Source: Oscillospiraceae bacterium
GTDB lineage: Bacteria > Bacillota > Clostridia > Oscillospirales > Ruminococcaceae
Length of the DNA stretch: 33,044 nt
Assembly (NCBI GenBank): GCA_021200775.1
Contig: JAJQGB010000016.1
Location: 22,540-55,583, forward strand
Direction of reading: 5' to 3'
Shown here one piece after another: positions 1-33,044 of the stretch. Under the pieces are notes generated by a model. That model ran no database searches and was not told the DNA's origin. It saw only the letters and a list, made by a program, of their open reading frames with translations. Every line of letters starts with the position of its first letter. Position 1 is the first letter of the stretch. The translations under genes were made by a program, and so were the position numbers.

Positions 1-36
1 GTCGAAAGCGTCAACCCGAATTACGAGGCAAAGTGA
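1..36 (+). CDS. C-terminal tail of an array peptide (cut by window edge)
   Basis: The frame is open from base 1 and ends at TGA 34-36; the last residues read NPNYEAK. The stop overlaps the ATG of the next array gene (TGATG), as expected for translationally coupled members of a tandem array. NPN also occurs near the C-terminus of several full members, so this is probably one more copy. Its N-terminus lies outside the window, so membership is inferred from position and the tail only. Confidence 0.55.
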   Translation, partial: VESVNPNYEAK

Positions 37-167
37 TGTATAACAACCACGAACTTAAAATAGTTCTTTTCGAGCCCACCAGCGTGTTCACTGACCTTGA
101 AGTCAGCGGAGGACCCGAGGGCGGCATAGTTGTTAATTCGACAAACCCGGGCACGGTAGATAGGTAG
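36..167 (+). CDS. Array peptide 1 (MYxxHE family)
   Basis: A 43-residue peptide starting MYNNHELKIVLFEP. It has the shared N-terminal pattern M-Y-x-x-H-E-L-x-I-V-x-F-E and then V-F at 17-18. The C-terminal half is Gly/Pro-rich (GGPEGG) and ends NPGTVDR without the SIKPNRSDS tail. Its start overlaps the previous stop. It has no Cys, no membrane segment and no double-Gly leader site. The likely role is a ribosomally made precursor whose N-terminus is read as a leader; function is inferred only. Confidence 0.8.
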   Translation: MYNNHELKIVLFEPTSVFTDLEVSGGPEGGIVVNSTNPGTVDR

Positions 168-174
168 GGATAGT

Positions 175-291
175 ATGTACAATCCATATGAAATGAACAT
201 CATTCTCTACAAAGAAAATTTCTTCATCACCGCCAGCGAAAATTTGGATGATGGCGATGTTGAAGGACCGGAGTTGGAGATTCCAATTTGA
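175..291 (+). CDS. Array peptide 2 (MYxxHE family)
   Basis: A 38-residue peptide starting MYNPYEMNIILYKEN. Tyr replaces His at position 5 and Tyr replaces Phe at 12. The tail is acidic (DDGDVEGPELE) and ends in IPI. AGGGA at 166-170 lies a few bases upstream and overlaps the preceding stop, so translation is probably coupled. It lacks the SIKPNRSDS tail and any Cys. Family membership rests on the leader pattern and array position. Confidence 0.8.
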   Translation: MYNPYEMNIILYKENFFITASENLDDGDVEGPELEIPI

Positions 292-312
292 CTTAATAGA
301 TGAGGCGTTAGC

Positions 313-420
313 ATGTACACAGAGCACGAAATGAATATGATATTGTATTCCAGCAATGATTTCGTTTTGGCTAGTGGTGTAGATGAGGGCGGAACTAGAA
401 CTGAGGACGAGGATTTTTGA
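313..420 (+). CDS. Array peptide 3 (MYxxHE family)
   Basis: A 35-residue peptide starting MYTEHEMNMILYSSND, then FVLASG, then an acidic tail (EDEDF). TGAGG seven bases upstream can act as ribosome site. The variable half has Gly-Gly and Thr/Arg but no Cys or Trp. It is among the shortest members. The start is chosen by the conserved Met-Tyr. Confidence 0.8.
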   Translation: MYTEHEMNMILYSSNDFVLASGVDEGGTRTEDEDF

Positions 421-443
421 CTCAGATGATGCGTGAGGCAGAT

Positions 444-560
444 ATGTACACGGAGTACGAATTGCAAATTGTTCAGTTCTCTGAAGCTGATAATCTTGTA
501 ACAACCTTGTCAGGCGACGAGGACGGCTCCGGTGGCACACCCGGAAAAAGCGATTGGTAA
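444..560 (+). CDS. Array peptide 4 (MYxxYE family)
   Basis: A 38-residue peptide starting MYTEYELQIVQFSEAD, then a Gly/Ser/Asp-rich stretch (SGDEDGSGGTPG), ending KSDW. The SD near the C-terminus matches the SDS/SDI/SDW endings of other members. An in-frame ATG at 426 would add six residues, but the conserved Met-Tyr at 444 is the better start, with GTGAGG just upstream. Confidence 0.8.
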   Translation: MYTEYELQIVQFSEADNLVTTLSGDEDGSGGTPGKSDW

Positions 561-577
561 AGGGTTGAGTCTTGGTT

Positions 578-700
578 ATGTACGAAAAGCAAGAAATGGA
601 AATAGTAGTATTCGACGGTGAGTACGTTTTTGCTGACAAGACTGAAGGGAGCTCTTCCTGGGAGCCGTGGAGTATCAAGCCTAACCGGTCGGATTCATAG
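578..700 (+). CDS. Array peptide 5 (full SIKPNRSDS tail)
   Basis: A 40-residue peptide starting MYEKQEMEIVVFDGEYVFAD. The middle contains two Trp (SSSWEPW) and the end is the complete tail SIKPNRSDS. It is the closest relative of array peptide 16, which has the same K-S/T-E-G-S and W-E-x-W-S-I-K-P pattern. Conserved leader and tail around a short variable centre suggest that both ends are recognised by something. Confidence 0.85.
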   Translation: MYEKQEMEIVVFDGEYVFADKTEGSSSWEPWSIKPNRSDS

Positions 701-710
701 AGGCATAATG

Positions 711-812
711 ATGTACGAAAGATATGAACTGACAATCATCGATTATGATGAGAATAGGTATGTCGTGTGCAGTTACTCCGACGGCGGCGACGAAGGTTGG
801 AGCGCTGACTGA
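711..812 (+). CDS. Array peptide 6
   Basis: A 33-residue peptide, the shortest of the array, starting MYERYELTIIDYDEN and ending DGGDEGWSAD. It has one Cys (residue 20) and one Trp. An ATG directly upstream (708) is in frame, giving Met-Met; the family start Met-Tyr at 711 is preferred. It lacks the SIKPNRSDS tail and may be a shortened member. Confidence 0.75.
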   Translation: MYERYELTIIDYDENRYVVCSYSDGGDEGWSAD

Positions 813-816
813 GACC

Positions 817-945
817 ATGTACACAGAGCATGATATAAAAATATTGGAATTTAACGAGCGAGATGTGTTTGCGGATATCGGCGACGAAGCTTCCGAAGAA
901 GGAAGCGGCTCCTATAGTATCAAACCCAATCGTTCGGACATATAA
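817..945 (+). CDS. Array peptide 7 (SIKPNRSDI tail)
   Basis: A 42-residue peptide starting MYTEHDIKILEFNERDVFAD, with a Glu/Gly/Ser middle and the tail YSIKPNRSDI. It begins 4 bases after the previous stop, so the ribosome site lies inside the previous gene and translation is presumably coupled. It is a canonical family member with leader, hydrophilic centre and conserved tail. Confidence 0.85.
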   Translation: MYTEHDIKILEFNERDVFADIGDEASEEGSGSYSIKPNRSDI

Positions 946-958
946 AGGCGTGAGGGAA

Positions 959-1087
959 ATGTACGAGAAGCATGAAATCGATTTTGTTCACTTCGCCGAG
1001 ACTGACATAATCGTTCAGTGTGACATGTCAAATGCCGGTGACGGAAGTAGCGCTTGGAGCATTAAGCCGAACCGGTCGGATTCGTAG
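959..1087 (+). CDS. Array peptide 8 (SIKPNRSDS tail)
   Basis: A 42-residue peptide starting MYEKHEIDFVHFAETDIIVQ, then a Cys at residue 21, a Gly/Ser/Asp stretch, one Trp (SSAW) and the tail SIKPNRSDS. GTGAGGG precedes the ATG. The leader has Phe at position 9 in place of the usual Ile. Confidence 0.85.
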   Translation: MYEKHEIDFVHFAETDIIVQCDMSNAGDGSSAWSIKPNRSDS

Positions 1088-1096
1088 GTGGTTTCA

Positions 1097-1219
1097 GTGT
1101 ACGAGAAGCACAGCTTGAACATTGTTTGCTTCAGCGGCGATGAAGTGTTTGCGTTTATAAATCCCACAGCGTCTGAGTCCGATACACATTCTGTCGACGA
1201 TAAACCCGTGGGTATGTAA
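1097..1219 (+). CDS. Array peptide 9 (GTG start)
   Basis: A 40-residue peptide that needs a GTG start: V/M-Y-E-K-H-S-L-N-I-V-C-F, then EVFAF. The frame is kept from GTG 1097 to TAA 1217-1219 and the leader pattern is clear, apart from Ser for Glu at position 6 and Cys at 11. The tail ends KPVGM. A weak start and a degenerate leader suggest lower expression or early decay of this copy. Confidence 0.7.
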   Translation: MYEKHSLNIVCFSGDEVFAFINPTASESDTHSVDDKPVGM

Positions 1220-1231
1220 CAGGTGATAAGG

Positions 1232-1357
1232 ATGTACGAAAGTCATGAAATGCAATCGGTTCTTTTCGAGAACGCTTGCGTGTTTGCGGTGAATGACGGG
1301 TCGGATGGACCCGGCGAATCGTATTTCAGACTTAACCCCAACAGGTCGGATTCGTAG
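1232..1357 (+). CDS. Array peptide 10 (NPNRSDS tail)
   Basis: A 41-residue peptide starting MYESHEMQSVLFENACVFAV, then a Gly/Asp/Pro-rich centre and the tail YFRLNPNRSDS, a variant of SIKPNRSDS. It has one Cys at residue 16. The ribosome site is AGGTGATAAGG immediately upstream. DNA around the tail codons (GGTCGGATTCGTAG) is identical to that of array peptide 8, which indicates duplication. Confidence 0.85.
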   Translation: MYESHEMQSVLFENACVFAVNDGSDGPGESYFRLNPNRSDS

Positions 1358-1367
1358 GAGATGCGAG

Positions 1368-1505
1368 ATGTACATTAGTCATGAGATGAGGATTTCCTCA
1401 TTCACTTATGATGAGCAATTTGTCTGCGCCATTACTCCTGGCAGTATCGTAGATGGCGACGGAGACGATAACTACAGCATTAAGCCGAATGTTTCGGATA
1501 TATAA
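1368..1505 (+). CDS. Array peptide 11 (SIKPNVSDI tail)
   Basis: A 45-residue peptide, joint longest in the array, starting MYISHEMRISSFTYDEQFVC. It is followed by AITPGS, a Gly/Asp stretch and the tail YSIKPNVSDI. The TPGS segment also occurs in array peptide 14. It has one Cys at residue 20. AGGAGATGCGAG upstream is a good ribosome site. Confidence 0.85.
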   Translation: MYISHEMRISSFTYDEQFVCAITPGSIVDGDGDDNYSIKPNVSDI

Positions 1506-1517
1506 TGGGGAATTGAT

Positions 1518-1637
1518 ATGTATAAGAGCCACGAGATAGAACTTATTGGGTTCGAGGAGAGCAATGTGTGGGCAGGTGTTGAAGGTCCGACGTTGTCTGT
1601 TGGTGAAGGGGAGGAAGAGTGCTGGGAAGGCAGTTAG
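1518..1637 (+). CDS. Array peptide 12
   Basis: A 39-residue peptide starting MYKSHEIELIGFEESNVWAG, so Trp replaces Phe at position 18. The tail is Gly/Glu-rich with Cys35-Trp36 and ends EGS. It lacks the SIKPNRSDS tail. It is the last gene before an intrinsic terminator inside the array (1665-1688). Confidence 0.8.
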   Translation: MYKSHEIELIGFEESNVWAGVEGPTLSVGEGEEECWEGS

Positions 1638-1664
1638 TCACGCCACTCATGATTTCACCGGATT

Positions 1665-1691
1665 GGGAGAAGAAGGTTCTCCCTTTTTGTT
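1665..1691 (+). terminator. Terminator or attenuator inside the peptide array
   Basis: A perfect 7-bp stem (GGGAGAA 1665-1671 with TTCTCCC 1677-1683), a 5-base loop and a run of five T (1684-1688). It lies between array peptides 12 and 13 in a 75-base gap, whereas most gaps here are 4-23 bases. It should reduce transcription of the last four peptides unless read-through is regulated. Confidence 0.75.
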
Positions 1692-1712
1692 TAACATATT
1701 GAGGAGAAAACC

Positions 1713-1832
1713 ATGTACGAAGAGCATGAAATAGATGTCGTTCAGTACGAAGAGAACGCCCTTGTGACCGCCAGCGGTGATGGGACTATAGATTATAGTG
1801 GTAGTGATGAGGATGTTACTTTCGATTGGTAA
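1713..1832 (+). CDS. Array peptide 13
   Basis: A 39-residue peptide starting MYEEHEIDVVQYEENALVTA, then SGDGT, an acidic Ser/Asp stretch and the ending FDW. It is preceded by GAGGAGAAAACC, one of the strongest ribosome sites in the array, placed right after the internal terminator. This suggests re-initiated, well translated expression when transcription reads through. Confidence 0.8.
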   Translation: MYEEHEIDVVQYEENALVTASGDGTIDYSGSDEDVTFDW

Positions 1833-1842
1833 GGTGAAAGCC

Positions 1843-1980
1843 ATGTACGAGAAATATGAGATAGTCGTTATTTCGTTCGACGAGTGCGACGTTATGGCTG
1901 GGTTGACTCCGGGAAGCATGGACGAAAGCGGCGGCGGAGGCAGTCAACATTCCGCCGGCGGCAAATTAAGTGATATTTGA
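1843..1980 (+). CDS. Array peptide 14
   Basis: A 45-residue peptide starting MYEKYEIVVISFDECDVMAG, then LTPGS, a run of Gly (SGGGGS) and the ending KLSDI. It shares TPGS with array peptide 11 and the SDI ending with peptides 7 and 11. AAGGTGAAAG is the ribosome site. Confidence 0.85.
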   Translation: MYEKYEIVVISFDECDVMAGLTPGSMDESGGGGSQHSAGGKLSDI

Positions 1981-1991
1981 GGTGGTTTATT

Positions 1992-2123
1992 ATGTATATA
2001 GAGTATAACATGCATATTGTCACGTTTGATGAAGAAGATTCATTTGTTTGTACGCTCATCAATAGTGGAGACGGCGAATCTGTTGACTCTGTTCCTGGCA
2101 CTGGTCCTTCTGCCGATATGTAA
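1992..2123 (+). CDS. Array peptide 15
   Basis: A 43-residue peptide starting MYIEYNMHIVTFDEEDSFVC. Asn replaces Glu at position 6 and Cys is at 20. The centre carries SGDGES, and the end is GPSADM. AGGTGG upstream is the likely ribosome site. A 107-base gap follows. Confidence 0.8.
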   Translation: MYIEYNMHIVTFDEEDSFVCTLINSGDGESVDSVPGTGPSADM

Positions 2124-2230
2124 AACATCTGATTCTTGAATGAGTAGGCAATATCCCCTGTAGCCGGTTTAGGCTGGTTGCAGCGGATTTGTACTTTACG
2201 GGCAATGCACAAAGATAAGGACGATAGATT

Positions 2231-2356
2231 ATGTACGAGAAATACGAGATGAAAATGATTGATTTCAGCGAGAATGACTCTTTCGTTTTTGCTGATAAGT
2301 CGGAAGGCTCCGGATGGGAGCAATGGAGCATCAAGCCGGATAGAAGCGACAGTTAA
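2231..2356 (+). CDS. Array peptide 16 (last array member)
   Basis: A 41-residue peptide starting MYEKYEMKMIDFSENDSFVF, then ADKSEGSGWEQW and the tail SIKPDRSDS. It closely resembles array peptide 5 in centre and tail. It is separated from peptide 15 by 107 bases in which I see no gene, and is followed directly by a terminator, so it may be a separately added unit. Confidence 0.85.
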   Translation: MYEKYEMKMIDFSENDSFVFADKSEGSGWEQWSIKPDRSDS

Positions 2357-2369
2357 TGTCAATGTCGGG

Positions 2370-2394
2370 GAGAGCAGAGATGCTCTCTTTTTTT
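2370..2394 (+). terminator. Terminator closing the peptide array
   Basis: Stem GAGAGCA (2370-2376) with TGCTCTC (2381-2387), a GAGA loop and seven T (2388-2394), 13 bases after the stop of the last array peptide. Confidence 0.9.
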
Positions 2395-2616
2395 GTGCCA
2401 AAAATCCTCCCCCACATAAGAAAATCGTCCCAAGCCGTCTTCCTGCCCGGGCATTTCTACCGATTCGGGAAATCAGCCGAGTAGCGGCTCCTGCCACAAT
2501 TCCCACAGTCAATCCATCGCCCCACAAATCCCCACCACAACAAAGCCCCGCATAACGAACCGACCCGAGTACAAAATCCAGACCCTCGCACCCTGCCCCA
2601 ACCAAGTTCAAAATCC
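2395..2616. other. Non-coding gap between peptide array and polysaccharide locus
   Basis: This C-rich stretch of about 220 bases has no start site, ribosome site or recognisable protein on either strand. A proline-rich open frame on the plus strand and its opposite-strand counterpart look like composition artefacts. It contains an imperfect repeat of AAAATCCA followed by a C-rich run, near 2573 and 2610. Together with the terminator and leader that follow, the gene-free interval runs to 2806. Confidence 0.5.
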
Positions 2617-2649
2617 AAGCCCTGCCACCCCGCAGGGCTTTATTTTTTT
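2617..2649. terminator. Strong terminator before the polysaccharide locus
   Basis: A perfect 9-bp stem (AAGCCCTGC 2617-2625 with GCAGGGCTT 2632-2640), a CACCCC loop and the tail TATTTTTTT. It insulates the peptide array from the locus downstream. Confidence 0.85.
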
Positions 2650-2806
2650 GCCAAAAAACAGAAGGATTTTGTTCTGTGGATATGTGGGGGCTCTAATAGG
2701 GAATGTAATAGCAAACGGTAATTAAGTTGCTTATTGTTTAGCACATGCGAATAAAGAGTTTACAGTAAGAAAAATCACAAGAGAACCAATAGGGAGTGAC
2801 AGACAA

Positions 2807-3868
2807 ATGAATATAGACTTAAAAAATAAAACCATCCTGATAACCGGTTCCTCCGGCTTCATTGGCGCAAGCCTTGCACAATGTCTGCTTGACGAAGTAT
2901 CCGGCGTAAAAGTTATCGGCATCGACAACATGAACGATTACTATGACGTCTCGATTAAAGAGTATCGTCTCGCCAAACTGAACGAGTACACGAATTTCAC
3001 ATTCATCAAAGGCAGCATCGCCGACAAGGCACTTATTACTTCGATTTTCGAGCAGTACAAGCCTCAGATTGTCGTGAACCTTGCGGCACAGGCGGGCGTT
3101 CGCTACTCGATTACGAATCCAGACGCATATGTAGAATCAAATCTGGTTGGCTTCTTCAATATATTGGAGGCTTGCCGACACAATTCCGTTGAGCATCTGG
3201 TCTATGCGTCGAGTTCGAGCGTCTATGGCAGTAATAAGAAAGTTCCCTACAGCACCGATGATAAGGTAGACAATCCAGTATCACTTTATGCCGCAACAAA
3301 GAAGAGCAATGAGCTGATGGCTCATGCCTACAGCAAACTGTATGACATACCGTCCACAGGTCTCCGATTCTTCACGGTTTACGGACCGGCAGGTCGCCCG
3401 GATATGGCGTATTTCGGCTTCACAGACAAGCTCCGTGCAGGCAAGAAGATTCAAATCTTCAACTACGGCAATTGTAAGCGTGACTTCACATACATAGACG
3501 ACATTGTTGAGGGCGTGGTTCGTGTTATGCAGAAAGCTCCCGACAGAGCGACTGGCGAGGATGGTCTTCCTATTCCGCCGTATGCACTCTATAACATTGG
3601 AAACAATAGCCCGGAGAATCTCCTTGACTTTGTGGATATTCTCCAGCAGGAGCTGATTCGTGCGGGAGTTCTCCCAGAGACTTACGATTTCGAGAGCCAC
3701 AAAGAGCTTGTCCCGATGCAACCGGGTGATGTGCCAGTCACTTACGCAGATACCAGCGCACTTGAACGAGACTTCGGCTACAAGCCGAGCACAAGCCTCA
3801 GAGACGGCTTGCGTAAATTCGCTGAGTGGTATAAAGAATTTTATATGTCAGGAGAAAACAACGCATGA
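2807..3868 (+). CDS. UDP-glucuronate 4-epimerase (NAD-dependent epimerase/dehydratase)
   Basis: A 353-residue extended SDR enzyme predicted to convert UDP-glucuronate to UDP-galacturonate in the cytoplasm. The NAD-binding GxxGxxG is TGSSGFIG at residues 13-20. The Ser-rich strand ASSSSVYG lies at 134-141 and the catalytic Tyr161-x-x-x-Lys165 follows (YAATK). [13 protein letters not shown] (43-55) and QAGVRYS (95-101) are typical of the UDP-GlcA epimerase branch rather than of GalE. Ribosome site AGGGAG at 2791-2796. It is the first gene of the polysaccharide operon and overlaps the UDP-glucose dehydrogenase by 4 bases (ATGA), so the two should make UDP-GlcA and UDP-GalA together. A GalE-type activity cannot be fully excluded. 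Confidence 0.88.
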
Positions 3869-5106
3869 GTGGATTAAATATAGCAGTAGCCGGCACAGGC
3901 TATGTGGGACTTTCGATAGCAACATTACTTTCACAGCACAATAAAGTCACAGCCGTGGACATCATCCCCGAAAAAGTAGACCTAATCAACCAAAGAAAAT
4001 CCCCGATTCAGGACGAATACATAGAAAAGTATTTAGCAGAAAAAGATCTCGACCTGACCGCCACACTGGACGGTGCATCCGCCTACAAGAACGCCGATTT
4101 CGTCATCATAGCTGCCCCGACCAACTACGACAGCAAAAAGAATTTCTTTGACACAAGCGCAGTTGAAGACGTAATCAAGCTTGTCATCGAGAATAACCCG
4201 AATGCCATTATGGTCATCAAGTCAACGATTCCAGTCGGCTACACAGTAAGTATTCGGGAGAAATTTCACTGCAACAACATCATTTTCAGCCCGGAATTTC
4301 TCCGAGAGAGCAAGGCTCTGTATGATAACCTTTACCCGTCTCGTATTATCGTTGGCACAGATGTGGAAAATGCCAGACTTGTAAAGGCGGCAAACACATT
4401 CGCAGGACTCTTACAGGAGGGCGCAATCAAAGAGAACATTGACACCCTAATCATGGGCTTCACGGAGGCCGAGGCGGTCAAACTTTTTGCAAATACCTAT
4501 CTGGCATTGAGAGTCAGCTACTTCAACGAGCTTGACACCTACGCTGAGATGAAAGGCTTGAATACTCAGCAAATTATCGAGGGCGTTTGCCTCGACCCGA
4601 GAATCGGCTCTCACTATAACAATCCGAGCTTCGGCTATGGCGGTTATTGCTTGCCGAAAGACACCAAACAACTTCTCGCAAATTATGAAGACGTCCCCGA
4701 AAACCTGATTCAGGCGATAGTTGAGTCCAATCGCACAAGAAAGGACTTCATTGCTGACCGTGTGTTGGAAATCGCAGGAGCATATGAGGCAAACGACGGC
4801 TGGAATGAAGCGAAGGAGAAAGAGGTCGTTATCGGCGTTTATCGCCTGACTATGAAGAGTAACAGTGATAATTTCCGCCAGTCCTCAATCCAAGGCGTCA
4901 TGAAGCGTATCAAAGCTAAGGGAGCTACGGTAATTGTTTACGAACCAACTCTCGAAGATGGAAGCACATTCTTTGGGAGCAAGGTCGTTAATGATTTAGA
5001 GAGCTTTAAGGAGCAGTCACAGGCTATTATTGCAAATAGGTATGATAGCTGTCTGGATGATGTGAAGGATAAGGTTTATACGAGGGATTTGTTTAGGAGA
5101 GATTGA
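3865..5106 (+). CDS. ugd: UDP-glucose 6-dehydrogenase
   Basis: A 413-residue nucleotide-sugar dehydrogenase, predicted to oxidise UDP-glucose to UDP-glucuronate with two NAD+. The Rossmann motif is AGTGYVGLS (9-17), with STIPVG (120-125), [12 protein letters not shown] (141-152) and the catalytic Cys262 in [10 protein letters not shown]. The C-terminal UDP-binding domain follows. Its start overlaps the epimerase stop by 4 bases, so the two are translationally coupled. It differs clearly from the second dehydrogenase of the locus (8434-9807), which is AlgD-like, so two different uronic acid precursors are supplied. Confidence 0.9.
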
Positions 5107-5138
5107 GAACGAGAAGGTAGCGGGGAGATATTTGCTTA

Positions 5139-6977
5139 ATGTGTGGAATAGTAGGATTTACCGGAAAGAATCAGGCGGCACCAATTTTGCTTGATGGGCT
5201 TTCCAAGCTTGAATACAGAGGTTATGATTCCGCTGGAATCGCTGTTCGTGATGGTGATTCTGATGTGGAGATTGTAAAAGCCAAGGGTCGGTTGAGCTAT
5301 CTTTCGGAGAAGACCAACGGTGGTCAGAGCGTTGTCGGTACATGCGGTATCGGACACACCCGCTGGGCTACTCATGGTGAGCCGAGTGAAATCAATGCGC
5401 ACCCGCATCGTTCTGATGACGGAAATGTGGTTGCAGTACATAACGGCATTATCGAGAACTACCAGGAGCTGAAGGATAAGCTCCTGAGAAAAGGCTATAC
5501 ATTCTATTCGCAGACAGATACCGAAGTCCTGACAAAGCTCGTGGACTATTACTACAAGAAATACCAGGTTGGACCGATTGACGCAATTGCCAAGACAATG
5601 GTTCGTGTCCGTGGTTCGTATGCACTTGCGGTGATGTTCAAAGACTACCCGGACGAAATTTATGTAGCTCGTAAAGACAGCCCAATGATTATAGGCGCTG
5701 ATGGCGAAGCTACCTACCTTGCATCTGATGTTCCTGCAATTCTGAAGTACACACGCTCGGTCTACTATATCGATAATCTCGAAATGGCGCACCTCACAAA
5801 GGGTGCAGTTACTTTCTTCAATCTCGATGGAGACGAAGTGGCGAAAGAGCCTACAGAAATCACCTGGGACGCTCAAGCGGCAGAAAAAGGTGGATTCCAG
5901 CACTTCATGATGAAGGAAATCCACGAACAGCCGAGAGCTGTTGCAGATACACTTCATTCAGTCGAGAACAGCGGCAAAATCGACCTGTCTTCAGTAGGAC
6001 TAAGCGAAGAAGAGATAAAGAACATTTCTCAGATATATATCGTTGCCTGCGGTTCAGCCTATCATGTCGGAGTAGCCGCACAGTACGTAATCGAAGACCT
6101 TGCAAGGATACCTGTTCGTGTTGAACTGGCTTCCGAGTTCAGATACAGAGATCCGATGCTTGATGAAAACGGGCTCGTTATTGTAATCAGTCAGTCTGGA
6201 GAGACGGCAGACACGCTTGCGGCTTTGCGTGAAGCAAAGAGCAGAGGCATCAAGACTCTGGCAATCGTCAATGTTGTCGGAAGTTCAATAGCAAGAGAAG
6301 CCGACTGTGTCTTCTACACACTTGCAGGACCCGAAATTGCCGTCGCTACCACTAAAGCCTACAGCACCCAGTTAATCGCATCCTATCTTCTGGCTATCCA
6401 GTTTGGATCCGTCCGTGGAAGGATTGATGAAAAGCAGTACGCCGAGTTAATTGCGGAGCTTGAATCTCTCCCACAGAAGATAGAGAAGATTTTAGATGAT
6501 AAGGAACGCTTGCAGTGGTTCGCCGCAAAGTTTGCAAACGCCAAAGACATCTTCTTCATCGGAAGAGGAATTGACTACGCAATCTGCCTGGAAGGCAGTC
6601 TCAAAATGAAGGAGATAAGCTACATACATTCTGAAGCGTATGCCGCAGGCGAACTGAAGCATGGAACAATAAGTCTGATAGAAGACGGCACACTCGTTAT
6701 CGGAGTTCTCACACAGCCAAAGCTTTACGAGAAAACAGTCAGCAACATGGTCGAAGTCAAGAGCCGTGGAGCATACCTGATGGGGCTCGTGAGCAGTGGA
6801 AATTATGAGATAGAAGATACAGCCAATTTCGTGGTTTATATTCCCAAGACCGATCCCCATTTTGCAACCAGCCTCGCAGTAATCCCGCTCCAACTGATGG
6901 GCTACTACGTAAGCGTTGCAAGAGGACTCGATGTGGATAAGCCCAGGAATCTGGCAAAGAGCGTGACGGTGGAGTAA
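5139..6977 (+). CDS. glmS: Glutamine--fructose-6-phosphate aminotransferase (isomerising)
   Basis: A 612-residue enzyme making glucosamine-6-phosphate from fructose-6-phosphate and glutamine, the entry to UDP-GlcNAc. The N-terminal glutaminase nucleophile is Cys2 (MCGIVGF), with YRGYDSAG at 26-33. The two SIS sugar-isomerase domains contain SQSGET near 351 and SLKMKEISYIHSEA near 485, and the C-terminus is PRNLAKSVTVE. Length matches the family (about 610). Its presence inside the polysaccharide operon suggests that amino sugars enter the polymer. I saw no glmS ribozyme in the short upstream gap. Confidence 0.96.
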   Translation: MCGIVGFTGKNQAAPILLDGLSKLEYRGYDSAGIAVRDGDSDVEIVKAKGRLSYLSEKTNGGQSVVGTCGIGHTRWATHGEPSEINAHPHRSDDGNVVAVHNGIIENYQELKDKLLRKGYTFYSQTDTEVLTKLVDYYYKKYQVGPIDAIAKTMVRVRGSYALAVMFKDYPDEIYVARKDSPMIIGADGEATYLASDVPAILKYTRSVYYIDNLEMAHLTKGAVTFFNLDGDEVAKEPTEITWDAQAAEKGGFQHFMMKEIHEQPRAVADTLHSVENSGKIDLSSVGLSEEEIKNISQIYIVACGSAYHVGVAAQYVIEDLARIPVRVELASEFRYRDPMLDENGLVIVISQSGETADTLAALREAKSRGIKTLAIVNVVGSSIAREADCVFYTLAGPEIAVATTKAYSTQLIASYLLAIQFGSVRGRIDEKQYAELIAELESLPQKIEKILDDKERLQWFAAKFANAKDIFFIGRGIDYAICLEGSLKMKEISYIHSEAYAAGELKHGTISLIEDGTLVIGVLTQPKLYEKTVSNMVEVKSRGAYLMGLVSSGNYEIEDTANFVVYIPKTDPHFATSLAVIPLQLMGYYVSVARGLDVDKPRNLAKSVTVE

Positions 6978-7034
6978 CTGAATGTTGAAGATGACTACAG
7001 TCTTGACAGAATAGATAAGGCAGGAAGTTCAGAA

Positions 7035-8345
7035 GTGAACATTATATTACTATCCGGCGGCTCCGGCAAACGCCTATGGCCGCTGTCAAATGACATAAGA
7101 AGCAAGCAGTTTATCAAGCTATTCAGAGATAATAACGGCGACTACGAGTCAATGGTGCAGAGGGTTTACCGCCAGATTACCGAGGTTGACCCGTTGGCGA
7201 AGGTGACGATTGCCACAAGCAAGTCTCAGGTAAGTGCCATACATAATCAGCTTGGTGACAAGGTTTCTATATGCATAGAGCCTTGCAGGCGAGACACTTT
7301 CCCTGCCATTGCGCTTGCCGCAACATATCTCCATGATGAACTTGGAGTTGGGCTGGATGAGGCGGTAGCTGTTTGTCCTGTTGACCCGTATGTTGATAAT
7401 ACATACTACATGGCAGTAAATAAACTTGAGACTCTAGTAGCACAAGGAACGGCTAATTTGACCCTGATGGGAATAGAGCCAACTGTGCCAAGCAAAAAAT
7501 ATGGATACGTTATTCCGAAAAGTACTGATTCAATCAGCGATGTAAAAGAATTCAAGGAAAAACCAGATAAAGAAACTGCTAAACAGTATATAAGTCAAGG
7601 CGCACTATGGAATGCCGGCGTGTTCGCATTCAAACTTGGATACCTGATTGACAAGGCTCACAGCATGATTGACTTTATAGATTACCATGACCTTTATGCC
7701 AAGTATGATACTTTGACGAAGATTTCTTTTGATTATGCAGTAGTCGAGAAAGAGCCTTCCATTCAGGTAATGCGCTATTCAGGTGAGTGGAAGGATGTCG
7801 GTAGTTGGAACATGATGGCTGAAGTCATGTCGGATAAAGTCAAAGGCAATGTCACACTTGATGAGACCTGCGAGAATGTGAATGCGGTCAACGAGTTGGA
7901 TATTCCAATATTGATTATGGGTTGCAAAGATATGGTTGTAGCCGCAAGCACAGATGGAATCCTTGTTTCCGACAAAGAACGTAGCGGTCAGATGAAACCC
8001 TATGTGGAATCTATTAGCACCGATGTTCATTTTGCAGAGAAATCGTATGGTACATATACGGTGATTGATGCTCAGCCGGGAGCTCTGACGATAAAGAACA
8101 CAATGAAAGCCGGTCATCAGATGAGCTATCACTACCATGAACGTAAGGATGAAGTGTGGACGATAGTTTCCGGAACAGGAAGGACGATCCGTGATGGTGT
8201 AGAGCGGACAGTTCGTCCTGGAGATGTTGTGACAATAACTGCTGGTTGCAAACACATGATTATTGCAGAAACTGACCTTAGTCTGATAGAAGTACAGGTC
8301 GGAAATGAGCTGACTTTAAGAGACAAGATAATCTGCGACAGGTGA
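7035..8345 (+). CDS. manC: Mannose-1-phosphate guanylyltransferase with C-terminal cupin (ManC/AlgA type)
   Basis: A 436-residue protein predicted to form GDP-mannose from GTP and mannose-1-phosphate. The nucleotidyltransferase signature LSGGSGKRLWPLS is at 6-18, followed by FKEKPD near 177, GALWNAGVF, and SFDYAVVEK. The C-terminal cupin (HYHERKDEVW and GPG-like turns) is the part that in type II enzymes carries mannose-6-phosphate isomerase activity. It is somewhat shorter than typical AlgA/ManC (about 480). The start is GTG, chosen for AGGAAG seven bases upstream. It lies next to the AlgD-like dehydrogenase that would use its product. Confidence 0.9.
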   Translation: MNIILLSGGSGKRLWPLSNDIRSKQFIKLFRDNNGDYESMVQRVYRQITEVDPLAKVTIATSKSQVSAIHNQLGDKVSICIEPCRRDTFPAIALAATYLHDELGVGLDEAVAVCPVDPYVDNTYYMAVNKLETLVAQGTANLTLMGIEPTVPSKKYGYVIPKSTDSISDVKEFKEKPDKETAKQYISQGALWNAGVFAFKLGYLIDKAHSMIDFIDYHDLYAKYDTLTKISFDYAVVEKEPSIQVMRYSGEWKDVGSWNMMAEVMSDKVKGNVTLDETCENVNAVNELDIPILIMGCKDMVVAASTDGILVSDKERSGQMKPYVESISTDVHFAEKSYGTYTVIDAQPGALTIKNTMKAGHQMSYHYHERKDEVWTIVSGTGRTIRDGVERTVRPGDVVTITAGCKHMIIAETDLSLIEVQVGNELTLRDKIICDR

Positions 8346-8433
8346 GTTAGCAAGCAAACTTTTAGAAATTAAGTGTCAGGCATTAAGACTGCTTACACTA
8401 AAATCATAAATTAAAACAGAGGAGACAGATATT

Positions 8434-9807
8434 ATGAACATCAGTTATTTTGGGCTTGGATACGTAGGATGCGTTGGTGCGGCTTGCTGTGCAAAACTTG
8501 GTCACCACGTAATCGGCAACGACGTGTCAGAGAATAAGGTGAATCTTATCAATCAGGGTCGCCCTACAATTATCGAAGCTGAGATTGAGGAGCTCGTAAA
8601 GGAAGCTCATGATAAAGGGCTCTTAGAAGCCACGATGGACTATCATTATGCAGTCCACAATTCGGATATTTCCTTCATCGTTGTTGGTACACCAAGTAGC
8701 AAAGAAGGACATCTTAACCTGAATTACATATATGGAGTTGCCCGTGAAATAGGCGAGGCGTTGAAAGACAAGGATTCATTCCATGTAGTTGCAATTCGTA
8801 GCACTGTTCTTCCGGGAACCAATAAGAAAGTTGGAGAGATTATTGAAGAGGCATCCGGCAAAAAGAGAAATGTCGACTTCACAGTTGTATCTAATCCTGA
8901 GTTTCTCCGTGAGGGCACAGCTGTTCAGGATTATCTGAATCCACCACTTACTCTTATTGGCACAGATAATGAGAAGGCTGAGGCTATGTTCCGTGAATTG
9001 TATAAGGATATCCCCGGCGAGTTTATTGCCACAGACATCGAAGTTGCCGAGATTATGAAGTATGTGAACAATACATACCATGCCTTGAAGATTGTATTCG
9101 GCAATGAGGTAGGTAATATCTGCAAGGGTCTCGGCATTGACAGTCACAAGGTTATGGAGATTTTCTGCAAGGATACACAGTTGAATATCTCTCCCTATTA
9201 CTTCAAGCCTGGTTTCGCTTACGGCGGTTCATGCTTGCCGAAGGATTCTAAGGCTTTGCGTACACTGGCTCATGACTTGTATGTTGACGTTCCGGTTATC
9301 ATGGCTATTGACCAGAGTAACGAAATTCAGAAGAAGAACGCCATCAGCATTATCGAGAGCAAGGGTAAGCGAAAGATTGGCATCCTTGGTTTGAGCTTTA
9401 AGTCCGGCACAGATGACCTTCGTTGCAGTCCGATTATTGATGTTGCCGAGGCACTCCTTGGCAAGGGCTACGAAATTCATATCTATGATAAAAATGTTCG
9501 TGTATCTCAGTTGACAGGAACCAATGCAGACTTTATTGCTGCAAAGCTTCCGCATCTTCATGACATCATTACAGATGACCTTGATGCAGTATGCTCCGAG
9601 TGTGATGTACTTGTTATCACCAATAAGGAAAAAGAGTTTGCAGATGTACCCGCTAAGTATCCTCATAAGGCAATCGTTGACCTGGTACGTCAGTTTAAAG
9701 AAATTGATTACGAAGGCAACTATGAAGGCATCAGTTGGGGCAATATCAACGAAAATCCGGCTCAGAATGATGAGTTGGTAAGGGATATGGCGAAGACCGA
9801 GTTCTGA
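8434..9807 (+). CDS. algD: GDP-mannose 6-dehydrogenase (AlgD-like)
   Basis: A 457-residue nucleotide-sugar dehydrogenase. The N-terminus ISYFGLGYVG and the segments STVLPGTNKKV, NPEFLREGTAVQDY, YGGSCLPKDSKAL (catalytic Cys), LGLSFKSGTDDLR and GKGYEIHIYDKNV match the GDP-mannose dehydrogenase branch (AlgD of alginate producers) more closely than UDP-glucose dehydrogenases. The predicted reaction is GDP-mannose to GDP-mannuronate. Good ribosome site AGAGGAGA. Next to ManC it completes a GDP-mannuronate route, unexpected in a Clostridia. Substrate is inferred from motif similarity recalled from memory, so UDP-glucose or UDP-ManNAc as substrate remains possible. Confidence 0.8.
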   Translation: MNISYFGLGYVGCVGAACCAKLGHHVIGNDVSENKVNLINQGRPTIIEAEIEELVKEAHDKGLLEATMDYHYAVHNSDISFIVVGTPSSKEGHLNLNYIYGVAREIGEALKDKDSFHVVAIRSTVLPGTNKKVGEIIEEASGKKRNVDFTVVSNPEFLREGTAVQDYLNPPLTLIGTDNEKAEAMFRELYKDIPGEFIATDIEVAEIMKYVNNTYHALKIVFGNEVGNICKGLGIDSHKVMEIFCKDTQLNISPYYFKPGFAYGGSCLPKDSKALRTLAHDLYVDVPVIMAIDQSNEIQKKNAISIIESKGKRKIGILGLSFKSGTDDLRCSPIIDVAEALLGKGYEIHIYDKNVRVSQLTGTNADFIAAKLPHLHDIITDDLDAVCSECDVLVITNKEKEFADVPAKYPHKAIVDLVRQFKEIDYEGNYEGISWGNINENPAQNDELVRDMAKTEF

Positions 9808-9818
9808 GAAGGTGCGGG

Positions 9819-10351
9819 ATGACAAACTATAAAGACGACTATTACAGAATAACAGGAGAAGAGTTTACTTTAGTGGGGGGGTAATACGTACAATTTTATC
9901 TCACGAATTAATGTATTTGTTCTCCTACAGAATGGTAATTGAAGGAAAGTTTGTGATTTTCTTTAAAGCTGTCAGAAGAAATATAAGAATAAAATATGGT
10001 TTGGAAATCGATAGTCCTCATATTGGCAGAGGATTATACCTAGGACACCCTTACAATATTACAGTTTCTCCTTATGCGATAATTGGCGATAATTGCAATT
10101 TGCACAAGGGAGTTACTGTAGGGCGAGAAAACAGGGGAGAAAGAAAGGGTGCCCCTGTTATAGGAGATAAGGTGTGGATAGGAATTAATGCGACTGTTGT
10201 TGGCAATATAAAAATCGGAAATGATGTAATGATTGCTCCAAATTCATTTGTGAACTGTGATATTCCGGATCATTCAATCGTTATTGGAAATCCGTGTTAC
10301 ATACACAGAAAAGATAATGCAACTGAGAACTACATTAACCGAGTTGTTTAA
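9819..10351 (+). CDS. Hexapeptide-repeat acetyltransferase, frame broken at a G7 tract
   Basis: The gene starts at ATG 9819 (MTNYKDDYYRITGEEF) but reaches TAA 9882-9884 directly after seven G (9875-9881). The downstream frame, open through 9911-10351, encodes the rest: HPYNITVSPYAIIGDNCNL, then left-handed beta-helix hexapeptides ending in IVIGNPC. One more G joins the two frames into a protein of about 177 residues, normal for serine-acetyltransferase-like sugar O-acetyltransferases. The joined sequence reads L-V-G-G-V-I, like C-V-G-G-V-I in the next gene. ATG 9911 could allow a shortened product. Predicted role: acetyl-CoA-dependent O-acetylation of a sugar unit, at present switched off or truncated. 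Confidence 0.8.
9875..9881 (+). repeat. G7 tract at the frame break of acetyltransferase 1
   Basis: Seven G between TTAGT and TAATA. The stop codon follows immediately in the start frame; eight (or five) G would restore one continuous gene. Confidence 0.95.
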
Positions 10352-10382
10352 AGGCTTTGAAACATAGAAAGAAGGGTTAAAC

Positions 10383-10817
10383 ATGAGTGGTATTATGCGA
10401 TTATACCGAGCTGAAAGATGGCTTTACCTACATAAATTAACTCCATTGGCTATGATAATAAAGATTTCAATCCGTTGCGTGGGGGGGGTAATACCTTACC
10501 AGGCAGACATAGGAAAAGGAACTTTTATTACATACCATGGGTTGGGTGTTGTAATTAATAAGAGAGCTCTTATAGGTGAGAATTGTAGGATTAGACAGCA
10601 TGTAACAATTGCTGCTAATGATGAAGGTGCGCCTGTAATTGGAAACAATGTCCAGATAGGAGCAGGAGCTGTATTAATCGGCAAAATAGTAATAGGTGAT
10701 AATGTAAAAATTGGTGCAAACGCTGTCGTGCTTCATGATCTGCCAAGTAACTGTACTGCCGTTGGTATGCCTGCTAAACCTGTGAAATTTAATTACGCAG
10801 TTGAGTCGAGCGAATGA
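10383..10817 (+). CDS. Hexapeptide-repeat acetyltransferase (serine acetyltransferase-like)
   Basis: A 144-residue left-handed beta-helix acyltransferase. It has an N-terminal helical part (LYRAERWLYLHKL), then IGKGTFITYHGLGVVIN, IGENCRIRQHVTI with the catalytic-type His, repeated [LIV]-G-x-x hexads (IGNNVQIGAGAVLIGKIVIG) and the ending AVGMPAKPVKF. The predicted role is acetylation of a polysaccharide unit. A G8 tract (10481-10488) encodes the V-G-G-V turn and keeps the frame, so this copy is ON. The stop overlaps an in-frame upstream ATG of the next gene. It is a paralogue of the gene at 9819-10351. Confidence 0.85.
   Translation: MSGIMRLYRAERWLYLHKLTPLAMIIKISIRCVGGVIPYQADIGKGTFITYHGLGVVINKRALIGENCRIRQHVTIAANDEGAPVIGNNVQIGAGAVLIGKIVIGDNVKIGANAVVLHDLPSNCTAVGMPAKPVKFNYAVESSE
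10481..10488 (+). repeat. G8 tract inside acetyltransferase 2 (in frame)
   Basis: Eight G within TGC-GTG-GGG-GGG-GTA. The frame is intact at this length. Loss or gain of one G would truncate the protein after about 35 residues. Confidence 0.95.
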
Positions 10818-10834
10818 CTCAAGGAGAGATAAAG

Positions 10835-12706
10835 ATGGCGGATATTGCTTGGCTAATGCGACGTTTGAAAGCGATGAGTTTGCCAGAAGTTGCATGGCGG
10901 TTATCTCAAAAACGAATACAGAAAAGCGAAGAAAAGCGATTCCGCTCTAACAAATGCTCAGTTGTAGATGAACTGTTTGACAAGAAATTAGAGGGCATGA
11001 GTTTAGATGCAGATAAAATGCATTTGAATCTCGATAACCGAGACTATTCCTTATCAGCTTCTATTCCGCTTCTCGGTGGCTATGAATATGAAGAGTATAA
11101 GAAAGCTTGGTCGGCAGGGTTTCAGACGGAAAATGAGTGGTCGGACACTTTTTCCTATTCTCTTGAATACAAGCAGAGAGACGACATCGGCGATGCCCGC
11201 ACCAATTGGGAATTGAACAGGCATTTTCAGTTTGCATTGCTTGCCAAAGATTACTACGCATCAGGTGATAAGAAGTATTTGAATGAGCTGATTATGCTCT
11301 TTGAGGATTGGAATCAGAAAAATCCATTCCTGTGGGGCATCTCGTGGACAAGCATCATGGAGATTGCTATCCGTTGCAGTAACTGGTGCTATACATATTG
11401 CTTCCTTGCAAAGTCGAATGACGTGCCAAAAGAAATTCTCACACAGCTGCAGACCGGAATATTGAACATGACAGCATACATTGAGAATCACTATTCACGG
11501 TATTCATCAGCAAATAATCATCTGATTGTTGAGGCGTATGCAATAGGTCAGAGTGGCGTGCTGTTTGGCAATCAAAAATGGATTGACTTGGCGGTTTCTA
11601 TTCTGACGAGGGAATTTCCACTTCAGAACTATTCGGACGGAATTAACAAAGAGCTTTCTCTCCATTATCAGTCTTTTTATATGGAAGCAGTTGGATTGCT
11701 GATGAGGTTGCTCCTGAAAAATGGCATAAGTGTTCCAGAAAGTTGGTATACATGGCTTCCTAAGATGTCAGAATACCTAGCTACTTGTGTAGGAAAACAT
11801 GGTGAAGTCATCGAGTTCGGCGATAATGACGAGGGAAAAATTCTCGACTTATGTGGAGGCTATAACCATTACAAGTACGTGCTTGGTCTGATGAGCTGTT
11901 TGCTCGATACTGAGTATACTGATGTAAGCGTATGCTGTGAAAATCTGAACTGGCTGTTTACAGAAGAAAGAGCAGAAGCATGCAAAAAGAATAGGTACAC
12001 TCCAAAGAAATGTACCTGTTACAAAGAAGGTGGCAACACAATTCTTCGTAGTGAAGATGAGAGGATTCTGATAGGAATCGACCATGCAGCACTTGGATTC
12101 GGAAGTATCGCTGCTCACGGTCATGCGGATGCACTGAGCTTTCAGATGTATGTTGATGGACAGCCTATCTTCGTAGACCCCGGCACATACATATACCATT
12201 GTGATATAGAAAATAGAAATGCATTTCGGCGAACAGAGAATCACAACACAGTGTGTATCGATGGAAAAGATCAGTCAGAAATGCTCGGAGCTTTTTTGTG
12301 GGGAAAAAGAGCTGAGTGTAAGCTGGTTGAAGAGGCAGAAACTCCAGAAAGTGTAAAAGTTAAGGCGAGCCATAACGGATATTCACCTGTAATACACACA
12401 AGAACTTACACTTTCAACGAAAAAAATGAACTGATTATTGCTGATGAATTGACAGCGGAGTCAGATATGGTTGTAAACTTTCTCTTGGCTCCGGGCATAG
12501 ATGTCACACTATCAAGAAATAAAGTCTGCATCTCAGCAGAAAATGTTGCAGTAGTAATGAATATTTGCTGTGAAAAAGAGTGTGACATAAAGTTTGTTGA
12601 TAAGCCTTATTCGAGAAGTTATGGGGTATATGGGACCACAAAATGCATTAACATCAGCACAATGGCGGATAAATTACAAGTTGGGATAAAGATTGAGGAG
12701 AGATAG
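10835..12706 (+). CDS. Heparinase II/III family protein (alginate-lyase-like fold) 1
   Basis: A 623-residue protein with an alpha/alpha-toroid N-domain and a beta-sandwich heparinase II/III domain. Candidate active-site features are Asn228-His229 (SSANNHLIVEA), Tyr278 in LSLHYQSF, and the HGHAD motif at 428-432 leading to FVDPGTYIYH. ATG 10835 is preferred over an in-frame ATG at 10814 because AGGAGAG (10822-10828) sits at proper distance. No signal peptide is evident, so it may be cytoplasmic or released otherwise. Members in biosynthetic loci are thought to trim or edit uronic-acid polymers; here that fits the GlcA/GalA/ManA supply. The reaction and substrate are inferred. Confidence 0.82.
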   Translation: MADIAWLMRRLKAMSLPEVAWRLSQKRIQKSEEKRFRSNKCSVVDELFDKKLEGMSLDADKMHLNLDNRDYSLSASIPLLGGYEYEEYKKAWSAGFQTENEWSDTFSYSLEYKQRDDIGDARTNWELNRHFQFALLAKDYYASGDKKYLNELIMLFEDWNQKNPFLWGISWTSIMEIAIRCSNWCYTYCFLAKSNDVPKEILTQLQTGILNMTAYIENHYSRYSSANNHLIVEAYAIGQSGVLFGNQKWIDLAVSILTREFPLQNYSDGINKELSLHYQSFYMEAVGLLMRLLLKNGISVPESWYTWLPKMSEYLATCVGKHGEVIEFGDNDEGKILDLCGGYNHYKYVLGLMSCLLDTEYTDVSVCCENLNWLFTEERAEACKKNRYTPKKCTCYKEGGNTILRSEDERILIGIDHAALGFGSIAAHGHADALSFQMYVDGQPIFVDPGTYIYHCDIENRNAFRRTENHNTVCIDGKDQSEMLGAFLWGKRAECKLVEEAETPESVKVKASHNGYSPVIHTRTYTFNEKNELIIADELTAESDMVVNFLLAPGIDVTLSRNKVCISAENVAVVMNICCEKECDIKFVDKPYSRSYGVYGTTKCINISTMADKLQVGIKIEER

Positions 12707-12707
12707 T

Positions 12708-13907
12708 ATGAGCACTGCTAGTCGAAAGGTATTGATAATCGTCGAGAACCTACCTGTTCCATTCGACACACGAGTATGGCAGGAGGCTACGACACTGGTG
12801 GCTAACGGGTATACAGTTTCGGTTATTTGCCCAAAGGGTAAGGGCTACACCGAAGAGCAAGAAATATTGGACGGTGTTCATATCTTCCGACACGATTTGC
12901 CTGAAGAAGGCAATGGTGCTGTCGGCTATTTGAAAGAGTATACGAGAGCTTTGCGTGAGGAGCTTCGACTTGCAAAGCTTGTGCATAAGGAAATCGGATT
13001 TGATGTGATTCATGGTTGCAATCCGCCGGATGACATCTATTTGGTGGCAAAGCACTTCAGAAAATACGGAGTGAAGTATGTGTTTGACCATCACGACATC
13101 TGCCCGGAGCTTTTTGAAGCGAAGTTCGGGAAGACAAGTGGACCGCTGTATTTCAGCCAGATTTGGCTTGAACGCCAGACCTATAAGCATTGTACATTTG
13201 CTTTTGTTACAAACGAGAGCTACAAAAAGATTGCTATCGAGCGAGGAAAAATGAATCCTGAAAAGGTAATCGTTCTCCGTAGTGGTCCGAAGCTTGAAAG
13301 AATGAAAATCATACCGCCTGTTGAAAGCATCAAGCGCGGTTATAAGTACATGGTTGGCTACGTTGGTGTAATTGGACAGCAGGAAGGTGTTGAATACTTG
13401 CTGGAAGCGGCTAAGTATATTAAAGAGCATGAGAATAATGTTTTCTGGGGCATTGTCGGCGGTGGTCCGCATCTCGAGGCATTAAAACAGCAAGCTCATG
13501 AAATGGGACTCGATGATTGCGTTGAATTCACAGGACGAGCGCCGGATCAGCAGTTACTGGAGTACTTGAACACTGCTGATGTATGCGTCAATAGCGATAC
13601 ATATAACAGCATGAATGATAAGAGTACCATGAACAAGATTCTTGAATATATGGCTCTTGGGAAGGCAATTGTTCAGTTCGACCTTACCGAAGGAAGATAC
13701 TCCGCCCAGGAAGCATCGTTGTATGCTAAGAATAACGATGCCGAAGATATGGCAAAGAAGATTACAGAACTGCTGAATGACCCAGAAAAACGCAAGTACA
13801 TGGGTGAATACGGCAGAAACCGAGTAGTGAATGAGTTGAGTTGGGAACATACCAGTAAGGCACTGTTGGAAGGGTATGAGAAGTTCTTTACTGGAAGGTT
13901 TGATTAA
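12708..13907 (+). CDS. Glycosyltransferase family 4 (GT-B)
   Basis: A 399-residue GT-B enzyme. The N-terminal domain begins VLIIVENLPVPFDTRVWQEA, a hallmark of a widespread exopolysaccharide GT4 group; the C-domain has VGYVGVIGQQEG, GIVGGGPHLEALK and an acidic nucleotide-binding segment (STMNKILEYMALGKAIV). It transfers a sugar from a nucleotide donor to a lipid-linked acceptor; donor unknown. ATG 12708 is chosen because GAGGAGAG lies 7-14 bases upstream; a TTG at 12693 overlaps that site and the previous gene. It abuts the next glycosyltransferase with no gap. Confidence 0.88.
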   Translation: MSTASRKVLIIVENLPVPFDTRVWQEATTLVANGYTVSVICPKGKGYTEEQEILDGVHIFRHDLPEEGNGAVGYLKEYTRALREELRLAKLVHKEIGFDVIHGCNPPDDIYLVAKHFRKYGVKYVFDHHDICPELFEAKFGKTSGPLYFSQIWLERQTYKHCTFAFVTNESYKKIAIERGKMNPEKVIVLRSGPKLERMKIIPPVESIKRGYKYMVGYVGVIGQQEGVEYLLEAAKYIKEHENNVFWGIVGGGPHLEALKQQAHEMGLDDCVEFTGRAPDQQLLEYLNTADVCVNSDTYNSMNDKSTMNKILEYMALGKAIVQFDLTEGRYSAQEASLYAKNNDAEDMAKKITELLNDPEKRKYMGEYGRNRVVNELSWEHTSKALLEGYEKFFTGRFD

Positions 13908-14966
13908 ATGGGGATTGTAGGAATGAAAAAAATTTTGCTCGTGTCAAACTATGTGTTTCATTATAGGCAAAAAGTTTATAATTACTTTTCGGATAGATTT
14001 CATGATGATGGTTATGAATTTCATGTTCTTGCCCCGGAATATCAGCAAGTCGATTATGAACTAAAATTTACAGCACATACTCAGAAATTTTCAGTCTTAT
14101 CATATCTGCGGGAAATTAAAAGAATTAAGCCGGATGCTGTTATTGTCTTTTTACACTTGAAGGATGTAGTACAGCTCCCTGTCATTTACTATTGCAGACT
14201 CCATAAAATTCCGGTGATTTTTTGGAACAAGGGCACTAGTGATACAGATCCCGATAGCAGGTGGAAGAATGCAGTATATCATCATATGCATAATATGTGT
14301 GATGCACTTATTACATACACATCGGAGACGCATAGAAACTTCACTAAGAAGAATCAGGAAAAGCTGTTTGTCGCATGGAATACCGTGAATTGCACAGATA
14401 TAGATAAAAGTAAATATGATAAAAAAGCTTTGAAAGAAAAATACAAGATAAAAGAAGAAACAGTGGTGCTTTATATAAGCAGGATGAGAAAGGACAAACA
14501 TATAGAAGTCTTGCTTGATATATTATCTGGGGTCCCAAATATTGCAGTTGTAGCTATGGGCGCAGGAATGACACCAGAGCTTGAAAAGAAATTCAAATCA
14601 GCCTCAAATCTATATTATTTAGGTCAGAAATATGGAGAAGAGGGAGATGAAGTATGGGCGATGGGGGATATTTTCAGTATCCCGGTAAACTGTGGACTAG
14701 GAATTAACGAGGCTATATTCTGGAATCTTCCGATTGTGACCATGAAAGGCTATCAACCTCCTGAAATATATTACGTTAAAGATGGCAAGACAGGTTTTAT
14801 TCTGAATTCTGAAGAAGAATATAAAGAAACATTGCTCAGATTGGCTTCGGATAGAAAGTTACTGGAGACAATGAAAGATGAATGTCAGAAAGAGTATGAG
14901 AAAGAAGTAAGTATAGACAAGATGTATCAGGGATTTATTGATGCAATCCATTACGCCTGCAAGTAG
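13908..14966 (+). CDS. Glycosyltransferase (GT-B, GT4-like)
   Basis: A 352-residue GT-B protein: N-terminal MKKILLVSNYVFHYRQKVYN (after a second possible Met at residue 6), IPVIFWNKGTSD, and a C-domain with VVLYISRMRKDKHIEVLLD, VVAMGAGMTPELEKK and an INEAIFWNLPIVTMKGYQPPE segment in the usual nucleotide-sugar site. Its start directly follows the previous stop (TAAATG). ATG 13923 is an equally plausible start. Composition is more AT-rich than the sugar-nucleotide genes upstream. Donor and acceptor cannot be told from the sequence. Confidence 0.82.
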   Translation: MGIVGMKKILLVSNYVFHYRQKVYNYFSDRFHDDGYEFHVLAPEYQQVDYELKFTAHTQKFSVLSYLREIKRIKPDAVIVFLHLKDVVQLPVIYYCRLHKIPVIFWNKGTSDTDPDSRWKNAVYHHMHNMCDALITYTSETHRNFTKKNQEKLFVAWNTVNCTDIDKSKYDKKALKEKYKIKEETVVLYISRMRKDKHIEVLLDILSGVPNIAVVAMGAGMTPELEKKFKSASNLYYLGQKYGEEGDEVWAMGDIFSIPVNCGLGINEAIFWNLPIVTMKGYQPPEIYYVKDGKTGFILNSEEEYKETLLRLASDRKLLETMKDECQKEYEKEVSIDKMYQGFIDAIHYACK

Positions 14967-15012
14967 CAAAGATTAGTTTACGACTTAGGCAGAAGATGGG
15001 GTTGAATGAGGA

Positions 15013-16944
15013 ATGCTGAATATAATCAAAAAACTGATAGGGTATAAGGAGGTTCTGATAAGTACAGAGCCAACATACTGGGTGCATTACGTGAACCATA
15101 CTTATTTTCCGAAAAAGAACCGAATCAATGAATATCAGACAACGCCCGATAACTTGAAATTATGTTTTCTCGGGATTTCTGGAGATAAGTTTAACGAGGT
15201 ATTTTATAACAGTGGACTCTCGGCAGATATTACTGAAAGAGCGAACAAAATCTGCGACGGACACACGATAGTATTTGACGTGGAAACGTCAGAAATCAAA
15301 GGGAAGTGGAGCGAAGATCCAAAGACAGGGTATAATTGGTCTCTTATTTACTATAAAGACGTAAGGGGACTATGCCCTCAGGGAACAGTAGAAAATCATA
15401 ATGATATAAAGTATGCGTGGGAATTAAGCTGTTCTCATTTTCTGGTAACACTGGCGCAAGCGTACGCAATTACGAATGAGAATAAGTATAAGGAAGCTTT
15501 CTTTGAACTGTTAGATGACTGGATGGTGCATAATCCGGTCGGGTACGGAGTGAATTGGTGCTGTACGATAGATGTGGCACTTCGAGCAATCAACATAGTC
15601 GTAGCCGCATCGATTTTTGCGTCCTTCTGCAGTGATTTTGAGAAGCAGTTTCAGCCATATTCAAAGTTGCTGTATACTCATATGCTTTTCATATATGACA
15701 ATCTGGAATATGGCTTTGTGAGAGAAAATCATTTTGTTGCCGACATTGTGGGATTAAAGATGCTTTCACAAGTATTTCCGCAGGATTCAGTTGCCCGTAA
15801 GATTTACAATTTTGCCAAAAAACAATTTCAAAAAGAAATCTTATTCCAAATTTTGCCGGATGGCGTAGAGCATGAAGCAAGCACAGCTTATCACGGACTT
15901 GTACTTGAACTTTTTACAATTGGATTGGCGACAGACGGAAATTTAATACAAACTATAAAGCCGCAATGCATCTCTCGCTTAAATCAGATGGTGTCCTTTT
16001 CTGAAAAATTGTTGAGCTTTCAGCGTTATCCGATAATCGGAGATAATGACAGTGAGCGAGTCCTCGATTTGAATGGCACTGGTACGTTCAGGAAAGAAGT
16101 CGTTGATTTTGCAAATTATGTGTTAGGAAATTCAGCAGATTCAATTAATGAGTATTCATTTCTATGTACTTGCACAATCGGAAAAGAGAAAGCAGCTGAA
16201 CCAACACGCAAGGAGCCAATCACCCTGACGGATTACACAGAAGGCGGATATGTATACTGCGAAAATGAAAAATATAAGCTGTTAATTCATACGGGAACTA
16301 TCGGCAGACGTGGACGAGGCGGTCATGGTCATAATGACCAGACATCGTTTGTCCTTGATGTTGGTGGAAATCCATTTATAATTGACCCGGGAAGCTGTGT
16401 ATATGAGCGTGATTTAGAGAAGAGACACAGATACAGAAGTACTGAAATGCACAATTGCATTGCTTTGGACGGCATTGAGCAAAATAGAATCAGAATTGAG
16501 ACGCCGTTTAAGATGGACAACGATACAAAGTGCAGGCATACCTCCGGGGTATTTGAGTCACAAGCGGAAATAAACTGTACTCATTTTGGATATGCAAAAA
16601 AAGCGGGTTGCAATGTTACCAGAGAATTTATAGTTTCAGACAGTCTTTCTGTCCGTGATTCCATTGAGGGAAGTTATAGAGGCGAATTTTCAGCGAACTA
16701 TGTATTCGCTGACACTGTAACGCTACATCAGATTCGCTCAAATGCTATAGAAGCGCATACCGGAAATCAGACTATCGAAATAATATTTGAAGGAATAGAT
16801 AGCTTGGAAATATACACAGGGACATTTTCGGAATCATATGGCGAAGAAAAGCTGACGTGTTGTTTGCTGTTAAAGGGACAAAAAGACAGTGAACATGCTG
16901 AAGTGAAAACGAATATCCATATTGTAGCGGGTGAGATAAAATGA
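15013..16944 (+). CDS. Heparinase II/III family protein (alginate-lyase-like fold) 2
   Basis: A 643-residue second member of the family, diverged from the one at 10835. Its putative active-site features are better kept: Asn239-His240 (VRENHFVAD), Tyr293-His294 (EASTAYHGL), and the metal/His motif GGHGHNDQ (His438, His440) followed by FIIDPGSCVYERD. The final part is a beta-sandwich. No signal peptide is seen. It overlaps the next glycosyltransferase by 4 bases (ATGA), so it is co-translated with biosynthetic genes rather than with export or degradation genes. A role in editing or length control of a uronic-acid polymer is inferred. Confidence 0.82.
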   Translation: MLNIIKKLIGYKEVLISTEPTYWVHYVNHTYFPKKNRINEYQTTPDNLKLCFLGISGDKFNEVFYNSGLSADITERANKICDGHTIVFDVETSEIKGKWSEDPKTGYNWSLIYYKDVRGLCPQGTVENHNDIKYAWELSCSHFLVTLAQAYAITNENKYKEAFFELLDDWMVHNPVGYGVNWCCTIDVALRAINIVVAASIFASFCSDFEKQFQPYSKLLYTHMLFIYDNLEYGFVRENHFVADIVGLKMLSQVFPQDSVARKIYNFAKKQFQKEILFQILPDGVEHEASTAYHGLVLELFTIGLATDGNLIQTIKPQCISRLNQMVSFSEKLLSFQRYPIIGDNDSERVLDLNGTGTFRKEVVDFANYVLGNSADSINEYSFLCTCTIGKEKAAEPTRKEPITLTDYTEGGYVYCENEKYKLLIHTGTIGRRGRGGHGHNDQTSFVLDVGGNPFIIDPGSCVYERDLEKRHRYRSTEMHNCIALDGIEQNRIRIETPFKMDNDTKCRHTSGVFESQAEINCTHFGYAKKAGCNVTREFIVSDSLSVRDSIEGSYRGEFSANYVFADTVTLHQIRSNAIEAHTGNQTIEIIFEGIDSLEIYTGTFSESYGEEKLTCCLLLKGQKDSEHAEVKTNIHIVAGEIK

Positions 16945-18104
16945 AGATATGTTTTTTTAATACAAAATTATTCGGTGCAAACGGTATAAGTAGAGTTTTA
17001 TCATGTTTGGCATCTGAGCTGGCTAAAGATAACGATGTTACGGTTGTAACATTTGAAAATCCGAACGAAGTTAATCGGGATATGTATAAATTATCCGATA
17101 AGGTAAACGTGGTATTTTGGAAACCTATATACGGAAAATGTTACATCAGACGAGCGGCACACAAAATTAATCAGCAGACTGATATTGTCAGGAAAATCAA
17201 TTCACCGGCACTGTATAATTGGATTTATCTGCCACGTCATATGCAGAATATTTGGGCTGAGTTTATCAATGAAAACGATTTTGATGTCGTAGTCGGTGTT
17301 CAAGCCAAAGGTGCATACATATTGGGAAGTATTGCGGACAGAATCAAAGCAAAAACAGTAGGCTGGCAACACAACTCTTATGCCGCATATATTGAAACAA
17401 AAGGAGATTATTATTGGAATCAAGATTATTTATTCGATACATATTTGCCCAAACTGGACGCCTATGTTGTTCTTAATGAATATGATGAGCAACAGTATCT
17501 TGAAAAGAAAAATATTAAGGCAACAACGATATATAATCCCAAAAGCTTTGTAAGCCAGAAAAAAGCGGAGTTAAACAGAAAGAGATTTATAGCTGTCGGA
17601 GCGCTTAGAAAGGCAAAGGGGTTTGATATGTTAATTGATGCCTTTCGAATATTTACCCAAAATACTCATGGGTGGGAATTAGATATTTTCGGGGAAGGCG
17701 AGGATTATGATTCATTACAGAGCATGATTTGTAATTCCGGGTTAGAAGGTCAAATCACGCTTAGAGGAGTCTCGGAAACTATTGATGCAGAAATGCTTGA
17801 CAGCTCCGCATTGCTTTTATCGTCAAGATGGGAAGGCATGCCGATGGTCGTATTGGAGGCACTTGAAGTAGGACTGCCGGTAGTGGCATTTGATATTACT
17901 GCAATGATTCCTCTTGTGGATGATGGAAAAGAAGGTATCATAGTGCCTCAGTTTGACGTTAATGCATATGCACAAGCAATGGAAAAAATCGCTGACAACA
18001 TTTCTCTCAGAAAGAATATGGGAAAAGCGGCTTCAAAAAAGGCTGAATGTTTTAGTGTGGAAGTTATAAAGAATAAGTGGGTCAATTTGTTTGAAAGCCT
18101 ATGA
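16941..18104 (+). CDS. Glycosyltransferase family 4
   Basis: A 387-residue GT-B enzyme. The N-terminal MKICFFNTKLFGANGISRVL has the Gly-rich acceptor loop; the C-terminal domain has FIAVGALRKAKGFDMLIDAF, DIFGEGEDYDSL and the EX7E segment SSRWEGMPMVVLEALEVGLP. It starts inside the end of the heparinase-like gene. A T7 run near its start (ATGTTTTTTTAAT) is in frame. Sugar specificity is unknown. Confidence 0.9.
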   Translation: MKICFFNTKLFGANGISRVLSCLASELAKDNDVTVVTFENPNEVNRDMYKLSDKVNVVFWKPIYGKCYIRRAAHKINQQTDIVRKINSPALYNWIYLPRHMQNIWAEFINENDFDVVVGVQAKGAYILGSIADRIKAKTVGWQHNSYAAYIETKGDYYWNQDYLFDTYLPKLDAYVVLNEYDEQQYLEKKNIKATTIYNPKSFVSQKKAELNRKRFIAVGALRKAKGFDMLIDAFRIFTQNTHGWELDIFGEGEDYDSLQSMICNSGLEGQITLRGVSETIDAEMLDSSALLLSSRWEGMPMVVLEALEVGLPVVAFDITAMIPLVDDGKEGIIVPQFDVNAYAQAMEKIADNISLRKNMGKAASKKAECFSVEVIKNKWVNLFESL

Positions 18105-18163
18105 TGATTTGGTGTATCACATAGGCAGATATGCGGTTGAGACATGAAATTAAGGTGATTGGT

Positions 18164-19231
18164 ATGAAAATAGCGTTTGTTATCAGTTCAATCAGAGGTG
18201 GCGGAGCTGAACAGGCACTAGCACGAATCTCATCCGGGTTGGCTGAAAGAGGTCACAGTATATATATTTATCTTCTCAAGCGAACAGATGACGAGTATCC
18301 AATCTCAGACAAAGTAAAGATTTCTGTATATGGGGATAGCAAAAAGTTTGCACCTATTGGAAAGATAAAGAGGATTAGCAATCTTCATAGGCTAATGAAG
18401 GAAAACGAGATAGATATAGTCGTTCCATTCTCCCCAATTCCTGCGGAAGATGCCTGTTTTGCTTCGCTTGGTCTGAAGACCAGGTTCATCAACACCGTAA
18501 GAAATAATCCTTGGGTATATCCTGACAGCAAATTTGGGCGAATGAGAAGAGATTTCTTCGTAAAAAAGGCTGACTTTTGTGTATTTCAGACGGAAGAACA
18601 GAAAAAATATTTTGATAAGTACAAATTGAATTCACAAATAATTTACAACCCTGTTTCAGAAGAATTCCTTTCCGTAAACAGAGAATATAGGGCTGTGCGT
18701 AGGGCTGTTACTCTTGGACGACTTGAAAGTCAGAAAAACCACGCAATGCTCGTCAATGCTTTCGCTTTAAGTAATAATGATAATCTGGTGTTGGAAATTT
18801 ACGGCGAAGGTAGTGAGAAAACAAATTTAGAGAATCTGATAGAGCGATTGGGAATGAAGGAAAAAGTCTTGCTGAAGGGAAGGACGAATAATCCGATTGA
18901 TGTGTTGAGCAAGGCAGATTTGTTTATTCTGTCATCGGATTACGAAGGAATGCCAAATGCTTTGATTGAAGCTATGGCAACCGGATTGCCTTGCATTTCT
19001 ACTAATTGCCCAACCGGTCCGGCACAATTAATTCAAACCGGTACAAATGGCATTTTAGTTCCGGTAAATGATATAGATGAAATGAAAAACGCAATCAATT
19101 TTGTGGCACTTGATCAGCTGAAAGCACAGGAAATAGGGAAAAATGCAAGAAGCACCATCAGTAAATGGTGCTCATTGGAGAATATACTTGATAGTTGGCA
19201 AGATGTGTTTGATTTCGTTTTAAATAGATAA
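18164..19231 (+). CDS. Glycosyltransferase family 4
   Basis: A 355-residue GT-B enzyme: MKIAFVISSIRGGGAEQALA at the N-terminus, and VTLGRLESQKNHAMLVNAF, LEIYGEGSEK, and the EX7E segment SSDYEGMPNALIEAMATGLP followed by CISTNCPTGP in the C-domain. This set is typical of GalNAc/GlcNAc-type GT4 enzymes, but specificity is not provable here. ATG 18164 is chosen because AAGGTGA lies just upstream; an earlier in-frame ATG (18131) lacks a ribosome site. Confidence 0.9.
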   Translation: MKIAFVISSIRGGGAEQALARISSGLAERGHSIYIYLLKRTDDEYPISDKVKISVYGDSKKFAPIGKIKRISNLHRLMKENEIDIVVPFSPIPAEDACFASLGLKTRFINTVRNNPWVYPDSKFGRMRRDFFVKKADFCVFQTEEQKKYFDKYKLNSQIIYNPVSEEFLSVNREYRAVRRAVTLGRLESQKNHAMLVNAFALSNNDNLVLEIYGEGSEKTNLENLIERLGMKEKVLLKGRTNNPIDVLSKADLFILSSDYEGMPNALIEAMATGLPCISTNCPTGPAQLIQTGTNGILVPVNDIDEMKNAINFVALDQLKAQEIGKNARSTISKWCSLENILDSWQDVFDFVLNR

Positions 19232-19250
19232 TGAAGGTGTAAGTGTTATT

Positions 19251-20444
19251 ATGAGCTTGACTGTTTCAACAAGAACATTGTATATGATTTCTCTCGCAGC
19301 ATATACGGGAATATCGATGGCTCATTCGTCTATACCGTATATGAAAACCGTGTTCTGGTTTTTGGTTATAGGAATCACGCTTTTTGATGTGCTTAGGAAT
19401 GGGATAGATAAGGTAGCTCTTAAAAATCTGATTACAATTGCCACATGGTATTTATTGTTCTTTATATTTGTATACCTGTCAAATAGGTGGGCGTACGTAG
19501 ACAGGACAGCCGATTCTACTGCATTTTATCAGATGGGACGTGCCTTGGCAGTTTCGCTGACGATGTGTTATTATGTCCGCTCTGAAGAGGATATTGAGGA
19601 TTTGCTCAAATCTGTCATGGTAGGAATGATATATTTCAGTGTTATATTCCTGTTCACGTCTCCTATATCTACATGGGGAACAACTCAAATGGGCGGCATA
19701 ACCGGACAGTTCCGTAACTTTACCGGATACGCATGTGCAATGTTTGCCTTGATTTGTCTGTATTTCTACCAAAAGTATGGGCAACAAAAGTATATTTTTG
19801 CCTTAGTCTGGTTTGCAGCTATTACTTTACTTACCGGGTCAAGAGGCGCACTTTTATCACTTGTAGTGTTGTTCTGCCTTTACTATCTGTTAAGCGGAAG
19901 CGCAACGAAAACAATGCGAAACATTGTAATAATTGCTATTGTTCTTTGCCTCGGATTCTACTTTATACTAAATAATGAATATTTTTACAATACAATTGGA
20001 GAAAGACTTTTGGAAATGATAGGCGTCTTAGATCAGGATCAGAGTACAATTGATAGAAATCTGTATAGATTTGTAGGCATAGAAATGTTTATGCAAAAGC
20101 CTTTGCTTGGATGGGGATATGATAATTTCGCATACTATATCAATCGTTTTACAGAATACAATAAGGAAGTATATAGTCATTGCAATTACACAGAAATATT
20201 AGCTGATTATGGCATAGTGGGCTTTGCAATTTACTATAGAAAGTATATTCCGACAATCAGAACGGAGTGGAAAAAGCATTCTTCTAACTTGTTGTCAAAA
20301 CTGTTTTTTGTGATAATGATAAGGTATATAATCTTTGAGTATTCCTCCATATCCTACTACCATTATATATACATTATTATCTTATCATTGGCGTTTATGC
20401 ATACTAATTTACTACATCTCAAAGACAAAGAGACTAATGAATAA
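19251..20444 (+). CDS. O-antigen/polysaccharide polymerase (Wzy-type membrane protein)
   Basis: A 397-residue protein with about ten hydrophobic segments. The Wzy_C/O-antigen ligase signature is present: a periplasm-type loop after LLTGSRGALLSLVV (near 195-208), then STIDRNLYRFVGIEMF, KPLLGWGYDNF and SHCNYTEILADYGIVG. It is predicted to polymerise flipped repeat units at the outer face of the membrane. It lies next to the flippase gene, as in Wzx/Wzy-dependent loci, and contains no G-tract. Confidence 0.85.
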   Translation: MSLTVSTRTLYMISLAAYTGISMAHSSIPYMKTVFWFLVIGITLFDVLRNGIDKVALKNLITIATWYLLFFIFVYLSNRWAYVDRTADSTAFYQMGRALAVSLTMCYYVRSEEDIEDLLKSVMVGMIYFSVIFLFTSPISTWGTTQMGGITGQFRNFTGYACAMFALICLYFYQKYGQQKYIFALVWFAAITLLTGSRGALLSLVVLFCLYYLLSGSATKTMRNIVIIAIVLCLGFYFILNNEYFYNTIGERLLEMIGVLDQDQSTIDRNLYRFVGIEMFMQKPLLGWGYDNFAYYINRFTEYNKEVYSHCNYTEILADYGIVGFAIYYRKYIPTIRTEWKKHSSNLLSKLFFVIMIRYIIFEYSSISYYHYIYIIILSLAFMHTNLLHLKDKETNE

Positions 20445-20491
20445 CAACCATGCGCATTGATTCGACAGACAAATAGGGAGGAAGACATTAG

Positions 20492-22012
20492 TTGAACAAG
20501 GAATATAGTAGATCTAAAAAGCTATTTTTGAACTCTGGCTCGTCATTGATATTTCAGATTACCACCGTTATATGTGGCTTTATTTTGCCACGTATTATTT
20601 TGAATACCTATGGCTCTGAAGTAAACGGGCTTGTAAACTCTATTACCCAGTTTCTTTCAATTATCGGATTCTTGGAGCTTGGCGTAGGTGCTGTAATTCA
20701 ATCTTCATTGTATAAGCCGATAGCCGAAAATGATTTTGTAGAAATAAGCAAAATAGTCCATTCAGGGCAAAAGTTCTTCAGAAAAATCGCAATGATATTA
20801 GTGGTATATGTCGCTGTTCTCGTGGTTTTCTATCCTTTTCTAGTAGACCAAAGTTTCGGATGGGTTTACACTGCAACAATGATTGTTGCTCTGAGCGTCA
20901 GCTCTTTTGCCCAATACTATTTTGGAGTGGTAGATAGACTGTTCCTAACCGCAAGCCAAAGAGGATATATACAGTATAATACCCAAACAATCACCCTGAT
21001 TGTCAACACTGTAGCATGTTGTATTTTGATTAAATATGGTGCATCTATCCATATGGTCAAACTGACAACATCAATTATTTATCTGTTCAGACCACTTGTT
21101 TTGAGGCTTTACGTCAACAAGCACTATCATATCGACAGAAAGATAGAGTACACCGGAGAACCAATTAAGCAAAAATGGAATGGGTTGGCACAACACATCT
21201 CTGCGGTGGTTCTCGACGGAACTGATAATATAGTACTTACTATATTTTCAACATTGAGTAATGTTTCTATATACTCTGTTTACCACATGGTTGTATATAA
21301 CGTAAAGAACTTGTTTACATCATCCACACAAGGCGTACATGCTCTTTTGGGAGAATTATGGGCAAAAAAAGAAACGAAGAAACTTTCTGATTTCTTCTCG
21401 TTATTTGAGTGGGCTTTACATACGGCTACCGTTTTTATCTTTTGTTGTTGTGGGGTTTTGATTATCCCCTTTGTTGAAGTTTACACGAGCGGAGTAACTG
21501 ACGTCAACTATATTCAACCTGTATTTGCTTATATTATTACAGCGGCAAATGCTTGTCATTGTTTGAGAATTCCATATAACAGTATGATTTTAGCGGCAGG
21601 ACATTATAAACAAACGCAGAAAAATTACATATTTGCCGCAAGTATCAATATAGTGATTTCTGTTGTTGCTGTTATTAATTTCGGACTGGTAGGAGTTGCA
21701 ATTGGAACACTTGTCGCCATGGTTTATCAGACAGTATGGATGGCATGGTATGTATCGAAAAATCTGCTCGAAAGACCTTTGCACATCTTTATAAAGCATA
21801 TTTTAGTTGATGTTGCATGTGTTGCTTGCTGTTTCTTTGCTGTCTCTTGGATTTCAATGAACTCAGTTTCTTATCTGTCGTGGATAATAATGGCGGTAGA
21901 GGTTGCAGTTATATGTTTTGTGGTAATAGCTGTTCTCAATATTATTTTCTACAGAAAGATATGTTGTGATGGCTTACGTTTAATAAAGGATAGGCTAAAA
22001 AGAAACAAATAG
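20492..22012 (+). CDS. Polysaccharide flippase (Wzx/MATE-like)
   Basis: A 506-residue polytopic membrane protein with about 12-14 hydrophobic helices. The N-terminus, SKKLFLNSGSSLIFQITTVI and GFILPRIILNTYGSEVNGLV, is typical of oligosaccharide flippases of the RfbX/Wzx class. It is predicted to move the lipid-linked repeat unit across the membrane. The start is TTG 20492, supported by AGGGAGGAAG at 20475-20484. No G-tract interrupts it. Confidence 0.87.
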   Translation: MNKEYSRSKKLFLNSGSSLIFQITTVICGFILPRIILNTYGSEVNGLVNSITQFLSIIGFLELGVGAVIQSSLYKPIAENDFVEISKIVHSGQKFFRKIAMILVVYVAVLVVFYPFLVDQSFGWVYTATMIVALSVSSFAQYYFGVVDRLFLTASQRGYIQYNTQTITLIVNTVACCILIKYGASIHMVKLTTSIIYLFRPLVLRLYVNKHYHIDRKIEYTGEPIKQKWNGLAQHISAVVLDGTDNIVLTIFSTLSNVSIYSVYHMVVYNVKNLFTSSTQGVHALLGELWAKKETKKLSDFFSLFEWALHTATVFIFCCCGVLIIPFVEVYTSGVTDVNYIQPVFAYIITAANACHCLRIPYNSMILAAGHYKQTQKNYIFAASINIVISVVAVINFGLVGVAIGTLVAMVYQTVWMAWYVSKNLLERPLHIFIKHILVDVACVACCFFAVSWISMNSVSYLSWIIMAVEVAVICFVVIAVLNIIFYRKICCDGLRLIKDRLKRNK

Positions 22013-22082
22013 GAGAGTAGGAATTCTTTTTAGCGGGTGAGTTATTCGCTCGGGCAAAATAACAAGGTGCGGGGGCATCCTC

Positions 22083-23108
22083 ATGGATAAAACTAGGGAA
22101 TTGGAAAATTGTAATTCGGTAAGGGCGTTCTTAATGCTTTGCATTGTTCTTTATCATAGCATGGCACTGTATAGTGTGGGGGGGTGGAGCCCTTTTTCTC
22201 CTGTTGAAGAAGCACCTTATCTCGGTATAATTGCAGAATGGCTTAATAGTTTTCATATTTATGCTTTTACATTAGTTTCCGGCTATGTGTTCTACTACAT
22301 GAGAATTGAGAAAGGAAGGTATGCCGATTATCTTCCGTTTGTGGCGAATAAGGCTAAAAGACTGCTAGTGCCATATGTATTTATGTGTACAATATGGGTT
22401 GCACCGGTTTATTGTTACTTTTACGGAACGGGGGGAGTCGTTTCAAAATTCGTTCTTGGCGTTAATCCGGGTCAGCTTTGGTATTTACTGATGCTGTTTT
22501 GGGTGTTCGTGCTGTTTTGGACTATTTCAAAGTTTGCGGACAAGCATCCTTTTGTGGGAACTGTAATTGTTTGCTTGTTCTATTTCACTGGTTGGTTGTT
22601 ATTTAAGGTAGAGGTTATCCCCAATCTATATATGTTCAAAACCGCATTGATGTATGTGCTGTTTTTCTACATAGGGTTTTTATTGAGAAAATACAAGTGG
22701 GATTGGCTATATCGCATTCCTTCTGTCGTATACTTGGCTGCTGACTTGGCACTGTTTGCTGTAAATCAATTGATAAGCGATTATTCCGGACTATTCTGGT
22801 CCGCTATGAGATTCGGCGTAAGTGCTTTACTGCACATAGTCGGTGCTGTTATGGCATTTATAATCTTACAGAGAATTTCAGAACACTGCGGTAGAAGTAA
22901 AGTGGTCGGCTTCTTTTCAAAACACAGCATGGCTATTTATTTGGTGCATCAGCAACTGATTTACTTCACAATTGGCTGGTTTAATGGGCTTGTACCACCG
23001 ATTGCCTTGGTGGCGATAAATTTTGTTTTGGCATTTGGAGTTTCTACTGTGTTTGCGGTTCTGATGTCCAAGACCAAAGTAACCAGATTTTTGATTGGCA
23101 GTAAATGA
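22083..23108 (+). CDS. Acyltransferase family 3 membrane protein 1
   Basis: A 341-residue protein with about ten membrane helices. The N-terminal NSVRAFLMLCIVLYHSMALYS has the Arg and catalytic-type His expected for acyltransferase 3 (OafA/WecH-like) enzymes; later motifs are NPGQLWYLLMLFW and HSMAIYLVHQQLIYF. Predicted role: O-acylation, usually O-acetylation, of the polysaccharide. A G7 tract (22178-22184) encodes V-G-G-W at residues 32-35 and is in frame, and a G6 run lies at 22430-22435, so the gene is ON but open to slippage. Confidence 0.87.
   Translation: MDKTRELENCNSVRAFLMLCIVLYHSMALYSVGGWSPFSPVEEAPYLGIIAEWLNSFHIYAFTLVSGYVFYYMRIEKGRYADYLPFVANKAKRLLVPYVFMCTIWVAPVYCYFYGTGGVVSKFVLGVNPGQLWYLLMLFWVFVLFWTISKFADKHPFVGTVIVCLFYFTGWLLFKVEVIPNLYMFKTALMYVLFFYIGFLLRKYKWDWLYRIPSVVYLAADLALFAVNQLISDYSGLFWSAMRFGVSALLHIVGAVMAFIILQRISEHCGRSKVVGFFSKHSMAIYLVHQQLIYFTIGWFNGLVPPIALVAINFVLAFGVSTVFAVLMSKTKVTRFLIGSK
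22178..22184 (+). repeat. G7 tract in acyltransferase 1 (in frame)
   Basis: Seven G in GTG-GGG-GGG-TGG, near codon 33. Present length keeps the frame. Confidence 0.95.
22430..22435 (+). repeat. G6 run in acyltransferase 1
   Basis: Six G in ACG-GGG-GGA, encoding T-G-G. It is in frame and shorter than the other tracts, so weaker as a slippage site. Confidence 0.85.
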
Positions 23109-23117
23109 GGTGCAAGT

Positions 23118-24144
23118 ATGAAAGCAGAGAATATGGATTCGACTAAAGCAGGTCGTATCGAATGGCTAGATGCGTTAAGAGCTTTGGCAGCTATTCTGGT
23201 GGTATTAGGTCATCAGATGCCTGAATATGGGACACCCTTCTTTGTGTTCATGACGCCAATACAAATGCCGCTATTCTTTATTTTGACCGGATATTTCTTC
23301 AAGATAAAATCAGGAAGTATTCGTGAGATGTTTCAGTACCTGTTTTTCAGAATTTTAGTTCCATGGCTCACATTAAGTATATCATATAATATTATTGTTT
23401 ATTGTTATAAAGGTGATTTTGAATCTATATTGAGTCTCATATATAGTATGATTTCAGGAAGTGCTAACTGGTATATGATATGCTATATGATTGCATATAC
23501 CGTTTTGTTCCTTGTTTCTAAATATGTAAATCGGTTCGATTTAAGAATCATTTGCCTTTTTGCTGTTGGAGGAATTAGTCTTGTGCTTGGATATTTTGGA
23601 ATAGCGGGCTTTGCTAAGTTCAATACAGCATTGACCGTTCAGATATATTTGGCATTTGGAGTTTTGCTGAAAAAATATAAAGATAAAGTTTTATCGCTTC
23701 CTTGGTGGACGGTAGGAATCGCTACGATGATATATATTGTCTTCGGATTAGTAACCTGTGTGTATTATCCGGGAGTAAATCTGGATGTAAACAGAAATCA
23801 ATATTACAACTATGTGATTTCGTTTGGAATGGTTCTGTGTGGAAATTATGCGTTGGTGAGGATTTTTGAAGGATTATCAAGAAAGGTTAAAATTCCTAAT
23901 TGGATTATTCAGATTGGACAAAACACATTGGTTATTTATCTGCTTCACGGAATAGTGATTGGATGGTTGAAAAAGTTTCTTCAGATCGTGTGGGGGTACA
24001 TGGGTACAAGCGATTATTTACACGGTATTCGCTGTTACAGTCGCAACTATCTTTGGTGTAATTTGTAGCAGGTTTTGCCCAATCATTGTTGGAAAATATA
24101 AGTGGAAATCGAGGCGAAAGTTGAACATTTCCACGAAAAATTAA
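23118..24144 (+). CDS. Acyltransferase family 3 membrane protein 2, frame broken near its end
   Basis: A second acyltransferase 3 protein. RIEWLDALRALAAILVVLGH opens it (Arg and His as in the family), then MPLFFILTGYFFK and NTLVIYLLHGIVIGWLKKF. In the start frame it ends at 24068 with an unlikely tail (HGIRCYSRNYLWCNL). From about 24010 the frame one base further on encodes a convincing last helix and basic end, IIYTVFAVTVATIFGVICSR then KYKWKSRRK, with a stop at 24142-24144. A G5 run (23992-23996) lies at the break; four or seven G would join the parts. The joined length of about 341 equals that of its neighbour. At present the last membrane helix is replaced, so activity is doubtful. Confidence 0.78.
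23992..23996 (+). repeat. G5 run at the frame break of acyltransferase 2
   Basis: Five G in GTG-TGG-GGG-TAC. Changing the run to four or seven G puts the conserved last membrane helix in frame. The exact shift position could be anywhere from here to about 24025. Confidence 0.6.
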
Positions 24145-24303
24145 TATGGTACAGTTCCTCTTTGGCATGGACATAGTCAGCTGAGGTCTTGGATGTGAAG
24201 ATATTATTAAAAATATTATGATTGTGTTTGAAATAGGAGAAGATAAGGCTTTGATATTAGGTAAAGCCCAATCATACGTTTAACTTTAGAAAGGACTAAA
24301 TCA

Positions 24304-25647
24304 ATGAATCAGTTTTTTATTAAATGCTACAGAAAACTGGATTATTTGCATCTAATGGATTGGATGCCGGATAAGATGTACTTATCATTAAAATTCAGAG
24401 TGATGATGGGGAAGAAGCTTAATCTGAAGAATCCACAAACCTTCAATGAAAAATTGCAATGGCTGAAGTTATACGACCGCAAGCCCATATACACTACAAT
24501 GGTCGACAAATACGAAGCCAAAAAGTATGTTGCAAATATCATTGGAGAAGAGTACATAATTCCGACGCTTGGGGTATGGGATAGTCCCGATGAAATAGAT
24601 TTTGATTTGTTACCAAATCAATTTGTACTGAAGTGTAATCATAACTCTGGTCGTGGCATGTGTATTTGTACTGACAAAAGCAAATTGGATATCGAAGCGG
24701 TTAAGAGAGGGCTTCAAGAAGGATTAAATGAAGATTACTATATTACCAACAGGGAATGGCCGTACAAAGATGTACCCAGAAAAATAATTGCTGAGAAATA
24801 TATGGTCGATGAATCAGGATATGAACTAAAGGATTATAAGTTATTCTGTTTCGATGGATTTGCTAAAGCAATGTATATTGCTATGGATCGCCAGTCAACA
24901 ACCGAAGAAATGAAATGGAATTTTTATGACATGCAATTTCAAAAATTACCTTTTTGGAATGCACATCCTAATTCAGACTCGGAGATTAAACGACCTGATT
25001 CGTTTGAACGTATGAAAAAATTAGCAGAAAAACTTTCACAAGGCATTCCAAATGTAAGAGTGGATTTTTATGACGTCGATGGTCAAATATATTTCGGAGA
25101 AATGACATTTTTTCATAATTCCGGTTTAACGCAGTTCCATCCGGAAGAATGGGATGAAAAATTCGGCGAATGGATTAAGCTTCCTGATAATGCGGGGGGG
25201 TACTTGATAGCAAGTAATGGTTATATTTTATGGATTCACGAAGAATCGGCGGATGAGCAAAAAGACAATAGTTTGAAGGATTATAAGTTTATGTGTTTTG
25301 GTGGCAGAGTTTATTGTTCTTTTGTTTGTTCTGATCGGTTCTCGGAAGACGGTTTAAAAGTTACCTTCTATGATCGTGAGTGGAGAAAGATGCCGTTTAC
25401 TCGCCATTACCCATCCTCTGCGGAAAATATTGAAATGCCAAAACAATACTATGCTATGATAGATTTCGCAGAGAAACTGTCGAAGGATATACCTTTTGTG
25501 CGTGTTGATTTTTACGAGGTTGATGGGCATCTTTATTTTGGAGAATTAACATTTTATCCGGGCAATGGAATGGAAGAATTCAAGCCGGAAGATTGGGATT
25601 ATAAATTAGGAGATTGGATTAAATTGCCTGATTGCGTGGGGGGGTAG
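24304..25647 (+). CDS. TupA-type ATP-grasp protein with repeated C-modules, stopped at a G7 tract
   Basis: A 447-residue product as the frame now stands. Residues 1-300 resemble the TupA/teichuronopeptide ATP-grasp family (NPQTFNEKLQWLKLYDRKP, TMVDKYEAKKYV, FVLKCNHNSGRG, IIAEKYM, LKDYKLFCFDG, VRVDFYDVDGQIYFGEMTFF), enzymes that attach amino acids or peptides to uronic-acid polymers. After GEWIKLPDNAGG a second copy of only the C-terminal half follows (LKDYKFMCFGG to WIKLPDCVGG). A G7 tract (25638-25644) then leads into TAG. One more G would read on into a third half-module. A first G7 tract (25194-25200) joins modules 1 and 2 in frame. Ribosome site AAAGGA upstream of ATG 24304. Confidence 0.82.
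   Translation: MNQFFIKCYRKLDYLHLMDWMPDKMYLSLKFRVMMGKKLNLKNPQTFNEKLQWLKLYDRKPIYTTMVDKYEAKKYVANIIGEEYIIPTLGVWDSPDEIDFDLLPNQFVLKCNHNSGRGMCICTDKSKLDIEAVKRGLQEGLNEDYYITNREWPYKDVPRKIIAEKYMVDESGYELKDYKLFCFDGFAKAMYIAMDRQSTTEEMKWNFYDMQFQKLPFWNAHPNSDSEIKRPDSFERMKKLAEKLSQGIPNVRVDFYDVDGQIYFGEMTFFHNSGLTQFHPEEWDEKFGEWIKLPDNAGGYLIASNGYILWIHEESADEQKDNSLKDYKFMCFGGRVYCSFVCSDRFSEDGLKVTFYDREWRKMPFTRHYPSSAENIEMPKQYYAMIDFAEKLSKDIPFVRVDFYEVDGHLYFGELTFYPGNGMEEFKPEDWDYKLGDWIKLPDCVGG
25194..25200 (+). repeat. G7 tract joining ATP-grasp modules 1 and 2 (in frame)
   Basis: Seven G in GCG-GGG-GGG-TAC, encoding A-G-G-Y. The reading frame continues into module 2. Confidence 0.95.
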
Positions 25648-26081
25648 TGGTTAATTTTTCGGAGAATGCTTGCATTTGGATTCATAAAAGCACTATTCCG
25701 AAAAAATCTAGCGAGTTAAAAGACTATAAACTTTTCTGTTTTAACGGCGAGCCGGAACTTACGCTTGTATGTAGCGATAGATTTAGCGAGCAGGGATTAC
25801 ATGAGGATTTTTTTGATAATAATTGGACTCATCAAAATATAGCAAGACCAAATACACCTAATTCCGTTATTCCAATAGAAAAACCGTATTGTTTCGATGA
25901 AATGCTGAGTCTGTCAAGAAAACTGTCGAAGGATATCCCGTTTGCTCGCATTGATTTTTATGAAATTCAGAAACGCCCTTATTTTGGGGAAATTACATTT
26001 TATCCGGCATCTGGACTTAATGGTTTTGTACCAGATAGTATAGATGTAGAATTAGGGAGAAAAATATCGTTGTCGTTATGA
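25632..26081 (+). CDS. Third module of the ATP-grasp gene, out of frame
   Basis: This frame continues the ATP-grasp gene after the G7 tract: VVVNFSENACIWIHKS parallels the module 1-2 linker, then ELKDYKLFCFNGEPELTLVC, KLSKDIPFARIDFYEI and YFGEITFYPASGL repeat the earlier modules. With eight G the whole gene would run 24304-26081, about 592 residues. An ATG-like start at 25632 (MRGG) spans the tract, but I see no ribosome site and the meaning is surely continuation. The part after the tract is intact to its own stop, which suggests reversible switching rather than decay. Confidence 0.8.
   Translation: MRGGVVVNFSENACIWIHKSTIPKKSSELKDYKLFCFNGEPELTLVCSDRFSEQGLHEDFFDNNWTHQNIARPNTPNSVIPIEKPYCFDEMLSLSRKLSKDIPFARIDFYEIQKRPYFGEITFYPASGLNGFVPDSIDVELGRKISLSL
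25638..25644 (+). repeat. G7 tract at the frame break of the ATP-grasp gene
   Basis: Seven G in GTG-GGG-GGG-TAG. The stop follows directly. Eight or five G would continue into module 3. Confidence 0.95.
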
Positions 26082-26099
26082 GAAAGGAGGATGCGACGG

Positions 26100-27314
26100 A
26101 TGACGGAAATTGAAAAATCGTTTCTTGCAATTTTAAGGGATGCGTTGCATCCGGAAGATAAAATAACAGATCTTAAGGCGGACTGGGCGGCTGTGTTTGA
26201 CATAGCAAAAAAGCAAAATCTCTTTCCGCTCGTATATGATGCTGCAACTGCATATCCTTCTTTCACATCATTCGATGATTCCCATCTGGAATACTTTGTA
26301 GCCGCAGCAGCATCGATGACTGCTCAAATGCAAAAAACGGATGCGTTCCTTTCACTATATAAATCTTTCCTGTCTGCCGGTTTATCACCGATTACCATGA
26401 AAGGAATTATCTGTCGTGATCTTTACGGAGAAAGAGCCGATTTCCGCCCATCCGGTGACGAGGATATTCTGATAGAGAAGAGAGACTATGCTAAGGCGGT
26501 GGCTGTTCTGGAGTCATGCGGTTATCGGAAAGATGCCAATCCAGATAAGAATATGACAGTTGTCCATGAAGTTACGTTTTATAACGATGAATTGACGGTG
26601 GAATTGCATTTGAATCCGTTTGGGACATCTTCATCAATTCGGCAAAAAATGAACGACTGGTTTAGAAACGTGTTCCAAAGTGAAGAGACGGTTGACATAA
26701 AAGGTGTGCCTGTGAGAACAATGACACCTACAGACCATTTTCTGTTTCTTGCTTTTCATACTTTTAAACACTTTACCACTGGCGGTTTCGGAATAAGGAT
26801 GATGCTAGACATTTTACTGTTTGTTGAAAAGTACGGAGAACGGATTGATTGGTCATATGCAGAGAAAGGCTTGATTGATATTGGCGCATCTGGGTTCATG
26901 GCTGACTTAGTTGAGATAGGTAATCATTATCTTGGCTTTAAGCTTTTACAGCGTTACCAGCCTGTGTGCCCGGAAGAGCTATTGAGTGATATGTACAGCG
27001 TAGGGATTTTTGGTAATGGCAATAAAACTCATCTCACTGCAAGAAGAATTGTTGAGGATACAGTACAGAAGGGAAAAAGTAACAAGAGCAGGTTGAGCTC
27101 ATATTTCCGACGACTGTTTCCGACGTGGAAATCATGGTGTGCATGGAGACCTTACCTTAAGGATAGACCGTGGATGGTTATCCCCGAATGGTTCAAAAGG
27201 GTAGGTCGTTACCTCCGTCATGAAACATCTATGGGTAACCTATCTGAAATTAACGAGAGTTATGAAATTGCGGAACACAGGCTGGAGCTTCTAAAAAAGT
27301 ACAACATACTGTGA
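26100..27314 (+). CDS. Nucleotidyltransferase-fold protein (NTP_transf_5-like)
   Basis: A 404-residue protein. The segment ITMKGIICRDLYGERADFRP followed by GDEDILIEKRDY has the Gly and paired acidic residues of the uncharacterised nucleotidyltransferase family PF14907, then LTVELHLNPFG and HFLFLAFHTFKHF. Such proteins occur at the ends of capsule and peptide-modification loci; the substrate is unknown. ATG 26100 is chosen because AAAGGAGG (26083-26090) lies nine bases upstream; ATG 26091 would touch that site. It is the last gene of the polysaccharide operon. Confidence 0.72.
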   Translation: MTEIEKSFLAILRDALHPEDKITDLKADWAAVFDIAKKQNLFPLVYDAATAYPSFTSFDDSHLEYFVAAAASMTAQMQKTDAFLSLYKSFLSAGLSPITMKGIICRDLYGERADFRPSGDEDILIEKRDYAKAVAVLESCGYRKDANPDKNMTVVHEVTFYNDELTVELHLNPFGTSSSIRQKMNDWFRNVFQSEETVDIKGVPVRTMTPTDHFLFLAFHTFKHFTTGGFGIRMMLDILLFVEKYGERIDWSYAEKGLIDIGASGFMADLVEIGNHYLGFKLLQRYQPVCPEELLSDMYSVGIFGNGNKTHLTARRIVEDTVQKGKSNKSRLSSYFRRLFPTWKSWCAWRPYLKDRPWMVIPEWFKRVGRYLRHETSMGNLSEINESYEIAEHRLELLKKYNIL

Positions 27315-27358
27315 GCATAGACCGTGGACGTGTAACATAAAGCTCTCCCTGTGTTCCA

Positions 27359-27475
27359 TTATGTATCCAGAATCTTTATAATTCCCTGTTCTGTCCTGCA
27401 AAGCTCTGCCATTCTTGCAATAAACTCAGAATTTGTAGGCTTTCTGCACTTCAAACATAGAAGTTGCGTGCTCAT
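27359..27475 (-). pseudogene. Remnant of the C-terminus of a Spo0A-like regulator
   Basis: On the minus strand the frame ending at 27359 reads KCRKPTNSEFIARMAELCRT followed by EQGIIKILDT and a stop. KPTNSEFIA is the characteristic end of the Spo0A DNA-binding domain. Only about 35 residues remain and upstream similarity is lost, so this is a decayed fragment. It occupies much of the 27315-27562 gap, in which I see nothing else. Identification rests on one nine-residue match from memory. Confidence 0.5.
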
Positions 27476-27562
27476 TACAATATGGAAATTAAGAAGTATC
27501 CGCCAGCCTTGAAATATATTATCCTCACTTTACTTTTCGACTTCAGCCAAAATATTTTAATA

Positions 27563-27591
27563 TTGACACCCCACCCGTGGGGGAGTAAAAT
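27563..27591 (+). promoter_or_regulatory. Promoter of the Cys peptide/radical SAM operon, with a palindrome
   Basis: TTGACA (27563-27568), 17-base spacer, TAAAAT (27586-27591). The spacer contains a perfect inverted repeat CCCCAC-CC-GTGGGG (27569-27582) and a G5 run. An operator between the two boxes would block polymerase when bound. It resembles the two cassette promoters at 29281 and 31045, which also have G-runs before the -10 box. Confidence 0.65.
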
Positions 27592-27645
27592 GTTATAAGG
27601 TATAAAAGCAAAAGTGTGGAAGATAAGACTCAGGAGGTCCTTACC

Positions 27646-27816
27646 ATGTACAGTATTCACGAATACAGTATTCACGAAATGGATTTCGTTTATTTCAGCG
27701 AGAAGAGCCTATATGTTCAGGCTGATTTAAGTGTTGTTGGATGTGATGACAGTTCTGCTTGTCCACCGTACACATGTCCTGAAACATCTTTTAATTCGCT
27801 CTTTGGAGATTGTTAA
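27646..27816 (+). CDS. Cys-containing precursor peptide of the MYxxHE family
   Basis: A 56-residue peptide directly upstream of the radical SAM gene. The leader matches the array (M-Y-S-I-H-E, E-M-D-F-V-Y-F-S-E-K) but YSIHE is duplicated by a 15-bp tandem repeat. The C-terminal part differs: four Cys (33, 39, 44, 56) in VGCDDSSACPPYTCPETSF and GDC at the end, suited to thioether or disulfide formation. Strong ribosome site CAGGAGG. It is the best candidate for the cognate substrate of the adjacent maturase. Confidence 0.85.
   Translation: MYSIHEYSIHEMDFVYFSEKSLYVQADLSVVGCDDSSACPPYTCPETSFNSLFGDC
27649..27678 (+). repeat. 15-bp tandem duplication in the leader
   Basis: TACAGTATTCACGAA occurs twice in a row (27649-27663 and 27664-27678), duplicating YSIHE in the precursor leader without changing frame. 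Confidence 0.95.
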
Positions 27817-27823
27817 AAACGGC

Positions 27824-29197
27824 ATGGAAATAATACGTGAACCGTCGGAGATAATTGCAAAAACGCTTGGCGAGCAGGCTGTCGGGCAGGACGAGGCTGT
27901 GCGCCTGGCTTCGTGGTGCGTGGCTGTCCCTGCGGGAGATGGCAATATTCTTTTGCTTAATAATTTTACTAAGGAGCTTGTTCTCGTCGAAAACGGCGAG
28001 GATGAGTTTCTTCGTTTGCCCAATCTTTCGGAGTCGGACGTGGACAAAATCCGTGGTAGCGAGCCTTTCGACTATCTTTCACGCCACTGGTTCATAGTCC
28101 CTGCTAATCTCGATGACAAAAATCTTATCGATGAAGTTCGTTCGGTGGTTTCTTGCATGAACAAGCCGGAGGGCATCATCGGGTACACTATTTTGACGAC
28201 GACCGACTGCAACGCCCGTTGCTTCTATTGCTATGAGCAGGGGCTTGAGCGTGTCAACATGAGTCGGCAAACCGCCCTCGACACGGCGGAGTTCATCAAA
28301 AAGACAGCCGGCAGGAAAATCAAGCTCCACTGGTTCGGCGGAGAGCCGCTTTTTAACTCCTCCGTCATCGATATTATCACAGATGAGCTGAAAAAATCCG
28401 GCATCGAGTATCACTCCACGATGACTTCAAATGGCTATCTCATTACCGACAGCGTCGTGAAGAGAGCCGTTGAGTCGTGGAACCTAAAGGGCGTCCAGAT
28501 AACCCTTGACGGCACGGAGGAGATTTACAACCGGCGCAAGGCGTATGCGGGTTCCAAAGGAAGCGCTTTTCAGCGGGTTCTCGGCAATATCGAGAAGCTT
28601 TTGCAGGCTGGAATCAGCGTCTCTGTGCGGATGAATCTCGACATGGACAACGCCGAAGATTTGCACAAGCTCTGCGACCTGCTTGCGGACAGATTCTCAT
28701 CTTATGAGAAGTTCGGCGTCTATGCCCACTACATTTTTGACGGCAAGACTGCAGATTCGCTTTACTACGCGCTTGACGAGACCTACATCGAGCTCGAAAA
28801 GCTGAGAAGCTATCTTCGGGAGAAGGGCTTGACTCGCCGTGGCAAGCTGGGAAACACCATCAAAGTCAGCCACTGCATGGCGGACAAGGACTCTTCCATC
28901 GTGATTTCCGAGACCGGCAAGCTCTATAAGTGCCAGCACATCACTCCTACAACTGAGAGCTTCGGCACTATCTACACCGGTGTTGAAAATCCTGATGTTA
29001 TAGATTATTGGAGAAACCGCCCCGAAGACGGCGAGATTTGCGAGAATTGTCCACTCTACGCTGACTGCATCCGCCTTTCCGCCTGCCCCGACGACTTCGC
29101 CTTCTGCCCACAGGTCATCTATGACGAGAAACTAGAGAAGCTGAAGAACGCCATGCTCTACACCTATGAAGAATATCCCGAAACCAAGCAGTCGTAA
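27824..29197 (+). CDS. Radical SAM/SPASM peptide maturase
   Basis: A 457-residue protein. The radical SAM cluster motif is Cys129-x3-Cys133-x2-Cys136 (CNARCFYCYEQG), followed by HWFGGEPLFN and TSNGYLI as in AdoMet radical enzymes. A SPASM region holds Cys351, Cys370 (LYKCQH), Cys406-x2-Cys409 (CENC), Cys415, Cys421 and Cys428, enough for auxiliary Fe-S clusters. Residues 1-120 could hold a peptide-binding domain. It probably forms thioether or carbon-carbon crosslinks on a ribosomal peptide. The earlier open frame overlaps the precursor; ATG 27824, eight bases after the precursor stop, is preferred although its ribosome site is weak. No transporter or protease is adjacent. Confidence 0.88.
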   Translation: MEIIREPSEIIAKTLGEQAVGQDEAVRLASWCVAVPAGDGNILLLNNFTKELVLVENGEDEFLRLPNLSESDVDKIRGSEPFDYLSRHWFIVPANLDDKNLIDEVRSVVSCMNKPEGIIGYTILTTTDCNARCFYCYEQGLERVNMSRQTALDTAEFIKKTAGRKIKLHWFGGEPLFNSSVIDIITDELKKSGIEYHSTMTSNGYLITDSVVKRAVESWNLKGVQITLDGTEEIYNRRKAYAGSKGSAFQRVLGNIEKLLQAGISVSVRMNLDMDNAEDLHKLCDLLADRFSSYEKFGVYAHYIFDGKTADSLYYALDETYIELEKLRSYLREKGLTRRGKLGNTIKVSHCMADKDSSIVISETGKLYKCQHITPTTESFGTIYTGVENPDVIDYWRNRPEDGEICENCPLYADCIRLSACPDDFAFCPQVIYDEKLEKLKNAMLYTYEEYPETKQS

Positions 29198-29214
29198 CAC
29201 CGACCGCCCCGCTT

Positions 29215-29280
29215 AAAATCGTATCAGAATTTTAAAAATTTCTCACCCAGGCATTTTTCTCGGAAGCTAAGAACTTTATA
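29215..29280 (+). promoter_or_regulatory. Conserved upstream region of cassette 1
   Basis: AAAATCGTATCA (29215-29226), an A/T stretch with AATTTCTC, and AAGCTAAGAACTT recur with small changes at 30979-31044 upstream of the second cassette. The conservation suggests a shared regulator site or a recent duplication. Confidence 0.55.
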
Positions 29281-29306
29281 TTGACATTTGCGGGGGGTAC
29301 TATAAT
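29281..29306 (+). promoter_or_regulatory. Cassette 1 promoter with a G6 tract in the spacer
   Basis: TTGACA (29281-29286) and TATAAT (29301-29306) are perfect consensus boxes but only 14 bases apart. G6 (29292-29297) lies in the spacer. Three extra G would give the ideal 17. The present spacing should make it weak. Confidence 0.7.
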
Positions 29307-29342
29307 AGAAGTATAAAAAATATTTCTTCAGAAGGACGATTC

Positions 29343-29576
29343 ATGTTGATGGATGAAGCTGAAAAGGCGGCAAAAGCCCGCAGGCGCAAGCATATTGACC
29401 GCAAGCGTTACTACGCCAAAACCGCAAATCTTTACCCGAAGCGTGCCTGGACTGCCGATGAGAAGAAACTAGTCCTCGAACACTCCATCCCCGACAGCGA
29501 ACTGTCCGCAAAAATCCAGCGTTCCGTGAAGTCAATTCAGGAAGAACGCCGCAGGCTGAAGATGGAAAGCAAATGA
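29343..29576 (+). CDS. Small Myb/SANT-like DNA-binding protein 1
   Basis: A 77-residue very basic protein. After an Arg/Lys-rich N-terminus (KARRRKHIDRKRYYAK) it has AWTADEKKLVLEHSIPDSEL and SVKSIQEERRRLK, the pattern of a Trp-starting three-helix Myb/SANT domain with a recognition helix. It is clearly a paralogue of 31173-31415. Ribosome site GAAGGA; ATG 29349 is a less likely alternative. It lies between a G-tract promoter and an array-type peptide, so it may regulate the peptide system. Target unknown. Confidence 0.78.
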   Translation: MLMDEAEKAAKARRRKHIDRKRYYAKTANLYPKRAWTADEKKLVLEHSIPDSELSAKIQRSVKSIQEERRRLKMESK

Positions 29577-29597
29577 AATTGGAAAGGTCGAAATGAG

Positions 29598-29711
29598 ATG
29601 TACGAGAAATATGAAATGCGAACTATACAGTTTGAAGTGAACAATGTATTTGCAGACGGAGTTTGGATAGGGTCACAGGAAGTCGGCGAGGATGATGAGC
29701 GTCCTTCTTAG
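29598..29711 (+). CDS. Precursor-like peptide of cassette 1 (MYxxYE family)
   Basis: A 37-residue peptide starting MYEKYEMRTIQFEVNNVFAD, nearly identical in leader to the array members at 1-2356. The tail GVWIGSQEVGEDDERPS lacks Cys and the SIKPNRSDS end. GGAAAGG is the ribosome site, 22 bases after the DNA-binding protein gene, so the two are probably one transcript. Confidence 0.85.
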   Translation: MYEKYEMRTIQFEVNNVFADGVWIGSQEVGEDDERPS

Positions 29712-29736
29712 TAAATACATGTAGTACATTCCGTTC

Positions 29737-29755
29737 ACAAAAATTTTACAAAGCC
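29737..29755 (+). repeat. 19-bp repeat at the 3' end of cassette 1
   Basis: ACAAAAATTTTACAAAGCC, identical to 31620-31638 after the second cassette peptide. It contains the symmetric core AAAATTTT and marks a common cassette boundary. Confidence 0.85.
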
Positions 29756-29771
29756 CAAATTCTCAAACCGG

Positions 29772-29800
29772 TTGCATTATCTTACAAAATCGGGTATAAT
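29772..29800 (+). promoter_or_regulatory. Promoter of the structured RNA
   Basis: TTGCAT (29772-29777), 17-base spacer, TATAAT (29795-29800), placed just before a region rich in hairpins. Confidence 0.65.
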
Positions 29801-29805
29801 AACAG

Positions 29806-30003
29806 TGGAGACAGGGATGTTTCCCGTGTAGCGGCACGTTAAGCTGAACTGCGCTTGGGCAGGGTAAGCTCCAAGACTGAAAGATGCCCGGAAGGGTGTC
29901 CCGCCCACACCAGGGAGATACGGTGAGTCCGCGCCGGGGACTTAATGATTTCGGCGACAAATTGATGTTCGGAAGGACATCCCGGCTGACAGCCAGCATA
30001 AAA
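29806..30003 (+). ncRNA. Structured non-coding RNA (possibly raiA-like)
   Basis: About 200 bases with no gene but many nested helices. TGGAG (29806-29810) pairs with CTCCA (29869-29873) to close a domain holding ACAGGGA/TCCCGTGT and the hairpin CTGC/GCAG (29849-29862). Further on are GTCC/GGAC, ATGTTC-GGAA-GGACAT (29965-29980) with a tetraloop, and GGCT-GAC-AGCC. Size, good promoter and compact fold resemble the raiA RNA found in Clostridia, but that name is a guess from memory. It does not match cobalamin, TPP, SAM, glycine or lysine riboswitches as I know them. It ends about 75 bases before the next gene, so a cis role is possible. Confidence 0.6.
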
Positions 30004-30077
30004 CCGCTAACTCAAAAAATAAGCGTCGGATGACAATGTTGTCCGGCGCATTGCTTTATCCGGAAGGATGTCTGATT

Positions 30078-30707
30078 ATGACCAAAAAGCAGGACAGATT
30101 AGAGATTGTAGACAAGATAGAAGCGGCGGCTGTACTGTATAAACAGAAGCTTGTCGGAAAAAGGTTTATGTACGTTTTCGACAAAAGGTACATAGAAGTG
30201 ATTTTCAAGGCGGAAAACTTCCGCCATCTTACAGGCGTAGACACGAAAGTCCCTGCAAAGCGTTTCTATAGCTATGCAGTGAGTGGAAATCTTGAAGCTT
30301 CCCAGATTGGATTCAGTTCGTCGCATCCGTATGCCTTGTGTACCCGCAAAATCAAGCATATCGGAGACATTGCGGAGATGGCGATGACCGAGTGTTTCAT
30401 GCTTGAAGACATCAAAACCGACACAATGAGCTATAAGTTCGGGACGACCGACCTCAAACTGACGCTCTGTCTGAATAAAGATTTGGATACGGACGGTAAC
30501 GAAAAAAGCGAATGTTTTGTAGTGCAATCTCTCCGTGATGAAGACTGTTTTTCGAAAAGTAGAGAGGTTCACACAGTAACACATATCTTTTCGAGACCGA
30601 ATAATGCCAAAAAGTACACCGATTTGCTCTTCATGGACAAGGATTCAACGATGGCTGACTTGCCACCGGAAGTCAGAGCATTGTTGGGTGAGAGACTTAT
30701 AGGTTAG
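30078..30707 (+). CDS. PBECR4-like (phage Barnase-EndoU-ColicinE5/RelE-like nuclease 4) protein
   Basis: A 209-residue soluble protein. FDKRYIEVIFKAENFRHLTG near 30-50 resembles the start of PBECR4 domains seen in phage and mobile-element proteins of Firmicutes; KRFYSYAV and a C-terminal FSRPNNAKKYTDLLFMDKD follow. The family is predicted, not shown, to be nuclease-related. ATG 30078 is chosen because GGAAGGA lies nine bases upstream; earlier in-frame ATGs fall in the RNA region. It follows the structured RNA and ends at a strong terminator. The family call is from memory and uncertain. Confidence 0.55.
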   Translation: MTKKQDRLEIVDKIEAAAVLYKQKLVGKRFMYVFDKRYIEVIFKAENFRHLTGVDTKVPAKRFYSYAVSGNLEASQIGFSSSHPYALCTRKIKHIGDIAEMAMTECFMLEDIKTDTMSYKFGTTDLKLTLCLNKDLDTDGNEKSECFVVQSLRDEDCFSKSREVHTVTHIFSRPNNAKKYTDLLFMDKDSTMADLPPEVRALLGERLIG

Positions 30708-30710
30708 TCC

Positions 30711-30739
30711 CCGGCACATTTTGTGCCGGTTTTTATTTA
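30711..30739 (+). terminator. Terminator after the PBECR4-like gene
   Basis: A perfect 8-bp stem CCGGCACA (30711-30718) with TGTGCCGG (30722-30729), then TTTTTATTTAT. Confidence 0.9.
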
Positions 30740-30786
30740 TCGCCCTTTTCATTTCCTCCGAGCCGATACCTTCTCGGGGTCACAAC

Positions 30787-30894
30787 GAAGAGCGCCTTGC
30801 GAAGGCTCAGGAAGAGTACGCCTCAAACTTCGTAAACGGACAAATCCTCTACGTCGACGGGGGAATCCTCGGCTACATCGGCAAACAACCGTAA
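30787..30894 (+). pseudogene. Remnant of a short-chain dehydrogenase C-terminus
   Basis: Thirty-five codons end in ASNFVNGQILYVDGGILGYI and GKQP, the typical C-terminus of SDR enzymes of the gluconate 5-dehydrogenase type. The catalytic core and any start are missing and the upstream part (EERLAKAQEEY) may mark a deletion joint. It is a decayed leftover at the edge of the inserted cassettes. Confidence 0.7.
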
Positions 30895-30912
30895 TCAAAA
30901 CCAGATTCGCAT

Positions 30913-30947
30913 AACAGAGCAGTTCGCCTGCTCTGTTTTCTTTTTTT
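30913..30947 (+). terminator. Terminator after the SDR remnant
   Basis: A 10-bp stem AACAGAGCAG (30913-30922) with CTGCTCTGTT (30928-30937), a TTCGC loop and TTCTTTTTTT. It presumably belonged to the intact dehydrogenase gene. Confidence 0.9.
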
Positions 30948-30978
30948 CTCACGTCTCACTTAGTGAGATTTTTACCTC

Positions 30979-31044
30979 AAAATCGTATCAAAAAATTAAG
31001 AATTTCTCGGGAAATTCTCACTTGGGAAAGCTAAAAACTTACTA
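30979..31044 (+). promoter_or_regulatory. Conserved upstream region of cassette 2
   Basis: AAAATCGTATCA (30979-30990), AGAATTTCTC and AAGCTAAAAACTT match the region upstream of cassette 1 (29215-29280) in order and approximate spacing, ending at the -35 box. Confidence 0.55.
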
Positions 31045-31071
31045 TTGACAAAAAATGCGGGGGGGTAAAAT
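31045..31071 (+). promoter_or_regulatory. Cassette 2 promoter with a G7 tract in the spacer
   Basis: TTGACA (31045-31050) and TAAAAT (31066-31071) with a 15-base spacer that ends in G7 (31059-31065). Two more G would give 17 bases. As in cassette 1, the optimum is reached with nine G. Confidence 0.7.
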
Positions 31072-31172
31072 AGAGTCATCGGATTTGATTCTATTGTTGA
31101 GAATTTTGCGAGACAATATCCTAATTTCTCAGATATTGAGGAACAGACTAATCAAAGACAAAAGGTGAGACA

Positions 31173-31415
31173 GTGGCTAAACGAGGAAGACCAGCAACCG
31201 GCATATCCCAGGAAAAAAAGCGTGCCTGCCGGAAGCGTTACTACGCAAAAACTTCCTATCTCTATTCGAGACACCCGTGGACGGAGGAAGAATGTAGGCT
31301 CGTTTTAGAGCACTCGATACCCGACAGTGAGCTGTCCGAAAAACTCGGCAGGTCCCTTAAAGGCATCCAGGAAAAACGTCGCCGCCTGAAGAAATCAAAT
31401 CAAAACACAGACTAA
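31173..31415 (+). CDS. Small Myb/SANT-like DNA-binding protein 2
   Basis: An 80-residue basic protein. It begins at GTG 31173 with AAGGTGAG as ribosome site. An AT-hook-like KRGRPATG is at 3-10, then KRYYAKTSYLYSRHPWTEEE and LEHSIPDSELSEKLGRSLKG. It is a paralogue of 29343-29576, sharing KRYYAKT and LEHSIPDSELS exactly. It sits in the same cassette order: G-tract promoter, this gene, array-type peptide. The long leader from promoter to start (about 100 bases) has no gene I can support. Confidence 0.8.
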   Translation: MAKRGRPATGISQEKKRACRKRYYAKTSYLYSRHPWTEEECRLVLEHSIPDSELSEKLGRSLKGIQEKRRRLKKSNQNTD

Positions 31416-31463
31416 AATGTGGAAGGGCGAGAGCCTTGCCTAGAAAAATGGAGGTAATTTGAT

Positions 31464-31580
31464 ATGGTTGAAAAGCATGAGATGAATGTTATAGAATTTG
31501 ATAAAACCGATGTTTTTGCTGATGAAGATCTTGAAAGTGGACAGGAAATTGTTGGAGCTGTCCGCTACAGTGACAAGTAA
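31464..31580 (+). CDS. Precursor-like peptide of cassette 2 (MVEKHE variant)
   Basis: A 38-residue peptide starting MVEKHEMNVIEFDKTDVFAD. Val replaces the otherwise constant Tyr2. The tail is acidic and ends VRYSDK, recalling the SD endings of the array. Ribosome site GGAGG. It follows the second DNA-binding protein by 48 bases. Confidence 0.83.
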   Translation: MVEKHEMNVIEFDKTDVFADEDLESGQEIVGAVRYSDK

Positions 31581-31619
31581 GGCGACAAAGTAAGATTTTT
31601 GAACTTGCTACGATTGTTT

Positions 31620-31638
31620 ACAAAAATTTTACAAAGCC
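31620..31638 (+). repeat. 19-bp repeat at the 3' end of cassette 2
   Basis: ACAAAAATTTTACAAAGCC, identical to 29737-29755 behind cassette 1. Confidence 0.85.
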
Positions 31639-31646
31639 AAGACTTA

Positions 31647-31685
31647 ACCGACACAGCCTTCGTTGACTGTGCCGGTTTTTCTTTT
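31647..31685 (+). terminator. Terminator after cassette 2
   Basis: ACCGACACAG (31647-31656) pairs with CTGTGCCGGT (31667-31676) with one mismatch, followed by TTTTTCTTTT. Confidence 0.85.
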
Positions 31686-31756
31686 CGTGATACTTGAATT
31701 ACGCTAAACTTTGTGGTAATCTATAAGTAAGATATTGCAATACCGGAGGTGGTCGA

Positions 31757-32158
31757 ATGAGTGAGTTGTCGTTTGTGACGTTTTGCGTGGAGTACTACGC
31801 AGAGCATACTAATCAGCCGAGTGAAAAGGTGTATGAGCTGTTCAAAAAAGAAAAGGTTTTGGATATGCTTCGTGATGATTATGACGACCTTCACGGCATG
31901 AGCATGGAGTATATGATGCAACTTATCGATTGGTACTTGGGAGAGAAGAAGACGGATTCACACGCACTTATAAAAGCGACATTAATTCCGGAAATTGTCC
32001 GGATGATTTCAGAAAAGTATAATATCTCAGAAGAAGAGGCGATGGATGAGTTTTATGCTTCCGGAACGGCAGAGGCACTGTCCGACTCTGAAACCGGCTT
32101 GTATGGACAGTCCGCACTGTTCATTTTTGGGCTGTTTTGTGAGGAAAAGGCAGAATAG
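31757..32158 (+). CDS. DUF3791-like protein with two related halves
   Basis: A 133-residue acidic protein. The first half (SFVTFCVEYYAEHTNQPSEK through DDLHGMSMEYMMQLIDWYL) fits DUF3791. The second half (IPEIVRMISEKYNISEEEAM, ending GLYGQSALFIFGLF) looks like another small domain seen with it in gut Firmicutes. Function is unknown; such proteins often neighbour DUF3990 toxin-like genes, but none is in view. Ribosome site GGAGGTGG; own terminator downstream, so a single-gene unit. Confidence 0.7.
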   Translation: MSELSFVTFCVEYYAEHTNQPSEKVYELFKKEKVLDMLRDDYDDLHGMSMEYMMQLIDWYLGEKKTDSHALIKATLIPEIVRMISEKYNISEEEAMDEFYASGTAEALSDSETGLYGQSALFIFGLFCEEKAE

Positions 32159-32168
32159 CTAATAACCG

Positions 32169-32195
32169 GCGCAGAGTGAAATCTGCGCTGTTTTT
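32169..32195 (+). terminator. Terminator after the DUF3791-like gene
   Basis: Stem GCGCAGA (32169-32175) with TCTGCGC (32182-32188), a 6-base loop, and TGTTTTT. Confidence 0.85.
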
Positions 32196-32209
32196 GTATT
32201 GCACAGTAC

Positions 32210-32238
32210 TTGATTTACTCCCCACTTTGTGCTATAAT
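32210..32238 (+). promoter_or_regulatory. Promoter of the Rpn-family gene
   Basis: TTGATT (32210-32215), 17-base spacer, TATAAT (32233-32238), about 30 bases before the start codon. Confidence 0.7.
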
Positions 32239-32268
32239 AAAATCACAACAGGAGAATGGGGCGATGAG

Positions 32269-33044
32269 ATGGGCGAAGATTTAAAAAATTCGGTGGAAGC
32301 CGCTGATATAAATGTGCAGTATGACACTGCTGCAAAGGTTTTCCTGGCGCACAAGAGCATTTTGTCGAGAATTCTGGTGGCGACTGTCGACGAATTTAAA
32401 GGCATGGAGCCGGACGAAGTCGAAGGCTTCATCGAGGGAGATGTCCATGTTGGTAATGTCCCCGTCGACCCGGGGCTGACAAACGCTGAAAATGGCGAAA
32501 GAATTGTCGGATTAAATACAGTCCAGCCGGAAATCAGAGAGGGCTACGTCACGTTCGATGTCATCTTCTATGTGAGGATGCGTGACGGCTTGTCGCAGAT
32601 AATAATCAACGTGGAAGCGCAGAAGGACGACACGCCCGGATATGACATCCTGAACAGAGCGATTTTCTACGTCAGCAGGCTGATTTCGTCCCAGAAAGAG
32701 CGTGATTTTACCGGAAGCCATTATAATGATTTGAAGCGAGTCTACTCAATCTGGATTTGCATGAATATGGACGAGTGCAGTTGGGATTACTTCCATCTCA
32801 CGGACGATGTTATAATCCCTGGTCATAAGTGGAACGGCAGACTGGATTTGTTGAATATAGTTCTGCTTGGAATCCCGAACGAGTTGCCGGAGCAGGGCGA
32901 AGAGTACGAGCTTCACAGACTACTCAGCACGATGTTTTCGGTGGAACTGACATCAAACGAACGACTGAATATTTTAGAGAATGAGTACGGCATAGATGTA
33001 AAACCCGACTTTAGAAAGGAGTTGGACACAATGTGCAATTTGAG
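32269..33044 (+). CDS. Rpn-family/PD-(D/E)XK nuclease 'transposase' (cut by window edge)
   Basis: The first 258 codons of a gene that continues past the window. VTFDVIFYVRMRDG followed by IIINVEAQKDDTPGYDI carries the acidic residues and the E-x-Q of the PD-(D/E)XK core. RAIFYVSRLISSQ, YSIWICMNM and the C-terminal LNIVLLG and LLSTMFSVELTSNERL match the Rpn/PDDEXK family of recombination-promoting nucleases common in Clostridia. ATG 32269 is chosen; a weak GGAG lies about 14 bases upstream. It is likely a mobile or recombination-linked gene near the accessory region. Confidence 0.8.
   Translation, partial: MGEDLKNSVEAADINVQYDTAAKVFLAHKSILSRILVATVDEFKGMEPDEVEGFIEGDVHVGNVPVDPGLTNAENGERIVGLNTVQPEIREGYVTFDVIFYVRMRDGLSQIIINVEAQKDDTPGYDILNRAIFYVSRLISSQKERDFTGSHYNDLKRVYSIWICMNMDECSWDYFHLTDDVIIPGHKWNGRLDLLNIVLLGIPNELPEQGEEYELHRLLSTMFSVELTSNERLNILENEYGIDVKPDFRKELDTMCNL

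Follow-up and report, generated by a model that had tools for sequence, protein, structure and literature searches.

Linear polyphosphorylated peptides (LPPs) are known from the lpp cluster of Paenibacillus alginolyticus (Popov et al. 2026, PMC13381572). In that description, LPP precursors are 35 to 200 aa long, with a conserved N terminus, a variable C terminus and a [Y/W]xxP leader motif (leader consensus YxxPxVLxHQxIxFETxxS), and serines of the core become polyphosphorylated. The clusters hold one to three precursors together with an HprK-like kinase, a discrete PqqD-like RRE, an SpI-like leader peptidase, an NTP transferase and an MsbA-like transporter. Paeninodin-type phosphorylated lasso peptides have an HprK-like kinase, a PqqD-like B1 protein and an NTP transferase as partners (PMC7533575; PMC13381572). 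Here, we compare with these systems a tandem array of small genes from an Oscillospiraceae bacterium, most of it contained in a 33,044-nucleotide stretch of DNA that we call the window. The array has the following features.

1..36, + strand: end of a cut array member (C-terminal end VESVNPNYEAK-stop), with its start at L057 14421 (L057 is partly masked here)
36..2356, + strand: tandem precursor-like genes, 16 complete, coding for 33-45 aa, with a leader of about 20 aa and then an acidic Ser/Gly/Asp/Glu-rich core
36-167, 175-291, 313-420, 444-560, 578-700, 711-812, 817-945, 959-1087, + strand: array frames 1 to 8
1097-1219 (GTG start), 1232-1357, 1368-1505, 1518-1637, 1713-1832, 1843-1980, 1992-2123, 2231-2356, + strand: array frames 9 to 16
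2231..2356, + strand: last array member, MYEKYEMKMIDFSENDSFVFADKSEGSGWEQWSIKPDRSDS; its orthologue in another array genome (G001) is 93% identical, with a pN/pS of 0.10

The tandem small frames of the original prediction can be read directly in the window: 16 complete frames follow the tail of a 17th, whose stop overlaps the ATG of the following gene (window 1-36). As predicted, every complete member begins with Met-Tyr (16/16) and the spacing is mostly 4 to 23 bases (13 of the 15 gaps; the remaining two are 75 and 107). The shared leader motif was also described correctly, whereas the array extends beyond the window. Upstream of the window (L057 14031-14576) come three further complete members and the remainder of the cut one, so that the full array in its own genome (G000) has 20 members (C9:22030-24895). 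The members are 33 to 46 aa long, and genes of so few codons are easy to overlook in annotation. The host is a gut or rumen bacterium.

An HMM made from 28 members of two other species recovered 15 of the 16 window members at a score of at least 15 bits (the member at 1368 fell below this cut-off) and gave zero matches at the same score on 200 dinucleotide shuffles of window positions 1-2400. Internal stops were absent from the 47 array members analyzed, and a ribosome-binding-like sequence, defined by a permissive pattern set, preceded 44 of them; the 47 leave out the partly masked cut member and two damaged-looking G001 matches, one with an internal TGA (C1:39562-39660) and one with a leader lacking a preceding ATG, GTG or TTG (L063 9166-9264).

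Partly orthologous arrays were present in two related species, one of them "Oscillospiraceae bacterium MI.11_1," so that the array genomes are G000, G001 and G020. Over 18 orthologue pairs, pN/pS was 0.33 (0.31 in the front half and 0.35 in the back half), with pairs required to share at least 50% identity, a selection that favors conservation. The array genes are therefore maintained, and they are under purifying selection. The original prediction had named a lack of conserved homologues, or a dN/dS near 1, as refuting it; we found instead conserved orthologues and a pN/pS of 0.33. Its claim of a strongly variable second half holds between paralogues, the copies being strongly divergent, and fails between orthologues, given the similar values of the two halves. 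Members were also gained and lost between species.

Farther afield, a search of 394 genomes of the order with profile A3 gave matches in 3; one of these (G326; E = 6e-4) belongs to another genus of the family. In the class as a whole, 43 of 391 genomes, own genome counted, had a match to a broader leader profile (A7), with up to nine copies per genome among the matches listed. The leader-profile search of Clostridia genomes that had been proposed for this family recovered the leader type and, among the matches listed, no further arrays outside the genus, where copies lay on separate contigs or far apart; this absence is weak because A7 found just 2 of the 20 G000 members, and arrays elsewhere could be missed. 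Of the 63 members collected, none had an NCBIfam or Pfam match better than about E = 0.03. A PHROGs scan of four array-type peptides of the window, together with the Cys peptide and the Myb-like protein listed below, had a best E of 0.04, and Rfam gave 0 matches on the window at the gathering threshold. Among the titles and opening lines of abstracts listed from the open-licence PubMed Central literature, we found no description of such arrays.

The array leader spans about 20 residues, Y-x-x-[H/Y]-E-[M/L/I]-x-[I/V]-[I/V]-x-F ... V-[F/V]-[A/T/C], and the cores are short, acidic and Ser/Gly-rich. Judged by its sequence, the front half is a member of a widespread Clostridia leader type (KYExPEMEIIxFxxxDVITTS-like) that adjoins radical-SAM/SPASM enzymes and HprK-like kinases. 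The original prediction did not recognize the family, which we place as kin to the leaders used in LPP-like and SPASM-type peptide systems. The leader profile had at least one match in 48 of 80 radical-SAM/SPASM loci from named genomes, counted anywhere in the locus and in some cases kilobases from the enzyme, with 20 of the 27 HMM seeds coming from 19 of these same loci; among loci giving no seed, the figure was 29 of 61. Against 18,943 reversed ORFs, it had no match. One peptide (L104) fell below the leader-HMM threshold yet scored highly with the A3 model, which contains it. HprK-like proteins occurred in 25 of the 80 loci and PqqD-like proteins in 14. These resemblances support the view that the front half of the array peptides belongs to a RiPP-type leader family.

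The array departs from the YxxP motif at the last residue of the motif, which is H or Y in 43, Q in 1 and Pro in 0 of the 44 anchored array peptides; YxxP is present in single members (L078 2693 and L079 3057 in G000; L204 8034 in G001). Serine lies within the first five core residues in 28 of the 47 members and at +3 in 9, the candidate cleavage motif having been picked after inspection of the peptides. The rest of the window holds further peptides of this kind and candidate partners.

26091..27314, + strand: NTP_transf_5 protein (LppN-like) at the end of a polysaccharide locus (PF14907, E = 4e-41)
27646..27816, + strand: related-leader peptide with a Cys-containing core, CDDSSACPPYTCPETSFNSLFGDC (11.2 bits to the leader HMM)
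27824..29197, + strand: radical SAM/SPASM peptide maturase
29281..29306, + strand: promoter-like TTGACA-TTTGCGGGGGGTAC-TATAAT with a G-run spacer
29343..29576, + strand: small Myb/SANT-like HTH protein of the cassette (weak Myb match)
29598..29711, + strand: solo array-type peptide (E = 2.5e-12, itself in the profile)
31045..31071, + strand: promoter-like element with a seven-G run
31173..31415, + strand: second Myb/SANT-like gene
31464..31580, + strand: second solo array-type peptide (E = 2.9e-14, itself in the profile)

No gene for a modifying enzyme adjoined an array in the flanks inspected (L057, the window, L063, L065 from ~7.8 kb, and L066). A kinase-PqqD-peptidase-like triad is present in all three array genomes, the nearest in G000 being about 90 kb from the array on the same contig. 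The HprK-like kinase of these genomes, located away from the array, has a predicted kinase fold. PqqD-like proteins exceeded the PF05402 cut-off in L206, L210 and L060. The peptidase-like proteins of L207 and L209 matched signal peptidase I models under the curated cut-off (E = 3e-6 and 1.4e-5), and their homologues in L206 and L210 were recognized by eye, with no signal-peptidase match in Pfam. Another genome (G011) has a single cluster of leader peptide, HprK-like kinase, PqqD, signal-peptidase-like protease and NTP transferase, nearly the same gene set as that of LPP. Within the genus, PF14907 occurred in 14 of 31 genomes. With kinship ignored, an HprK-like kinase was found in 8 of 9 peptide-positive versus 6 of 22 other genomes (P = 0.004); for the close type, the counts were 3 of 3 versus 0 of 28.

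Ahead of both the array and solo members stand a Myb-like gene and a common promoter, whose run between -35 and -10 has five to eight G among copies. The Myb-like protein has weak sequence matches to Myb (best E = 0.025), and its fold had no Foldseek match at an E of ≤0.001. Several family members that occur singly are flanked by genes for large secreted proteins and for Thr-rich anchored proteins, and some of them have a Myb-like gene nearby.

We give roughly even odds to the array being an expanded RiPP-like precursor set on the LPP route, with about 20 substrates leading to linear phosphopeptides. The substrates would probably be co-expressed from the G-run promoter behind the small Myb-like gene; a discrete PqqD-like recognition protein would bind the leader, and phosphorylation and cleavage would yield a family of linear phosphopeptides. 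The NTP transferase may decorate these further, and they may be tied to polysaccharide or surface biology. This reading builds on the observed genes and how well they are conserved, on the leader family, on the genomic enzyme set and on the predicted kinase fold; counting against it are the lack of an adjoining enzyme gene in the flanks inspected, the missing Pro of YxxP, the patchy core Ser and the sub-cut-off peptidase matches. The large substrate library for a peptide-modifying system that was originally proposed is partly supported: it gains from the leader family, the G011 cluster and selection, and lacks a modifier gene beside the array. If the LPP reading is right, a RiPP family that was first described in 2026, with one to three precursors in each cluster, would gain a natural library of about 20 whose recognition motif differs from that of LPP. 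Such a library would be ready-made material for testing how far the recognition protein and kinase tolerate diverse cores. In the same genome, one leader type would then serve both a kinase route and a radical-SAM route. A bolder version is a long shot: a genus-specific combinatorial library of about 20 linear phosphopeptides made together, with a re-tuned YxxH leader, an array-associated HprK-like kinase and on/off switching by G-run length, the products acting alongside the neighboring polysaccharide and large secreted proteins to decorate or tune the cell surface.

Alternatively, the array could be a substrate library acted on in trans by the SPASM enzyme of the window (27824-29197), ~25 kb downstream, a reading that we hold to be unlikely. 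The peptides directly before this enzyme and its G020 relatives have the same leader family, and the arrangement of Cys peptide and then SPASM enzyme recurs at two G020 enzyme loci; the peptide at 27646..27816 is likely the substrate of the enzyme that follows it. These peptides carry cysteines, however, and a Cys occurs in just 1 of the 47 array cores. The enzyme (best NCBIfam match TIGR04463, under its cut-off) has counterparts at an E of 1e-40 in only 2 of the 31 genus genomes, the array genomes G000 and G020, and none in G001, which has an array. Because of the Cys count and G001, it is an unlikely array modifier, and the reading of the array as a radical-SAM substrate library is weakened. 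In a PF04055 census of 13 genomes, G001 had 12 matches, counted by domain alone.

Somewhat less improbable is that the peptides act unmodified as small cytoplasmic proteins, for example by regulating or chaperoning surface proteins expressed along with them, with the leader as a protein-binding segment. The single members placed between secreted and anchored protein genes, some near a Myb-like gene, and the similar constraint on both halves would fit; the many genomes in which this leader type adjoins SPASM and HprK-like enzymes, and the one-cluster LPP-type gene set with its leader peptide in G011, argue against it. The Myb-like gene and promoter ahead of the array and solo members could also suggest immunity or antitoxin-like partners, or signaling peptides sensed by the Myb-like protein. 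We regard this as very unlikely, as a single Myb-like gene stands before some 20 different peptides and, by eye, neither a recurring toxin-like partner nor an apparent signal peptide was present. Copy divergence, gain and loss between species and the two damaged-looking G001 matches are what a decaying tandem duplication without present function would leave, yet the pN/pS, the 47 members free of internal stops and the ribosome-binding-like sequences (by the permissive pattern set) make decay barely credible.

Among known systems, prochlorosins also have many precursors with a common leader, served by one promiscuous enzyme; they differ in their lanthipeptide chemistry and Nif11-type leader. 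SPASM radical-SAM peptide systems share the leader type with the array, whereas the enzymes of this genus adjoin Cys-containing cores. Proteins resembling ScmC and ScmD of SynChlorMet-type sets had NCBIfam matches under the cut-off. Paeninodin-type systems are alike in their HprK-like kinase, PqqD-like and NTP transferase partners, and unlike in that a B2-type leader peptidase (PF13471) was over the cut-off in 0 of the 31 genomes, with a weaker match in 11. The lack of a lasso-type B2 peptidase above the cut-off is itself an LPP likeness, as are the conserved leader and variable C terminus of the array peptides (the shortest, at 33 aa, just under the LPP range), the kinase, RRE, candidate signal-peptidase-like protease and NTP transferase in the genomes, and the links to polysaccharide loci. 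The array differs from LPP in having about 20 precursors, in YxxH/Y in place of YxxP along with a distinct remainder of the leader, in lying apart from its candidate enzymes, which in G011 are clustered with another member of the leader family, and in the Myb-like gene and G-run promoter that accompany it.

Sixteen complete small genes, all with a Met-Tyr start, lie at positions 36 to 2356 of the window, and 13 of the 15 gaps between them measure 4 to 23 bases; a 17th gene enters only with its end (bases 1 to 36). In the whole genome (G000; 2.06 Mb in 17 contigs, with the window at C9:22540-55583), the array totals 20 genes, since three further members and the remainder of the cut one, which is partly masked in the G000 sequence, lie upstream of the window. 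An HMM built from 28 members of two other species recovered 15 of the window's 16 members and gave no match on 200 dinucleotide shuffles.

Family members (E value of 0.001 or better) were found in 9 of 60 relatives, own genome counted, all within this genus, and tandem arrays in G000 and two related species, G001 and G020. The 13 members of G020 are split between two places, nine being at locus L065 and the remaining four where a short contig (L066) ends. We defined orthologues as reciprocal-best pairs with at least 50% identity (nine G000-G001, five G000-G020, and four G001-G020). These pairs had a pN of 0.184 and a pS of 0.559, giving a ratio of 0.33 that is approximate, as pS is high and uncorrected; differences at codon positions 1, 2, and 3 numbered 148, 116, and 290. 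The ratio was 0.31 for residues 2 to 21 and 0.35 for the remainder, so the array cores vary among neighbors yet persist across species.

Core composition was calculated for 47 members (19 from G000, 15 from G001, and 13 from G020; the masked member of G000 and two G001 matches that look damaged were excluded). The cores contain 16% G, 16% S, 15% D, and 10% E, with a mean charge of -4. All 47 leaders end with a hydrophobic residue at -3 and a small one at -1, against a mean of 29.9 and a maximum of 42 in 500 shuffles.

A peptide with a related leader (27646-27816) also lies 7 bases ahead of a SPASM radical-SAM enzyme (27824-29197), and two enzyme loci of G020 likewise have a leader-sharing peptide ahead of the enzyme. 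Upstream of the second G000 enzyme copy is a small peptide whose leader is of the Y-V-E-P-E kind (L060 10349). Scanning named genomes yielded 139 relatives of the enzyme, from which 80 loci were retained. In 48 of the 80, one or more peptides had a leader matching or resembling KYExPEMEIIxFxxxDVITTS; seeds came from 19 loci, and 29 of the 61 seed-free loci had a match. None of 18,943 reversed ORFs from the named-genome and genus loci matched. HprK-like proteins were present in 25 of the 80 loci and PqqD-like proteins in 14, several loci being cut by contig ends. The enzyme could be proposed as the modifier of the array peptides as well. Among 31 genus genomes, however, its type is confined to G000 and G020 and so is missing from the array-bearing G001, and the array cores lack cysteines (Cys is in the core of 1 of the 47 members). 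Both points argue against an array role without weakening the case for a role on 27646-27816; the Cys-containing peptide and the enzyme (27646-29197) are likely a separate thioether-type RiPP pair.

The pattern TTGACN{3,11}CGGGGGG has six matches in the genome, and its reversed control has none. Five lie immediately 5' of a small Myb/SANT-like gene, behind which comes either an array-type peptide or the array itself; the gene after the sixth resembles, by eye, one for a sigma factor. As the Myb-like genes of G000 number ten, about half do not belong to such an arrangement. The predicted structure of the Myb-like protein is helical (mean pLDDT of 83), and a fold search with it gave no firm match. 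Two such cassettes are in the window:

29281-29711, promoter, Myb-like gene, and peptide
31045-31580, promoter, Myb-like gene, and peptide

Promoters of large secreted proteins (L065 9758, L069 1647, and L074 9581) carry a CCCCCAT...ATGGGGG-type inverted repeat around TTGACA, with G-runs positioned as in the peptide cassettes. Single leader-family peptides repeatedly lie between a large secreted and a Thr-rich anchored protein (L065, L068, L069, L073, L074, and L077; types by eye). The peptide MDKEYEK[H/Q]EMEIINYEENEWIVTS..., at an equivalent place in four species (L084 to L087) with genes nearby that by eye are feoB-like and GAPDH-like, is a conserved single-copy family member. Directly adjoining the array's Myb-like gene upstream are four consecutive G000 genes resembling site-specific recombinases by eye (L057 8394-13474), and in another genome (G029) a solo peptide has three similar genes (by eye) on its downstream side (L067 10252-13854). 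A short ORF (30721-30894) ends like the C terminus of a short-chain dehydrogenase, and a near-identical end lies upstream of a G020 enzyme locus (L075), as if a cassette had moved together with part of its flank. A PBECR4 nuclease-like protein (30030-30707; PF18813; E value of 6e-23) is preceded by about 300 bases (within 29712-30707) in which no gene is obvious and which by eye seem structured; Rfam gave no match in the window. Directly 3' of the array is a large polysaccharide locus (2807-26081) with an epimerase, sugar-nucleotide enzymes, glycosyltransferases, two heparinase-like proteins, and a TupA-like ATP-grasp gene (24304-25647) with an overlapping second ORF (25632-26081) after it. 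Annotation was by Pfam for the ORFs at 2807, 10814, and 24304 (and at 26091, just beyond) and otherwise by eye.

No B2-type lasso peptidase scored above the cutoff in 31 genomes. According to Popov et al. (PMC13381572), clusters for linear polyphosphorylated peptides (LPP), often housed in capsule loci, have one to three precursors with the leader YxxPxVLxHQxIxFETxxS and a variable C terminus; an HprK-like kinase adds several phosphates to Ser3, an SpI-like protease cuts after T-1, and the gene set also includes a discrete RRE and an NTP transferase. The polysaccharide locus and NTP transferase in the window, the triad of kinase-, PqqD-, and peptidase-like genes that the genome carries, and the small residue closing the array leader all fit the LPP route. 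The array differs in two features that define LPP, lacking the Pro of YxxP and exceeding one to three clustered precursors, and we therefore do not class it as an LPP member. The co-occurrence statistics for the kinase and array-type peptides across the genus could mirror kinship. We infer leader binding, phosphorylation, cleavage, export, and a biological role for the array peptides, and the array most likely works in the manner of LPP systems.
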